A stretch of DNA of 58,425 nt. Source: an uncultured Sporosarcina sp. (GTDB lineage Bacteria; Bacillota; Bacilli; Bacillales_A; Planococcaceae). The position numbers and the translations under genes were made by a program. This document shows, one piece after another, positions 1-58,425 of this stretch (positions are counted from its first letter, which is position 1; each line of letters starts with the position of its first letter). The stretch lies in NCBI GenBank assembly GCA_948469885.1, contig CAOKMT010000012.1, positions 1 to 58,425 on the forward strand, given 5' to 3'. The notes under the pieces are model-generated. The model was not told the origin of the DNA and made no database searches. It saw nothing but the letters and a program-made list of their open reading frames with translations.

Positions 1-196
1 AAAAAGCACCGATCATCGTCCCATTCCCTTGAAAAATATTCGTCAAGTCATCTTCTGTTAAAGCCGCTAGAAATGATTTTGTCGTTAGCGTGTCCAACAC
101 TTTTTGCTGCAAAGATAAAATCTTTTCTATATCGTCCAACACCAATGGTTTTACGACGATCTCCACGCCATTTTTTAACGTCTGCTTATCTATCAT
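1..196 (-). CDS. GNAT-family N-acyltransferase, N-terminal part (cut by window edge)
   Basis: About 65 N-terminal residues are visible, beginning MIDKQTLKNGVEIVVKPLVL and running to GTMIGAF at the edge. A beta strand, a helix with DDIEKILSLQQ, then a second strand GTMIGAF is the usual opening of a GNAT acetyltransferase, but the acyl-CoA binding motif lies outside the window. The start codon overlaps the stop of the upstream epimerase gene (ATGA), so the two are probably translationally coupled and work in one pathway. Because the motif that defines the family is missing, the family call is moderate and the substrate unknown. Confidence 0.6.
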   Translation of the reverse strand, partial: MIDKQTLKNGVEIVVKPLVLDDIEKILSLQQKVLDTLTTKSFLAALTEDDLTNIFQGNGTMIGAF

Positions 197-1320
197 GCCA
201 TCACCTTTTCCGATCGTATTGTTGTTGATAGTACTGTTAACTCTTCCAATACTTGTTCATCGACATCGACACCAAGTCCCGGTTTATCCGTCAATCGAAT
301 AAACGGTACATCATAATGTAAATTTCCAACGTCTTTGCTAAACTTCAAAGGTCCTGTCAGTTCCACACTCGTAATGATTTTCTTCGAAAACGCGACATGA
401 TATCCTGCCGCCGACCCTATGGATGATTCTACCATCGAACCGATTTGACATTCCATCCCCGCCATTTCCGCCATATGCGCAAGCTTCGTCGCAGGATAAA
501 TACCGCCACATTTCATCAATTTAATATTCACTTTATCTGCCGCACGCTTTGCAATAATTTCCCGCATTTCACGAACGCCGCGCAACCCTTCGTCAATCAT
601 AACTGGGATAGAAGACTTCGCTTTCACTTCCACCATTCCATCAATATCATCTGCTACGACCGGTTGTTCTAACCAATCAAGCGAAACATCGCGGAGCGCT
701 TGCAATGCCTGCAATGTGTTCGCACTCGTTTGCCAACCTTGGTTTACGTCAACCCGTATCGGTATATCATTTCCAATTCGTTCCCGTACCGCTTTGATCC
801 GCTTTACATCTTCTTGCACTTCAGTACCGACTTTCATCTTCAGAAAACCGTAACCTTCCGCCACTTTGCTTGCGGCCTCCTCAGCCATCACAGCTGGCCC
901 TGCAATACTTAACACATGCGCAAGCGAAAACGATTCATGATATTTTCCACCGATCAGTTCATAGACCGGAACACCGAGTGCCTTTCCTATTAAATCATAG
1001 CATGCGATGTCAATTGCCGCTTTTGCAGTGGGCACGCCGTAAATTGCCCCGTCCATCACTTCATGGATACGTTCAAGTCGCATCGGATTTTCTCCGATCA
1101 ATTTCGGCGCAATCGTATTCTTTAAAATTTGAAATGTACTTTCTGCACTTTCCCCCGTCACATGTTCATCTGCAACGCCTTCTCCATACCCGATATGCCC
1201 TGTATCTGTCGTTATCTTCACAATAATAGAAGGCATTGAATTATACGATGTATAACTAACTACGAACGGCTCAACTAACGGTAAATCAATAGAAAACACT
1301 TCAATTTTTGTTATAATCAT
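193..1320 (-). CDS. Enolase-superfamily racemase/epimerase (MLE subgroup, dipeptide-epimerase-like)
   Basis: The 375-residue protein has the two-domain enolase-superfamily fold. Visible catalytic features are the KxK motif (K161, K163) in LKMKVG, metal ligands D191 (RVDVNQG), E218 (WLEQP) and D243 (MIDEG), and the second-face lysine K267 in NIKLMK. Lysines on both faces support 1,1-proton transfer, meaning epimerisation or racemisation. The pattern is close to the Ala-Glu dipeptide epimerase YkfB; N-acyl amino acid racemase or muconate cycloisomerase are alternatives. A GAGAGGAAG ribosome site precedes the ATG. The gene overlaps a GNAT gene downstream and faces a regulator gene. Its promoter carries a direct-repeat operator also found before the NhaC antiporter gene. 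The exact substrate cannot be read from sequence. Confidence 0.85.
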   Translation of the reverse strand: MIITKIEVFSIDLPLVEPFVVSYTSYNSMPSIIVKITTDTGHIGYGEGVADEHVTGESAESTFQILKNTIAPKLIGENPMRLERIHEVMDGAIYGVPTAKAAIDIACYDLIGKALGVPVYELIGGKYHESFSLAHVLSIAGPAVMAEEAASKVAEGYGFLKMKVGTEVQEDVKRIKAVRERIGNDIPIRVDVNQGWQTSANTLQALQALRDVSLDWLEQPVVADDIDGMVEVKAKSSIPVMIDEGLRGVREMREIIAKRAADKVNIKLMKCGGIYPATKLAHMAEMAGMECQIGSMVESSIGSAAGYHVAFSKKIITSVELTGPLKFSKDVGNLHYDVPFIRLTDKPGLGVDVDEQVLEELTVLSTTIRSEKVMA

Positions 1321-1356
1321 AAGAAACTTCCTCTCTATTTACAATATTCGAATTCC

Positions 1357-1388
1357 ATTGTATGATTGTCGTTAAATAGTCGCTAAAT
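1357..1388 (-). promoter_or_regulatory. Epimerase promoter with 11-bp direct-repeat operator (copy 1)
   Basis: On the minus strand a -35 TTAGCG and a -10 TACAAT are separated by 18 bp, about 37 bp before the epimerase ATG. The -35 and spacer hold two head-to-tail copies of TTAACGAC-like half-sites 11 bp apart (the first reads TTAGCGACTAT, the second TTAACGACAAT). The same block recurs at 4231-4253, differing at one base in about 22. It lies between two divergent genes, so the regulator encoded at 1436 is the obvious candidate ligand. An operator covering -35 and spacer suggests repression, which is inference. Confidence 0.65.
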
Positions 1389-1435
1389 GCCTGCGTTATG
1401 CTATCTTTATCTTTCACAGAAAGGAGTCATTCACC

Positions 1436-2683
1436 ATGAGAATTAAAATTGCATTAATAGGTCCAACACACTTTTGTCAACGCGCCCTGTTATTGACAGA
1501 AGATAGAAAGGACATCGAATTAATCCCATATGAGTATGCCAACCCGAAAGATGCCGGCAATTTAGTCCAAACCATTATCCCGTGCGATATTGTCTTATTT
1601 TCTGGTTCACTTCCTTTTGCCTATGCAAAATCGGCAATTAAAAACATCGCCATTCCTACGCTTTATTTAAAACAAGATGAACGTGCAGTTACTGTAACAC
1701 TATTGTATTTACTGACAAAGTTCAAATACAATTTAAACCGGATTTCCATCGATGTGCGCGAAAAAATTCACCTCGATCACATTGTCAATGATTTAAATGG
1801 AGAAATACAATTTCCTTACGTATATACGTTAAAAGACCAGGATAGCATTCAAAGCATTGTCGCCTACCATGAACAATTGGCATTTGAACAAAAAACAGAC
1901 GCAGCGATTACAAGTGTCCACGCCGTGCACGAAGAGTTAATTAAAACGGGCATCCCTGTTTATAAAATGATTGACCCGGAAAGTGCCCTTCTACACACGA
2001 TTGAAGAAGCAAAGCAAAAAGCCATTTTACATAAATCTACCGCTTCTCAAATTGCCATTGGTAAAATAAAAGGGACACAGCCAAACTATATTTTAGAACC
2101 TTTCGTAACGAAAATTGCTGATTTTATGCAAGCGGCATGGAGTGAAAATGTCGGTCACTATGATTTATTTACAACAACGGGAATTGTTGAAAACATTGTA
2201 AAAGACAAAGCTTTCCTCCGGCTTCTACAAAAAATGCCGCGTGATATAAAATTGGCTTTTGGGACGGGTGAAAATTTACAAGATGCAAAGGAAAATGCAA
2301 AATCCGCACTCGATTTTGCCACAAAATACCCGGGGCGTTCATTGTACTTATTGGATGCAAACAAAAAATTACATGGACCTTATCCAGAATCTACGGATGC
2401 GGTTCAAATGAAAGTGGATGAACCATCACTCGTTGAAGTTGCAACGAATACAAAGTTAAGCCCTGCCAATATTTCTAAATTGGTTCAATTCGGTCAGTCT
2501 CGCCAAGCTAAACAATTCACCGCAAATGACCTCTCTTTATATTTGAACGTATCGAGAAGAACAGCTGAACGGATGTTAAAAAAGCTGATGGAATTCCAAT
2601 ATGTTAAAATTGTCGGAGAAGAAATGGCGTACAAACAAGGCAGACCACGCGCGTTATACGAACTAAATCTTGCCACATATTGA
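1436..2683 (+). CDS. Uncharacterised transcriptional regulator with C-terminal winged helix
   Basis: A 415-residue soluble protein with no signal peptide or membrane segment. Residues 1 to about 330 form a region I do not recognise, opening MRIKIALIGPTHFCQRALLL and probably a ligand-sensing part. The last 70 residues look like a winged helix-turn-helix: LSPANISKLVQFG, then FTANDLSLYLNVSRRTAERM as the helix-turn-helix, then VKIVGEEMAYKQGRPRALYEL as the wing. DNA binding at the C-terminus after a large sensor part is unusual among Bacillus regulators. A good AAAGGAG site precedes the ATG. It faces the epimerase gene across a 115-bp region holding tandem repeats, so local control of the epimerase and the nearby antiporter is likely. 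The effector is unknown. Confidence 0.75.
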   Translation: MRIKIALIGPTHFCQRALLLTEDRKDIELIPYEYANPKDAGNLVQTIIPCDIVLFSGSLPFAYAKSAIKNIAIPTLYLKQDERAVTVTLLYLLTKFKYNLNRISIDVREKIHLDHIVNDLNGEIQFPYVYTLKDQDSIQSIVAYHEQLAFEQKTDAAITSVHAVHEELIKTGIPVYKMIDPESALLHTIEEAKQKAILHKSTASQIAIGKIKGTQPNYILEPFVTKIADFMQAAWSENVGHYDLFTTTGIVENIVKDKAFLRLLQKMPRDIKLAFGTGENLQDAKENAKSALDFATKYPGRSLYLLDANKKLHGPYPESTDAVQMKVDEPSLVEVATNTKLSPANISKLVQFGQSRQAKQFTANDLSLYLNVSRRTAERMLKKLMEFQYVKIVGEEMAYKQGRPRALYELNLATY

Positions 2684-2739
2684 TATAATAAGAGGAAAGG
2701 AAAGTCCATTTTTGAACTTTCCTTTCTTCAATGTATACA

Positions 2740-4191
2740 TTAACTTAAACTTGCTTCTTCTGCTTTCACTTTCAACTTTTCTTCCTCTTCCAACGCTGCT
2801 CTTTCTTCTTGCGTCAACTTCACGATTGAAAAACCAGTAATCGCAAAGATAATCCCAAGTAATGGTACAGCTAAATTTAAGATTGCATAAGGCGCATATT
2901 GAGCAACACCCACACCTAATGTCCCTAAAATAAATACACCGCACGTATTCCATGGGATGAACACTGAGGTAAGTGTTCCGCCATCTTCCAGTGAACGGGA
3001 TAGATTCTTGGAATGTAATCCCATGTCCCGATAAGCTTTACTAAACATACGGGATGGCACAACGATTGAAATATACTGCTCCGAGCAAGAGGCATTCGTT
3101 AAGAAACAAGCGCCTATTGTAGAAACGATTAACGAGCTAGCAGATTTCACAACTTTCAATAACTGGTTCATGATCGTTTGAAGCATGCCGGAAAACTCTA
3201 AAATTCCCCCGAACGTCATTGCAACAATCGTCATCGAAACAGTGTCCATCATTGACTCCAAACCACCACGGTTAAATAACTCGTCCACCATTACGTTTCC
3301 AGTACTGATTGTAAATCCACTCTGTAATGATGCGATTGCACCTTCTATGGATCCGCCTTGCACAACAACTTGTGATAAAAATCCTAGCACAATTCCGACA
3401 ATTAACGCTGGAATGGCAGGCACTTTCAATGCGACAAGAACAATGACCGCTAAAGGAACAAGCAACAATAATGGTGTAATTAGAAAACTGTCTTGTAATA
3501 CGGACGCAGTTTGCGCAATATCTACCGTATCAATTTTTGATTGCGCAAATTTGTTTCCTAAGTATGCGTAAATACCAAGCGCAATTGCCAAACCTGGAAT
3601 CGTCGTGTAGAACATATGCTTAATATGGTCAAACAAATCTGTACCTGTTAAACCAGCCGCCAAGTTCGTCGTATCGGATAATGGCGACATTTTATCGCCA
3701 AAGTATGCGCCTGAAATAACTGCACCCGCAATCATACCAGCTGGGATGCCCATACTTAATCCGATTCCCATACCCGCAACGCCAATTGTTCCCATTGTGG
3801 ACCAAGAACTACCAATTGCCAGCGATACAATTGCACAAATCAAGGTAATCGTAACAAGAAACCAAGCCGGCGTAATAATTTGTAATCCGTAGTAAATCAT
3901 CGTGGCAACAATACCGCCGCCCATCCATGCACCAATCGTCAAACCGACAAGAATAATAATGACGACAGCGGGTAATGCAAGTCTGATCCCTTTATACATC
4001 ATTTCCTCAATTTCTTTCCAAGAGAAACCCGCTTTCCATGCAACTAAAGCTGCCACAGACGTACCGATGATTAAAGGTATATGAGGACTTTGCTCCAACT
4101 TGACAACTGTGAATATCATAACAATAATCATAATTGCTAAAGGCAACAAAGCCATGCCAATATTCATTTTTTTATCTTTATGATTCTCCAT
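2740..4191 (-). CDS. NhaC-family Na+/H+ antiporter-type transporter
   Basis: A polytopic membrane protein of about 483 residues with roughly eleven hydrophobic segments. The block GSSWSTMGTIGVAGMGIG, then GAYFGDKMSPLSDTTNLAAG, is characteristic of NhaC/MleN antiporters. Start MENHKDKK was chosen because AGGGGG lies 7 bp upstream; an ATG eleven codons earlier has no ribosome site. Family members swap protons or sodium, some with organic acids such as malate and lactate. It carries the same direct-repeat promoter block as the epimerase gene, so it may import or export that pathway's compound rather than serve general pH homeostasis; this is inference. The C-terminus is a charged Glu/Lys tail. 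Confidence 0.85.
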   Translation of the reverse strand: MENHKDKKMNIGMALLPLAIMIIVMIFTVVKLEQSPHIPLIIGTSVAALVAWKAGFSWKEIEEMMYKGIRLALPAVVIIILVGLTIGAWMGGGIVATMIYYGLQIITPAWFLVTITLICAIVSLAIGSSWSTMGTIGVAGMGIGLSMGIPAGMIAGAVISGAYFGDKMSPLSDTTNLAAGLTGTDLFDHIKHMFYTTIPGLAIALGIYAYLGNKFAQSKIDTVDIAQTASVLQDSFLITPLLLLVPLAVIVLVALKVPAIPALIVGIVLGFLSQVVVQGGSIEGAIASLQSGFTISTGNVMVDELFNRGGLESMMDTVSMTIVAMTFGGILEFSGMLQTIMNQLLKVVKSASSLIVSTIGACFLTNASCSEQYISIVVPSRMFSKAYRDMGLHSKNLSRSLEDGGTLTSVFIPWNTCGVFILGTLGVGVAQYAPYAILNLAVPLLGIIFAITGFSIVKLTQEERAALEEEEKLKVKAEEASLS

Positions 4192-4223
4192 AGTAGAACC
4201 CCCTATTTCTATAACTTTCAAAA

Positions 4224-4253
4224 TTTATAAATTGTCGTTAAATAGTCGTTAAT
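4224..4253 (-). promoter_or_regulatory. Antiporter promoter with 11-bp direct-repeat operator (copy 2)
   Basis: On the minus strand TTAACG (4252-4247) and TATAAA (4229-4224) are 17 bp apart, 33 bp before the antiporter ATG. The -35 and spacer are two exact head-to-tail TTAACGAC half-sites with an 11-bp period. The block from 4231 matches 1365-1387 at all but one base and stands at the same distance from its gene (40 versus 45 bp). Shared sequence and geometry imply one regulator for both promoters. Confidence 0.7.
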
Positions 4254-4294
4254 AGAATATTAAGCGCTTTCTGAAGAAATGTCAATCTCTTTTT

Positions 4295-4308
4295 TGAAAG
4301 CGTTCTCA
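4295..4308 (+). promoter_or_regulatory. Probable cre site (CcpA)
   Basis: TGAAAGCGTTCTCA matches the CcpA consensus TGWAANCGNTNWCA at every position. It lies about 43 bp upstream of the antiporter -35 box, between the convergent end of the pha operon and the antiporter promoter. A CcpA site here would place the antiporter under carbon catabolite control. The match is exact, but short consensus sites also occur by chance. Confidence 0.5.
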
Positions 4309-4354
4309 TATAACCACTCTATTTTTCTTACTGGATCATCCGACACTTCCATAC

Positions 4355-4384
4355 AAAAAAGCTATCCACAATTGGATAGCTTTT
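4355..4384 (-). terminator. Terminator of the pha operon
   Basis: On the minus strand AAAAGCTATCC and GGATAGCTTTT pair around an AATTGT loop and run into a T stretch, 14 bp after the phaC stop. Confidence 0.85.
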
Positions 4385-4397
4385 GTTCTGCTCATCT

Positions 4398-5486
4398 TTA
4401 CTTTGAATTTTTCGTCAGCCACTCATCAATGAGCGGATACGTTTCATTGATCGCTTTCCGACCGATTGCCACGGACACATGACCTGTGTCTAGCAAATGG
4501 AAAGTTTTATTTTTACTGGAGATTTTCTCATTCAGCGGCTCTACTTGGTTCGGGCTAGCAATATTATCACGCTTCGCGGCAATGTTCAAAACGTTTGCGG
4601 TAATATCACTAAGCTTTACTTGACGCCCCCGGATGTAGAGTTCATCCTTAATCAGCTTATTTTCTTGATAAAATTCACCGATCCACTGCCTGTACGTTTC
4701 TCCCGGGAATGGGACTCCGTCATTTAACCACTTTTGCATAAGCTTCCAATTGTGAACAAACTTCTCATTGTCCGCCCGATCTGCCAATGTGATGTAAGGG
4801 CCGTAGAAATTTGCAATCGGACTAAGCAGCTTATTACCAAAATCGATCATATCATGTGGAATAAGACCGAGTGTATCGACTAATTTGTCCAAGTTGAAAT
4901 ATCGTTTATCCAAAAAATTTGTGTAGAGTCCCGCATCCGAAAAGTCAAACGGACTTGTCATAAAAATCAAGTTTCGAATCGGCAACTCGGGATGCAATGC
5001 TGCAAAAATGGAAGTCATCGTCCCCCCCATGCAATAACCAAGCATACTAATTTCCGTCGCTTCCGAGGTGCGTAACACTTTTTTGACCGCCCGTGGAATA
5101 TAATCAAGCACGTAGTCATCAAATTTCATATTCCGATCTTCGTATCCCGGCGTTCCCCAATCGAGTAAATAGACATCATGCCCTTGATTCGTTAAATGTT
5201 CGATTAAACTACTACCAGGCGTCAAGTCCAAAATATATGGTTTATTAATAAGCGCATAGATCATTAAAATCGGAACTTTGTTCGTTTTTTTCACTGTCGG
5301 CTGATACCGGTACAATTTTGCTTTATTCTTTTTCCAGATGACTTCTTTCGGCGTTTGACCAACTTTCGGTTCTGCCTCTGTCGTTAACACTTCTGTCATA
5401 CGATTTAACCGGCGATAGCCTTGCTTCATATCCTCTGGCATTGCCTCTATCCAATTTTCTAAAGCTTCGCTACTCGAGTAATTCAT
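4398..5486 (-). CDS. phaC: Class IV polyhydroxyalkanoate synthase subunit PhaC
   Basis: PhaC polymerises 3-hydroxyacyl-CoA into storage polyester at the granule surface. At 362 residues it has the length of the Bacillus class IV enzyme. The lipase-like box is GYCMGG with nucleophile C152; D307 (AAKRDN) and H336 (DTGHVSVAIG) complete the triad. An AGGGGGG site lies just before the ATG. It follows phaB by 39 bp and ends the five-gene pha operon. Class IV synthases need PhaR, which is encoded two genes upstream. Confidence 0.97.
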   Translation of the reverse strand: MNYSSSEALENWIEAMPEDMKQGYRRLNRMTEVLTTEAEPKVGQTPKEVIWKKNKAKLYRYQPTVKKTNKVPILMIYALINKPYILDLTPGSSLIEHLTNQGHDVYLLDWGTPGYEDRNMKFDDYVLDYIPRAVKKVLRTSEATEISMLGYCMGGTMTSIFAALHPELPIRNLIFMTSPFDFSDAGLYTNFLDKRYFNLDKLVDTLGLIPHDMIDFGNKLLSPIANFYGPYITLADRADNEKFVHNWKLMQKWLNDGVPFPGETYRQWIGEFYQENKLIKDELYIRGRQVKLSDITANVLNIAAKRDNIASPNQVEPLNEKISSKNKTFHLLDTGHVSVAIGRKAINETYPLIDEWLTKNSK

Positions 5487-5525
5487 CCTGTTCCCCCCTA
5501 AACATTTTTACTGGCAGCAAGCTCT

Positions 5526-6308
5526 TTACATATAGAGACCGCCATTCACATTAATAGATTGACCCGTTACATAGTTGGCTTGGGTAAGGAATAGGACAGC
5601 TTCCGCAATTTCCTTCGTTTGCCCTAAACGTTCCATTGGGATTTTGGAAACAATATTTCCTTTCACATTTTCCGGCATTGCTGCAACCATTTCAGTCTCA
5701 ATAAACCCAGGACAAACTGCATTGACTGTGACGCCATTTCTTGCTGTCTCCAAAGCAAGAGATTTCGTGAAACCAATCATGCCTGCCTTGGATGCTGCAT
5801 AATTCGTCTGTCCGAAGCCGCCCGCTTGCCCAATTATGGAACTGATATTAATGATCCGTCCAAATTTTTGTTCCAACATATGGTGAATTGCAGCAGAAGT
5901 TGTATGATACACACTATTTAAATTAATATTAATTACTTCGTCCCATTCTTCTGGTGACATTCTTCGGAATGTGCGATCTCTCGTAATTCCCGCATTATTA
6001 ACAAGTATATCGATTTTCCCAAAATGACTTTTAACCTCTTCAATGAGACGCTGAGCATCATCAATATTTGATACGTCGGATTGGATTGCGCAAGAAATAC
6101 CGCCAGCAGTTTCAATTGCTTCAACAACTTCATTTGCACTATCAGCTCTAGATTGGTAGTTGATCGCAACTTTCGCACCGTTGCGCGCCAATTCTTTTGC
6201 GATTGCCGCACCAATTCCACGTGAACCGCCTGTCACAATTGCTACTTTCCCTTCAAGTGGCTTTTGATTCAATTTAGTTCCATTCAGTTCTTCTTTAATA
6301 ACAGTCAT
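5526..6308 (-). CDS. phaB: Acetoacetyl-CoA reductase PhaB
   Basis: A short-chain dehydrogenase of about 260 residues that reduces acetoacetyl-CoA to 3-hydroxybutyryl-CoA for PhaC. The nucleotide motif TGGSRGIG sits near residues 26-33, NNAG near 104-107, and the catalytic S157, Y170 and K174 in INISS and YAASK. The C-terminus INVNGGLYM is typical of PhaB/FabG. I take the ATG of MTVIKEEL; GTG and TTG codons up to 12 bp earlier in frame are alternatives because the AGGGAG site is 11 bp from the ATG. The N-terminus is about 15 residues longer than in Bacillus megaterium PhaB. Position between phaR and phaC supports PhaB over a general FabG. Confidence 0.95.
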   Translation of the reverse strand: MTVIKEELNGTKLNQKPLEGKVAIVTGGSRGIGAAIAKELARNGAKVAINYQSRADSANEVVEAIETAGGISCAIQSDVSNIDDAQRLIEEVKSHFGKIDILVNNAGITRDRTFRRMSPEEWDEVININLNSVYHTTSAAIHHMLEQKFGRIINISSIIGQAGGFGQTNYAASKAGMIGFTKSLALETARNGVTVNAVCPGFIETEMVAAMPENVKGNIVSKIPMERLGQTKEIAEAVLFLTQANYVTGQSINVNGGLYM

Positions 6309-6394
6309 TATGCTCAACACTCCCTAGTTGTGTATTTTTTAACTTGATCCCAATAAAAGTCTGGATGCCAATGCGTCGAGACGTAATTGATTGT

Positions 6395-6832
6395 CTATTT
6401 TGCTGGCTTTGATTCTACATCTACTTTTTTAGACTCCGACTTTTCAAGTAACTCTAGAATCCGATCCATTTTTTTCTCCAAATTAGTTACAGATCTTCTA
6501 AGCTGCGCAACTTGTTTACTTGCGTCCGCTTTTTGAATTTCTTCTTCCATTCTCTCTTCAAAGTCTTCCACTTTTTCTTCTATATTAATAATGAGAGAAG
6601 CCACATCTGCTACTTCTCCTCGGGTCGGCATGTTCACTTGTTTTAAATAGTCTTCCGTCATTTTTTTCACTATTTCTTGATAGCCTAAATAATAATTCAG
6701 TGTCTGCCCCAAGTCTTTGGAAAACGATTCTTTTTTCATCGTTTCTTGAAGAACTTCATTCCAGTTCTCCTCGGTTTTTTCATACATGTTTTTCCACATT
6801 GTAAATGGGTCGAATAACGTATCCTTCACCAT
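6395..6832 (-). CDS. phaR: PHA synthase subunit PhaR
   Basis: This 145-residue protein is the partner subunit of class IV PhaC. It opens MVKDTLFDPFTMWKNMYEKT, contains the conserved region LNYYLGYQEIVKKMTEDYLKQ, and ends in a long charged coiled coil (about residues 75-135). There is no enzymatic motif, as expected. It lies between phaP and phaB with about 220 bp upstream that contains the phaP terminator, so phaRBC may have its own promoter as well as read-through. Confidence 0.93.
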   Translation of the reverse strand: MVKDTLFDPFTMWKNMYEKTEENWNEVLQETMKKESFSKDLGQTLNYYLGYQEIVKKMTEDYLKQVNMPTRGEVADVASLIINIEEKVEDFEERMEEEIQKADASKQVAQLRRSVTNLEKKMDRILELLEKSESKKVDVESKPAK

Positions 6833-7011
6833 CCGCTTTCATCTCCTTTAATAATATAATGTAATGGTAGAGAAGAAGAATGAACCTCTTAGAATTCTAT
6901 TATACAACAGTTCAGAATTTATGGAATGAGTTAAATAACAAAAATAACAACAAAAATCAAAATATTCCGATATAATCAGACATACTTCGACAACGAGGAA
7001 GTGCATAAAAC

Positions 7012-7050
7012 AAAAAGGAAACGGTCAGTCATAAACCGTTTCCTCTTTTT
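7012..7050 (-). terminator. Terminator after phaP
   Basis: On the minus strand GGAAACGGT and ACCGTTTCC pair around a TTATGACTG loop and run into TTTTTG. The stem begins just past the phaP stop. It would limit transcription from phaP into phaR and so set a high phasin to synthase ratio, as in other pha clusters. Confidence 0.85.
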
Positions 7051-7055
7051 GGTAC

Positions 7056-7553
7056 TTAACTTCCTATGGACGCCAATAAATTTTTCTGCGCTTGTTTCAT
7101 CTGTTCAGTAAATGTTTCTAAAGATTGGACCGCTTCCTTGCGTCCTTGTTGTTGAACTTGTAATGCTTCTTTATAATTGGCTGCTAACTGTTCTTGCGTT
7201 TGGGAAAAATAATCTAACATTGTCCGGGTTGGATTCCATGTAAGTGTCTGTGCTTTATCGTTCACGTCTTCTACTACGTTGACCCAACTAGACAAGAAAG
7301 GATTCGTTTGATTAGTTGTTTTTTGCAAGTTGGACTTCCAATCGGACTTCACTTTTTCAGCTTGTGCTTCAACTTTATCTAGCGTGTTACGTGTTGCCTC
7401 AAGCATTTCTTTTTGTTTATCCAATAGTTGTAGCGACTTCTCTTCTGCCTCGTGTTGAAGGGCGTCACAAGTTTGAAAGTTGTTCAACCAGCCTTTCCAT
7501 ATCAAGTCGACGCCATTTTGAGATTCTTTTACTTCTGCTTGCTTTTTCGTCAT
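7056..7553 (-). CDS. phaP: Phasin PhaP
   Basis: PhaP coats PHA granules and limits their size. The 165-residue product is almost entirely amphipathic helix rich in Gln, Glu and Lys, with no signal peptide; the central segment LTWNPTRTMLDYFSQTQEQL is typical of Bacillus phasins. Start MTKKQAEVK was chosen because AAGGAGG lies 8 bp before it; a longer in-frame ORF has no ribosome site. It follows phaQ by about 76 bp and is followed by its own strong terminator. The gap from phaQ contains the inverted repeat TGCAA-CGATA-TTGCA (about 7607-7621), a possible second regulator site. Confidence 0.9.
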   Translation of the reverse strand: MTKKQAEVKESQNGVDLIWKGWLNNFQTCDALQHEAEEKSLQLLDKQKEMLEATRNTLDKVEAQAEKVKSDWKSNLQKTTNQTNPFLSSWVNVVEDVNDKAQTLTWNPTRTMLDYFSQTQEQLAANYKEALQVQQQGRKEAVQSLETFTEQMKQAQKNLLASIGS

Positions 7554-7629
7554 GTTCAATTCCTCCTTAATAGTTGATCCGAGAATGGATCCTATATAAA
7601 AGTGCAACGATATTGCATTGTCGCTCAAT

Positions 7630-8049
7630 TTATTCTTGCTCTTCTTTTGAGTCTTCCGTCTTTGGGACGAAACTGAAAGGAGAGAAAAAAGGATTGTACA
7701 TCGTGAAAAACTGATTTAACATCTTTTGATATTCTCCCAATGAATTTGCCCAAAGATCCAAATACTGTTCACCGGTCTCCGTTATAGAATAAATTCTTTT
7801 TGCCGGCCCGCCAGCAGTCGTGTCCCATTCGGAAGTAACCATTGCATCCTCTTCTAACTTTCTTAAAAGACGATAAAAATTCCCTTGATCTACCGTTTCG
7901 ATTCCAAATTGGATCATTTTCTTTCTCAATTCATAACCATGTACATTAAAATCGCGTAACAATAAAAGCATAATCGGCACCAGAAAGTTTTTTGGCGTAG
8001 CTAAAGTCGCTTGATTATATTTAGTAGACTTTTTCTGTTTTGAACTCAT
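7630..8049 (-). CDS. phaQ: PHA-responsive repressor PhaQ (PadR type)
   Basis: This 139-residue protein has a PadR-like winged helix: LLLLRDFNVHGYELRKKM, then QGNFYRLLRKLEEDAMVTSE, then the wing AGGPAKRIYSITETGEQYL, followed by a hydrophobic C-terminal helix. PhaQ proteins repress phaQ and phaP and are released by PHA itself. It is the first gene of the cluster, and a perfect palindrome lies on its own -10 box, consistent with autorepression. Unlike B. megaterium, where phaPQ and phaRBC diverge, all five genes here point the same way. Confidence 0.92.
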   Translation of the reverse strand: MSSKQKKSTKYNQATLATPKNFLVPIMLLLLRDFNVHGYELRKKMIQFGIETVDQGNFYRLLRKLEEDAMVTSEWDTTAGGPAKRIYSITETGEQYLDLWANSLGEYQKMLNQFFTMYNPFFSPFSFVPKTEDSKEEQE

Positions 8050-8076
8050 TTTTTCACCTTCCTGAAATGCTTATAT

Positions 8077-8109
8077 GTGTAATATACACCTATGTGATAA
8101 TTTTGTCAA
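8077..8109 (-). promoter_or_regulatory. phaQ promoter with palindromic operator
   Basis: On the minus strand TTGACA (8109-8104) and TATATT (8086-8081) are exactly 17 bp apart, a near-consensus sigma-A promoter. The -10 box lies inside the palindrome GTGTA-ATA-TACAC (8077-8089), whose arms extend imperfectly outward to TATGTGTA and TACACCTA. A repressor bound here would block RNA polymerase; PhaQ is the natural candidate. Confidence 0.8.
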
Positions 8110-8218
8110 TTATTCAACTTAACTGAATATTGATTTAAAAAATGATGCTCATGAACTATGTCTTTTAGGGGAAGCTAACTTTGTTTACAAGTATTTCACT
8201 AGATGGAGGATGATCATA

Positions 8219-8455
8219 ATGGCAAAGATTGCAGTAGAAGAACCATTTGAAGATGTGAAAACAGCATTGGAAGAAAAAGGGCATACAGTCACGATGTTCA
8301 ATACAGACCAGGACGTGACAGGGTATGACCTTGGAGTTGTGAGAGCAATCAACGAAGGAAATAACGATGAATTCAACTTTCCTGTCGTCAGCATGAAAGG
8401 AATGTCCATTGACGATGCGGTACAAGCTGTTGAAAGCAAACTAAGTCAAGTTTGA
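8219..8455 (+). CDS. YkuS family protein (UPF0180)
   Basis: A 78-residue acidic protein beginning MAKIAVEEPFEDVKTALEEK. It matches the short YkuS/UPF0180 family, which has no established function. The ATG at 8219 is preceded by GGAGG with 9 bp spacing; an ATG at 8210 touches the ribosome site and is unlikely. It stands alone between the divergent phaQ promoter and a SASP gene on the same strand. Confidence 0.8.
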   Translation: MAKIAVEEPFEDVKTALEEKGHTVTMFNTDQDVTGYDLGVVRAINEGNNDEFNFPVVSMKGMSIDDAVQAVESKLSQV

Positions 8456-8527
8456 ATATATTTCCCGGGAATTAATCTAATCTTAGTAATTAAATGGGAA
8501 TTAATAGCAAATCGGGGTGTGGAACGG

Positions 8528-8809
8528 ATGGCAAATCGCAACAATATATTAGTTCCTGAGGCACGTAAACAGTTAGATCGCTTAAAAGCCCAAATCGTCC
8601 AATCACAGAAGATTGAGGATCGTCATTCTTCTAAAGATAAATATGAAATTGCCAGCGAACTCGGAATCCCACTGACGAAAAATGATGATAATGGGACACT
8701 CACCTCAAAAGAAGCGGGTAAAATTGGCGGGCCGATCGGTGGCCCTATTGGTGGTCAGATGGTCAAAGAAATGGTGAGAATGGCACAAGAAGAAATGCAA
8801 AAGAAATGA
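8528..8809 (+). CDS. Alpha/beta-type small acid-soluble spore protein (SASP)
   Basis: A 93-residue SASP that coats and protects DNA in the dormant spore. Both family blocks are present: KYEIASELGI, which holds the germination protease site, and GKIGGPIGG followed by QMVKEMVRMAQEEM. The GGPI unit is doubled (GGPIGGPIGG), unlike the paralogue at 10564. Start MANRNN was chosen because GGGGTG lies 8 bp upstream; a GTG three codons earlier is less likely. A perfect 10-bp terminator follows. Expression would be expected from sigma-G in the forespore, but I could not identify a convincing sigma-G promoter. Confidence 0.93.
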   Translation: MANRNNILVPEARKQLDRLKAQIVQSQKIEDRHSSKDKYEIASELGIPLTKNDDNGTLTSKEAGKIGGPIGGPIGGQMVKEMVRMAQEEMQKK

Positions 8810-8817
8810 ACAAACAA

Positions 8818-8850
8818 CGGATCCCTTCACAAGGGATCCGCTTTGCTTCT
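8818..8850 (+). terminator. Terminator of the SASP gene
   Basis: CGGATCCCTT and AAGGGATCCG form a perfect 10-bp stem around a CAC loop, followed by CTTTGCTTCTT, 9 bp after the stop codon. Confidence 0.75.
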
Positions 8851-8870
8851 TGCATTAAACACAGGTCAGC

Positions 8871-10040
8871 TCAAATGGCAATGAAGTGGCCGAATAACGA
8901 GACGAGGATCACACTAACAATCCCGACAGAAACCGCGGCGATAAGTCCAATGGAGAACGGTTTGAGCCCAAGACCTTTAAATAATTTGAAATCTGTTGAT
9001 AACCCGACGCCCGCCATGGCGATTCCGAGCATATACGTTGCACCGAAAGAACTCCAAGTTTTATAAAAACTTTCCCAAGTTGTAAGATCAAGCAAACCAA
9101 ATGCAGTACCTGTTTGCGTCACCATCATGTCCCCCGCTGTCCTCACAAGGGCTAGGAGTAAAAAGCCAATGACGAAAAGTGGTATGAGCTTGTACCATTT
9201 CGGTATTTGTGATTTGTTGTTCTTTTCTTTTTCTCCAGCATTTTTAAAAAACAAATAAGATATGAACGGAATCACAGCAATGATGAACAAATTTCTAGTC
9301 AATTTCGTGACTGTTGCGACATCGACTACTTTTTCAATATCATACATTTGATTGTAAATGAGGGCCGCCCCCGTCACTTGTGCTGTATCGTGGATAGCAG
9401 TCCCTAAAAACAAACCTGCTTTAACCGGATCGTCGGCAAAGAAAGTATGTGCCAAATAAGGGTAAAAAAGCATACCGACTAAACCGAATACTGTAATATT
9501 AGCAACCGCATAAGATATTTCATTGTCTTTCGCTTTGACGACAGGGGATGTCGCCATAATCGCTGTCACACCGCAAATTCCTGTTCCACAAGCAATTAAC
9601 GTACCAAGGCGATTGGACTGTTGCATTTTCTTCGTGAAATATAAGGTCACGGCCAATCCACAAGATATACAGGCTACAATAAGTGGCAACCCCCATGCAC
9701 CAAGTTTCAACGCCTCCGCAAGGCTTAAACGGAGTCCGAGCAATATAATCCCTGTTCGTAAAGCATATTTTAATGAAAATGCGACACCTTGCCTAAAGAC
9801 AGTGTGTAGCCCGATTGTATTGCGGATCACAATGCCAATTAATATTGCCACAAATATACCGGAAATCGGACTTGAACTTCCTTCCGGTAGTAGGTTGAGT
9901 TTAACAATGAGTAAGCCGAGCAAATCCGCGACGTAAATCCCGAACATAATTAACAGAAAGCAAATGAAAACGCCTGGCAATATATGTATAATCTTTCGAT
10001 TAAAATTCATAAACCAATTTGTATTTTTTTCTTCTTTCAT
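8871..10040 (-). CDS. YeiH/UPF0324 family putative sulfate exporter
   Basis: A 389-residue integral membrane protein with about ten hydrophobic segments. Family signatures visible are ISGIFVAILIGIVIRN, the block LRTGIILLGLRLSLAEALK, GTGICGVTAIMATSPVVKAK, and GLFLGTAIHDTAQVTGAA. Members are called putative sulfate exporters, but the substrate is rarely proven. GTGGGGGA precedes the ATG. It is a single gene running toward a SASP gene. Nothing in the neighbourhood indicates taurine or sulfonate metabolism, so the physiological role is open. Confidence 0.88.
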   Translation of the reverse strand: MKEEKNTNWFMNFNRKIIHILPGVFICFLLIMFGIYVADLLGLLIVKLNLLPEGSSSPISGIFVAILIGIVIRNTIGLHTVFRQGVAFSLKYALRTGIILLGLRLSLAEALKLGAWGLPLIVACISCGLAVTLYFTKKMQQSNRLGTLIACGTGICGVTAIMATSPVVKAKDNEISYAVANITVFGLVGMLFYPYLAHTFFADDPVKAGLFLGTAIHDTAQVTGAALIYNQMYDIEKVVDVATVTKLTRNLFIIAVIPFISYLFFKNAGEKEKNNKSQIPKWYKLIPLFVIGFLLLALVRTAGDMMVTQTGTAFGLLDLTTWESFYKTWSSFGATYMLGIAMAGVGLSTDFKLFKGLGLKPFSIGLIAAVSVGIVSVILVSLFGHFIAI

Positions 10041-10160
10041 TACTTTCCCCCACTTTGTTTGAAGAAATCTTTTCCTTTATGGTAACAGGAAAATTTATGG
10101 AAAAGTGTCTTTTTATAAAAAATATTTTAAAATCGCACTATTCGTTTCATTTTTCAATAT

Positions 10161-10190
10161 AAAAGGCCCTTCACTTGTATGGAAGGGCTT
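10161..10190 (-). terminator. Terminator of the 49-residue ORF
   Basis: On the minus strand GCCCTTC and GAAGGGC pair around a nine-base loop and run into CTTTTAT. It sits about 45 bp past the stop of the small gene at 10235, which supports that gene being real. Confidence 0.6.
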
Positions 10191-10234
10191 GTACTAAGGC
10201 TGGTTGCCACAACTTTTTCGTTGCACACTTGCCT

Positions 10235-10384
10235 TCATTTATTTCGATTATTCTTTTTAGCGGATTGGTTTTGCCCAATCACTTTTAAATCATCTACACT
10301 TTTATCATACCCATATCCGTATTCTTCTCGATCTTTCTCATTATCATGTTGCCCCGTAGGTCCTTTTTGATTGTTCGTTGACAC
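10235..10384 (-). CDS. Small hydrophilic protein of 49 residues, unknown
   Basis: I do not recognise this protein. It is very polar, with no membrane segment, and contains QKGPTGQHDNEKDREEYGYG and a basic Lys/Asn-rich tail. The start is a GTG with GGAGGTG exactly 6 bp upstream; upstream in-frame ATG codons lack such a site (one overlaps it). A terminator on the same strand follows. It lies between two SASP genes and, like the minor SASPs of Bacillus, is small and hydrophilic, so a spore protein is possible but not shown. Confidence 0.6.
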   Translation of the reverse strand: MSTNNQKGPTGQHDNEKDREEYGYGYDKSVDDLKVIGQNQSAKKNNRNK

Positions 10385-10563
10385 GCCACTCACCTCCATG
10401 CACGTAGCTTGGGTCAACTTAACACTTTTATGCCAATGAAATTTCCTGCGACCTACTTTCTAAAAAGAATAGAAATCACTTCTTTGTAAAGTTCCACCAC
10501 ACTTGAGTAAAATCGCATTTGTTCTCTTTTTCAGGAAACACTATAACCGAGGAGGAGAAAAAT

Positions 10564-10830
10564 ATGTCCCGTAAAAAGAAAATTTTAGTGCCTGAAGCAC
10601 GACAACAATTGGACCGATTCAAAAAACAGGTAATGAAAGCGAAAGGTTTTGAAGCCGAAGATGCCGACAGTGTGAAATATGAAGTGGCCAACGAGCTTGG
10701 CATTCGACTTTCACAAAATGATAATGGCGAACTCACTTCCGCACAAGCTGGAAAAATCGGAGGTCCGATCGGCGGAAACATGGTGAAAGAGATGGTTAGG
10801 CTCGCACAAGAACAAATGGCTAGAAAATAA
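10564..10830 (+). CDS. Alpha/beta-type small acid-soluble spore protein (second copy)
   Basis: An 88-residue SASP paralogous to the one at 8528. Shared blocks are KILVPEARQQLDRFK, VKYEVANELGIRL with the protease cleavage region, and GKIGGPIGGNMVKEMVRLAQ. It has the single GGPIGG unit usual for the family. A strong GAGGAGG site lies before the ATG; the in-frame extension to 10519 has none. Two SASP genes within 2 kb suggest local duplication with divergence. Its spore role is DNA binding and UV protection. Confidence 0.93.
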   Translation: MSRKKKILVPEARQQLDRFKKQVMKAKGFEAEDADSVKYEVANELGIRLSQNDNGELTSAQAGKIGGPIGGNMVKEMVRLAQEQMARK

Positions 10831-10835
10831 ATAAA

Positions 10836-10866
10836 CCGCTGGCCTATTTTATGTAGGTCAGCGGCT
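10836..10866. terminator. Bidirectional terminator between SASP and thioredoxin-like genes
   Basis: CCGCTGGCCTA pairs with TAGGTCAGCGG (one G-T pair) around a short loop. The T-rich side lies on the minus strand, serving the thioredoxin-like gene; the SASP gene also ends here. Confidence 0.7.
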
Positions 10867-10881
10867 TTCAATGGACGTCAC

Positions 10882-11199
10882 TTACGCTGGAAGTCCGTTA
10901 ATAAATGCTTCGATTTCTTCTTGTGTTTTTCGGTCCTTACTAACAAAGCGCCCCACTTCTTCGCCTTCATGGAAAGCGACAAAACTTGGTATACCGAAAA
11001 TATTAAGTTCCCCACACAAATCGATAAACTGATCCCGGTCTACGGAGACAAATGTATATTCCGGATAATCCACTTCAATTCTTGGTAAAATCGGTTCAAT
11101 GACCGTACAGTCTGGGCACCAATCTGCTGTAAACAAAAAGATGACCCGCTCTTCCTTCTTCAACTCTTCAAATTGCTCCATTGATTGTAATTGTTCCAT
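10882..11199 (-). CDS. Thioredoxin-like protein (YtpP type)
   Basis: A 105-residue single-domain thioredoxin fold. The redox motif is WCPDC (C28, C31), differing from the WCGPC of TrxA; the cis-proline is in FGIPSFVAF. The segments DRDQFIDLCGELNIFGIPSF and GRFVSKDRKTQEEI resemble the Bacillus YtpP family, which lacks a known partner. It is cytoplasmic, with no signal peptide. Start MEQLQSMEQ was chosen because a GGGGGG site lies 7 bp before it; the ATG five codons earlier has no site. Confidence 0.87.
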   Translation of the reverse strand: MEQLQSMEQFEELKKEERVIFLFTADWCPDCTVIEPILPRIEVDYPEYTFVSVDRDQFIDLCGELNIFGIPSFVAFHEGEEVGRFVSKDRKTQEEIEAFINGLPA

Positions 11200-11345
11200 T
11201 GATAATCCCCCCATAAACGGTTCTATTCGGCTTCATCACGCCATATTGTGCCTATTTATCGTACAGAAACAATTTGACAGAGTAAAGAAACTAGCTAGCG
11301 CATCCCTTATTATATTAAAATACTTAAAAGATTTTTCTAATATTA

Positions 11346-11375
11346 TTGACAAATAGATTTCTAACCTGTTAGAAT
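11346..11375 (+). promoter_or_regulatory. Promoter of the AGCS symporter gene
   Basis: TTGACA (11346-11351) and TAGAAT (11370-11375) are 18 bp apart, a strong sigma-A match. Initiation near 11382 would give an untranslated leader of about 240 bases before the symporter ATG at 11622, starting just ahead of the long palindrome at 11389-11464. Confidence 0.65.
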
Positions 11376-11388
11376 ATTCGATGTCGCT

Positions 11389-11464
11389 ATTTTGGATTAA
11401 TTTAAACTTTATATTTATTTCTATATTTAAAGTTTAAATTATCATAATATTACTAATCCGAAAT
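11389..11464 (+). promoter_or_regulatory. Long AT-rich stem-loop in the symporter leader
   Basis: Two nested inverted repeats are visible. Inner arms 11399-11411 and 11428-11440 pair perfectly over 13 bp. Outer arms ATTTTGGATTA (11389-11399) and TAATCCGAAAT (11454-11464) pair at 10 of 11 positions. No T tract follows, so it is not an ordinary terminator. It could be an RNA switch, an mRNA-stabilising stem or a protein-binding palindrome; I do not recognise a known riboswitch. Confidence 0.55.
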
Positions 11465-11522
11465 CGATTTAAATGTTTTTATTTCAATTTCTGTTTAATT
11501 TGAAAGGAGCGGAGACACCAGC

Positions 11523-11570
11523 ATGGCGGAGCCCTTTCGATCCGCATTGTTTGATGGCAATAATCTTTAA
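11523..11570 (+). CDS. Candidate 15-codon leader peptide upstream of the symporter
   Basis: ATG at 11523 opens a 15-residue frame, MAEPFRSALFDGNNL, ending at TAA 11568-11570. GGAG lies 8 bp before the ATG, within a purine-rich AAAGGAGCGGAG. The first codons overlap a possible GCGGA/TCCGC hairpin. It lies 51 bp before the symporter start, within the predicted leader. A translated leader could couple ribosome progress to symporter expression. The frame is short enough to be chance, so confidence is limited. Confidence 0.4.
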   Translation: MAEPFRSALFDGNNL

Positions 11571-11621
11571 CATACTGGATAAAAATATTATCATTCTATT
11601 TACTGTATAAAGGAGATTAGC

Positions 11622-12983
11622 ATGGAAAAATTGATGGATGGAATCATGGTGATTACAAACTTTATTTGGGGACTTCCAATGATTCTTTTACTTTTAGGTG
11701 GGGGCATTTTCCTCACAATCCGACTTGGCTTTTTTCAATTTCGTTACTTACCCCATATTATGCAACAAACTTTCGGGAAAATTTTCAGTAAAAGTGATGC
11801 ACCAGGCACTTTAACTCCTTTCCAGGCGACCGCATCCGCGTTGGCATCGACAATGGGAGCGGCCAATATCGTCGGTGTACCAGTCGCCATTGCGCTCGGT
11901 GGTCCCGGTGCTGTGTTTTGGATGTGGATGGTTGCTTTAATCGGAATGGCGACAAAGTATTCCGAAGTTGTATTGGGTATAAAATACCGACATAAAAATG
12001 AAGCCGGCGAATATGTCGGCGGTCCAATGTATTACATAGGTGAAGGTTTAGGCTGGAAAAAAGTGGCCTACCTATTCTCTTTTGCATTAATGATTCAAAT
12101 CTTTGCAAGTACAATGGTTCAATCCAACTCAATTGCTACAACGGTAGAAGGTGCTTTCGGCATTCCGGCGTTGTGGACAGGTATCATCGTGATCGTTCTT
12201 GTTGGTCTAGTCGCATACGGCGGTATTAAAACGATCGGAAAAGTATCTGAGAAGCTCATTCCAATGATGGTATTCATTTACCTGGTTTGTTCACTTATTG
12301 TGATAGGGTCCAATTTTGCGGAAGTTCCAGCTGCCTTTGCACTCATTTTCAAACATGCATTCGCACCTATTTCAGCTGCTGGTGGATTTGTAGGCGCAGG
12401 CATCGCTGCTGCGATTCGCTGGGGACTTGCGCGCGGAATTTACTCCAACGAATCAGGAATGGGAACTGCTCCGATTGCACACGCAGCAGCACAAAACGAT
12501 CATCCGGCAAAACAAGGTTTCTGGGGTGTTTTTGAAGTCATTGTGGATACGTTGGTCGTTTGTACCATTACTGCATTAGTAGTCCTTACTTCAGGCGCTT
12601 GGTTACAAATCGAACCTAATGATGCGTCAACGATGGTGACTCATGCTTTTGCAAACGTTTTCGGCGCTTCTTTGGGAGGCTCGATCGTTTCCATTACGCT
12701 TTTCCTTTTCGTCATTACAACCGTTATCATTATTATTTATTATGGTGAAAAACAAGCAGAGTTTTTATTCGGATTAAAGTTCTCAAAAGTGATGCGATTC
12801 GTTTACATGGTCGCTATTTTGCTCGGTGCCATGGGAAGTTTAGAATTCATTTGGCAATTCTTGGATACCTTACTCGCCTTTGTTGTTATTCCAAACGTCA
12901 TCGCTTTATTGTTTTTAAGCAAGGAAGTTCGCACAGTTACAAAAGATTACTTTACCAACCATTTTAAACGCGCTGGCAAATAA
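11622..12983 (+). CDS. Sodium:alanine/glycine symporter (AGCS family)
   Basis: A 453-residue transporter with about eleven membrane spans. Family signatures are TPFQATASALASTMGAANIVGV, GGPGAVFWMWMVALIGMATKYSEV (quoted in part by family), YVGGPMYYI, and ARGIYSNESGMGTAPIAHAA. AGCS proteins import alanine, glycine or glutamine with sodium; the sequence does not fix which one. AAAGGAG precedes the ATG. It is a single gene with its own strong promoter, a structured 240-base leader and a terminator, so post-initiation control is likely. Confidence 0.92.
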   Translation: MEKLMDGIMVITNFIWGLPMILLLLGGGIFLTIRLGFFQFRYLPHIMQQTFGKIFSKSDAPGTLTPFQATASALASTMGAANIVGVPVAIALGGPGAVFWMWMVALIGMATKYSEVVLGIKYRHKNEAGEYVGGPMYYIGEGLGWKKVAYLFSFALMIQIFASTMVQSNSIATTVEGAFGIPALWTGIIVIVLVGLVAYGGIKTIGKVSEKLIPMMVFIYLVCSLIVIGSNFAEVPAAFALIFKHAFAPISAAGGFVGAGIAAAIRWGLARGIYSNESGMGTAPIAHAAAQNDHPAKQGFWGVFEVIVDTLVVCTITALVVLTSGAWLQIEPNDASTMVTHAFANVFGASLGGSIVSITLFLFVITTVIIIIYYGEKQAEFLFGLKFSKVMRFVYMVAILLGAMGSLEFIWQFLDTLLAFVVIPNVIALLFLSKEVRTVTKDYFTNHFKRAGK

Positions 12984-12986
12984 CTG

Positions 12987-13013
12987 AAAAGGATGCAATC
13001 CGCATCCTTTTTT
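12987..13013 (+). terminator. Terminator of the symporter gene
   Basis: AAAAGGATGC and GCATCCTTTT pair around AATCC and end in a T run, 5 bp after the stop. Confidence 0.85.
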
Positions 13014-13019
13014 AGTTGA

Positions 13020-13037
13020 GTGAGTTGATTAACTCAC
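13020..13037. repeat. Short perfect inverted repeat
   Basis: GTGAGTT and AACTCAC form a perfect 7-bp stem around GATT, just after the symporter terminator. It has no T tract. It could be an operator or a remnant hairpin; no function can be read. Confidence 0.4.
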
Positions 13038-13066
13038 CGGAAATTATAAGCGCTGAAGGCATTGTT

Positions 13067-13144
13067 TAGCTGTGATAGGCGTGAGCCGGACTGTTGGCGT
13101 GGAGAACTTTTCCACATAGACAGTTCAGCCCACGCCTGAAGCTA
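13067..13144. repeat. 78-bp imperfect palindrome (REP/MITE-like or structured RNA)
   Basis: TAGCT...AGCTA encloses AGGCGTG (13077-13083) and CACGCCT (13131-13137). Inside, the arms GCCGGACTGT and ACAGTTCAGC pair with G-T wobbles, and GTGGA/TCCAC caps the stem around a short loop. Over 27 bp the arms match at most positions and several mismatches are G-U compatible. The block is more GC-rich than the flanks. It lies in the 350-bp gap between the symporter and ilvA, with no other gene visible there. No T-box is present. Confidence 0.6.
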
Positions 13145-13333
13145 GAAAGCCTCCGCTCGGAACCAAAATCGAAGGATTAGTTAAGTGTGAAATTGAAGAT
13201 AGAACGACATAATTTCGGGTTAACTAATTTCTTGAAATAACTAAGTCTTATTTGTGAAAATTTACACATTCTTTCGATTTTATGTTATCATGGGCAAATG
13301 ATATATATAGATATCGGAGGTAGTAAAATTACT

Positions 13334-14602
13334 ATGACATTAAAAAGTATGGAGAAGAAGTCAATGCATATAGAAGACATTTTAATCGCTTATCAATTTT
13401 TAAAAGATGCTGTCGTCCACACGCCATTGCAGAAAAACGAACGTTTATCCGAAAAATACGACTGTCACGTTTACGTGAAAAGAGAAGACTTACAACATGT
13501 ACGTTCCTTCAAACTACGCGGAGCCTATTATAAAATAAAAAATATCGAAACAGAGGCTCGCGACAAAGGCGTTGTTTGTGCAAGTGCTGGAAACCATGCG
13601 CAAGGGGTTGCTTATGCATGTGCTCACCTGAAAATAGATGCAAAAATCTTTATGCCCCAAACGACACCGAACCAAAAAATCGATCAAGTTAAAATGTTCG
13701 GCCGTGATTATGTAGAAATTATTTTAGTCGGAGATACATTTGATGATTCTTCCGCTAAAGCATTGGAATACGCACTGTCAGAAGACAGAATATTCATTCA
13801 CCCTTTTGACGATTTGGACATTATTGCTGGACAAGGTACTGTCGCAATTGAAATTATGAATGATATTGAAGAACCGATCGACTATGTTTTTTCAGCGATC
13901 GGAGGCGGAGGTTTGGCGGCTGGTTTAAGTACGTATATCAAAAACGTATCTCCTCATACGCGAATGATCGGTGTTGAACCCGCCGGTGCAGGAAGCATGA
14001 AAGCGGCATTGGAAAACAAAGACGTCATTGCATTGGAAAAGATTGACAAATTCGTGGACGGAGCCGCTGTCCAATGTGTCGGGAAACAAACGTATGAAAT
14101 TTGCCGAAAATACTTAACGGAAGTCGCACTCGTTCCAGAAGGAAAAGTGTGCTCCACCATTTTAGAGTTATACAACCAGCATGCAATCATCGCCGAGCCG
14201 GCAGGAGCTTTGTCAATTGCGGCGCTCGATCAATACAAAGACCAAATTAAAGGGAAATCCGTTGTTTGTGTCATTAGTGGCGGGAATAATGATATTGGAC
14301 GCATGCAGGAAATTAAAGAGAAATCACTGATCCATGAAGGACTTCTTTATTATTTCATCGTCAATTTCCCGCAACGGGCGGGTGCACTCCGTCAATTCTT
14401 GGATGAAGTGCTTGGACCTGAAGATGACATCAGCACGTTCGAATATACGAAAAAGAACAATAAAGAAAGCGGACCAGGACTTGTTGGGATTGAATTGAAG
14501 CGTAGCGAGGATTATGCAGGTCTCATCGAGCGGATGAATCAGAGCGGTTTCGCTTATAAAGAAGTGAATAAAGATAGCACGTTGTTTGAACTGCTTATCT
14601 AA
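13334..14602 (+). CDS. ilvA: Threonine dehydratase (threonine deaminase)
   Basis: This PLP enzyme converts threonine to 2-oxobutyrate, the first step to isoleucine. It is 422 residues, the same length as the B. subtilis protein. The PLP lysine is K60 in RSFKLRGAYY; SAGNHAQG is the phosphate/substrate loop, and GGGGLAAG and SGGNNDIGR complete the cofactor site. The C-terminal 90 residues (LLYYFIVNFPQRAGALRQFL onward) are one ACT-like regulatory domain, as in the Bacillus type rather than the two-domain E. coli form. Start MTLKSMEK matches the family length and has GGAGG 13 bp upstream; MHIEDI with a closer GGAG is an alternative. No leader peptide or T-box was found. Confidence 0.95.
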   Translation: MTLKSMEKKSMHIEDILIAYQFLKDAVVHTPLQKNERLSEKYDCHVYVKREDLQHVRSFKLRGAYYKIKNIETEARDKGVVCASAGNHAQGVAYACAHLKIDAKIFMPQTTPNQKIDQVKMFGRDYVEIILVGDTFDDSSAKALEYALSEDRIFIHPFDDLDIIAGQGTVAIEIMNDIEEPIDYVFSAIGGGGLAAGLSTYIKNVSPHTRMIGVEPAGAGSMKAALENKDVIALEKIDKFVDGAAVQCVGKQTYEICRKYLTEVALVPEGKVCSTILELYNQHAIIAEPAGALSIAALDQYKDQIKGKSVVCVISGGNNDIGRMQEIKEKSLIHEGLLYYFIVNFPQRAGALRQFLDEVLGPEDDISTFEYTKKNNKESGPGLVGIELKRSEDYAGLIERMNQSGFAYKEVNKDSTLFELLI

Positions 14603-14607
14603 TGACT

Positions 14608-14639
14608 AAAAGGACAGCTTATTGAAAAGCTGTCCTTTT
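14608..14639. terminator. Bidirectional terminator between ilvA and the DinB gene
   Basis: AAAAGGACAGCTT and AAGCTGTCCTTTT form a perfect 13-bp stem with A and T runs on both sides, serving both convergent genes. Confidence 0.9.
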
Positions 14640-14650
14640 GTATGATCACT

Positions 14651-15112
14651 TTATGTCAATTTATTTAGCGCATCAATGGCACCCGCATGCGTCCCTTCAT
14701 GCCATGCGAGAAACTGAACGATGCCTTCGACTGTATCGATCGTCATGATATCGTCCCCTATGACAAGAGGTTCCGCCATTTTTTCATCTAGTTTCCCTTC
14801 GAGGAAAGGAATGATCCATTTTAGTTGTTCCCGTAAGATGGCGAGTAGTTCTTCCCCCGTCGGCACAGCCCCTTCCCATAGTGCTGGACTCGAACCATCA
14901 TCAAATAACACCATCCATTCAGGATGCACCGGTTCATACGATGGGAAACTTTGCTGAACGAACTTTTCCATCGTGACAAAAATATGACCTGCTTGCCAAC
15001 GAATATTGTTATTGAATCCTTCAGGTTGGAAGTCCCATTTTGTCTCTTTCACCCGCTTCACACGCCCTATCGTGTGCATGCGTGCCAATCTTAATTGTTG
15101 AATCGTTGCGAT
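14651..15112 (-). CDS. DinB-family protein, probable AUC start
   Basis: A 153-residue four-helix DinB/YfiT-like protein. The metal-site helices show NNIRWQAGHIF and FLAWHEGTHAGAIDAL, with two conserved histidines in the second. Such proteins are putative metal-dependent thiol transferases; no substrate is known here. The only in-frame standard start is a TTG at 15088, whose product lacks part of helix 1 and has no ribosome site near. GGGGAGG lies exactly 6 bp before an in-frame ATC at 15112, giving IATIQQLRLARMHTIGR, which completes helix 1. I therefore prefer the ATC start; it is unusual and matched by two other genes in this window. Confidence 0.75.
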   Translation of the reverse strand: MATIQQLRLARMHTIGRVKRVKETKWDFQPEGFNNNIRWQAGHIFVTMEKFVQQSFPSYEPVHPEWMVLFDDGSSPALWEGAVPTGEELLAILREQLKWIIPFLEGKLDEKMAEPLVIGDDIMTIDTVEGIVQFLAWHEGTHAGAIDALNKLT

Positions 15113-15258
15113 TGAAATCCTCCCCTTTTCAACAAACTTGTAATAGTCATTGTAAACTATTTGAATCTTTTTTTAAATGAAGTAGCTTACTGCATGATGA
15201 ATAATAATATGTCATCTGACTCTTTTTTATTTCTCGCTGTTTTTCTCCCCCGTAATTA

Positions 15259-15288
15259 TGTTATAATTATTTTAGGAACTGGTACTAA
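15259..15288 (+). promoter_or_regulatory. fabI promoter with FapR operator
   Basis: An extended -10 box TGTTATAAT (TATAAT at 15262-15267) has no clear -35. Immediately downstream the 17-mer TTAGGAACTGGTACTAA (15272-15288) matches the FapR pattern TTAGTAC-N-GTACTAA with one weaker half. FapR represses fatty acid synthesis genes in Bacillus and is released by malonyl-CoA. The site covers the predicted start of transcription, the usual placement for repression. Confidence 0.75.
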
Positions 15289-15334
15289 TAACAACTATAA
15301 ATAAAATGAATACTTTATTATTGGAGGTTAAATA

Positions 15335-16114
15335 ATGGTAGATCTATTGAAATTAAAAGATAAGAATATCGTCGTCATGGGTGTCGCAAATCAACGGAGT
15401 CTCGCATGGGGTGTTGCAAAGTCTCTTTTTGCTGTCGGTGCAAACGTCATTTTCACTTATCGTAAAGAACGTTCTTTGGCGCGCATTGAAAAGCTGTTAG
15501 CCGATCATGATTACGAAGCGAAACTGATCGTGCAGTGTGATGTCAATGAGGATGAAAGCATCCATAAAGCATTCAACGAAATTGGCGAAGCTGTCGGGAC
15601 GATCCACGGCGTCGTCCACTCACTTGCATTTGCACATGCTGAAGATTTGCGCGGAGACTTCATTGATACATCGCGAAGTGGCTATGCTTTTGCACAAGAC
15701 ACGAGCGCTTATTCATTAGTTGCAACGGCAAAAGAAGCACGCCCTTATATGACAGACGGTGGTTCCATCATCACGATGAGCTATTTAGGTGCGGAGCGCG
15801 TACTGCCTGGCTATAACGTTATGGGTGTCGCCAAAGCTGCACTGGAAGCGTCCGTTAAATACTTGGCGTCAGAGCTTGGCCAAGACAACATCCGCGTCAA
15901 TGCCATCTCTGCCGGCGCTATCCGGACACTGTCCGCAAAAGGTGTGCCATCATTCAACACAATATTGAATCAAATCGAAGAAAAAGCGCCACTGAAACGA
16001 AACGTTTCACAGGAAGAAGTTGCGGATACGTCACTCGCCGTTCTTAGCGATCTGTTCCGTGGGGTCACTGGCGAAATCGTCTACGTAGACGGTGGCTACA
16101 ATATTATGGGATGA
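15335..16114 (+). CDS. fabI: Enoyl-[acyl-carrier-protein] reductase FabI
   Basis: FabI carries out the last reduction of each fatty acid elongation cycle. The 259-residue protein shows the GVANQRSLAWGVA nucleotide loop and the FabI active site: Y150 (MSYLGAE), Y160 and K167 in PGYNVMGVAKAALEAS. The Y-x6-K spacing separates FabI from FabG-type reductases. TGGAGG precedes the ATG. It is a single gene under an apparent FapR operator and ends at a strong terminator. Confidence 0.97.
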   Translation: MVDLLKLKDKNIVVMGVANQRSLAWGVAKSLFAVGANVIFTYRKERSLARIEKLLADHDYEAKLIVQCDVNEDESIHKAFNEIGEAVGTIHGVVHSLAFAHAEDLRGDFIDTSRSGYAFAQDTSAYSLVATAKEARPYMTDGGSIITMSYLGAERVLPGYNVMGVAKAALEASVKYLASELGQDNIRVNAISAGAIRTLSAKGVPSFNTILNQIEEKAPLKRNVSQEEVADTSLAVLSDLFRGVTGEIVYVDGGYNIMG

Positions 16115-16135
16115 TATCGCCCCCTTTGGCGATTT

Positions 16136-16163
16136 AAAAAAGCAGCCGATTGGCTGCTTTTTT
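16136..16163. terminator. Terminator between fabI and acyl-CoA dehydrogenase
   Basis: AAAAAAGCAGCC and GGCTGCTTTTTT pair around GATT. A and T runs on both sides make it suitable for both convergent genes. Confidence 0.9.
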
Positions 16164-16174
16164 ATAATTATCGC

Positions 16175-17329
16175 TTAAATTTCATATTTTTTCATTAGAT
16201 TTTTGGCAATGACTAAACGTTGAATTTCACTTGTCCCTTCACCGATAATCATAAGAGGTGCATCCCGGTAATAACGCTCCACTGGAAATTCTTTCGAATA
16301 GCCATATCCCCCGTGGATACGCATGGCGTTCATCGTAACTGTCGCACAAGTCTCACTTGCGAATAGCTTTGCCATCCCCGCTTCCAAATCGCAACGTTCC
16401 CCACGGTCTTTCTTTTCAGCCGCCGCGACGACTAAATGTCTCGATGCTTGGATCGAAGTATACATATCCGCTAGCATTAATTGGATTGCCTGATGCTGGG
16501 CAATCGGCTTTCCAAATGTTTTACGCTCTTGTGCGTATCGTACAGATTGTTCAAACGCTGCTCGTGCCACCCCTACCGCCCGGGAAGCAACATTAATACG
16601 TCCGACTTCCAAACCTGCCATTACTTGAATGAAACCTTGTCCTTCTTCCAAGCCGACTAGATTCTCTGCAGGTACCTCACAGTTCTCAAACACGATTTCG
16701 GAAGTATCTAACCCTCGGTACCCAAGCTTTTCCATTTTATTTGTAATTATATAGCCCGGTGTCCCTTTTTCGACGATGAATGCACTGATGCCTTTTCCGC
16801 CCGGTACTGCTTTCGGATCTGTTTTCGCTAAGACTAACAGCAAGTTTCCGTAACTCGCATTCGTTATAAATGTCTTCGCTCCATTCAATACGTACGTATC
16901 TCCTTTACGAACCGCCGTTGTTTTAATGTTTTGCACATCGGATCCGGCATGGGGTTCCGTAAGCCCTAACGCGCCCCACTTTTCACCTATTGCCATTTTC
17001 GGTAAGTATTCTTTTTTCTGTTCTTCCGTGCCAAAATTAGTAATTACATTTGCCATTAGAGAGTGCGTACCCAGCACTCCCGCAGCCGTCATCCACACGA
17101 ATGATAGCTCTTCAAATACATTGGCATACGCCATGGAAGAGATGTTGGAACCACCATACTCCTCAGGAATGGTCAGACCAAAAAATCCGAGTTCTTTCAT
17201 TTTTTCAATGACTTCCAGTGGAAACTCATCCATATCGTCACCTTTTTGAGCGATCGGACGAACTTCACTTTCCGCAAATTGACGTACCATATCAATAATT
17301 GAGCTTTCTTCGGCATTCAGTTTATACAT
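16175..17329 (-). CDS. Acyl-CoA dehydrogenase
   Basis: A 384-residue FAD enzyme that forms the 2,3-double bond of acyl-CoA in beta-oxidation or branched-chain acid breakdown. Signatures: LGLTEPHAGSDVQNIKTTA (FAD and substrate loop), the arginine-containing QERKTFGKPIAQHQA, and the catalytic base E364 in IIGEGTSEIQR. An AGGGG site lies 9 bp before the ATG. It is a single gene, so its chain-length preference cannot be read from context; electrons would go to ETF, which is not in this window. Confidence 0.93.
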   Translation of the reverse strand: MYKLNAEESSIIDMVRQFAESEVRPIAQKGDDMDEFPLEVIEKMKELGFFGLTIPEEYGGSNISSMAYANVFEELSFVWMTAAGVLGTHSLMANVITNFGTEEQKKEYLPKMAIGEKWGALGLTEPHAGSDVQNIKTTAVRKGDTYVLNGAKTFITNASYGNLLLVLAKTDPKAVPGGKGISAFIVEKGTPGYIITNKMEKLGYRGLDTSEIVFENCEVPAENLVGLEEGQGFIQVMAGLEVGRINVASRAVGVARAAFEQSVRYAQERKTFGKPIAQHQAIQLMLADMYTSIQASRHLVVAAAEKKDRGERCDLEAGMAKLFASETCATVTMNAMRIHGGYGYSKEFPVERYYRDAPLMIIGEGTSEIQRLVIAKNLMKKYEI

Positions 17330-17569
17330 CCGTCATTTCCCCTATCAACATTTTATTTTTTCAATCTTCTTTCCAATTGTTCATCATGATAGACTTTCGG
17401 ACATTCATCTTAAGACAGAATATAGCTTGTTCGGCTATATTCTATGTTAGCACGTCATCCATCATTTTTCTATATAAAATCTGATAATTCTAACTAGACT
17501 GATTGTAAGTCGATAGGATCAACCGACTTCCATGTATTTTACGCTTGCAACATTTCGCATATAAAAAAA

Positions 17570-17592
17570 CACTTAGCAAATGCTAAGTGCTT
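17570..17592 (-). terminator. Terminator of the BCAT gene
   Basis: On the minus strand CACTTAGC and GCTAAGTG pair around ATTT and run into a seven-T stretch, about 25 bp after the stop. The rest of the 287-bp gap up to 17616 shows no gene. Confidence 0.85.
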
Positions 17593-17616
17593 TGTAGTCA
17601 TGATGAACTTGACCGA

Positions 17617-18690
17617 TTATTCTACTTCTACTACCCAATCAAATGGATCTTCGTTTTTGCCTGTTTGAATGCCTGTCAATTCATCATACAACTTTTTAGA
17701 CAACTCTCCTGTTTTTCCTTCATTGACAACAAGTTTTTCGTCTTTCCAATTAAATTCACCAATCGGAGAAATGACAGCAGCGGTTCCCGTACCGAACGCT
17801 TCTTCCAGCTCACCTTTTTGATGAGCCTCGTAAATTTCTTGCATGGAAATCTTACGTTCTGTAACTGGGACATCCCAATGTTCCAGTAATTGAATCACTG
17901 ATTTTCTTGTGACTCCTTCCAAAATACTTCCACTTAGTACAGGCGTAATCACTTCTCCTTTAATTTTAAAGAAGACGTTCATCGCGCCCACTTCTTCGAT
18001 ATACTTTCTTTCCACACCGTCCAACCAAAGCACTTGGGAATATCCTTTTTCTGCTGCCACTTCCTGTGCCTTCAAGCCAGAAGCATAGTTCCCAGCAGTC
18101 TTGGCTGTCCCTGTTCCTCCAGCAACCGCACGTACGTATTCGTTTTCCACAAGAATTTTAACTGGATGGATACCTTCTTTGTAATAAGAACCGACGGGCG
18201 ATAAAATGATGATGAACTGATATGTCTTGGAAGGCGCAACACCTAAATAGGGTTCGGTTGCGACGATGAAAGGGCGTATGTAAAGAGAGGTCCCTTCAGC
18301 AGTCGGAATCCATTCCTTATCGATCGTAATTAGTTTTTCCAATGCTTTTAAGGCCAATTCCTCATTGAACGGTGGCATGCTGATTCGATCGCTTGATTTG
18401 TTTAAACGCTTCATATTTTCATCCGGACGAAATAGACGCACTTTCCCATCGGTAGACATATAAGCCTTTAACCCTTCAAATACAGTTTGTCCATAGTGGA
18501 AAACGATAGCAGCAGGATCTAATGCTAGCGGTTGATACGGTACGATCCGATGGTCTGTCCATCCTTTTCCTTCCACATAATCCGCGATAAACATATGATC
18601 AGTGAAAACTCTTCCAAACTCCAATTGATCTGTATTCGGCTTTTCTTTTTTGGATTTACTTAATTCAACATGAATTGTTTTAGTCGTCAT
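17617..18690 (-). CDS. ilvE: Branched-chain amino acid aminotransferase
   Basis: A fold-type IV PLP transaminase that interconverts Val, Leu, Ile and their 2-oxo acids. The 357-residue length fits the YwaA/IlvK type of Bacillus. The PLP lysine is K197 in GGTGTAKTAGNYA; other conserved segments are FHYGQTVFEGLKAY, YIRPFIVATE, VLWLDGVERKYIEEVGAMN and EAFGTGTAAVISPIG. The start is MTTKTIHVEL because AGGGGGA lies 9 bp upstream. Whether it serves synthesis or breakdown is unclear, as it stands alone. Confidence 0.94.
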   Translation of the reverse strand: MTTKTIHVELSKSKKEKPNTDQLEFGRVFTDHMFIADYVEGKGWTDHRIVPYQPLALDPAAIVFHYGQTVFEGLKAYMSTDGKVRLFRPDENMKRLNKSSDRISMPPFNEELALKALEKLITIDKEWIPTAEGTSLYIRPFIVATEPYLGVAPSKTYQFIIILSPVGSYYKEGIHPVKILVENEYVRAVAGGTGTAKTAGNYASGLKAQEVAAEKGYSQVLWLDGVERKYIEEVGAMNVFFKIKGEVITPVLSGSILEGVTRKSVIQLLEHWDVPVTERKISMQEIYEAHQKGELEEAFGTGTAAVISPIGEFNWKDEKLVVNEGKTGELSKKLYDELTGIQTGKNEDPFDWVVEVE

Positions 18691-18836
18691 AGTTCTGTGT
18701 CCCCCTAGTTCTCGTTTCGATTCTACTGAATGTATTTCCTTGTTTTCATTATACATGTAAAACTTTCAAAGGAACAGTCTATTTGAAAAATTCCACTTCT
18801 TTCTATCAAGGGGGAAGATTCCGAAACCGGTGTGTA

Positions 18837-19394
18837 TCAAGAACTATATTCGTTCAAAATAACGTCTTTTGACATAAAGAGATATTGAGGGATTCTACTT
18901 TTTTTAGCAGCCGGACTTGTAGAAGATAATAAATAAATTGGATAATGGGCAAGTTGTTTAAACCATTTATATGAACAGCTCGTGATCGGGAATGATTCGA
19001 ACCTTAACCGAGCGTGCCCTTTATTGATTGTCGTAATCCCGACAATTCCTTTGATCTCATTTCTTTTTGGATGCCGGGATAAAAACATAGCAAGGGGTGG
19101 CAAAGACGCTTTAACACTTTTATAAATATACATCGTTTTTTTCATTTCATTTTCAATATGTAACGCCTCTTTCAGTAAACGGGCGTTGTGCAAATGAATT
19201 TTAATGAGCAAATCATTTTTGTAAATGTTTGTACCATCAGAAAGTACCACTGTACTCCCTCGGTAACGCGTTAATCGAACGCGGAGAACATGTTTATTGC
19301 CAGTCGATTCTTCCATACATTGCAGACGCGAAAAGAAATAATAGATTGGATCGAGCAGGTTCCATAATTGGATCAGATAGTATTTTATCTTCAT
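18837..19394 (-). CDS. YkoP-like protein
   Basis: A 185-residue protein resembling B. subtilis YkoP over its length: WNLLDPIYYFFSRL at the N-terminus, LRVRLTRYRGSTVVLSDGT, NDLLIKIHLHNARLLKEAL, KGIVGITTINKGHARLRFE, and the C-terminal PQYLFMSKDVIL. Its function is unknown. It contains weakly hydrophobic stretches but no clear signal peptide. Start MKIKYY is preceded by GAGGGG at 7 bp. In B. subtilis YkoP neighbours glycosyltransferase-like genes, but none is here. Confidence 0.75.
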   Translation of the reverse strand: MKIKYYLIQLWNLLDPIYYFFSRLQCMEESTGNKHVLRVRLTRYRGSTVVLSDGTNIYKNDLLIKIHLHNARLLKEALHIENEMKKTMYIYKSVKASLPPLAMFLSRHPKRNEIKGIVGITTINKGHARLRFESFPITSCSYKWFKQLAHYPIYLLSSTSPAAKKSRIPQYLFMSKDVILNEYSS

Positions 19395-19485
19395 TTCGAT
19401 TCCCCTCATCGTGGCAATATTATCAATCCGTTTATTCTATCCAAATTTATAAAGAAATATTAATGAAATATAGAAGTTTTCCTCA

Positions 19486-19518
19486 AAAAAAGACGGCTAC
19501 CGCATCCGGTAACCGTCT
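19486..19518 (-). terminator. Terminator of the chemoreceptor gene
   Basis: On the minus strand GACGGTTACC and GGTAGCCGTC pair around GGATGC and run into seven Ts, about 25 bp past the stop. Confidence 0.85.
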
Positions 19519-19542
19519 CATTATAACGAATAATTGTATACC

Positions 19543-21249
19543 TTATTCCAACCTAAATTGACTAACAATTTCTTCAAGTTCTTGCGCGACTCGGCTCATT
19601 TCATTCGATTGGTAGGCTACTTCATCGATCGAAGCCGATGTTTGTTCCGTTGCGGCCGAAATCGTGTTTGCCGTATCCCCAATATCCCGAATGGATTCGG
19701 CCAATCCATGAATCAGTGTGACAACCTCCCTTGAATTTTCCGCTTCGGCTGTCGTCTGTTCGGAGATCTGACTTATTTCATCCACTGTTTTTGAAACCGC
19801 TTTGGAAATCTCACTTAAAGAATGCGCGGTAAGTTGAACTGTATTCGTTCCAGTTTCGATTAGCCTTGTACTTTCAGCTGTGGAAGCCACAACTTGCTGA
19901 ATACTTTCCGTAATATCTTTCACTAGTTTTTCAACTTCTAATACTTCGTTATTTGACTGCTCCGCTAGTTTCCGAACTTCTTCCGCGACAACGGCGAAGC
20001 CTTTTCCGTGTTCTCCTGCGCGTGCTGCTTCAATCGAAGCATTTAAAGCGAGCAAATTCGTTTGATCGGCAATGCCGGCAATAGAATCTGTGATATTTTG
20101 AATTTCTCGCGTCGCATCATTTAAACTTTCAATGGTTGCCCCTGTTTCAATCGCGGCTGTCCGGATTCTATCCATATCTGTACGAATCTCACTTGCACGT
20201 TGCTGTCCTTCTTCTGCTGTCCGCATCGTTACTTTGGAATTTTCAACACTGATATCTGCATGTACTTTGGAATCTTGCAATTCGCCGGCCAGTGTATCTA
20301 AAATTGTTGAAGAACGCTCCGCATTCGTCGTGCCGTCTACAATCGATTCAACGACTTCATTCATATTTTCAGAGACATGCTGCACAGCAGCATTCATTTC
20401 ATTCAAAGTGGCGGCAGTGTCCGCTGAATTTCTAGATAGCTGAGCAGATGTCGATTTCATCGTACCAATCATCTGACGCAAATTCGCTGTCATCATATTT
20501 AACGTACGACCAAGATCTCCGACTTCATCGTTACTTTTCACCGCTGTGTCCTCGATCGCCAAGTTACCATCCGCAATTTCTTTCGCATGTGCGATAAGCG
20601 CGGAAATCGGCTTTGTTTTACGGCGGATCAATAGAATCGTAATGACCGATGCGATTAACATCGGAATCAAACTAACGAAAATACCATTCCGAACGACTTC
20701 CCACGTCCGTTCCGCTACGATAGAGCCGTCAAAATCGATGACGCTTACGGCTATGATTTTCCCATTGGGATCATGGTCTTCAAAAATCGGTGCATAGCCC
20801 GATAACCGTTCCATCCCGCCGAATTCATACAGTTCTGAGTATGTCGGATGCTTCATCTCGAGCATCATATCGATCGCTTTTTGATCCATGTGGAACGCGT
20901 CACCAGGTTTGTAGCCTTTACTCCGTAGGTTATCGTCCAATGCAAGGATTTTCCCATTTAAATCTAGTATGTATTGCGTTTCGAAAATTTCTTTATGATC
21001 GATTGTCCAATTCAATTGGTCCCCGACAGCTTCCATCGTGGCCGCATCGCCATTCAACATTTTGACGACATCTCCGGGATTGATGAGCCCCGTCGTAATA
21101 TTGGCACAACCGTATGCTTCCACCCCAGCCGCATCATATAACTTGTCATACGCTGTTTTATACGTCGCAAAAGATGTGATGAGTAGCATTGCGACAATGA
21201 TTCCGACGATGATTGTTCCCAGCTGGACTGTCAGTGTATTTTTTCTCAT
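19543..21249 (-). CDS. Methyl-accepting chemotaxis protein
   Basis: A transmembrane chemoreceptor of 568 residues. A first membrane segment near residues 8-26 is followed by an extracytoplasmic sensor (about 30-185) that looks like a single Cache domain, a second membrane segment near 190-208, a HAMP domain with [17 protein letters not shown], and a long signalling coiled coil. The kinase-contact hairpin is [20 protein letters not shown], followed by [16 protein letters not shown]. The start MRKNTL has GGGAG 8 bp before it. It stands alone, so the ligand is unknown. Confidence 0.93.
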
Positions 21250-21373
21250 CCTTTTCACTCCCATTTCCCCATAGTTCTTTTCTCTTATTTATAGCATAGA
21301 CACATCGCTGAAAGATATATCTTTCAACGAATCGCCAAAACGTTTGTGAACATTTCAAGTCATCTAAAAATAC

Positions 21374-22495
21374 TTATTCACTTTTCAATGCCGACGTCAG
21401 GTCATACAAATCCAATTCAATCGTCAACTGCTCTCCAAGGGCGAGTTTCGCCAATTCGGAACCGAGAAAAGGACCGACCGTCAATCCTGAAGCGCCGAGT
21501 CCATTGGCAAGTAATAGACCTTTCCACTTTGGGACTTCCCCGATAATTGGCAAGAAATTCGGGGTGAATGGTCGAAAACCGACACGCGTTTCCACGAAAG
21601 TCCCTTCCTCCAGGCCAGGGGCCACTGTGAGGGCTTTGTCCAAGATTTCACGAACCCCTCCTGCCGTGACTCGTCTGTTGAACCCCTTTCCATTTTCATG
21701 GGTGGCGCCGGCGACGATTTGTCCATCGTCGAATGCCAATATATATTGGTCGTTCGGCGGCATGACAACCGGCCAGTCGCCCGTCTCTTCATTATCAACT
21801 TGCAAATGGATGATTTGCGCTTTCTGCGAATCGACAGCCAAGTCCAGACCTAGCGGCGTTAATAAATCAGCAGCCCATGCGCCCGCCGTCACGATAACGA
21901 CATCCGCTTCAATAACTTGAGCGCCTACTCGGACACCTGTCACCTTGTCTTCATGATGAACCAATTCGGCAGAGCCATGGATCACCCGGGCACCATTCTT
22001 TTCAGCTGCCCGTACAAGCGCTTCCCTTAAAGCTCGGCCATTCACCCGGGCCGCACCGCTGACATGGAGGGAGCTGTATATTTCAGATAGTGGAGGAAAG
22101 TACGCAGACGTATCTTCCGATGTCAATTGACGGATTTCTCCGATCTCCGGAGCCCCTTCAAGACGTTTACGTGCCCGCGCTTCCATCTTGTCAAGTTTTT
22201 CCGCATCCGTATGTAAACTGATAGCGCCGACTTGACTGTATCCTGTATCTTTTTCCCCTTCTGCCTCCAGTTGTTCAATCAGCTTCGGGTAATACGCGGC
22301 ACCATTTTTTGCAAGAGCGTACCACGCCTTATTCCGCCGCTGCGAAAGCCACGGGCATATTATACCCGCCGCTGCGTCTGTCGCTTGCCCTGGATCCTGT
22401 CGATCAACGACGGTTACTTTTGCGCCCGCTTTCGCCAAATGATAAGCGGTCGAGGCCCCTAAAATCCCCGCTCCGATTACGATATACTCCTTCAT
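21374..22495 (-). CDS. FAD-dependent amino acid oxidoreductase (DAO family)
   Basis: A 373-residue flavoprotein. The N-terminal dinucleotide motif is VIGAGILGASTAYHLAKAG with E/D-type acidic VVDRQ following; the C-terminal FAD strand is LLLANGLGASGLTVGPFLGS. The family includes glycine oxidase, sarcosine oxidase and D-amino acid dehydrogenase, and the overall shape resembles B. subtilis YurR. The substrate cannot be read. An AAAAGG site lies 9 bp before the ATG. It may be cotranscribed with the MscS gene 39 bp upstream, though a link in function is not evident. Confidence 0.85.
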   Translation of the reverse strand: MKEYIVIGAGILGASTAYHLAKAGAKVTVVDRQDPGQATDAAAGIICPWLSQRRNKAWYALAKNGAAYYPKLIEQLEAEGEKDTGYSQVGAISLHTDAEKLDKMEARARKRLEGAPEIGEIRQLTSEDTSAYFPPLSEIYSSLHVSGAARVNGRALREALVRAAEKNGARVIHGSAELVHHEDKVTGVRVGAQVIEADVVIVTAGAWAADLLTPLGLDLAVDSQKAQIIHLQVDNEETGDWPVVMPPNDQYILAFDDGQIVAGATHENGKGFNRRVTAGGVREILDKALTVAPGLEEGTFVETRVGFRPFTPNFLPIIGEVPKWKGLLLANGLGASGLTVGPFLGSELAKLALGEQLTIELDLYDLTSALKSE

Positions 22496-22534
22496 GTTTA
22501 CGCACCTTTTCCTCTGATCGTTTTCAATAAAAAC

Positions 22535-23401
22535 CTAATAACCTTTATTAATCAATTGCTCAGCCATCTTGATTTCATGATCATAAAACTTTTGGGCCAT
22601 CATCGCTTTCGCCTCTAAAGAAGCGGTTAAATAATCTGTATCATTGACAGTCGCAACGATGGAAAATTTATAGCCATACGGACTTTTATCGAGCGAGTGC
22701 AATCCGTATACTTTATAAGCCTCTATATATTCATCGGTCAATTTATCTTTTTTTAAATAGTGACGATGCTTCTCATTCAATTCTCCACACACTTCTTCCA
22801 GCAATGTATGGACATCGCTAGGATTTTGTTTAAACGAAACGATGACACTTTCGAAAATTCGTCTTTTTTCCACAGAACCGTTAACCATCTTACGGATTTC
22901 CCCGTTGGAAATCGTTAATAATTTACCATTGATCAACCGGATCTTCACAATTCTAAATCCAAGTTCTTCAACAGTTCCCCCCTCCAGCTCTCCATTCACA
23001 TGAATGAAGTCTCCACGCTTAATCGTCCCTTCAAAAATTATGAACACACCGCTAATGATATCGTTGATGAGTTTTTGCGCACCGAATCCAATGACCGCAG
23101 CAATAATTCCTCCAGCGACAATCACTTCTTTTAATCCGCCAACAAATGGTTTAAATGCCGCCACCAATACGATCGCAGCAAAAATATATCTGGAGGTGTT
23201 TTTTACAACACTTTCAATCGTTTCTTTCTTTTTCTCTTCCATAATGCTTGTTCGCTTGAACAATTGTTGCATCACTTTCCTAAAAGCAACGATAATGAAA
23301 TAAGTGAAAACAATTGTCAAAGCCAGTGAGATAAAATAGGATTTTATCCCTAATAAGTTAATGTCAAAAAGTTGGTATAGTGCATCTTTAAAATCTTTCA
23401 T
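22535..23401 (-). CDS. Small-conductance mechanosensitive channel (MscS family)
   Basis: A 288-residue membrane channel. Three hydrophobic segments (about 20-42, 70-88 and 93-118) lead into the pore helix AGGIIAAVIGFGAQKLINDIISG, then the MscS beta domain with IKRGDFIHVNGELEGGTVEELG and RLINGKLLTISNGEI. The C-terminal part is cytoplasmic. The topology is the minimal YkuT-like type. Such channels release solutes on hypo-osmotic shock. Confidence 0.9.
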   Translation of the reverse strand: MKDFKDALYQLFDINLLGIKSYFISLALTIVFTYFIIVAFRKVMQQLFKRTSIMEEKKKETIESVVKNTSRYIFAAIVLVAAFKPFVGGLKEVIVAGGIIAAVIGFGAQKLINDIISGVFIIFEGTIKRGDFIHVNGELEGGTVEELGFRIVKIRLINGKLLTISNGEIRKMVNGSVEKRRIFESVIVSFKQNPSDVHTLLEEVCGELNEKHRHYLKKDKLTDEYIEAYKVYGLHSLDKSPYGYKFSIVATVNDTDYLTASLEAKAMMAQKFYDHEIKMAEQLINKGY

Positions 23402-23427
23402 TCTAACCTAATTCCTTTACTTCAGTC

Positions 23428-23913
23428 TTATGAATCCAATCTATTCAATGTATCGATTTCTTCTGTATATATGTCAAACCACTTTTTCCACTCATCTTCC
23501 CGTTGTATCGTTTTCCCATCCAGTAAAGCCTCTATAACATCGAGACAAACATGCCAACCTGCGATATCTTTTTTGGTTTGTTCTGTGATTGCACGTAACT
23601 TTTCCTTTAATACCAGCACACATCCATTTTGTTTCGCATGCAATTCAAAGCGGATTGTGTCACCAAACCAATCAAACTCCAACACAGATAACGACCGAAA
23701 TTCACTAATTTCAAGCGCTTGCTCTATGACGTCCGGCATATAAAACTTCATAAAACCTCCTTCACAGAGCTCTCCAACACTCAACTCTTGAAACCATTTT
23801 TTCAACTGCTCATTATCCGTCAGCATTGTCCAAACCGCTTCCACAGTATGATTCATTGGTCGTTCAAAAGTTGCCAAGTACCCATTTGTAGCTTTTTTAA
23901 TATCCGCTTTCAT
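23428..23913 (-). CDS. SRPBCC/AHSA1-like protein
   Basis: A 161-residue protein with the START-like fold of the activator-of-Hsp90 group: an opening strand LATFERPMNHTVEAVWTMLT, then NEQLKKWFQELSVGEL, and a last long helix GWHVCLDVIEALLDG. This family binds hydrophobic ligands in a cavity; the role here is unknown. The ATG of MKADIK has AAAGG 9 bp upstream; longer in-frame starts do not. It follows exoA by about 90 bp in the same direction. Confidence 0.8.
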   Translation of the reverse strand: MKADIKKATNGYLATFERPMNHTVEAVWTMLTDNEQLKKWFQELSVGELCEGGFMKFYMPDVIEQALEISEFRSLSVLEFDWFGDTIRFELHAKQNGCVLVLKEKLRAITEQTKKDIAGWHVCLDVIEALLDGKTIQREDEWKKWFDIYTEEIDTLNRLDS

Positions 23914-24002
23914 GCAAGTCATCCTTTCGTTTTCAGTGTGCCCTTCATTCTTGATTTTGGGTCTCTCAATAATGTCATTCGTGCTTTCAGTAAAAATATT
24001 TT

Positions 24003-24764
24003 TTAGGAGGGCGATTCCATTTCCAGCACAATCGGACAATGATCGCTGCCAAGTATTTGCGAATGGATCGCCGCGTCTTTTAGTAACGGTGCAAGCCGGT
24101 TAGAGGCGATGAAATAGTCGATCCGCCAACCAATATTACGCTCTCTCACTTTGTTCATATAGGACCACCAGGTGTAGGCACCCTCTTGGTCAGGATAGAA
24201 ATAACGGTATGTATCCAAAAAGCCTTCTGCTAATAACTGTGTCATCTTTCCCCGTTCTTCAAACGTAAATCCCGAATTGCCGATATTCGATTTGACATTG
24301 CGTATATCGATTTCTTCATGGGCCACATTCAAATCCCCGCAATAAATGACCGGTTTCACTTTGTCCAAATCAGTTAAATGCAACCGAATTTCTTCTTCCC
24401 ATGCCAGTCTGAACGGCAATCGTGCCAAAGTGCGCTGTGCATTCGGCGTGTACACATTCACCAAGTAAAACTCGGGAAATTCCAACGTCAAAATACGCCC
24501 TTCCTTTTCTTCCGTCGCCTCCCCGACACCGTACTTCACAGATAATGGTTTTTCCTTCGTAAATACAGCCGTCCCGGAATAACCTTTTTTCTCGGCATAA
24601 TTCCAATACTGATAATAACCATCCAACTCCAAGTCGATTTGGCCTTCTTGCAATTTAATTTCCTGTACGCAAAATATGTCCGCATCGACTTCTTCAAAAT
24701 AGTCCATGAACCCTTTCCGAACACACGCACGTAAACCATTCACATTCCATGATACAAATTTCAT
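24003..24764 (-). CDS. exoA: Exodeoxyribonuclease III / AP endonuclease
   Basis: A 253-residue ExoIII-type DNA repair nuclease that cuts at abasic sites and trims 3' ends. Visible catalytic segments are FVSWNVNGLR, DIFCVQEIKLQ, VYTPNAQR, CGDLNVAHEEIDI, YTWWSYMNK and the terminal GSDHCPIVLEM. The start at MKFVSWN has AAGGAG 9 bp upstream; an ATG six codons earlier touches that site. It stands as the first gene of a short minus-strand pair. Confidence 0.95.
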   Translation of the reverse strand: MKFVSWNVNGLRACVRKGFMDYFEEVDADIFCVQEIKLQEGQIDLELDGYYQYWNYAEKKGYSGTAVFTKEKPLSVKYGVGEATEEKEGRILTLEFPEFYLVNVYTPNAQRTLARLPFRLAWEEEIRLHLTDLDKVKPVIYCGDLNVAHEEIDIRNVKSNIGNSGFTFEERGKMTQLLAEGFLDTYRYFYPDQEGAYTWWSYMNKVRERNIGWRIDYFIASNRLAPLLKDAAIHSQILGSDHCPIVLEMESPS

Positions 24765-24894
24765 TTTAGTTTGCTCCTTCATGACATATCTTTTCTCTTT
24801 TTTCTTAATGCATTCCGCTTACCGCTTCTAGCATTATATCATTCACGTACATATCGCTTCCTGTATAATGAAAATAAAAAGGGGGCGCTATCAT

Positions 24895-25662
24895 ATGTGT
24901 CTGATTAACTTTCATTTTCAAGATCATCCAAAATATAAACTAATCATCGCAGCGAACCGCGATGAGTTTTACGAACGTCCAACTGCTGAAGCACATTTCT
25001 GGGAAGATAAGCCAATGATTTTGGCAGGCCGTGATTTAAAGCAAATGGGGACTTGGCTCGGCATTTCCAAAAATGGTCGCTTTGCAGCGCTGACGAACTT
25101 CCGTGATCCTTCACAGATGAAAGGCGACAAGGTTTCACGGGGAGAGATTGTCAGCAACTATTTGGAGACGGACATTTCTCCACAAGCTTATCTTGAGTCC
25201 TTACATGAAAACAAAGAACGTTATGAGGGATTCAACGTGCTCGTTGGCAGTCCGGACCAATTATTTTATTATAGCAATATACAAGGTAAGATTTATGAAA
25301 TCCCTTCCGGCACACATGGCCTATGTAACCATTTGTTGAACACCCCTTGGCCGAAAGTGATGAAAGGAAAAGATGCCTTACAGAAGGTCGTCCAACAACA
25401 AAGGAAAGTGGAAAGTAGTGACCTATTCTCTTTGCTGTCGGACAATGAAGAGGCGGAAGACATTCACCTACCAAACACGGGTGTTCCTTTGGAGTTGGAA
25501 CGGAAATTATCTCCGTTATTTATTAAGACACCTGACTATGGCACCCGCTCTTCCACTATATTGACGGTGGATTATGATAACCAAGTCACTTTTATAGAAC
25601 GGACATACGAGAAAGGCGAGTTTTCCAAAGAAAATCGATTCGTTTTTCAGATTGACGGCTGA
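24895..25662 (+). CDS. NRDE/TANGO2-family protein
   Basis: A 255-residue protein beginning MCLINFHFQ; the second-position Cys is the conserved N-terminal residue of this Ntn-hydrolase-like family. The NRDE signature is in IIAANRDEFYERPT, followed by MGTWLGISKNGRFAALTNFRDP. Members have been linked to haem handling in eukaryotes; bacterial roles are unsettled. The chosen start has GGGGG 9 bp upstream; an in-frame ATG nine codons earlier lacks a site and would bury the Cys. Confidence 0.88.
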   Translation: MCLINFHFQDHPKYKLIIAANRDEFYERPTAEAHFWEDKPMILAGRDLKQMGTWLGISKNGRFAALTNFRDPSQMKGDKVSRGEIVSNYLETDISPQAYLESLHENKERYEGFNVLVGSPDQLFYYSNIQGKIYEIPSGTHGLCNHLLNTPWPKVMKGKDALQKVVQQQRKVESSDLFSLLSDNEEAEDIHLPNTGVPLELERKLSPLFIKTPDYGTRSSTILTVDYDNQVTFIERTYEKGEFSKENRFVFQIDG

Positions 25663-25715
25663 CCCGGGATGAAAATACCTCTAAACGATTCCCTTGTACA
25701 ACTCAATCCAATACA

Positions 25716-25758
25716 AAAATCATGGCGGACAGTCATTCTCGTCCAACCATGATTTTTT
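25716..25758. terminator. Bidirectional terminator
   Basis: AAAATCATGG and CCATGATTTT pair around a loop of about 21 bases, with an inner GGACAG/CGTCC part, and T runs on both strands. It serves the NRDE gene and the convergent lipoprotein gene. Confidence 0.8.
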
Positions 25759-25761
25759 CAA

Positions 25762-26988
25762 TCAAGCGTCTTTAATTTCCAATTCATATTCTTCTTCCTC
25801 TTGTTTGACACCGACTTTCCAGACAGCTTTCTTTTCGTCAAATGCTATTGAACTAATAATTAACATGCCATCTGACTTCTTTTTTTCGATTGCTTTTTGG
25901 ATAACTTCAGATTCCGATAACTTGGCATTTGCCGGTTTATATTCGGGAAGGACTTCTACAAACTTTGCTCTAGCCTGTCCAGGATATGATGTCATCATCA
26001 TACCTGTCATTTCCACATGCACCCGTTGTCCGACTTTCAACTGCTCATCTGCTTTGGGGTATTGATAATTAGCAGCACCGTAAAATTCTTCTTTACCTCC
26101 TGTGGAACCAAAGTCAGCCGGCTTTGTCGCGACAACGAGCATCCCTTCGCCACCGACATCCATCACATATTCCCCTTCCAACGAAGGAATTGTCGTAAAT
26201 GGCTCTTTCGGATATGTCGTTGTCGGCTCTCCTGGCTCCGCAATCATTCTTCCGTCTTGTTCAAAATGGATTGTGTAATCCGCAAACTTTTCTCTAAGCT
26301 CTTCTTGCTGCTCTTCTTTCAAGAAATCATGCGTAATCTCGATATTTCCTGTTATTGTATTAACCGAAAGTCCATATGATCCCCGTTCGTTCCACATCGG
26401 CTTTATCACTTCAGCGACTTCTTTTTGTAACTCCTGTAACTCCACGCCTGTATGAGGGCTCCGGTAAAAATAAATCGGCTCCGCCAAAATTTCCCCTGCA
26501 TCCACTTTCGATTGCAACAATGCTAACAACTCATCTAAACGTTCATCCGGTTCTTTAATCCCTATCCAAACACCGGACTGCTCGGCGCCTGACATCTGAT
26601 TTTCGATAAAGAGCACTCCTTCTTTTTGAAAACCTCCATGACCGCCGTATACGTCTTCCACCGTTTCAATTGCAACCATTGCTTCAATTGCTTGGACAGC
26701 CGTATCTTCCTCCAACTCGGGAGATGGCTTACCGAACATTCCTTTTTGATACTCATCACTTTCTATCTGTTCCTTGGCCAGCGCATCACGCTTCGGCGTC
26801 TCCTTCACCGTCTGTTCAAGTTCCGCTATAATTTCACGCCCTCTCGCAGTTTCCAAGCCATTTTCTTCAGACTTCTTAGGTTCTACCAATTCATTCGTTG
26901 TTTGCCCAAGATCATCCTCCGCTGTACCACATCCTCCAATAAGTAAAGCAACACACAATGTTAGCGCGAATCCAGCTTTCTTCTTCAA
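25762..26988 (-). CDS. DUF3221-containing lipoprotein
   Basis: A 408-residue secreted lipoprotein. The signal peptide KKKAGFALTLCVALLIGGC ends in a lipobox with C20. After an acidic linker (about 20-130) comes a middle region with YGGHGGFQKEGVLFIENQMSG and YFYRSPHTGVEL. The last third has SLEGEYVMDVGGEGMLVVAT, typical of DUF3221, then a KLSESEVIQKAIEKKKSDG tail. The start is TTG at 26988, with GGGGGG 8 bp upstream; this places the signal peptide at the very N-terminus, whereas the longer frame does not. Function is unknown. Confidence 0.75.
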   Translation of the reverse strand: MKKKAGFALTLCVALLIGGCGTAEDDLGQTTNELVEPKKSEENGLETARGREIIAELEQTVKETPKRDALAKEQIESDEYQKGMFGKPSPELEEDTAVQAIEAMVAIETVEDVYGGHGGFQKEGVLFIENQMSGAEQSGVWIGIKEPDERLDELLALLQSKVDAGEILAEPIYFYRSPHTGVELQELQKEVAEVIKPMWNERGSYGLSVNTITGNIEITHDFLKEEQQEELREKFADYTIHFEQDGRMIAEPGEPTTTYPKEPFTTIPSLEGEYVMDVGGEGMLVVATKPADFGSTGGKEEFYGAANYQYPKADEQLKVGQRVHVEMTGMMMTSYPGQARAKFVEVLPEYKPANAKLSESEVIQKAIEKKKSDGMLIISSIAFDEKKAVWKVGVKQEEEEYELEIKDA

Positions 26989-27145
26989 CGATAAAGCCCC
27001 CCTCAAATATGATATGTACAGAGTTAGTCGTATGAACATGGAATTCGTTACAAAAAGTGCGAGATTTCTGCAAACTAAGTATGCGTACGTGAAACCGATG
27101 CCCAGTTGTAGTAGCATATTGATGAACTTAAAGAGAGGTGGCGTG

Positions 27146-27448
27146 ATGATGGTCGAGAAAGTGATTTTGAATGATACCCCTTTTACGATTACCAATTTCC
27201 ATGAAGAAACCATTGTGGATCAAGCGACCGGAAATGAATTGAAAAGAATCGGCTTTGATTTCAAGGTGACGAGTGACGAGTATCACGACGTCACGACATT
27301 GCTTTATGAAAATGATTTTCATGTACGAGTACCGGAGAAGGAACTCGAATTCCAAGCGGCGATCAGTTTCTATTCAACTTCCTTGACCAACTTATACGAA
27401 AAGGGTCAAGTGAGTGACTACAAGTTGGAACTTACTGAAAAAGCGTAG
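27146..27448 (+). CDS. DUF3219 family protein (YkvR-like)
   Basis: A 100-residue protein resembling B. subtilis YkvR: GNELKRIGFDFKVTSDEYHD, TTLLYENDFHVRVPEKELEF and FYSTSLTNLYEKGQVSDYKL. No function is known. GAGG lies 7 bp before the first of two adjacent ATG codons; the second, at 27149, is equally possible. A frame extending much further upstream overlaps the divergent lipoprotein gene and has no ribosome site. Confidence 0.82.
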   Translation: MMVEKVILNDTPFTITNFHEETIVDQATGNELKRIGFDFKVTSDEYHDVTTLLYENDFHVRVPEKELEFQAAISFYSTSLTNLYEKGQVSDYKLELTEKA

Positions 27449-27548
27449 ACACTCCACTTTCCCAAGTTGGTTGTTTAGATTCTTCCTGTGGAATTTGATA
27501 TAGTTTTTTAAGGAAAGTTATTACTTCTAAAAAAAGGAGCCTACAAAG

Positions 27549-28265
27549 ATGCAAAATCTAAAAGGAAAAAATGCGTTAATTACAGGTGCGGGCAGAGGCA
27601 TCGGTCGTGCTACCGCTATCGCTTTTGCTAATGAAGGGATTAATGTCGGCCTCGTTGGAAAAACAGCTGAAAATTTAGAAGTAGTTGCAAAAGAGATTGA
27701 AGCGTACGGCGTTGAAGTGACGATGGCGACTGCCGATGTATCTGATCAAGAATCAGTCAATGCCGCAGTTGAGCATATTACATCAGAGTTAGGGCAAATT
27801 GACATTCTTATTAATAATGCAGGCATCGCCAAATTCGGTGGATTTCTTGAACTTTCACCTGAACAATTCAAAAACATTATCGATGTCAATTTAATGGGTA
27901 CCTACTATGTGACGAGAGCGGTTCTCCCTGGGATGATCGAACAGAAATCCGGTGATATTATTAATATTTCCTCAACCGCTGGTCAGCGTGGCGGTCCTGT
28001 TATGAGTGCGTATAGCGCATCGAAATTTGGTCTTCTTGGACTGACCGAATCTCTTATGCAAGAAGTGAGAAAGCATAATATTCGTGTAAGTGCATTAACA
28101 CCGAGCACGGTCGCGACAGACTTAGCTCTCACTGAAAACTTGACGGACGGCAATCCGGAAAAAGTATTGCAACCAGAAGACTTAGCTGAAGTGATGGTTG
28201 CCCAATTGAAATTGCATCCACGTGTCTTTCTTAAAAGCGCAGGCATCTGGTCAACAAATCCATAA
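27549..28265 (+). CDS. Short-chain dehydrogenase, YoxD-like 3-oxoacyl reductase
   Basis: A 238-residue NADPH-type SDR. The nucleotide motif is [12 protein letters not shown], with NNAG in [14 protein letters not shown] of [12 protein letters not shown], and the catalytic Y/K in [10 protein letters not shown]. The C-terminal segment [23 protein letters not shown] and the ending WSTNP closely follow B. subtilis YoxD. It is described as a 3-ketoacyl-ACP reductase-like enzyme but its substrate is not established. AAAAGGAG precedes the ATG and a clean terminator follows. Confidence 0.9.
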
Positions 28266-28282
28266 GAATCTTCAATACAAAG

Positions 28283-28316
28283 ACCTCCCGAGAATTTTTG
28301 TTCCGGGAGGTTTTTC
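28283..28316 (+). terminator. Terminator of the YoxD-like gene
   Basis: ACCTCCCG and CGGGAGGT pair around a 13-base loop and end in TTTTTC. Confidence 0.88.
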
Positions 28317-28484
28317 TTTGAATCACATCAAAACGGACAAGTTCCTACACAAGCCCACGCATCAAATACATGACGTGCCGTCACGACAAATCCCTTTCCC
28401 TTATAGGATGGACAAGCAATCTGTGGTAACATTAAATAAACTAAACTTCATTTACAGTAATACATAGATGGGTGGGAATATAAA

Positions 28485-29414
28485 ATCTTTTTTTTAAGCA
28501 CTGTTTTTCTAAATATTATTATTCCAATCCTCATATTAGTTCTGATTGGCGCTCTGTTACAACGGAAATTCGCATTTAACTTAAGGGCAATTTCCAATTT
28601 AATCACCTATTGTCTCATGCCCGCTGCTGTTTTCATCAATATTTATGAAACGAAAATCGATCTTCAAGTTCTACTCAACATACTCGGCTATTTGCTGGTT
28701 TTCAGTATTTGTTTGATGAGTGTAGGTGCATTGCTCAGCAAAGTGTTAAAACTAGACAAGGAAAAAGCCGCAATTCTCAATAACAGCATCGTATTAGTCA
28801 ATTCAGGAAATTACGGCATTCCCGTCAGCCAATTAATCTTCCAAACCAATCCTCTTGGCATATCGATTCAAATAATCGTAATGATTTTCCAAAACATTAT
28901 TACGTATACATACGGTCTTTATAACTTGATCGCCACGACTAAATCCGGATTGGATATTTTACGGGAACTGCTAAGACTTCCCATTATTCATGCTATGATT
29001 CTCGGCGGCTTGTTGAACGGTTTCGGGGTTGCTGTTCCGGAGTTTTTATTAATTCCACTTGATTACCTAACCGATGCTTTTCTTGCCATTGCGCTTATAT
29101 TATTAGGGGCCCAACTGTCACAAATCCAACTACGGACTATCTTCAATCGTACCATTCTGCTAAGTAGCATAGGTAGACTTGTCATAGGGCCAGCCATTGC
29201 GCTTCTTCTTATTTTCATCATGGGCCTTGATGGAGTTGTCGCCCAATCGCTATTGATCGCAAGTTCTTTTCCTACTTCCCGGAACAGTTCAACACTTGCT
29301 TTTGAGTACGATGTCCATCCAAATTTGGCAGCCCAGATTGTCCTCTTTTCAACAGTCATGAGCAGTCTGACCGTCACCTTTGTTATTTACTTATCCATGC
29401 TTTTATTCACGTAA
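28485..29414 (+). CDS. Auxin efflux carrier (AEC) family transporter, probable AUC start
   Basis: A ten-segment membrane carrier; family marks are NNSIVLVNSGNYGIPVSQL and SFPTSRNSSTLAFEYDV. The first ATG in frame (28617) would remove the first membrane helix. In-frame sequence continues upstream as FFLSTVFLNIIIPILILVLI, and the only start-like codon with a ribosome site is ATC at 28485, 8 bp after GGTGGG, giving 309 residues, the family's normal length. An ATG at 28468 would be in frame only if the T8 tract at 28488-28495 had one more T, so a slippage or indel is the alternative. Substrates of AEC proteins include malate and other small acids. Confidence 0.8.
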   Translation: MFFLSTVFLNIIIPILILVLIGALLQRKFAFNLRAISNLITYCLMPAAVFINIYETKIDLQVLLNILGYLLVFSICLMSVGALLSKVLKLDKEKAAILNNSIVLVNSGNYGIPVSQLIFQTNPLGISIQIIVMIFQNIITYTYGLYNLIATTKSGLDILRELLRLPIIHAMILGGLLNGFGVAVPEFLLIPLDYLTDAFLAIALILLGAQLSQIQLRTIFNRTILLSSIGRLVIGPAIALLLIFIMGLDGVVAQSLLIASSFPTSRNSSTLAFEYDVHPNLAAQIVLFSTVMSSLTVTFVIYLSMLLFT

Positions 29415-29459
29415 AAAAGGTCATGATGAGCGCATTCTTGTCTCATCATGACCTTTTTA
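29414..29459. terminator. Bidirectional terminator
   Basis: AAAAAGGTCATGATGAG and CTCATCATGACCTTTTT pair perfectly around an 11-base loop; it serves the AEC gene and the convergent DUF420 gene. Confidence 0.92.
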
Positions 29460-29465
29460 TAATGC

Positions 29466-30023
29466 TTAATAATACGGTGAGATTAAAATATAAACAAGTA
29501 CGCCTGTGAAGCTAACATATAGCCAGATCGGCATCGTCCACCGAGCAATCTTTCGATGCCGCTCATTCTCCATATTCCATGCGCGTGCCACGCTCGTAAG
29601 CGCTAACGGTACAATCGCCGCGGCCAACACAATATGCGTGATTAAAATGAAATAATAAAACGCTGCCATGAACCCTTCTCCACCATATGGAGTGGAAGGT
29701 GATAAATAATGGAATGCGACATAAGTGATCAGAAATAAGAAAGTCGTCACAAACGCTGCATAAATGAAACGACGATGCACAGTCACATTTCGCTTCAAGA
29801 TGGCAATCAGCGCTGCCACTAAAAAGAGAAAAGTAAAGCTATTAAAAATCGCATTCAAGAGCGGTAATATCGTCACATCAAACAAATCGAAATCTTCCAC
29901 GCCTGGCATTCCTGCCAAAACACCAATTGCACCGATCAAGACAACAGATAATATGATAATCATTGGTCTATAATTTCTTTTTTGGAAAGACTTGTCCATT
30001 CCTACGCTTTTACTGTCATTCAT
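29466..30023 (-). CDS. DUF420 family membrane protein (YozB-like)
   Basis: A 185-residue protein with five membrane segments. Features of DUF420 are the histidine pairs in TVHRRFIYAAF, TYVAFHYLSP and ILITHIVLAAA. The family is often found near cytochrome oxidase genes and may assist haem-copper oxidase assembly, which is known context rather than evidence here. The ATG at 30023 is 12 bp from GGAG; another ATG at 30032 is only 3 bp from it. The 290-bp stretch from 30033 to 30316 shows no gene or clear signal. Confidence 0.85.
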   Translation of the reverse strand: MNDSKSVGMDKSFQKRNYRPMIIILSVVLIGAIGVLAGMPGVEDFDLFDVTILPLLNAIFNSFTFLFLVAALIAILKRNVTVHRRFIYAAFVTTFLFLITYVAFHYLSPSTPYGGEGFMAAFYYFILITHIVLAAAIVPLALTSVARAWNMENERHRKIARWTMPIWLYVSFTGVLVYILISPYY

Positions 30024-30316
30024 AAAAACCATTCACTCCATTACTAATTGATGGAACCTTCTTCAATTATTTTATCATACCCATGCGCTTCCGACCCAAA
30101 CAATCAGTAAAATTCTTGCGCCCGTCAAAAAGTTATGGCGATTTTATGAAGACATAGAAAAGCTTTAACATGGATTCCTTACTTTACAGAATTAATTCAC
30201 ATTGCCGTTGAATTTCAATTTACAGCTAGTCTTGTAAATTGGAGCGGAAAGCGCGCGCTTGAAGTAATTCACAACAGTATTCGAACACTCTTCCCGCTAT
30301 AAGCATCTACTTGAAG

Positions 30317-31360
30317 TTAACGCCGCATAGTAAACCATGAGAATACAATAGCTCCCATAAGCATGAAACCTAAGTAACCCATAACCGGATAAACCGTCCC
30401 GACAAGCGTGACAAATCCTACGAAACTTGCGCCGAATGCTAGCATTCCCGCAATAATAACGAACCGGTTAAACTTGAACGTTCCCGCATGGACGAACCGT
30501 GCTGCAAATGCATACAACGTGCTGACTGCTGTATTGTAAATCATACCGAGCAACACGATTGCCATCAGTAACCCCATTGTCGAAGATATATTATTTGCCA
30601 ACAACAACATCGGCATAGGTACGTCTGTAATCTCCTCTAATTGTGTAAGCATAGACACGTTTATAAGAAGTATAAGCATTCCTAATCCAATTCCACCAAC
30701 GAGACCCCCACGGCTTGCGATCTTCTCATTTTTAACGGTACCGCCCAGTACGGTTAACATTGAAGCTCCGATGGCGATATTATAAGAAACATAAAGGATA
30801 GTCGCTAGCAACCAATTCGTGGATGCGGGCATTTGGCGTGACATCGCCATGTCATATTCGACGGCAGACATATCGAAATTCAGAAAGGCATGTACCGTCG
30901 TGATGAGAACGAGTAGAACTAGCAACGGTGTCATCAAACCAATTAATGCGATTACTTTATCAATCTTCAGCCTCACCGATCCAACCGTGATGATCGCCAT
31001 CAATAAACTGCCAATGAATCCCGGCACCCCGAATTGATGCTCAAATATAGTACCTGCGCCTGCAAACATAATGACAGTGACGCCAAAAAGAAAAAAAGTA
31101 ATCATAACGTCAATGATTAAACCAAAAGCACGTCCACAAATATGGTAAATCGCTTCTTTATGGGAATTTGATTGTAAACGGCTTCCTAACAACATCAAAT
31201 TCATTCCTAAAAATGCAAAAAGGATAGTGGCGACTAAACTTCCAATTATGCCGATCAGGCCAAAACTCGTAAAAAATTGCAATATCTCTTGTCCCGATGC
31301 AAAACCTGCGCCGACAACAATGCCAATGAATGCCGCTCCAAGTTGAATGCTTTTTCTTAT
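30317..31360 (-). CDS. YkvI-like membrane protein, probable AUA start
   Basis: A polytopic protein with about ten membrane segments, resembling B. subtilis YkvI, an APC-superfamily-like protein of unknown function. The standard-codon frame begins at a TTG inside the conserved N-terminal motif. Upstream in frame is RKSIQLGAAFIGIVVGAGFA followed by SGQEILQFF, the typical YkvI opening with the first helix. The only start-like codon with correct spacing is ATA at 31360, 6 bp after GGGGGG. The product would be 347 residues. Alternatives are an ATT two codons earlier, or a sequence error at the start codon. Confidence 0.78.
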   Translation of the reverse strand: MRKSIQLGAAFIGIVVGAGFASGQEILQFFTSFGLIGIIGSLVATILFAFLGMNLMLLGSRLQSNSHKEAIYHICGRAFGLIIDVMITFFLFGVTVIMFAGAGTIFEHQFGVPGFIGSLLMAIITVGSVRLKIDKVIALIGLMTPLLVLLVLITTVHAFLNFDMSAVEYDMAMSRQMPASTNWLLATILYVSYNIAIGASMLTVLGGTVKNEKIASRGGLVGGIGLGMLILLINVSMLTQLEEITDVPMPMLLLANNISSTMGLLMAIVLLGMIYNTAVSTLYAFAARFVHAGTFKFNRFVIIAGMLAFGASFVGFVTLVGTVYPVMGYLGFMLMGAIVFSWFTMRR

Positions 31361-31511
31361 CCCAATCCCCCCGCTTCTTCTTTTGTTACAATATATGCCG
31401 CAAGAGACGATATATAGAAGAAACCGGGCTCTTCCTTCATTTCATTGCATGTAAATGAATTTTCTAGCCATATTAAATAAGAAGAAAAAATGTATGCAGG
31501 AGGTATTTACA

Positions 31512-31673
31512 ATGGGAAGAGACGATCACAACAACAAGGCTAAAAGCAATAACTCGAGTTCATTGCCGCAAACGCCGAAAAATCAAAAAATCAGTCCGAG
31601 TCAAATGAAAGAAGAGACGGCGAAAGAATTTGCTGAACTGACGAAATTGAAACCTAAGCGACAGAAAAAGTGA
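31512..31673 (+). CDS. YfhD-like small protein
   Basis: A 53-residue, very polar protein beginning MGRDDHNNKAKSNNSSSLPQ and containing LPQTPKN, as in the YfhD family of Bacillus. No function is known. AGGAGG lies 8 bp before the ATG. Its stop codon overlaps the GTG start of the deacetylase gene (GTGA), so the two genes are translationally coupled. Confidence 0.7.
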   Translation: MGRDDHNNKAKSNNSSSLPQTPKNQKISPSQMKEETAKEFAELTKLKPKRQKK

Positions 31674-32602
31674 AGGTCAAGAATTTATTACAATTCGGGG
31701 TCGTTGGATTTTTTCTATGTACGATCGGTGTTGCGCTTCACCATTTTTTCACCCCTACCTCTATTCAAGCGGAAAATGATCTTTTACTTGAGGAAATTCA
31801 ATCTTATGCCGAAAAACATGCAATCGAGCCCGTCGATGCAAAAGTCGATCGGGTATGGAAAGCAATCCCGGGCTACAATGGATTGAAAGTCGATGTTGAA
31901 GCGAGTTATGCAAAAATGCGAAAGCGTAAAACGTTCGATGAAAAACAAATTGTCTTAAAACAAATAAAACCAAAAGTTCGTTTGCAGGACTTACCGCCTT
32001 CTCCTATTTATAAAGGGAATCCCGAAAAGCCAATGGTCTCGTTTTTAATTAATGTTGCCTGGGGCAATGAATTTATTCCCCCAATGATTGAAACCCTCGA
32101 CAAACATGACGTGAAAACGACTTTCTTTTTCGATGGCAGTTGGGTGAGTAAAAATCCGGACATCGCCAAAATGATTTATGAAAAAGGCCATGAAATCGGT
32201 AATCATGCGTACAGTCATCCTGATCTTAGCCGGTATTCGAGAGCCGACACAAGTACCGAGTTATCCAAAACGAATGACGTGATTGAAAAAACGATTGGCG
32301 TCAAACCGATATGGTTCGCACCGCCCAGCGGAAGCTTTAATGAAGAAACAGTCAATGTCGCCCGCGAACTGGACATGTTTACCATTCTTTGGACAGTCGA
32401 TACAGTTGACTGGCGGCAACCTGCGACGAGCGAAATGGTAAACCGCGTTCTCCCCCAAGTCGAGAATGGAACGATGATTTTAATGCATCCGACGAAACCC
32501 GTTGCGGAAGGCTTGGACACGATGATTCAGGAAATTCGTGAAAAGGGCTATGTACTGGGAACCGTTTCCGACATGATGAGCGAGAATCGGATACAAAGTT
32601 AG
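31670..32602 (+). CDS. YlxY-like polysaccharide deacetylase, probably inactive site
   Basis: A 310-residue protein with an N-terminal membrane anchor (about 8-25) and a NodB domain (about 121-300). The metal-binding TFDD motif of active deacetylases is replaced by FLINVAWGNE (125-134), while H179 and H183 (NHAYSH) remain. This is the pattern of the sporulation protein YlxY, so loss of the Asp pair is a family feature, not a local mutation. A role in spore envelope polysaccharide is inferred. The GTG start overlaps the stop of the YfhD-like gene. Confidence 0.85.
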   Translation: MKVKNLLQFGVVGFFLCTIGVALHHFFTPTSIQAENDLLLEEIQSYAEKHAIEPVDAKVDRVWKAIPGYNGLKVDVEASYAKMRKRKTFDEKQIVLKQIKPKVRLQDLPPSPIYKGNPEKPMVSFLINVAWGNEFIPPMIETLDKHDVKTTFFFDGSWVSKNPDIAKMIYEKGHEIGNHAYSHPDLSRYSRADTSTELSKTNDVIEKTIGVKPIWFAPPSGSFNEETVNVARELDMFTILWTVDTVDWRQPATSEMVNRVLPQVENGTMILMHPTKPVAEGLDTMIQEIREKGYVLGTVSDMMSENRIQS

Positions 32603-32725
32603 TTCCCATTGTAGTGAACTCATTTTGGCAGAATGGATAGCGCCAATAAATTCCTGAACAATAATAAACGCCTTAGTATGCAAATGAAAAACGATTTTCT
32701 CGCATAAAAACCTTTCACACTGAAA

Positions 32726-32772
32726 CCAAAAGTGGCGCTTCCTCCTGCACTTGGAGAAAGCGCCACTTTTGG
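32726..32772. terminator. Bidirectional terminator
   Basis: CCAAAAGTGGCGCTT and AAGCGCCACTTTTGG form a perfect 15-bp stem around a 17-base loop. It lies between the convergent YlxY-like and lipoprotein genes. Confidence 0.88.
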
Positions 32773-32784
32773 TACTTCCATGAA

Positions 32785-33234
32785 TCATTTCGTCATCATT
32801 AACTCTTTCGTATCATATCCTTTAAATTTCACATTTAATTTCAAGGTTCTATAATCGTTCACTTCGAACGCTTCAGAAGTTTTTTTAATCATATCTTCAT
32901 CATCCACCTCGGGATCTAGTGCAAGTTCTTCAAAAATCGAATTGAGTTTTTCCATCGCTTCATTGCCATGCAAGTAGAAATCATCTATTTTATTTTCATA
33001 CACCGCTTCAATTTTATCCTTTTTTTCATCGTACTCCGCAACTACTGCTGATTTCATCTCTGTCGTATCCGCAGTCATATTGAACATCGTAAAACCGTAC
33101 GTGCTTCCGAGCTCTTGCTCCGATGTATCCATGCCTTCGGGCTTTTCCGTTACGATATTCCGATTACTACATGCCATCAGTAGAACTAAGGAAGAAAAAA
33201 TTACAATCCATACAGCCATCCGTTTGTTGTCCAT
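32785..33234 (-). CDS. YusW-like lipoprotein
   Basis: A 149-residue lipoprotein. The signal sequence MDNKRMAVWIVIFSSLVLLM leads to a lipobox LMAC with C22. The mature part has GFTMFNMTADTTEMKSAVVA and LKLNVKFKGYDTKEL, like the YusW family. Function is unknown. AAAGG lies 9 bp before the chosen ATG; an ATG three codons earlier touches it. It diverges from the Tet(M)-like gene. Confidence 0.78.
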   Translation of the reverse strand: MDNKRMAVWIVIFSSLVLLMACSNRNIVTEKPEGMDTSEQELGSTYGFTMFNMTADTTEMKSAVVAEYDEKKDKIEAVYENKIDDFYLHGNEAMEKLNSIFEELALDPEVDDEDMIKKTSEAFEVNDYRTLKLNVKFKGYDTKELMMTK

Positions 33235-33367
33235 ACCGGTCATCCTTTCTTCAACTATCCATAATCTAGCCGCACAGTAGAAAAGTTATACAGGTCGTTG
33301 TCGCAAAAAAATGATGCCAATCCATTTCTTTCTATTTGTTATAATGAATCAATAGAGAGGTGAAGGC

Positions 33368-35308
33368 ATGTTTAAGACAATCGGAATACTTGCGCATGTG
33401 GATGCCGGAAAGACAACATTTTCAGAACAACTGCTTTACCATACGAATACGATTAGGGAAAAAGGGCGCGTCGACCATAAAGACGCATTTATGGATAGCC
33501 ATTCCATTGAAAAAGCTAGAGGGATTACTGTGTTTGCAGACCAAGCCGTCATGACATATGACGACTCGACCTATACAATTATTGATACACCTGGACACGT
33601 CGATTTTTCACCGGAAATGGAGCGCGCAATCCAAGTGATGGATTACGCCGTCATTATTATTAGTGCGGTCGACGGAGTAGAAGGACATACGGCAACCGTT
33701 TGGCAACTCCTTCGGAAACATGGTGTCCCGACCTTTTTCTTTATCAATAAAACTGATCGGGAAGGCGCAAACGTCGAAGCAGTGTTACAGGAGATCCGGA
33801 CAGATTTGACAGGCAATATATGTGACCTGACGAATTCATTTCATGATGGGATGATGGATGAGGCGTTGGTAGAATTTATCGCAGAACGTGATGAAATGCT
33901 GCTAGACCGATATCTTGAAACCGGTTACGACGAAGAAGTATGGCTACACACATTGAAAAAATTGATTCGCGATAATGAAATTTTCCCTTGTACGAGCGGT
34001 TCTGCGCTCAATGACATTGGGGTCATGGAATTTTTAAAAAAACTTCACTTGCTGACAGAAAACACTTATGCGTCAGCTGGTGATTTTGCAGCGCGTGTCT
34101 ATAAAATTCGTCATGACGAAAGCGGCAATCGCGTGACATTCCTCAAATCATTAAGCGGCACATTACATGTCCGAGATGAAGTGACTTACGGGGATAATAC
34201 AGAGAAAATCACACAAATCAGAGTGTATAACGGCAATTCCTTTAAATCGGTGCAAGAGGTTCATGCAGGCGAACTATTTGCAGTGACGGGACTGGCTCAC
34301 GCTGCCATCGGCGATGGATTAGGCACATTGAAAGAGAAACAACTATTCGATCTGGCGCCAACACTAAAGTCCAAAGTCATTTTCGAACCATCCGTCCATG
34401 TGAAAGAAGTGTTGCGGTGCTTCCGATTACTCGATGCAGAAGATCCCTCTTTACACGTTTTTTGGGATGAACATTTCCAAGAGATCCACGTACATGTCAT
34501 GGGTGTCATCCAACTGGAAGTGTTAGAACGAATTGTCAAAGAACGTTTCCAGTTCGACGTCTCATTTGGAGTACCTAAAATTCTTTATAAAGAAACGATT
34601 GAAACGGCCGTCGAAGGATACGGGCATTTCGAGCCATTAAAACATTATGCAGAAGTCCATTTAAAAATCGAACCCGCGGCAAGAAATAGCGGCATTTCAT
34701 TTGGCAACGTTTGTCATGCAAACGACTTATCGGTCGGCAACCAAAATTTGGTACGCCGCCACATTTTTGAGCAAGATCATCACGGCATATTAACTGGATC
34801 TGCATTGACAGATGTGAAAGTGACCTTGTTGACAGGGCGCGGCCATCATGAATATACGTCGGGCGGCGATTTCAGAGAAGCAACGTTTCGCGCTTTACGT
34901 CAAGGTCTTGAAAAAGCAAAAAACATTTTGCTTGAACCGTATTATGATTTTAAAATAAAAGTTGAATTGGACAAAATGGGAAGAGTCCTTTCCGACATCC
35001 AGAAAGCCCATGGTCACTTCGATCCTCCCGAAACAATTGACGACAAAGCGATGATAAGCGGTAAAGTTCCCGTGGCGACTTTCATGGATTACAGTACGAC
35101 ATTTGCTTCCTTTACCCAAGGAAAAGGAACGATCCAATTGCTGGTCGGCGGGTATGATCGTTGCCATAATGAAGAACAAGTGATCAACCTCATCGGTTAT
35201 AACAAAGATGCAGACCCCGAGTATACGTCCGCCTCCATTTTTTGCTCGGGTGGCGTCGGTCATACAATTCCATGGGATGAAGCGGAGAAAAGGATGCATT
35301 GTTTGTAA
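33368..35308 (+). CDS. Tet(M)/EF-G-like ribosome-associated GTPase
   Basis: A 646-residue translational GTPase. G1 is HVDAGKTT (9-16), G2 includes EKARGITVF, G3 DTPGHVDF, and G4 INKTDR. EF-G domains II to V follow, ending in FCSGGVGHTIPWDEAEKRMH. The length and layout match ribosomal protection proteins (Tet(M), Tet(O), TetB(P)), about 640 residues, rather than EF-G (about 690). A chromosomal Bacillales homologue need not give tetracycline resistance; the domain IV tip loops that contact the drug site would need comparison. GAGAGGTG precedes the ATG. No mobile element flanks it. Confidence 0.85.
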   Translation: MFKTIGILAHVDAGKTTFSEQLLYHTNTIREKGRVDHKDAFMDSHSIEKARGITVFADQAVMTYDDSTYTIIDTPGHVDFSPEMERAIQVMDYAVIIISAVDGVEGHTATVWQLLRKHGVPTFFFINKTDREGANVEAVLQEIRTDLTGNICDLTNSFHDGMMDEALVEFIAERDEMLLDRYLETGYDEEVWLHTLKKLIRDNEIFPCTSGSALNDIGVMEFLKKLHLLTENTYASAGDFAARVYKIRHDESGNRVTFLKSLSGTLHVRDEVTYGDNTEKITQIRVYNGNSFKSVQEVHAGELFAVTGLAHAAIGDGLGTLKEKQLFDLAPTLKSKVIFEPSVHVKEVLRCFRLLDAEDPSLHVFWDEHFQEIHVHVMGVIQLEVLERIVKERFQFDVSFGVPKILYKETIETAVEGYGHFEPLKHYAEVHLKIEPAARNSGISFGNVCHANDLSVGNQNLVRRHIFEQDHHGILTGSALTDVKVTLLTGRGHHEYTSGGDFREATFRALRQGLEKAKNILLEPYYDFKIKVELDKMGRVLSDIQKAHGHFDPPETIDDKAMISGKVPVATFMDYSTTFASFTQGKGTIQLLVGGYDRCHNEEQVINLIGYNKDADPEYTSASIFCSGGVGHTIPWDEAEKRMHCL

Positions 35309-35328
35309 TGTGAATTGCAATCCGTAAA

Positions 35329-35376
35329 AAAAGAGAAAAAACCACACTCTTTAATGAGCGCGGTTTTTTCTCTTTT
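35329..35376. terminator. Bidirectional terminator
   Basis: AAAAGAGAAAAAACC and GGTTTTTTCTCTTTT form a perfect 15-bp stem around an 18-base loop. It overlaps the stop of the DctP gene on the minus strand. Confidence 0.85.
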
Positions 35377-36439
35377 ATTCAAATTGATTAACTTTCTCTT
35401 TAAACGTCTCAATCAACTGTTCAAAATCATAACCCGCTTGCTCTTTCCCCCATTTTTCTGCGAAGCCGTCGTAATACTTTTGCCATTTGGCCTTCTCATC
35501 AGCGGATAGTTCATAAACATTTACGCCTTCTGCTCTGAATTGATCCTCGACTTCACTGTTGATTTTATCAAAGTCTTCGGCATATTCCGCTGTCACTTCA
35601 GCTCCGACTTCCAAAAGCACTTCTTGAACATTTTCCGGGAGCCCTTGGAATACTTTTTCATTGACGATAATATTCGTAGCAAGTCCTCCAAACGCAACAC
35701 CGTTTGTTCCGTACTTTGCCAATTCTTGAAGCCCATAATCATTGAATGTACCAGCACTCATCGCTATCGAATCGAAGACCCCTCTTTCAAACCCTTCGTA
35801 AACTTCAGCGGCCGTCAAATTGATCGGTGTCGCTTCGAATTCGGACACCAGTTTATTTAATATTTCTCCTGTCACCCGTACTTTAGTTCCCTTCAGATCT
35901 TCTGGAGACTTGATTTCTGCTCCTCTCGTCCAAAGTTCGTAAGGAGGTAAAGCATGGCTCAGAATCGGTCTTACACCATTATTCAAAAAATCTGCTTCCA
36001 ATACAGGACTTTCATTCACAAACTCATGCAGGGCCATAGAACCTCCGTAAGCAGTGGAATATAGACCCGGTACTCCTAGCAAACCACTTGTGATTGGCAT
36101 CGAACTAGGACCATAGGTTGTGACAAAGAAACTTAAGTCCGTTACGCCATCCGCGGTTAAATCATACAAATCAGCCGCTTTCCCTAATTGTTCCGACGGG
36201 TAGAAATCGAATTCCACTTGTCCATCCGTCAATTCCGTCACTTTCTCCATAAAAGGTACATATACGCCGGAATAGAGACTGTGTGTTTGAGAGTGGGATA
36301 CTGCAAATTTCAACATAATGGGTTCTCTTCCCCCTTCAGCTTTTACTTTATCACTTCCTGTATTGTTATCATTACTGCAACCTACAACCATGACTAAAAG
36401 AAATGCAAAGCTTACAACAATCCAATATCTCCTTTTCAT
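35375..36439 (-). CDS. DctP-type TRAP solute receptor (lipoprotein)
   Basis: A 354-residue extracytoplasmic binding protein, anchored by a lipobox with C21 (VMVVGC). The mature part shows FAVSHSQTHSLYSGVYVPFMEKV, YPSEQLGKAADLYDL, the arginine-containing GTKVRVTGEILNKLV, and NEKVFQGLPENVQEVLLEVG, the DctP pattern; the Arg in KVRV usually grips the ligand carboxylate. It is the last gene of the cluster, 130 bp after the fused permease. It is unusual for a TAXI-type permease cluster to hold a DctP receptor as well. Confidence 0.88.
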   Translation of the reverse strand: MKRRYWIVVSFAFLLVMVVGCSNDNNTGSDKVKAEGGREPIMLKFAVSHSQTHSLYSGVYVPFMEKVTELTDGQVEFDFYPSEQLGKAADLYDLTADGVTDLSFFVTTYGPSSMPITSGLLGVPGLYSTAYGGSMALHEFVNESPVLEADFLNNGVRPILSHALPPYELWTRGAEIKSPEDLKGTKVRVTGEILNKLVSEFEATPINLTAAEVYEGFERGVFDSIAMSAGTFNDYGLQELAKYGTNGVAFGGLATNIIVNEKVFQGLPENVQEVLLEVGAEVTAEYAEDFDKINSEVEDQFRAEGVNVYELSADEKAKWQKYYDGFAEKWGKEQAGYDFEQLIETFKEKVNQFE

Positions 36440-36569
36440 TTTCCATACCACCTAATCTATTATTGGAGAAAGCATTCTTTATTCGTTGAAATACTTTTTT
36501 TAAGATAAATAGCTATAATAAACAAAGTAATCAGAAAGTTATACTTGTAGAAACTTCAACATTCATTCC

Positions 36570-38510
36570 CTATATCTCTGTAACTTTATTTGCCAAAGAT
36601 TTAAATAAAAACTGTCTGACCAGCAAGTAAAGTATAACAATTATTCCCCCGATATAATTTGTTAAGGAGCCGTTCAATAGCAGTAGAATACCACCAGTTA
36701 TTAGGATTATTCTGGAAATCAGGTTTAGGTCACCAAAGAAATTTCCCATCAATCCACCGGAAACGACAAATATTCCAATAATGGCTGTGATGATGGCTAT
36801 CACAATTTTATCGACATTCCCCATTAATAAGAAACTTTCGGAATGTACAAAAATAAACGGTACTAAAAATGCTGGAAAACCTATTAAACATGCCATGTTA
36901 GCAGTCTTAAACCAATTACCCTTGGATATCCCACAAGCGACAAACACCGCAGCACAAACTGGCGGTGTAATGGCAGAAATTACAGCGAAATAAAATATAA
37001 ACATATGCGTTGCTAAAGCTTCATAACCTAAGCCAATAATTGTTGGAGCCAAAGTAGAAGATGCTAGTAAATAAGCTGCAGTGGTCGGCATTCCCATTCC
37101 TAAAATAATACAAACTATCATCGCTAGGAATAAAGATAGTATTGCTGTTCCACCACTAAGATTTAAAATAAAGTTTGACAACTTAATTCCTAATCCTGTA
37201 ATACTTAATAATCCCACGATGATTTGTGCCGTACCTGCGAGCACTGCGATGAGAATTAGCCCAGTACCAGCTTCAATAAACATTTTAACAAGATCGCTTA
37301 CTCTATTTTTGATTTTTAATATATTAAAATCCTTTAAAAGAAATAAAATTATACAAATTAAAGTAGCAATAAACCCTGATCTAGCGGCTGAGCTACCGCT
37401 AAACAAATTTATCAACAAAATGGTAACAGGTATAACAGTTATTATGACATTCGAAAGCTGAAAAGTTTCTTTTACACTTGGAATTTCAGACTTGCTTAAA
37501 GGCTTATATCCTAAAGAAGCACTTTTCCAGTGCACACTAAAAAAAACACTTGTATAATACAGTAATGCCGGAATAATGGCCGCAATAACGACTTGTGTAT
37601 AAGGTATGCCTACAAATTCTGCCATCAAGAAAGCTCCGGCACCCATTATTGGAGGCGTTAATTGACCGCCAGTTGATGCTGTTGCTTCTACCGCTCCTGC
37701 AAAATTCCTATCATACTTGAGTCTTGTCATCATCGGAATCGTAATATTACCAGTAACGGCTACATTTGCAGGCGCAGAACCTGATAGCATCGAGAAGAAT
37801 GTGCTAGCCAGAACAGCTACTTTGGCAGGTCCACCAGTCGTTCTTCCCGCTATTAATAACGAGAGTTTCATAAAAAAATCGGATGCTCCAGATTTCATTA
37901 AGATCACACCGAAAATAATAAAGATCGCCACAGTCGTTGCTGTAACAGAGGTTGTTATTCCCCATAAACCTTGGGTACCTAGGTAAAGATGCTCTATCAT
38001 AAAGTTATAGTCTATCCCATTATGTCTCCAAACCCCAGGCATATAGGGACCTAAAAAGCCATACAAAATTGCAAGTAATGCAAGTATAGGAAATACGATA
38101 CCCATAACCCTTCTAGCAGCCTCTAATAACAAAATTATAGTGCCCCATCCCAATATAACTTGAACTATTGTTGAACTAGCGGACGAGTTAATAATTAAGT
38201 CATAGTTAATCATGAGATAGATACTACTAATTGCGATAAATGTGGCAAATACAATATCATACCAAGGTAGTCTTTCCTGCGGATGTGAATCACCTTTTAA
38301 AAAAGGCTTATATAAAATAAACACCATTACAACAGCGAATAATACGTGGATACTTCTTTGAATAATATTAGGGAACGGGCCTACCGCGGCCGTATAAAAA
38401 TGAAAAGCTGCATATGTGAAAGCAATTATTCCTATTATAGACAGATTGATTTTGCTTAAATTACGGTTTCGCGGATCTATAACTTCTTCAGTTTCACCAT
38501 TTCTATTCAT
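36570..38510 (-). CDS. Fused TRAP transporter permease (DctQM fusion, TAXI type)
   Basis: A 646-residue membrane protein with about 16 or more hydrophobic segments. The N-terminal 150 residues correspond to the small DctQ-like part and the remainder to the large DctM part. Signatures: SGSAPANVAVTGNITIPMM, EATASTGGQLTPPIMGAGAF and GMGMPTTAAYLLASS. Fused permeases of this sort usually work with TAXI receptors, and one lies just upstream. Sodium-driven uptake of organic acids is expected. An AAAGGAG site lies 12 bp before the ATG, slightly long. A cre-like site at 38535 lies upstream. Confidence 0.92.
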   Translation of the reverse strand: MNRNGETEEVIDPRNRNLSKINLSIIGIIAFTYAAFHFYTAAVGPFPNIIQRSIHVLFAVVMVFILYKPFLKGDSHPQERLPWYDIVFATFIAISSIYLMINYDLIINSSASSTIVQVILGWGTIILLLEAARRVMGIVFPILALLAILYGFLGPYMPGVWRHNGIDYNFMIEHLYLGTQGLWGITTSVTATTVAIFIIFGVILMKSGASDFFMKLSLLIAGRTTGGPAKVAVLASTFFSMLSGSAPANVAVTGNITIPMMTRLKYDRNFAGAVEATASTGGQLTPPIMGAGAFLMAEFVGIPYTQVVIAAIIPALLYYTSVFFSVHWKSASLGYKPLSKSEIPSVKETFQLSNVIITVIPVTILLINLFSGSSAARSGFIATLICIILFLLKDFNILKIKNRVSDLVKMFIEAGTGLILIAVLAGTAQIIVGLLSITGLGIKLSNFILNLSGGTAILSLFLAMIVCIILGMGMPTTAAYLLASSTLAPTIIGLGYEALATHMFIFYFAVISAITPPVCAAVFVACGISKGNWFKTANMACLIGFPAFLVPFIFVHSESFLLMGNVDKIVIAIITAIIGIFVVSGGLMGNFFGDLNLISRIILITGGILLLLNGSLTNYIGGIIVILYLLVRQFLFKSLANKVTEI

Positions 38511-38534
38511 AAAACTTCATTCTCCTTTCTGCTG

Positions 38535-38548
38535 AGATAACGCTTTCA
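38535..38548 (-). promoter_or_regulatory. cre-like site before the TRAP permease
   Basis: On the minus strand TGAAAGCGTTATCT matches the CcpA consensus at 13 of 14 positions. It lies 25 bp before the permease ATG and could act as a catabolite roadblock or promoter-proximal site inside the operon. Confidence 0.35.
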
Positions 38549-38685
38549 ATTTAGATGTTGTATAGGCCTTTGCTATTAATCTTCTAAGTAAGGTGATCAT
38601 AGATTGACAAGAATAAATAGTTGCTTGTTCAATTAGGCGAAACATTTATGGTGTGTTGCAATCAATCTTACAATCCATCAATTAC

Positions 38686-39690
38686 TTATCTTTCGTATTC
38701 CTCTGGTATTAATTCATCTGGAACATCAATTCCTTGTTCTTCCAAATATTTAATAGAACCAACATGTAAAGGGATGGATGACTGAAGAGTTAAGTCGATG
38801 AAATCAGCATCTTTTAATGATTGATAAGATTCTTCCTGAAATTTCTTCTCTTCAAATGCTGCCTTCGTTATTTTGTAAGCAATGTCTTCAGAAAGCTCGG
38901 TTGTAGTAATATTTCCAACTTGCATGGCAATGGTCGTTATTGGTGCTGTTTGCCAATCATAAACTCCCATCGGTATTTGTGTGGTTCTTAACCAGGGATA
39001 TTCTTCTTGAATTTTCGCTACTTCTTCCTCCGTATAGCCTAATAACCGAACATCTACCGCTGTTTCCAAATCCATAATTGTAGCATCTGGGTTACTTCCC
39101 ACCCCAACTTTGGTCAATCCAATAATATCCCCATCTTTCATAGCATTCACAGCATCTGCAACGTCTCCACTATGGACATTTGGTTCTATTCCCAGTAGAT
39201 TGAAAATGCTATTTGTTTGCGTTTCAGTCGTACTACCTCTGATTCCAACATTAAATTTCTCCCCATTTAGTTGTTGAAATTCAGTCACGCCACTTTTTAA
39301 ATTAACGACATAAAACAATGCATTTTCAGTATAAGTAAATAGATTACGTAATTTTGTTTGAGCCTTTCCTTCCCACTCTCCCATTCCTTCGTACGCTTCG
39401 TACGCACCGTCCATTACACCAAGTCCTATGTCTATCTGTCCATTATCCAATCTAGTTATATTATCTAATGTCGCACCTGTCTCTATAATTGTTAACTTAA
39501 TCTCCGGCGCTTGTTGTTCAATAGATTTGGAGAGACCAGAGTAATATGCATATAAACTTGAACTTGTGTTTGTCGTACCAATAGATAGATAAGTATCCTT
39601 TTCATCTGAGTCTCCGGAGCTTTCGTTACTGCAGGCAATTATTAATAATGACAATGACAACAACATGCTTATTAATAAAACTTTCTTCAT
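38686..39690 (-). CDS. TAXI-family TRAP solute receptor (lipoprotein)
   Basis: A 334-residue binding lipoprotein with signal peptide MKKVLLISMLLSLSLLIIAC and lipidated C20. The mature part has the TAXI opening YLSIGTTNTSSSLYAYYSGL, then IETGATLDNITRLDNGQIDIG and FNVGIRGSTTETQTNSIF. The end contains IPLHVGSIKYLEEQGIDVPD, typical of the group. It precedes the fused permease and most likely forms its receptor. GAGGGAGG precedes the ATG. Confidence 0.9.
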   Translation of the reverse strand: MKKVLLISMLLSLSLLIIACSNESSGDSDEKDTYLSIGTTNTSSSLYAYYSGLSKSIEQQAPEIKLTIIETGATLDNITRLDNGQIDIGLGVMDGAYEAYEGMGEWEGKAQTKLRNLFTYTENALFYVVNLKSGVTEFQQLNGEKFNVGIRGSTTETQTNSIFNLLGIEPNVHSGDVADAVNAMKDGDIIGLTKVGVGSNPDATIMDLETAVDVRLLGYTEEEVAKIQEEYPWLRTTQIPMGVYDWQTAPITTIAMQVGNITTTELSEDIAYKITKAAFEEKKFQEESYQSLKDADFIDLTLQSSIPLHVGSIKYLEEQGIDVPDELIPEEYER

Positions 39691-39729
39691 TTTATCCTCC
39701 CTCTATTAAGTGTTGATTATTAATAGGAC

Positions 39730-39760
39730 TATCCCGTCCATCTAGCTAGGGACGGGATAT
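39730..39760. repeat. Intra-operon hairpin
   Basis: TATCCCGTCC and GGGACGGGATA pair over 9 to 10 bp around ATCTAGCTA, in the gap between the CoA-transferase and TAXI genes. There is no T tract on the coding strand, so mRNA processing or stability, or partial termination, fits better than full termination. Confidence 0.5.
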
Positions 39761-39791
39761 CTGACAGACATCAATGCCGCAAAAGTCTCTT

Positions 39792-40976
39792 TCATATAAT
39801 TTTCTTGGCAATAAGTTCAGAAATATAAGCTGCATCATAACCAAGACCTTCTAAGATTTCTTCATTATGCTCCCCTTTTTCGGGAGGATGTTTTGTAAAT
39901 TGGTATTCACCACTTTTCATATGGAAAGGTGCATTTGTCGCTTTGTAATTTCCAACTCTCGGATGTTGCAAATCCAAAATCAAATTGTTCTCATTCACCT
40001 GCTCATCCTCAACGACTTCTTTAATATTATTAATTGGGCTACAAGGTACATTTGCACTCTCTAACATTTCTATCAATACTTTCTTCTCCACTTTTTTTGT
40101 TTCCTTTTCAATGTCATTAGAAAGCGACGATAAATTTTGAACCCTCAAATCATTACTGCTATATTCCGATTTTTCTTTTAGGTGTCCAAAAATGGGTAAG
40201 GAACATAGTTGCTTCCAAAGTTTATTATTTGAAATTCCTAACATAATATGACCATCGATTGTTTTAAAAGCTTGATATGGTGCAAAGTTAGGGTGCTTCG
40301 ATCCTATTGGCTTAGGAATAATATGAGTTGCGTTATACATGGTTGCATAATATGACATCATGCTTACTTGCGTTTGCAGAAGTGATGTTTCAACGAAATC
40401 ACCCTGACCCGTTTTTTCTTTATTGATAAGTGCGGCCATGATCGCCATTGTTGCACTGAATCCTGTTGTAATATCAGATACAGAGTAACCGGCGCGAATC
40501 GGAGGATACTCCTTCCCCAAACCTGTTACGCTCATTAGCCCTCCATACGCTTGCGCAAGTGCATCGTATCCTCCGTGTTTTGCCTTAGGACCTTTGCTTC
40601 CATAACCGGAAATTGAACAATAAATGACTTGAGGATTTATCCTTTTCAAACTCTCATAATCAATCTGCAATTTTTCCGTAACGCCTGTTCTGAAGCTTTC
40701 AAGTACAACATCCGCATTTTTAACTAGGTCATAAAATATCTTCAGTCCCTCAGCGGTCTTTAAATTTAAAGACAATCCGCGTTTGTTCCGATTGCAAGCT
40801 AAGTAAAAAGCGCTTATATTTTCTTGGAACGGAGGGAAATTTCTAGACTCATCCCCGCCCTCAGGTTCTTCAATCTTAATGACATCGGCTCCTAAATCTC
40901 CAAGTAGCATACCTGCTGTCGGACCTGCAGCAACTTTGGACAAATCTAAAACTGTGACCCCTTCCAATACAACCAT
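39792..40976 (-). CDS. CaiB/BaiF family (type III) CoA-transferase
   Basis: A 394-residue type III CoA-transferase. N-terminal block VLDLSKVAAGPTAGMLLGDLGADVIKIE and the nucleophile D138 in HGGYDALAQAYGG are clear; CNRNKRGLSLNLKT is also typical. These enzymes move CoA between organic acids (for example carnitine, oxalate or itaconate types), and the acceptor cannot be read from sequence. The start MVVLEG has AGGAGG upstream. It is 12 bp after the crotonase gene, so both steps are coupled: CoA activation then hydration, isomerisation or its reverse. Confidence 0.92.
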   Translation of the reverse strand: MVVLEGVTVLDLSKVAAGPTAGMLLGDLGADVIKIEEPEGGDESRNFPPFQENISAFYLACNRNKRGLSLNLKTAEGLKIFYDLVKNADVVLESFRTGVTEKLQIDYESLKRINPQVIYCSISGYGSKGPKAKHGGYDALAQAYGGLMSVTGLGKEYPPIRAGYSVSDITTGFSATMAIMAALINKEKTGQGDFVETSLLQTQVSMMSYYATMYNATHIIPKPIGSKHPNFAPYQAFKTIDGHIMLGISNNKLWKQLCSLPIFGHLKEKSEYSSNDLRVQNLSSLSNDIEKETKKVEKKVLIEMLESANVPCSPINNIKEVVEDEQVNENNLILDLQHPRVGNYKATNAPFHMKSGEYQFTKHPPEKGEHNEEILEGLGYDAAYISELIAKKII

Positions 40977-40988
40977 CAAATTCTCCTC

Positions 40989-41759
40989 CTATTTCAATGC
41001 CTCATTCATCACTTTTTTTGTTTCCGGGTATGCAAATGAAATTCCGAAAGAATCGATGCCATTTTTAATGGATTGATCCAAACCTGCATTTTCCAACCAT
41101 CTGTTGATCAACTGTTTTTGCAACATGACCGAATGTGGTGGATTTTGTGTAATTTTACGTGTATATTTCAACGTCTGTTCGTACAATTCTTCGTGTTGGA
41201 CGAAATGATTGACCAATCCCATATCTGAAGCCACTTCGCTATCAATCACTTCACCAGTTAGTAATAATTCTCTCGTTTTATTCAACCCGATAACAAATGG
41301 AAGAAGTGCAGCTTCAATGACGGAAGGTATGCCGATTTGCACCTCTTGCATCCCGAATGTCGCTTCATTCGACGCAATTGTTAAGTCACAAGCAATAGCT
41401 AGTTCTAAGCCAGCTCCGTAGCAGTATCCATTTACACTTGCAATTACTGGTTTCTTTAGATTTCTGACTGTATCTATCAATCCATGCAAATTGGAAATAA
41501 ATTCAATGCTGGACTCCGAATCTTTTGTTTTCATTTCATTGATATCCGCGCCAACAATAAAGCTACGCCCTTCACCCGTTAAAATGATTCCTCTAACATC
41601 ATCATTGCCCTCCAAAGCTTGCAATTCACCCTTTAGTGTAGAAACCAATTCAGCATTCAATGCATTCAGTTTTTCAGGTCGACTTAGTGTTAATATTGCA
41701 ACACCATCATTTAATAACTCGATTTTTACTAATTCGCTTACAACATTATTTTTTTGCAT
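40989..41759 (-). CDS. Enoyl-CoA hydratase/isomerase (crotonase family)
   Basis: A 256-residue crotonase-fold protein. The oxyanion-hole segments are GRSFIVGADINEM and GYCYGAGLELAIACDL; the active acidic residues are E in GAGLELA and E in FGMQEVQIGIPS. Both glutamates present fits a hydratase, but crotonases catalyse many reactions. The start MQKNNVV has GAGAGGG 9 bp upstream. It is the first gene of the minus-strand cluster, facing a LysR regulator gene across an intergenic region with a perfect palindrome. Confidence 0.88.
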   Translation of the reverse strand: MQKNNVVSELVKIELLNDGVAILTLSRPEKLNALNAELVSTLKGELQALEGNDDVRGIILTGEGRSFIVGADINEMKTKDSESSIEFISNLHGLIDTVRNLKKPVIASVNGYCYGAGLELAIACDLTIASNEATFGMQEVQIGIPSVIEAALLPFVIGLNKTRELLLTGEVIDSEVASDMGLVNHFVQHEELYEQTLKYTRKITQNPPHSVMLQKQLINRWLENAGLDQSIKNGIDSFGISFAYPETKKVMNEALK

Positions 41760-41858
41760 CAGGATGCACCCTCTCAAGTTTTTATAATTAACTGAATATT
41801 GTTCCGTGGTTTTATTGTAGCATGTAATATATATAGATTTTTATTTGATTTTCTATAA

Positions 41859-41881
41859 AAATATTGATAACATCAATATTT
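41859..41881. promoter_or_regulatory. Probable LysR-type operator
   Basis: AAATATTGAT-AAC-ATCAATATTT is a perfect inverted repeat with 10-bp arms and includes the T-N11-A pattern of LysR boxes. It sits in the 190-bp divergent region between the crotonase and LysR genes, 100 bp before the first and 70 bp before the second, where such regulators usually bind. Confidence 0.7.
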
Positions 41882-41950
41882 ATCTAAATATTCTTTTTTC
41901 AATCCAAATAGCTTGTATTAATTAGACTTAAGAAGGGATGTAAATACAAT

Positions 41951-42859
41951 ATGGACTTAAATCAAATTAAAGTATTTAATATGATCTGTGAAAAAAAAAG
42001 TTTCTCTAGTGCAGCAAAAAATCTTTATATTACGCAATCCACAGTTAGTTCGCATATTCGGAATTTGGAAAACTTATTGGGCATTCAATTGATCAACCGA
42101 AAAAATAAATCCCAAGAGCTTCTTACGGAAGCGGGAAAATTGTTTTACGATTATACAAAAGGCATCACACCGCTCATTAGCGAAGCGGAGGCAGCCATTG
42201 CCAGCTATAAGGATGGATATAAAGGGAAACTTTCCATTTCAACGTCTCCAACCATTTTAAATTGGTTTCTGGTAGATCTGTTAAAGTCTTTTAAAAAGAA
42301 GTATCCCGCGATTGAATTAATTTTGCATTCTGCTTTCACGCCGGAAACAATTGAAATGGTGCTTAACAGGAAAGTCCAATATGGGATTATTCGCCACACA
42401 CATGCTACTTACGCAGACCCTCTCATTAAAACCGAACCAATCGCATCGGACAGATCCGTTCTCATCTGCTCTCCTAACCATAAATATAGTGATTTACGTG
42501 AAGTGTCTTTGGAAGATTTAAAGGAAGAGGAGTTTATCGTCTATGCGAAAGATACGAGCTATTGGAGACAAATCAATGATTTATTTCACGATCATTCTTT
42601 TCAACCGCGCGTCACGATGGAGCTGTCTGACTTATTTACCATTAAGACGATGGTAAGCGAAGGTATAGGTATATCTATTGTTCCACAAATTGCAGTGGAA
42701 CAAGATATTCAAGACGGCAAATTTGCTGTTCTTCATATTAAAGATGTTCCAATTATTAAAAGGTATTCTTTCTTAATCTATCGGGACGATTTTATATTTT
42801 CTGGTCCAAGCGAAAAATTTTATCAGATGATTAGCGGGAGAAACTTTTTTTCCGAATAA
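41951..42859 (+). CDS. LysR-family transcriptional regulator
   Basis: A 302-residue regulator. The N-terminal helix-turn-helix is KSFSSAAKNLYITQSTVSSHIRNLE (residues about 16-40), and a long linker helix leads to a two-lobe effector domain (about 90-295), with a C-terminal VSEGIGISIVPQIA. Divergent from the TRAP/CoA-transferase cluster, it probably activates that cluster when its acid substrate or CoA ester is present. The effector cannot be read. Confidence 0.93.
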   Translation: MDLNQIKVFNMICEKKSFSSAAKNLYITQSTVSSHIRNLENLLGIQLINRKNKSQELLTEAGKLFYDYTKGITPLISEAEAAIASYKDGYKGKLSISTSPTILNWFLVDLLKSFKKKYPAIELILHSAFTPETIEMVLNRKVQYGIIRHTHATYADPLIKTEPIASDRSVLICSPNHKYSDLREVSLEDLKEEEFIVYAKDTSYWRQINDLFHDHSFQPRVTMELSDLFTIKTMVSEGIGISIVPQIAVEQDIQDGKFAVLHIKDVPIIKRYSFLIYRDDFIFSGPSEKFYQMISGRNFFSE

Positions 42860-42861
42860 AA

Positions 42862-42889
42862 AACCACGTCTTTTTTTGTAGACGTGGTT
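42862..42889. terminator. Bidirectional terminator
   Basis: AACCACGTCT and AGACGTGGTT form a perfect 10-bp stem; T runs follow on the minus strand. It ends the LysR gene and the convergent GGDEF gene. Confidence 0.8.
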
Positions 42890-42965
42890 CAAAGGCCATT
42901 CAGTTTATAATTACATTGTCACTTGTTTTGGACATTCTTATGGAAAAATCTCTTTTTCAACTATT

Positions 42966-43592
42966 CTACTTTAAAACTTTTCTTCTATACATCGCTGAAT
43001 CCGCCATTTGAAGTAATACCTCAAATGTCGTACCATCATCGGGATAGACAGCAGAGCCGAGCGACATGCGAACATCTAAATTTTTTTCACTCATCTTTTT
43101 CTGAAATTTTTTCACATAGGACAACTCAAAATCTTTTTCGGCATTAGGTACGAGGATTACGAATTCATCCCCTCCCCATCTAGCGACTACATCATTCTTT
43201 TGAACATTTTCTTTTAATAAAGAGGAAATCTTAGCTAATAATTCATCGCCTTTATGATGGCCTAGAGAATCATTTACTTTTTTAAAATCATTAAGATCAA
43301 TCATCATAATTCCGATTTTCCGCTTGTCCTTCTTGTAGCTAGATAGGAGTCTCAAATATTTCTTTTCAACAGTCCGTCGGTTGTACACCTGGGTCAACGG
43401 ATCTTTCTCCGAATAATAAGTTGCTCGGTCAAATTGTTTACCACTCCACCAGGCGATGACGAGAAATATTGTAGTCAAGACAAAGAAATTCATATGAAAA
43501 GGTAGGCCCATGTACCGATGATAATAAAAATAACGAAGGATGTTGAATAAAGCGACGACTCCAGCCACGAATAATCGACCTGTATACTGCAC
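42966..43592 (-). CDS. Membrane-bound diguanylate cyclase (GGDEF)
   Basis: A 208-residue protein with two membrane segments (about 8-24 and 34-50) and one GGDEF domain. The active-site loop is WGGDEF (140-144), with the metal-binding D99 in MIDLNDFK. The inhibitory I-site RxxD is not conserved (Q131 instead of Arg before D134), so product inhibition may be absent. There is no separate sensor domain. The GTG start has GAGGG 7 bp upstream. It would make c-di-GMP near the membrane; no effector is in the window. Confidence 0.9.
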   Translation of the reverse strand: MQYTGRLFVAGVVALFNILRYFYYHRYMGLPFHMNFFVLTTIFLVIAWWSGKQFDRATYYSEKDPLTQVYNRRTVEKKYLRLLSSYKKDKRKIGIMMIDLNDFKKVNDSLGHHKGDELLAKISSLLKENVQKNDVVARWGGDEFVILVPNAEKDFELSYVKKFQKKMSEKNLDVRMSLGSAVYPDDGTTFEVLLQMADSAMYRRKVLK

Positions 43593-43770
43593 ATGAAATC
43601 CCTCACTTGATAGTTTCCTAACAACTTCACTAGTTTATCGTTCCGATTCATTATGACATAGGAAGCGTCTTTTGTCTGTTTCCTTTTTCTTCACTATAAT
43701 TTATAGGGACTTTTGAGTTTAAATATCTTTTTTCAGTAAATGTTAGTTATACAGAGAAGGAGGGGAATCG

Positions 43771-44733
43771 ATGATACGTACGATTGGTTTTACAAAAGAA
43801 AATGAGCTCGTTTTCGATTTTCCATTGGAGGATATCCATACGCAACCTTTTCTATGGTATTGGGTCGATTTCAACGAGCCGTCAGAGGAAGAAATTTCAT
43901 TACTCCACTCTTTCTTTCATTTTCATCCGCTTGCAATTGAAGACTGTTTACACCGATTACAGCGACCTAAATTGAACTACTATGAAGATTATACCTTCTT
44001 TGTTCTCCATTCCATTTGCCATGAAAACTTGGAAGCTGAAGAATTGAATATGTTTTTCGGCAAAAATTATGTCGTCACCTTCCACTTCAACAAGCTCCCA
44101 GAATTGGAAGATGCAAGAGAACGCATCATTATGAACCCAAATAAATGGGAGGAGGGTCATATCTATACCGCTTATCAAATAATCGATAAAATCGTGGATA
44201 ATTATTTTCCGATATTGTACCAAATTGAAGACCATTTAAATGATATTGAAGAATCACTATCACCAACGACCGTTCATTTATCCATGGATTTCGTTTTTGA
44301 TGTGCGGAGTGATTTATTGCGGCTTAGACGGACGATCATTCCGATGCGCGAACTGTTATATCGGATGCTCAACTCGGAAGTGTTCAATTTCTCTACACAG
44401 GAGCGGGCGTATTTCAGCGATATTCACGACCACTTATTGCGGCTTGTCGAAATTTTGGAATTGAACCGGGAACTGACCTCGGACATCCGGGATAGTCAAT
44501 TATCTATCAACTCGAACCAAATGAATCGGATCATGATGACACTTACTATCATTTCATCTGTTTTTATTCCCCTTACATTCATAGCAGGCGTGTATGGGAT
44601 GAACTTCGACTATATGCCCGAGCTTCATTGGCGTTTCAGTTATCTCATTGTTCTCTGCATAATGCTCATCATTGGCATCGCCATGCTTTTCTGGTTCAAA
44701 CATAAAGGATGGCTCCGGATATTCAAAACTTAG
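43771..44733 (+). CDS. corA: CorA-family magnesium transporter
   Basis: A 320-residue CorA-type channel. It has a long N-terminal cytoplasmic domain (1 to about 255) and two C-terminal membrane segments. The pore signature YGMNF (G276, M277, N278) ends the first, and the basic tail KHKGWLRIFKT follows the second. AAGGAGGGG precedes the ATG. It is a single gene; the stretch after it holds an apparent small RNA gene rather than a coding terminator. Confidence 0.92.
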   Translation: MIRTIGFTKENELVFDFPLEDIHTQPFLWYWVDFNEPSEEEISLLHSFFHFHPLAIEDCLHRLQRPKLNYYEDYTFFVLHSICHENLEAEELNMFFGKNYVVTFHFNKLPELEDARERIIMNPNKWEEGHIYTAYQIIDKIVDNYFPILYQIEDHLNDIEESLSPTTVHLSMDFVFDVRSDLLRLRRTIIPMRELLYRMLNSEVFNFSTQERAYFSDIHDHLLRLVEILELNRELTSDIRDSQLSINSNQMNRIMMTLTIISSVFIPLTFIAGVYGMNFDYMPELHWRFSYLIVLCIMLIIGIAMLFWFKHKGWLRIFKT

Positions 44734-44781
44734 ACACCCTTACTTTTCAAACCATTACACTCGGTATGGTCGTAATTTCCA

Positions 44782-44810
44782 TTGAATTGAATCGGAATAT
44801 GTCTTATGAT
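44782..44810 (+). promoter_or_regulatory. Promoter of the candidate small RNA
   Basis: TTGAAT (44782-44787) and TATGAT (44805-44810) are exactly 17 bp apart, a fair sigma-A match about 50 bp after corA. It points at the structured stretch ending in the terminator at 45017-45050. No open frame of note follows. Confidence 0.5.
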
Positions 44811-44816
44811 ATATCT

Positions 44817-45050
44817 ACAAGCTACATTGTTCGTATGCCTATTAAGTTTTAACCTTTATACTGTAACAGGGAGTTTTACATCGGAATCAAAATGGCAAGC
44901 CCCGATGAGCGGGGACAAACAGGATGATTTCTGCGAACACCCACTTTGAGGAGTGGTGGTTTAAAACTTTCTCCATGTGTACGGCAAACGTGGCTTACCT
45001 ACATAAATAAAAATTCAACCAGCTTCCTGTACATGGGAAGCTGGTTTTTT
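44817..45050 (+). ncRNA. Candidate orphan structured small RNA
   Basis: About 230 bases with its own promoter and a strong terminator but no convincing ORF, in a 550-bp gap between two genes that do not need it. A closing stem GGAG-TTTTA (44870-44878) pairs with TAAAA and CTCC (44962-44974), leaving a 4-base bulge. Inside are a hairpin CCCCG-ATGAG-CGGGG (44900-44914) and a second stem with CACCCACT and AGTGGTG (44938-44958). I do not recognise it as 6S, SRP, tmRNA or a known riboswitch. The TTTGAGGAGTGG hairpin vaguely recalls IS605-type element ends. Confidence 0.5.
45017..45050 (+). terminator. Strong terminator of the candidate small RNA
   Basis: AACCAGCTTCC and GGAAGCTGGTT form a perfect 11-bp stem around an 8-base loop, followed by a T run. 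It lies 280 bp past the corA stop, too far to be a simple corA end. The next 230 bp to the alcohol dehydrogenase stop hold nothing I can identify. Confidence 0.85.
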
Positions 45051-45286
45051 GGGGATCATTATAATTGTCCATTTTCGAAGCCCTTCTTTTCTAACAGAAA
45101 CATTCCGCATAGCAAGGTGACGCGTTGAATCATACCAACCTAAATGACTCGTCCCACAGCATTACGGCTAGCCACTTTTGACTATCAATAAGTTCTTTTA
45201 TGATTGTTCGAAAATCTTTTGTTTTTAACACACCGAATTACTTTATCCATTTATTAACAACTTATTTTAGTAAACCTGCTCAGATT

Positions 45287-46519
45287 TTATCCATTAACCA
45301 TCGTTAAATATTTTTCCGGCTCCCCCTTAGTTAAAGAGAGCGGCAAAACTTTTTTATAAATTTGAATAACGTCCTCTTTCTTCACTTTTCGTGGATTGTT
45401 TGGAATTGTTCCGATGTCATCCATTGCATCCTCCGCTAACTGATGGATCATTTCTTCAGTAAACAACTTTTCCGTACTACCAAAATCAGCTGGTATGTCC
45501 ACCGATGCATTAAACTGTTCAATTAATACGACAAGTTCGTTTGCTGCTGTCATATCATTTTCCAAAATTAGTGATGAATCAAAGATACGGGCAATCTCCG
45601 CATACTTTTTATAGTTAGCAATTAGATTGTAATCTAGTACATACGGTAATAGCACTGCATTCGCCAACCCATGCGGCACTTGGTAAAGCGCGGACATTGG
45701 ATGTGAACATGAGTGTACCAAACCGACGCCAGCTATGCCGAAAGCCATACCAGCTATTGTGCTAGCTAAATGCACCTGTGCTCTCGCCTCCAAATTATCA
45801 GGGTGTGCATAGCTTGCTGGTAAATTCTCTTTCAACATCTTAATCGCCTGGAGAGCTAAACCATCCGTTATAGGGGTCGATTTCACACCTGTATATGCTT
45901 CGATCGCATGCACCAATGCATCCATTCCCGTAGATGCGACTACATGATTCGGGAGTGACTTTGTTAATGATGGATCCACAAAAGCTATTTTAGGAATGAG
46001 TAATGGCGAAGAAACGACGTATTTTCTGCCAGCTCCAGAATCTGTCACGACAGATACAGCTGTCACTTCTGCCCCTGTTCCTACGGTAGTAGGGATACAA
46101 AAAAGGAGTGGAATTTCATTACTTAACGTGTTTTTTCCACGGCGATAGTCTAAAATGTGACCAGAATTTGTGGCAACGGCACCCACTGCTTTCGTGAAAT
46201 CCATTGCACTTCCCCCACCTATCGCAAGGATCATGTCACAAGATTCATTCTTGTACAACTGTGCCCCCCTCATCACAGTATCTGCATGAGGATTCGGTTC
46301 CACTTCGGAAAAAACGACTGAATCAATTCCCTCGTCCTTTAAAAGCGTTTGAATTTTATCAATAATACCTGCCGTTACAAGTCCCGGGTCGGTGCCAATA
46401 AATACCTTTGATTTGTTAAATTCTTTCATTTTAGCAGGCAAATTGCTTTTCACACTGTCAACGCCAAAGATGATGTCCGTAGGCAATGTTGAGCTGAATG
46501 TTTTTTGACTTAGATTCAT
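45287..46519 (-). CDS. Iron-containing alcohol dehydrogenase
   Basis: A 410-residue group III alcohol dehydrogenase. The nucleotide segment is ILAIGGGSAMDFTKAVG and IPTTVGTGAEVTAVSV; metal ligands are in STGMDALVHAIEAYTG and LVHSCSHPMSALYQVPHGLANA. The chosen ATG has AGGGGGA 7 bp before it; a longer frame has no site. Typical substrates are butanol, 1,3-propanediol, lactaldehyde or 4-hydroxybutyrate; it stands alone, so none can be picked. Confidence 0.92.
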   Translation of the reverse strand: MNLSQKTFSSTLPTDIIFGVDSVKSNLPAKMKEFNKSKVFIGTDPGLVTAGIIDKIQTLLKDEGIDSVVFSEVEPNPHADTVMRGAQLYKNESCDMILAIGGGSAMDFTKAVGAVATNSGHILDYRRGKNTLSNEIPLLFCIPTTVGTGAEVTAVSVVTDSGAGRKYVVSSPLLIPKIAFVDPSLTKSLPNHVVASTGMDALVHAIEAYTGVKSTPITDGLALQAIKMLKENLPASYAHPDNLEARAQVHLASTIAGMAFGIAGVGLVHSCSHPMSALYQVPHGLANAVLLPYVLDYNLIANYKKYAEIARIFDSSLILENDMTAANELVVLIEQFNASVDIPADFGSTEKLFTEEMIHQLAEDAMDDIGTIPNNPRKVKKEDVIQIYKKVLPLSLTKGEPEKYLTMVNG

Positions 46520-46778
46520 ATAAAATCCCCCTATTGTTGGTGAGTCTTCTAAATTTATGATTAATAGAAGTATAGCTAATTCAGCCTTAAAAACAAAATA
46601 ATCTGAATTAAAAATCTCACAGTATGTACCATTCAAATCATTTCATTCTTCCTGTGACACTACTGTTTAGCTAGCAAAAACAAAAATAAGGTCTCTTCGT
46701 AGCACCACTTCCCCATCACGCGATGTGTCTTATCCGTTTTTAAGTCTGTTTATCATCTTTTTATATCGTTAAATACAA

Positions 46779-46825
46779 AATCCCCTTTTCCTATGAACCA
46801 TTCCATGGTTATACAAAAGGGGATT
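46779..46825. repeat. Nested 47-bp inverted repeat
   Basis: AATCCCCTTTT and AAAAGGGGATT form a perfect 11-bp outer stem, and AACCAT/ATGGTT an inner 6-bp stem, in the 414-bp gap between the alcohol dehydrogenase and DUF5658 genes. On the minus strand a T-rich stretch follows, so it may be a terminator of an unseen transcript. Nothing else is evident in the gap. Confidence 0.5.
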
Positions 46826-46933
46826 CATTGTTTTTATGAAGCTTTCTACGTTCGTCCGTCAAAAAAAGTATAACCGACGCCGTTTTCAGTCATTCTAAGT
46901 ATAGTCAATTGTATCGGAAATGAGGTTTTCACT

Positions 46934-47272
46934 TTGGACAAGATCATTCTTTTTCCGGCGCGTCATCATATTCAAAAGGCCGCCATACTGCTTTTATTGC
47001 TGACAATTTGCGATGCTGTTTTCACTGATGTCGGCATCCGTCATCATTTCATTTCCGAAGCAAATCCATTAATGCGTTTCGTATACGATTCAAATATAGC
47101 CAGTTTTTATGCGATCAAACTGAGCCTTCCCTTTCTTTTATTGATCCTTCTAAGGAAGATAGAACCGAAACCGGTCTTTCATTTCTTAATCGGTGCTGCT
47201 CTATTCCTGTACCTATTCGTTTTTGTCCAACATCTTTTTTGGATAACCATCGTACTGAACGTCAGTAATTGA
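46934..47272 (+). CDS. Small membrane protein of DUF5658 type
   Basis: A 112-residue protein with three to four membrane segments: KAAILLLLLTICDAVFTD with a conserved Asp pair region, then EANPLMRFVYD, IKLSLPFLLLILL and the last FLIGAALFLYLFVFV. The ANPLM motif after helix 1 is a hallmark of DUF5658. Function is unknown. The start is TTG with GAGG 8 bp upstream; there is no in-frame ATG before the first helix. Confidence 0.7.
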   Translation: MDKIILFPARHHIQKAAILLLLLTICDAVFTDVGIRHHFISEANPLMRFVYDSNIASFYAIKLSLPFLLLILLRKIEPKPVFHFLIGAALFLYLFVFVQHLFWITIVLNVSN

Positions 47273-47290
47273 CTACGCTTTCCTCTACGT

Positions 47291-48706
47291 TTAAACTTCT
47301 TTCTGGGTTGGGGACCAGCTAATTGCCATCATTTGATTGGCTTCAAAAAGCTGCATTGGAACAGGATAATTTAAATCGACCACCCATACGCCATTTGCGG
47401 TTTCTTGTTCCTGACACCCCGATAGATAAGCAAGTTTCTTTCCATCCGGCGACCACGTGACGGGTGTTTCGAAACAATCCGAATTTGTCCAGACTCGATC
47501 TTCCTCCCCCGTACGTCCCACAGTTCTAATCTGGGAGTGATACCCCCCTTCCCCGCCAGCCGTTGCACTATATGCAATTTGCAAAGAGTTTGGCGACCAT
47601 TCCGGGAAATAATTCTTGCCAAGCGGTCCACCCTTCACTTCATACACATTGCCTGTTGAAAGTTCGATTGTGTAAATAAGAGAGAGACTCGCACCTGGCG
47701 TCGTATATACAGCAAAGTTACCATCAGATGAAAGACGGATATCGTGGAGAGGTCCTCCTTCTTGATGGGTCAATTGCTGCCGATTCTTGCCATCTGTCTG
47801 CACACGAAAGAGCTGACTCCCCCCTGTGGAATCGGATGCTTGGAATAGCAATGCCCCGCCGTTCGGAAACCAATTCACATTCGTTGCGCCGGGCTCTTCG
47901 ACAGTCTTTGCTTCATGGTCTTCCGTATCGTATAAGACGATCACTCCTCTTGCTACATAGGCGAGTTTCTTACTATCCGGAGACCAATCGAGACTGAAAT
48001 CCCCACCCTCTGTCAATTGATCAATCGCCGCTACTAATTTCGTTTTCAAATAAACAACATAAATAATCCGATCTTTTCCTACAAAGGCAAGTTTATTACT
48101 ATCGGGCGACCAGACCGGTGCCGAAAATGTATCGCCAATCCCTTTAGTCAGTTGCTCCTGCTCCCCGCTTTGCATATGATATAACCAAATATCGGACTGC
48201 CCATCACGACTCGCAGTGTATGCAAGTAATCCGGTACCTGTCAGGTGTCTATCCGGGATGGTTAATTCCATATCCGGATAAATCGTATCCGACGAAAGAT
48301 TATTCACTTGTTGAAGTAGGGACGGATCCACTTTACCAGCAACCGTCACGTGATAACGTGAGGCAATATCAAACAATGTATCTCCTTCTTGCACACGATA
48401 ATAAGGCACACCCGGGGGAATTTTCAGTGATTGATTGACCCGTAAAATATAAGGGGGTGCTAATGCATTTGTATCTATAATGGTTGCTGTTGGCACGCCA
48501 AAATGTTGAGCAATGCTATATACGGAATCACCGGCTTGCACTTTATATAGATGAATCCCCGTAGGCATGGCCAATTGTTGACCATCCCAAATCGTATCCG
48601 GCGATGTCAATTCATTGGCCGCGACAAGCGATTCAACTGGAAGTTCCCATCTCTTCGCAATTCCGTTCAGCGTATCGCCCAGACGGACTTGATAAAAATA
48701 TTGCAC
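47291..48706 (-). CDS. Triple-LysM protein with C-terminal PD40 beta-propeller
   Basis: About 471 residues. Three LysM modules lie at about 1-45, 47-92 and 95-145 (YQVRLGDTLNGIAKRW, YKVQAGDSVYSIAQHF and YRVQEGDTLFDIASRY), then a TolB/PD40 propeller with repeated FSAPVWSPDSNKLAFVG, FSLDWSPDSKKLAYVA, YFPEWSPNSLQIAYSA and PVTWSPDGKKLAYLS. There is no signal peptide, so attachment to cortex or coat during sporulation is more likely than secretion. Starts are GTG at 48706 or 48712, following AGAGGAAG. Confidence 0.82.
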   Translation of the reverse strand: MQYFYQVRLGDTLNGIAKRWELPVESLVAANELTSPDTIWDGQQLAMPTGIHLYKVQAGDSVYSIAQHFGVPTATIIDTNALAPPYILRVNQSLKIPPGVPYYRVQEGDTLFDIASRYHVTVAGKVDPSLLQQVNNLSSDTIYPDMELTIPDRHLTGTGLLAYTASRDGQSDIWLYHMQSGEQEQLTKGIGDTFSAPVWSPDSNKLAFVGKDRIIYVVYLKTKLVAAIDQLTEGGDFSLDWSPDSKKLAYVARGVIVLYDTEDHEAKTVEEPGATNVNWFPNGGALLFQASDSTGGSQLFRVQTDGKNRQQLTHQEGGPLHDIRLSSDGNFAVYTTPGASLSLIYTIELSTGNVYEVKGGPLGKNYFPEWSPNSLQIAYSATAGGEGGYHSQIRTVGRTGEEDRVWTNSDCFETPVTWSPDGKKLAYLSGCQEQETANGVWVVDLNYPVPMQLFEANQMMAISWSPTQKEV

Positions 48707-48782
48707 TTCCACACTTCCTCTCACTAAAAAGCCTATGACTCAATCTATGTATACCCCGTCAAGTTATTCCTGTAATGAACGT

Positions 48783-48834
48783 AAAAAAACGATCTACCAA
48801 GCGAGCAACTAGCGCTTAGGCGGATCGTTTTTCA
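48783..48834 (-). terminator. Terminator of the two-domain deacetylase gene
   Basis: AAAAACGATC and GATCGTTTTT pair; an inner stem with AAGCG/CGCTT extends it. T runs occur on both strands. It lies 5 bp past the deacetylase stop. Confidence 0.75.
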
Positions 48835-48837
48835 TTT

Positions 48838-49986
48838 TCATAAGGAAGGGTCATCGTAGAAATTGTTGACGAAATGATTGTCTGGATCATATGCTCGCAT
48901 ATGAAAACCTTCATTTTTCAGCCATGCGATAATTTCCGGCAATGCTTTTGCCGTTGCCTCCCGATCATGCAACAAGATAACGATATGGGCATTATTCTTT
49001 TTCTCAGCCTTCTCCACTTCATTTTTCACTGCTTGCACAATTTGCTGATAATCGTCTATTTTGATTTTCCAGTCGAATGGGTCCGCGTTCCAATCCCACA
49101 ATTTATAGCCGGACTGAATAAGGCTGCTCCGCATTTCCTTTGTTACATATGGATAGCTTCCATAGGGTGCCCGTATAAGCAATGAAGTTTGACCTGTCAA
49201 GTTTCGAATTAGCTGCTGTATTTCATTCATCTCGTTCATAAAATTTTCGGTGGATGCATAGAGCACACTTCGCTCATGCGTCATACTATGCAAGCCGATC
49301 GAATGCCCTTCAGCTTGTATCTTCTGAACAAGTTCAGGAAAATAATTGACTTGTTTTCCTACGAGAAAAAATGTGCCTTGAATATGATTCACTTTTAATG
49401 TCTCCAAGATAGATGGTGTATTTTTATTTGGACCATCGTCAAACGTCAAATAAACAACCGGTCTTTCTCCTTGCGTTCGCTTCACTTCAGCTTGTTTTTT
49501 AACTTGAGCATTTCTTACTTTTTCCTCAAACTGAGCATTGTTAAGATGGGGCGACGTCACACTTGTCAATCGAGCGGTTCGGATAGTTGGTATATAATCC
49601 ACCTCAAACCCCGTCATTTCTCCTAAAAAACGAATCGGGATATATAATGTTTCCTCCTTCGCTTGTATCATCTCTAGACCGAGCGGAATACCATTCACCA
49701 TCGTGGAACCAGTCAATCGGTCATAAGCGATCCGCTGGCCATTTTTCTGGATTGTTAGACGTTGGCCATTTTCCGAAGAAGTGATATCCGCATGTAAATA
49801 ACGAGCCATCTTCTCTATTGGCACCATTAATTGACCATTTTCTACCGCGATTTCCCCTTCTTCGAATGCCAATAGCTGATCGTGCAAGCCGATGAATCGA
49901 TTAGGTTCTTTCGCTTCCGCACTTAGCAAATATTGACTAAAAAAGACAAGAAGACATATGACGCTTGTAGGTATGATTCTTTTCAT
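48838..49986 (-). CDS. Secreted polysaccharide deacetylase with copper-amine-oxidase-N-like domain
   Basis: A 382-residue exported protein. A signal peptide (1 to about 25, ending LLSAEAKE) leads to a domain of the copper-amine-oxidase N-terminal type (about 30-145), with VPIEKMARYLHADI and LYIPIRFLGEMTGFEVDY. The NodB domain follows with TFDDGP (D183, D184), HSMTH (H233, H237), and APYGSYPYVTKEM; all metal and catalytic positions look intact. It should deacetylate peptidoglycan or other GlcNAc polymers at the envelope. AAAGG lies 7 bp before the chosen ATG. It diverges from a second NodB gene. Confidence 0.88.
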   Translation of the reverse strand: MKRIIPTSVICLLVFFSQYLLSAEAKEPNRFIGLHDQLLAFEEGEIAVENGQLMVPIEKMARYLHADITSSENGQRLTIQKNGQRIAYDRLTGSTMVNGIPLGLEMIQAKEETLYIPIRFLGEMTGFEVDYIPTIRTARLTSVTSPHLNNAQFEEKVRNAQVKKQAEVKRTQGERPVVYLTFDDGPNKNTPSILETLKVNHIQGTFFLVGKQVNYFPELVQKIQAEGHSIGLHSMTHERSVLYASTENFMNEMNEIQQLIRNLTGQTSLLIRAPYGSYPYVTKEMRSSLIQSGYKLWDWNADPFDWKIKIDDYQQIVQAVKNEVEKAEKKNNAHIVILLHDREATAKALPEIIAWLKNEGFHMRAYDPDNHFVNNFYDDPSL

Positions 49987-50162
49987 GCACATTCCTTTGT
50001 TCAACTCTTTCAATTTTTATTACAACATATATAGTTTCAACCTTTTTTATACAAATATACATCAGTCTCAAATGTTCACTTATTTACGTCCAGTATAATC
50101 CATTAGAAAAGACAAACAATATAGCGTAGCTATTCATTTTTTGAAGCAAGGAGGCATCATAT

Positions 50163-50978
50163 ATGAAGTACTTATGGTTAAAAATTGGGATTCTCTTTGT
50201 TTTCGTATTTTCAATCGCTTTTGTGTCTTTAGCAACTGAAAAGGGAAGGCTTTATTATGAAGAAAAAGGGTATATTTTGTGGGATGTGAAAACAGAAGAA
50301 AAAATCATTGCCCTTACTTTTGACGATGGGCCACATTCGAAATACACGCCGCAAATTTTGGATTTACTAGAAGAACATGATGCAAAAGCAACATTTTTCG
50401 TTGTCGGTAAACAAGCGGAAAAATTTCCAGAGATTATCCTTCGGCAAGAAGCTGCGGGACATGAAATCGCGAATCACACATATACGCATCCTTCCGCAAA
50501 CACACCTGAAGAATTGGAGGCAGAGCTACAAAAAACAAGTGAAGCCATTCATGATATCACTGGTAGTTACCCCCTCCTTTTTCGTCCTGTCGGAGGCAGT
50601 TACAACGAAGAAGTTGTTGATATCGCGATACAAAACGGCTATAAAGTCGTTCTATGGTCTTGGCATCAAGATACGAAAGACTGGAAAATGCCTGGCGTCA
50701 ATAAAATTGTGGATACGGTATTAACAGGAGCAAAACCTGGAAATGTCATATTATTTCATGATGCAGGAGGGAATAGAACACAAACAGTCAAAGCACTGGA
50801 AGAGATTTTACCCCTTCTTAAGCAGCAAGGCTACACATTCGTTACGGTTTCCGAACTTTTAGACCAAGAAGAGATGGAAATTTCGCATCAAAACAGCAAG
50901 ACGAAACAACTTGAAAAAAGTAACTTTGGTCAACTTGACGATCGCTTTGTTCCATACGACTTTCCTAAACGTCCATAA
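50163..50978 (+). CDS. Membrane-anchored polysaccharide deacetylase
   Basis: A 271-residue protein with an N-terminal anchor (about 5-24) and one NodB domain. TFDDGP holds D54 and D55; NHTYTHP carries the metal histidines; RPVGGSYNEEVV and ILFHDAGGN complete the active site, so it appears catalytically intact. The polar Lys/Gln tail after residue 240 is not part of the domain. AAGGAGG precedes the ATG. It is back to back with the two-domain deacetylase gene. Confidence 0.88.
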   Translation: MKYLWLKIGILFVFVFSIAFVSLATEKGRLYYEEKGYILWDVKTEEKIIALTFDDGPHSKYTPQILDLLEEHDAKATFFVVGKQAEKFPEIILRQEAAGHEIANHTYTHPSANTPEELEAELQKTSEAIHDITGSYPLLFRPVGGSYNEEVVDIAIQNGYKVVLWSWHQDTKDWKMPGVNKIVDTVLTGAKPGNVILFHDAGGNRTQTVKALEEILPLLKQQGYTFVTVSELLDQEEMEISHQNSKTKQLEKSNFGQLDDRFVPYDFPKRP

Positions 50979-51052
50979 TCTACCAAACGGTAGACCGTTA
51001 CCTTAACGCAGAACGAACAACCACATTTACAATTTTTCTTTTAAATAAACTA

Positions 51053-51081
51053 TTGCATCTTTTCAATCAATTGTGTATAGT
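51053..51081 (+). promoter_or_regulatory. Promoter of the S-box transcript
   Basis: TTGCAT (51053-51058) and TATAGT (51076-51081) are 17 bp apart, about 40 bp before the riboswitch aptamer. Confidence 0.65.
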
Positions 51082-51122
51082 TAAAAACAACAACTTGAAA
51101 CACCCAGAAAACTTAATAATTT

Positions 51123-51288
51123 TTCTTATCTAGAGAGGTATAGGGACTGGCCCGATGACACCTCAGCAACCGCCATTTTGGCAAGGTGCTAATTCCAGCA
51201 AGTCGGTAAAGACTTGGAAGATGAGATTTGATTCATTCAAAACGAGAGTCATCTTCCTTATTTTTACTAAGGCGATGACTCTTTTTTG
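51123..51288 (+). promoter_or_regulatory. SAM-I (S-box) riboswitch with terminator
   Basis: The conserved S-box core is present: AGAGAGG, then GGGACTGGCCCGATGA, CCTCAGCAACC, AAGGTGCTAATTCCAGCA and GACTTGGAAGATGAGA. The aptamer occupies about 51123-51228. It is followed by a terminator stem AGAGTCATC (51245) with GATGACTCT (51274) and a T run, the usual expression platform. Binding SAM favours the terminator and switches off yitJ-metE. Confidence 0.97.
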
Positions 51289-51378
51289 TTTTCTACAATA
51301 CGGATTGATTCTGAAAGGAGAATGCTGTTGATTTTAGAAAATGATAAGTTCGAAATATGGTGAGAGGAAGTGAAAAGG

Positions 51379-53244
51379 TTGAATTTGTTAGATACTTTGA
51401 AAGAGCGCATCTTAATTGGTGACGGAGCTATGGGATCGCTACTATACTCACACGGCGTAGATCGTTGTTTTGAAGAACTTAACCTCACGCATGCTGAACA
51501 AGTGCAACACATCCATGAAGCCTATATCGAGGCTGGTGCCGATGTCATTCAAACGAATACATACGGGGCCAACTATATTAAATTGGCGCGCTACGGTTTG
51601 GAAGACAAAGTGAAAAAAATAAACGAGGCAGCTGTTCAAATCGCTAAAAAAGCTGCACAAGAAGATACTTTTATCCTTGGGAGTATCGGGGGAATACATG
51701 GGGCGCAAACGTCGATTGGGACAAAAGAGGAAATTAAACGAAGCTTTCGAGAACAATTGTATTGCTTACTCCTTGAAGGCGTGGACGGTATTCTATTAGA
51801 AACCTATTACGATTTCGATGAACTGACAACTGTCCTGAAAATAGCCCGTGAAGAGACAGATTTACCGATCATTACAAACGTCTCCATGCATGAACCGGGC
51901 GTGCTCCAAAACGGGATTGAACTGGCGGATGCACTTGAACAATTGGAGCAATTGGGCGCGGATATTGTGGGCATCAATTGCCGACTCGGCCCCCACCATA
52001 TGCTCAAAGCATTAGAATCTGTCCCATTACCCAACCGTGCTTTCCTTGCGGTCTATCCGAATGCCAGTTTTCCGGGTTATGAAAACGGTAAATTATTTTA
52101 TGAAAATAAACCTGAATATTTCGAAAAACATGCTTCAAATTTCCAAAAAGAAGGTGTACGGTTACTAGGCGGTTGTTGTGGAACAACACCGGAACATATT
52201 CGTGCATTCGCAAAAGGGTTAACGAATCGAAAACCGATTCAAGAGAAACTATTGAAAAATAAAAAAGCTAAAATTAAGATTGCCGAGCCAAAAGAAGCGC
52301 AAAAGCCAAATTTACTTGAAATCGTAAAAGAAAGACATTCTATTATCGTTGAACTTGATACACCGAAGCACTTAAATACGAGTAAATATTTCGAAGGGGC
52401 TAAAGCATTAAAAGAGGCAGGCGTGGACGCCATCACCTTGGCGGATAATTCGCTCGCTTCCCCCAGAATTTGCAATGCGGCTATGGGTTCACTTATTAAA
52501 CAACAAATCGATGTCTCCCCTCTTGTCCATATTGCATGCAGGGATCGGAATTTGATCGGCTTACAATCCCATCTGATGGGTTTACACACACTTGGCATTA
52601 CGGAGTTATTGGCCATTACGGGTGACCCAACGAAAATTGGAGACTTTCCAGGCGCCACATCTGTGTTCGACGCCACTTCTTTAACATTACTTGAACTGAT
52701 TCAACAGTTTAATGAAGGGATTTCGTTATCCGGAAAATCGTTAAAACAAAAAACTTCCTTCACTGTCGCAGCGGCTTTTAATCCGAATGTCCGTCATCTT
52801 GACCGGGCGACGGTAAGGTTGGAGAAAAAGATTGAGAGTGGCGCCGATTATTTTATTACACAACCAATCTATAGTCCGGAAAAAATCATCGAAGTGTATG
52901 AAGCGACTAAACATTTAGACGCGCCGATTTATATCGGAATCATGCCGCTCACTTCAACGCAAAATGCTGAATTTCTACACAACGAAGTGCCAGGTATCAA
53001 GTTAACGGATGAAGTGCGCGCAAGAATGGCACTGTTTGACGGGGATCGAGAGCAGTCAACGAGAGAAGGACTTAAAGTCGCAGAGGAATTGATCGACGTG
53101 GCGTTAGAACATTTTCACGGCATTTATTTAATTACACCGTTTATGCGCTACGACATGACCGTCCATTTAACGGCGTATATCAATGCCAGGTTAAATATCG
53201 ATGCCGGAAAAAAAGTCATGCAAACAACAGGCGTTATGCAATAA
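51379..53244 (+). CDS. yitJ: Bifunctional homocysteine S-methyltransferase / methylenetetrahydrofolate reductase
   Basis: A 621-residue fusion. Residues 1 to about 290 form the homocysteine methyltransferase with LIGDGAMG at the start, GINCRLGP and [10 protein letters not shown] holding the zinc cysteines. Residues about 310 to 615 form the MTHFR-like TIM barrel, with [17 protein letters not shown] and [13 protein letters not shown]. It may supply both methyl-THF and methionine. The start is TTG at 51379, where the product aligns with the B. subtilis YitJ N-terminus; a GTG at 51370 is an alternative. It lies behind the S-box riboswitch and ahead of metE. Confidence 0.94.
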
Positions 53245-53282
53245 AACATATAAAACTATATGAATACTAGGAGATGAATGAA

Positions 53283-55574
53283 ATGGGAAAAGTGTTAAGT
53301 TCAAATAGTGGATATCCGAGAATTGGTGGAAAGCGTGAATGGAAAAGAGCATTAGAAAGCTTTTGGAACGATGAAATTTCAAAAGAAGAGCTTTTGAAAA
53401 CGACAGAAACACTTCGTCTTGCAAATTTGAAAAAACAACAGGAAATCGGCATTGATTTAATTCCAGTTGGGGATTTTTCATTATATGATCATGTGCTCGA
53501 TACATCGATTACATTTGGCATCGTTCCGAAACGCTTTTCGTACGAAGGTGGAAAAGTTCCATTGGAAACGTATTTCGACATTGCACGCGGGAATAAAGAC
53601 GCCGTCGCTTCTGAAATGACGAAATGGTTCAATACAAACTATCATTATATTGTTCCCGAGCTGGAAGGCGTTACGCCGAAACTCGTCGAGAACCGCCCGC
53701 TCGCTTTTTATAAAGAAGCGAAAGAAAAATTAGGCATCGACGGTAAACCTGTTATTTTAGGACCGATTACTTTTATTAAACTAGCAAAATCATTTGGCGA
53801 AGAAAACTTCGCTTCTCTATTACAACAATTTACACCGTTATACATTCAACTATTGACGGAACTTGCCGAGGCAGGCGCTGAATGGGTACAAATTGATGAG
53901 CCGATTTTCACAAGCAACTTCTCACAAGAAGAAGTACAGCATATTCAACAAGTATATGAAGCGATTCATCAAGCAGTCCCTCACATCAAAATCATTTTAC
54001 AAACATATTTTGAAAAAGTAAGCTTCTATGAGGAGATTACTGCGTTGCCTGTACATGCACTCGGTCTTGATTTCATCCATGGTGATTCGCTATCACTTTT
54101 AAAGCAACATGGATTCCCGGAAGATAAAGTACTCGTTGCCGGAGTCGTAGACGGACGTAATGTCTGGCGCGCAGATTTAGACAAGAAGTTTGTCCTGTTA
54201 GAAGAGATTCAGAAACATGTTCCTAAAGATCGTCTCATTATCCAACCAGCTTCTTCACTTTTACACGTACCTGTCAGCACAGAACTTGAAGAATCATTAG
54301 ATCCCGTTATCAAAGGCGGCCTTTCGTTTGCAGATGAAAAACTTGCAGAAATTGTGCTTCTTCGTAAAGGGGTTCAAGAAGGGCAAGAATCGATCTCGAA
54401 GGAACTTGAAAAGAGCAGAAATGCACTTTCCGATTTGAACAACTCAACGTATCGGCAAAATGTGAAAGTGAAAGAAAATATTGAGAAACTGACTGAGAAT
54501 GATGTCAACCGTCCGCTACCATTTGCAGACCGGATTACTAAACAACAAGAGCGATTTAATTTACCACTGCTGCCAACAACGACGATTGGCAGTTTGCCAC
54601 AGACACCTGAAGTGAGACAGACGAGATCCAAGTGGCGTAGAGGTGATATTACAGACCAAGCATATGAGCAATTCATCCAAGAGCAGACGAAAAAATGGAT
54701 TGACATCCAAGAAGAGATTGGCATTGATGTATTGGTGCATGGCGAATTTGAACGGACAGATATGGTTGAATACTTCGGTGAAAAAATTGATGGCTTTGTG
54801 GTGACGCAATTTGCTTGGGTTCAATCCTATGGATCTCGCTGTGTGAAGCCGCCGCTCATCTTAGGTGATGTAGCATTCAGCGAACCGATCACTGTTAAAG
54901 AAAGCGTCTATGCACAATCACTCACAAAGAAGCCGGTCAAAGGAATGTTGACAGGTCCTGTCACGATCTTGAATTGGTCTTTCGTGCGGGACGATATTCC
55001 TCGTGTAGATGTCCTAAACCAGATCGCCTTGGCACTCCGCGAGGAAATTGAGGCGCTTGAAAGCAACGGCATCCGTATGATCCAAGTCGATGAGCCGGCA
55101 CTCAGAGAAGGTTTGCCATTAGATGATACGAAAAAAGAAAGCTATTTGGCATCCGCTGTCTATGCGTTCAAACTTGCGACTTCTTCCGTGCAAAATGATA
55201 CGCAAATCCATACGCATATGTGCTATTCGGAATTCAACGCTATTATCGATTCCATCAGTGCTTTGGATGCGGACGTCATTTCCATTGAAACATCGAGAAG
55301 TCATGGTGAAATCATCTCTGCTTTTGAAAATAACACATACAATAAAGAAATCGGCTTGGGCGTTTATGATATACACAGTCCGCGCGTTCCAAGCAAAGAA
55401 GAAATGAAACAAAACATTAACCGCGCGTTGAAAATTATTAAGCCGAACCAGTTTTGGATCAATCCGGACTGCGGGTTAAAAACAAGAAAAGAAGACGAAA
55501 CGATCGCTGCTTTAAAAGTGATGGTTGAGGCTGCTAAAGAAGTGAGAGAACTTCAATTGTCTACGATTAAATGA
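53283..55574 (+). CDS. metE: Cobalamin-independent methionine synthase MetE
   Basis: A 763-residue enzyme that moves a methyl group from 5-methyl-THF-polyglutamate to homocysteine. It has two related barrels; the N-terminal one begins [20 protein letters not shown] and the C-terminal one contains [13 protein letters not shown]. The zinc ligands are in HTHMCYSEF (about residue 645) and NPDCGLKTR (about 729). AGGAG lies 9 bp before the chosen ATG; an ATG 9 bp earlier touches it. It follows yitJ by 38 bp and shares the S-box control. Confidence 0.97.
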
Positions 55575-55610
55575 TCGTAGAAGTAAGAAACAAGTTGTAT
55601 GATACCACCC

Positions 55611-55657
55611 AAAGCCAGTTTCCAATTTGCTTTTCAGCAATCGGAAACTGGCTTTTT
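55611..55657 (+). terminator. Terminator of yitJ-metE
   Basis: AAAGCCAGTTTCC and GGAAACTGGCTTT pair with an inner TTGC/GCAA stem, then a T run. A shorter 7-bp palindrome CTACGAT/ATCGTAG surrounds the metE stop codon at 55561-55580. Confidence 0.88.
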
Positions 55658-55683
55658 ATGATGATTATATGGACAATCGTCAT

Positions 55684-55712
55684 TTGACTATTTTCCGAAT
55701 AGATTATAAAAT
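55684..55712 (+). promoter_or_regulatory. trpB promoter
   Basis: TTGACT (55684-55689) and TAAAAT (55707-55712) are exactly 17 bp apart, 43 bp before the ATG. No T-box, leader peptide or trp attenuator was seen, so this trpB looks constitutive or controlled at initiation. Confidence 0.65.
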
Positions 55713-55754
55713 TAGAATCGATATAAGAGACAAATAATAGGGAGTTGAGAGCAG

Positions 55755-56924
55755 ATGAGTCAGACGAGTCAGCTTGAAAAAGGGTATTTCGGACAATTCG
55801 GAGGTAGTTTTGTCCCACCTGAACTGCAAAATGTATTAAATATTTTAAATGAAAATTTCAATAAATATAAAGATGATGAAGAATTCATTGAGGAATTCCA
55901 TTATTACTTGAAGGAATATGTGGGGAGAGAGACACCTCTCTATTATGCGGAACGACTCACCAATAAATTGGGTGGCGCCAAAATTTATTTGAAAAGAGAA
56001 GATATTAACCATACAGGTTCCCATAAGATTAACAACGTGCTTGGACAAATCCTACTGGCAAAACGAATGGGTGCAAAACGTGTCATTGCGGAAACGGGTG
56101 CCGGTCAACACGGCGTGGCAACTGCTACGGTTTGTGCGATGTTCGGCATGGAATGTACCATCTATATGGGCGCAGAAGATACAGAACGCCAAGCACTAAA
56201 TGTGTTCCGTATGGAATTATTAGGAGCGAACGTCGTCGCTGTATCTGAAGGACAAGCCCGCCTTAAAGATGCGGTGGATGCAGCATTTGCCGACCTTGTT
56301 GAAAACTACGAGAATACGTTTTATCTACTGGGGTCTGCTGTTGGTCCCCATCCGTTCCCAACGATGGTTAAACATTTCCAATCGGTCATTAGTCAGGAAA
56401 GCAGACAACAAATTCTTGAAAAAGAAGGCAAACTTCCTTACGCTGTCATCGCTTGTGTCGGTGGTGGAAGTAATGCGATCGGTTCTTTTGCAGAATATCT
56501 GCCAGATGAAGACGTTCGATTAATCGGAGTGGAGCCGAGCGAAGCAGCAACCTTAACAACAGGGACTGCCGGCCAACTGCATGGCTTTAAATGCATCGTT
56601 TTACAAGACGAACAAGGCACCCCCCTACCGACTTATTCGATTGCCGCCGGGTTGGATTACCCGGGATGCGGTCCCGAACATAGTCATTTGAAAATGACAG
56701 GTCGTGCGGATTATGTGTCGGTGACGAATGAAGAAGTATTGGAAGCATTCCAGCTATTATCCAAGTTGGAAGGGATCATTCCCGCGTTAGAAAGTGCTCA
56801 TGCCGTAGCGCATGTCTTGAAATTAGCTCCGACGCTTGACCAAGACAAAAGTGTAATTGTTAACATTTCCGGACGTGGTGACAAAGATGTCGCACATGTT
56901 TTTGAAATGCTAAAAGGCAACTAA
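55755..56924 (+). CDS. trpB: Tryptophan synthase beta subunit, stand-alone
   Basis: A 389-residue PLP enzyme that joins indole and serine to tryptophan. It starts [18 protein letters not shown]; the PLP lysine is K91 in HTGSHKINN, the active-site Glu in [10 protein letters not shown], the phosphate loop [10 protein letters not shown], and the COMM-domain [13 protein letters not shown]. The length is that of the canonical TrpB1 partner of TrpA, but no other trp gene is nearby. It may be an extra copy for indole salvage, or part of a scattered trp pathway. Confidence 0.93.
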
Positions 56925-56937
56925 CTAATAGAATCTC

Positions 56938-56980
56938 ATCCCGGATCTTTGACAAGCTAAGTCTAGATTCGGGATTTTTT
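56938..56980 (+). terminator. Terminator of trpB
   Basis: ATCCCGGATCT and AGATTCGGGAT pair (one mismatch) around a 16-base loop and end in a T run. Confidence 0.85.
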
Positions 56981-57170
56981 GTAAACCTTTCATTATGTAA
57001 AAGATTTCCTATGATTTCTCTTTATTTTAAAGAATGATTGAGTCCACGATTCATTGGGGTTGTTACTCTGTATCGTTGAACTCTCCCCACTCTCACTTCG
57101 TTTAGATATGGGGATTCCTAAGAACATCGGCGTAACCGCCAGATCAATCGCGCCTCGGCGTGATTGCGTC

Positions 57171-57273
57171 CAGATTTTTTCGAGCTTGAGGCCGGCACGA
57201 TGCCGGTCATGCAGTCGTCGCGACAGGACGTCGCGGTCTTAGACTGCCTTCTTAAGCTCCCCTTAAAAATCTG
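57171..57273. repeat. Structured repeat, copy A, closed by a long stem
   Basis: The outer stem CAGATTTTT (57171-57179) pairs with AAAAATCTG (57265-57273), and GAGCTT (57182-57187) with AAGCTC (57254-57259). Inside, 57190-57251 is the 62-base unit: a hairpin GCCGGC/GCCGGT, then GCAGTC/GACTGC enclosing GCGAC-AGGAC loop-GTCGC. It aligns without gaps to copy B at 49 of 62 positions. Confidence 0.65.
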
Positions 57274-57284
57274 TGACATCCGCG

Positions 57285-57346
57285 GGCCGACAGGATGTCG
57301 GTCATGCAACCGTTGCCACAGGACGTGGCGAACTTAGGTTGTCTTC
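57285..57346. repeat. Structured repeat, copy B, with compensatory changes
   Basis: The 62-base unit recurs with 13 differences from copy A. Eight of these form four compensatory pairs: one in the first hairpin (GCCGAC/GTCGGT), two in the long stem (GCAACC/GGTTGT) and one in the inner stem (GCCAC/GTGGC); a further change gives a G-T pair. The unpaired ACAGGAC loop is unchanged. This is the signature of selection for pairing, in RNA or single-stranded DNA. Confidence 0.65.
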
Positions 57347-57359
57347 CCTTGAACTTGAA

Positions 57360-57444
57360 TCAGCAGGGAGTTTGAACTCCCCTTGATTTTAAATGCATTT
57401 TAGCATTCATCCCGCCACCTATGGAAGTGGCGGACTTCTGCTGA
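57360..57444. repeat. Multibranch palindromic unit
   Basis: TCAGCAG (57360-57366) and CTGCTGA (57438-57444) close a region with three internal hairpins: GGGAGTT-TG-AACTCCC, AAATGC/GCATT and CCGCCAC/GTGGCGG. It is not a tRNA: arms and loops do not fit, and there is no TTCGA loop. It could be the right end of a mobile relic. Confidence 0.55.
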
Positions 57445-57535
57445 AGCAAGTTAATAAACGCTTTATCAAATATCGTTTGATAGAATTTTCAAACAAATGT
57501 ATGCTAGATATATAACCAAAAGGAGGTATGACCTA

Positions 57536-58336
57536 ATGCATGTAACTTCACTATGGAGATATCCTGTCAAATCGATGATGGGCGAAGAAATGAATGCTTG
57601 TGATGTAACTGAAAAAGGATTGCTCGGTGACAGGGCATACGGTGTAATCGACGAAGAAACCGGCAAACTCGCGAATGCAAAAAATCCTAAAAAATGGCCG
57701 GACATGTTCCGTTATCGCGCTTCGTACATGGAACCGCCCCAGTTGTCCGAACCGATTCCGCCAGTCCGTATTACCCTGCCAAACGGGCAATCCATTCGTA
57801 GCAACGACAACGAACTAAACACCCGATTAACCGAAAGCTTTCGAAGAACCGTCACACTTTCCTCACCATCATCAATAGAAGTCGAATTTGAAGGGTATAT
57901 TCCTGAAGGCATACAAGAACTTGACAACCCTGGGACTGTTTTTTCAAAGGCATCCCCCGAAGATACTTTTTTCGATATCGCAATGGTCCATATTATTACA
58001 ACATCCACAATTGAGACTTTACGCAAATTGACACCTGACAGCCGAATCGAGCCGCGGCGTTTCCGCCCGAATCTCATTCTGGATGTGCCCGAGGCTGAAG
58101 GATTCATCGAGGAACAATGGGTGGGCAAAATAATTACAATCGGCGATCATGTACAGTTGAAAATCCTCCAACCGACAAAGCGATGCATCATGACAACACT
58201 CGCCCAAGGAGATTTACCAAATGACCCGAATGTCTTAAGAACCCTTGCCCGTCAAAACAACGGAAATTTTGGCGTCTATGCGGAAGTGGTCAAAACCGGT
58301 CTTGTCAAAGCAGGAGATTGTGTAGTTATCGACTAA
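57536..58336 (+). CDS. MOSC domain protein
   Basis: A 266-residue protein with an N-terminal MOSC-N-like beta part, VTSLWRYPVKSMMGEEM and GLLGDRAYGVIDEETGKLA, and a MOSC domain with the conserved cysteine at about residue 216 in PTKRCIMTTL. MOSC proteins handle sulfur in molybdenum-cofactor enzymes or act in N-hydroxylated compound reduction. AAAGGAGG precedes the ATG at 57536; an in-frame ATG at 57497 lacks a site. No molybdoenzyme gene is adjacent. Confidence 0.88.
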   Translation: MHVTSLWRYPVKSMMGEEMNACDVTEKGLLGDRAYGVIDEETGKLANAKNPKKWPDMFRYRASYMEPPQLSEPIPPVRITLPNGQSIRSNDNELNTRLTESFRRTVTLSSPSSIEVEFEGYIPEGIQELDNPGTVFSKASPEDTFFDIAMVHIITTSTIETLRKLTPDSRIEPRRFRPNLILDVPEAEGFIEEQWVGKIITIGDHVQLKILQPTKRCIMTTLAQGDLPNDPNVLRTLARQNNGNFGVYAEVVKTGLVKAGDCVVID

Positions 58337-58348
58337 AACAAAGATAAA

Positions 58349-58376
58349 ACGCCAAGTCATTCTACCTTGGCGTCTT
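58349..58376. terminator. Terminator of the MOSC gene
   Basis: ACGCCAAG and CTTGGCGT pair around an 8- to 9-base loop, then CTTCCTTT. It may also serve a convergent gene beyond. Confidence 0.7.
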
Positions 58377-58391
58377 CCTTTATTCTAAAAA

Positions 58392-58425
58392 TTAAGTTTT
58401 CTGAACTTCTTCTGTTAATGTATGA
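58392..58425 (-). CDS. Possible C-terminal end of a minus-strand gene
   Basis: On the minus strand the edge reads in frame HTLTEEVQKT then TAA at 58394-58392, just beyond the MOSC terminator. Ten codons are too few for a call; it is listed because a convergent gene would fit the bidirectional terminator. Confidence 0.3.
   Translation of the reverse strand, partial: HTLTEEVQKT

Follow-up and report, generated by a model that had tools for sequence, protein, structure and literature searches.

A block of dense hairpins in the window, the whole 58,425-nucleotide stretch of DNA from an uncultured Sporosarcina sp. that was analysed, contains two similar units, copy A at 57190-57251 and copy B at 57285-57346, which form the sole long direct repeat within 56300-58425. 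The locus raises the question of what these units are, to what kind of element they belong, and what keeps their hairpins intact. The original prediction treated the block as one structure of 390 bp, representing either a large noncoding RNA or a non-autonomous IS200/IS605-like element, possibly an omega-RNA relic of a lost TnpB.

Identity and covariation of the paired units

The two copies align over 62 nt without gaps at 79% identity (49/62). By manual count they differ at 13 positions. Three helices contain four matched pair changes between them (unit positions 6/14, 25/55, 26/54 and 33/43), the pair 22/58 passes from G-C to G-T, and the ACAGGAC loop is invariant; this tally agrees exactly with the one originally reported. 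The leading CCCCA/TGGGG hairpin and the TCAGCAG...CTGCTGA unit described in the same prediction are both present, and the absence of a coding frame holds as well, since just mechanical ORFs of 57-63 aa (minimum ORF length 50 aa) overlap the units. Folding of 57118-57460 gave z-scores of -7.24 for the plus strand and -5.89 for the minus strand.

An alignment of 60 copies (59 distinct) was built from the two copies of the window and 58 taken from the 75 listed of 105 eligible ones, eligibility requiring at least 3/5 Watson-Crick pairs in the first hairpin. Standard pairs occupy 95.9% of the 1176 pair cells against a shuffled mean of 80.3%, although the former percentage is somewhat flattered because copies were partly chosen on first-hairpin pairing. 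Both sides of a pair have changed in 167 cells, compared with 34.6 after shuffling, and the covariation score is 0.471 against 0.170 for shuffled alignments and no more than 0.105 for slid structures. The pair changes of the unit exceed chance.

In a covariance-model search both units proved to be members of the Rfam family RF01690 ('Bacillaceae-1'), read on the minus strand, with 66.8 bits for A and 71.0 bits for B at a curated cut-off of 35 bits, so that their identity is secure and the earlier reading of the units as structured RNA is borne out by a catalogued, strongly covarying family. Our own model, R1, gave 81.6 and 86.2 bits for modules A and B, respectively, both copies having been in its building set. 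The module is self-contained and about 66 nt in size. Its conserved loops read UCCU on the Rfam strand and AGGA on the opposite strand; module B has both, while module A has one of the two, its first loop being ACGAT. The window's own genome contains 43 RF01690 matches, 40 of them above the cut-off, and a pattern scan of named genomes returned at least 118 stretches, with Lentibacillus, Oceanobacillus, Neobacillus, Metabacillus, Tumebacillus, Brevibacillus, Lysinibacillus and Solibacillus among the genera listed. In four copies from genome G072 (L382, L386, L391 and L394), the second hairpin loop of the module holds an extra insert of about 33-44 nt with AGGA motifs.

A passage of Weinberg et al. 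2010 (PMC2864571) describes Bacillaceae-1 as an RNA whose strand is uncertain and whose function is unknown, though 'probably not' cis-regulatory. The units of the window agree with RF01690 in sequence and two-hairpin structure; what differs from the description in that passage is that the motif occurs here as a building block both of stable-RNA spacers and of several frameworks of interspersed repeats. The Bhal-1 stem-loop family of B. halodurans, given as 74 bp and 36 copies in a part of PMC2267715, is similar as far as its description goes. The motif has been catalogued since 2010, and it now looks like a module shared by several scattered Bacillales repeat families; neither such a role for RF01690 nor its abutting of mature RNA ends was found in literature titles and abstract openings, while supplements could hold a mention.

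The modular repeat and its frameworks

The 390-bp structure proposed originally did not hold together as one unit: a TnpB right end (57076-57141) is joined to a separate 313-bp repeat (57142-57454). The features of the locus are as follows.

57076-57141, minus strand: relic of a lost TnpB-type element, namely its right end with the 3' scaffold of the omega-RNA, ending in TTCAA at 57076
57142-57454, plus strand: modular interspersed repeat (framework I), sharply delimited by (g)ATCAATCGCGCC ... AAGTTAA
57142-57185, plus strand: left (L) piece of framework I, with a AATCGCGCC/CGTGATT hairpin in the fold; query positions 124-167 matched alone in several copies
57188-57253, plus strand: module A (Bacillaceae-1), the AGGA-loop strand being plus; Rfam reading 57192-57258, minus strand
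57283-57348, plus strand: module B (Bacillaceae-1); Rfam reading 57287-57353, minus strand
57352-57454, plus strand: right (R) piece of framework I; query positions 333-435 matched alone in many copies

The R piece forms a long hairpin, TCAGCAG (57360-57366) with CTGCTGA (57438-57444), which encloses inner hairpins. Module A is located at the tip of a AGATTTTTTCGAGC/GCTC..AAAAATCT hairpin, and the same hairpin occurs without a module in loci L048 and L051, as judged by eye. A search of the own genome with 57020-57470 returned 53 DNA matches including the query itself; none contained anything before 57133, and many began at or near 57142/57143 or stopped at 57454, sharing one or both ends. These ends recur in other species of the genus. 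Neither a target-site duplication nor a terminal inverted repeat was evident by eye in the listed flanks of framework I copies. The comparison of empty sites envisaged originally showed no empty trpB-MOSC site for the window's own locus among the matches listed from 60 other genomes of the genus. Carriage of the repeat by plasmids or phages was considered and rejected for lack of a match for 57142-57454 in either collection; 57040-57500 likewise had no megablast match in E. coli.

The repeat starts (57142) exactly where the TnpB right-end homology stops (57141), as though it had displaced or truncated the remainder of the TnpB element. The left flanks of other listed framework I copies look unrelated.

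In framework I copies, anything from no module to two modules stands between the L and R pieces: L048 and L051 have no module, L034 and L035 only module B, and L032 both. The module also occurs well beyond this framework. We compiled 308 copies from the own genome, from loci of relatives and other families (mostly best-scoring, and hence biased to the consensus), and from 125 exact pattern matches in named genomes. Framework I accounts for 51 of them, framework II for 59, III for 53 and IV for 29, while 11 are mixed and 105 lack any signature. The module thus lies in one of four frameworks in 192/308 copies; the signatures were defined after looking at the copies, and 33/514 control windows of the same loci carry one. 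Sequence information around the module is close to zero: it does not exceed 0.13 bits at any position nine or more bases before the module or beyond the end of the 67-mer. Two pairs of orthologous loci from related species, L070/L079 and L074/L078, differ by one module; the genomes compared are G247 with G205 (about 86 bp) and G196 with G231 (about 59 bp). Such differences between species could be losses rather than gains.

Beside protein genes (mechanical ORFs), where both neighbours are co-directional, both orientations are common, with 72 copies having the AGGA strand as sense and 85 the Rfam strand (p 0.34). The named genomes (35 vs 23, p 0.15) disagree with the remaining genomes (37 vs 62, p 0.015), and these p-values are indicative only, because copies within one genome are not independent. 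No consistent sign of replication-strand bias was seen by eye in the coordinates of four genomes, contigs being assumed to start at the origin.

The view of the module as an exchangeable repeat unit is well supported: its presence does not depend on the framework, and several distinct frameworks share it. We read the whole block, with a probability of roughly 0.55, as a 66-bp relic of a TnpB right end followed by a 313-bp non-autonomous BOX-like repeat, whose Bacillaceae-1 module is shared with other repeats and copied from site to site. The module itself we take to be a non-autonomous, structurally constrained unit. It would persist mainly through site-to-site copying, by conversion between copies and/or a trans-acting activity, and its hairpins may be kept since folding is needed for copying or because it renders a transcribed structured spacer harmless. 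RF01690 matches would then need a different annotation, as building blocks of repeats rather than small RNAs, and the question arises of what copies a 66-nt hairpin unit among distinct repeats.

The closest architectural parallel is offered by the BOX elements of pneumococcus and S. suis, which according to parts of PMC3049150 are likewise interspersed, foldable, and composed of a left piece, variable middle modules and a right piece. One boxB module is described there as common to two S. suis BOX frameworks, so a middle module shared by different outer frameworks is found in both systems. In the same source, BOX elements are reported to show inverted repeats at their termini as well as target duplications, neither of which was seen by eye in the RF01690 repeats. 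The RF01690 module also differs in occurring in at least four frameworks and many genera, and the likeness is one of architecture, not of sequence comparison.

Several observations weigh against the copied-module reading. Signatures of the four frameworks are missing from 105/308 copies, and the analysis turned up no enzyme that would mobilise the module. The lack of an empty site among the listed matches and of target-site duplications or terminal inverted repeats by eye counts against it too, as does the chance that the module differences between species are losses. Conserved G.T pairs closing both hairpins can pair on the AGGA strand only. Moreover, the strong orientation bias and tight placement of copies in tRNA and rRNA operons suggest an RNA role for some of them.

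Stable-RNA operons and the CsrA hypothesis

A predicted tRNA or an rRNA probe lies no more than 400 bp away from 23/308 copies (Tumebacillus avium copies being counted twice), and the Rfam strand is sense in 21 of these 23. A cmscan analysis of 17 loci, with mature ends placed by Rfam models, showed that 21 of the 30 modules listed have their 3' end no more than 2 nt from the mature 5' end that follows, or 19/28 unique ones once two T. avium copies listed twice are subtracted, while the previous mature 3' end is equally close in 5/30. In some lineages, then, the module lies right against mature tRNA and rRNA 5' ends. One could hypothesise that the Rfam-strand module is a structured spacer at the mature 5' end of tRNA, 5S or 16S that would aid processing, the interspersed copies being captured derivatives. 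The near-constant 3' gap beside a varying 5' gap points in this direction, as does the tight placement at 16S (G262), at 5S (G426, Tumebacillus) and at tRNAs (Tumebacillus, B. changyiensis, B. paralicheniformis, G408). However, most fetched copies, those of the window included, lie outside such operons, tRNA spacers are short, so that closeness to mature ends is partly forced, and 15/21 tight copies as listed come from one genus (T. avium and G398), which makes the pattern a lead and not a proof of function. Nine of the 30 copies do not fit: L249, L226, L156, L197, L238, L173, L174 and one each in L160 and L222; in L173 the module abuts the 23S 3' end, and in L174 it stands on the opposite strand against 16S. 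On the whole, we regard this reading as unlikely.

Two observations on these operons stand apart. In two genomes of genus g32 (L166/L167 vs L174), the module occupies the same 16S-start site in opposite orientations, and in L155 (G426) the rRNA operon has the order 16S - module - 5S - 23S, with 5S between 16S and 23S.

The AGGA strand has its own candidate function. The reverse complement of Bacillaceae-1 has been proposed to bind CsrA in a passage of PMC4333381. If this strand were transcribed, its two A-GGA-Y loops might bind a CsrA dimer, and the copies could jointly buffer CsrA. Loops of this kind correspond to the general CsrA consensus, and the G.U pairs closing the hairpins fit the AGGA strand. 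A PrrB_RsmZ match on the plus strand reached 25.6 bits, under the cut-off of 44. CsrA-sequestering RNAs of the CsrB/RsmZ type likewise present repeated hairpins with GGA loops on one strand, whereas RF01690 has five-base AGGAY loops, is dispersed rather than gathered in one sRNA gene, and occurs in genomes without csrA. Overall, the CsrA reading is possible but weakly supported, the evidence being mixed, and we give it an outside chance.

Co-occurrence favours it at first sight. Among 299 Bacilli genomes, csrA was detected in 64/67 RF01690-positive and 115/232 negative ones. In 250 genomes of the family, 181 have both, 10 RF01690 only, 43 csrA only and 16 neither, an association with p 1.2e-5 when kinship is disregarded; per-genome RF01690 counts reach at least 19 at the top of the family survey and at least 16 at the top of the Bacilli survey. 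Against this, copies and genomes are not independent, and after stratification by genus the odds ratio of the link is 3.4 (p 0.066), a single genus, g7 (p 0.008), carrying the signal. RF01690 is present in 10/26 csrA-less family genomes, so csrA is not found in every carrier, and G082 and G091, which lack both csrA and fliW (the latter missing in 25/26 csrA-less genomes), hold 20 and 66 RF01690 matches. Stable-RNA operons transcribe the opposite, non-AGGA strand in 21/23 listed copies. A further point against the CsrA reading comes from a part of PMC8208703, in which eight B. subtilis Bacillaceae-1 loci are given as absent from every earlier B. subtilis annotation.

The loops themselves give a divided picture. 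In 161 distinct modules the AGGA loop occurs in the second hairpin of 129 and the first of 99, both having it in 72 and neither in 5. Across 145 modules, the second bases of the two hairpin loops read GG in 77, CG in 35, GC in 24, CC in 2 and other in 7 (association p 0.014 on 138 modules). G is kept in both loops in only 77/145 modules, which speaks against a decoy, while CC in merely 2 of 145 implies that one GGA loop is nearly always kept.

Genomes lacking csrA yet rich in copies provide a natural control by which the CsrA proposal can be tested. In genus g11, a GGA loop is kept in one or both hairpins by 22/24 modules of the csrA-containing G072 and by 42/57 of the csrA-less G082 and G091 together (p 0.08), with helices equally intact in both groups. 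This contrast leaves out modules with a second loop longer than 7 nt, and after duplicates were removed it drew on 39/66 matches for G091, 19/20 for G082, 28/30 for G072 and 44 entries for G000. The count without deduplication and the loop-length rule is 27/29 vs 41/57 (p 0.026); stricter pairing filters give p 0.05-0.13, and single genomes p 0.06-0.30. When G000 is added to the csrA-containing side and six other genomes to the csrA-less side, the figures become 57/65 vs 53/72 (p 0.052), with p 0.003-0.045 under stricter filters. Small csrA-less sets keep GGA in 7/7 modules (G058), 1/1 each (G209, G076 and G239), 1/3 (G095) and 0/2 (G136).

Pairing preferences, a conceivable route by reverse transcription, and the TnpB end

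The original prediction regarded covariation as showing selection on pairing. This is plausible but unproved, since G.T and A.C are equally rare in the helices, which could also result from hairpin-templated correction. Palindrome correction is the background to a reading in which the hairpins drift purely as DNA, intrastrand template switching keeping them perfect with no selection on pairing. In 161 distinct modules, G.T fills 40 and A.C 43 of 2576 helix cells; the doubtful pair 18-56 was left out of this count, which also includes some copies whose first hairpin is out of register. With that pair excluded, interior G.T versus A.C gives no preference for either strand. Nevertheless, loop bases and joints, which such correction would not keep, are strongly conserved, and helix P2 covaries strongly despite its interruption by another hairpin. 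G.T also exceeds A.C at the left-out pair (39 vs 2) and in the outer stem (116 vs 23). The pairs closing the two hairpins are G.T in 191/223 and T.G in 189/223 modules, and thus pair only on the AGGA strand, to which the outer stem leans likewise; these counts, like those of the loop bases, leave out modules with fewer than 4/5 first-hairpin Watson-Crick pairs. We therefore consider pure palindrome drift highly unlikely. A pseudoknot between loop and tail (AGGA with UUCC) was also considered and rejected, no loop-tail pair being among the 40 top-scoring column pairs listed.

Template jumping by reverse transcriptases suggests another route of movement, which seems to us a distant prospect: the module would be an RNA-level mobile unit moved by reverse transcription, the joined copy recombining back. 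On reaching the 5' terminus of a processed stable RNA (tRNA, 5S or 16S), the enzyme might run off it and jump to the 3' end of the module RNA. Such a process would explain why module ends are sharp and inverted repeats not visible, why hardly any bases separate the module from mature 5' ends while the distance on its opposite flank varies, and why one strand prevails in stable-RNA operons; the copy in L174, on the opposite strand against 16S, does not fit.

The flank of the repeat is unrelated to the units. Positions 57076-57141 (fold z -2.11) align with the stretch that directly follows tnpB in seven elements, to an identical TTCAA end: L329 and L336 in the own genome, L328, L335 and L339 in G140, L330 in G233 and L332 in G215. 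These relatives emerged only with tnpB loci, and not from the own-genome search with 57020-57470. By the general anatomy of TnpB elements and their omega-RNA, this segment is securely identified as a TnpB right end, an omega-RNA relic. It shares right-end sequence, hairpin and TTCAA terminus with IS200/IS605-family TnpB elements, but differs in that neither tnpB nor a left end was seen at the window locus: 57455-57700 had no significant tnpB or left-end match, and the upstream part of TnpB elements gave no usable left end. The earlier suggestion of a relic of a lost TnpB is accordingly upheld for 57076-57141, through seven aligned 3' flanks, and fails for the 62-nt units, which are unrelated to TnpB elements; relatives of the right end were located at tnpB loci, whose 3' flanks are without units.

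That the units themselves belong to an IS200/IS605 or TnpB omega-RNA element can be given almost no credence, because, although the flank is such an end, no module occurs in the TnpB 3' flanks of the seven elements and no Y1 transposase was found in G000, G182 and G249. In 29 TnpB and 12 Y1-transposase loci searched, L and R repeat pieces occur only in L346, as a separate copy, and module matches are limited to a marginal one in L360 (E 0.02-0.1) and 11 bases in L355. Y1 transposase is present in 5/8 genomes searched and was not found in G000 (88% complete), G182 and G249; of these, G182 is complete in a single contig and carries at least 19 RF01690 matches. A Y1 transposase (REP/RAYT) as the mover was rejected on the result for these three genomes.

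Elsewhere in the window, a SAM riboswitch (RF00162) was detected at 51123-51227 on the plus strand with 98.5 bits. The ORFs downstream of it, named by eye, are one of 624 aa of a methionine-synthesis type and one of 766 aa resembling metE.
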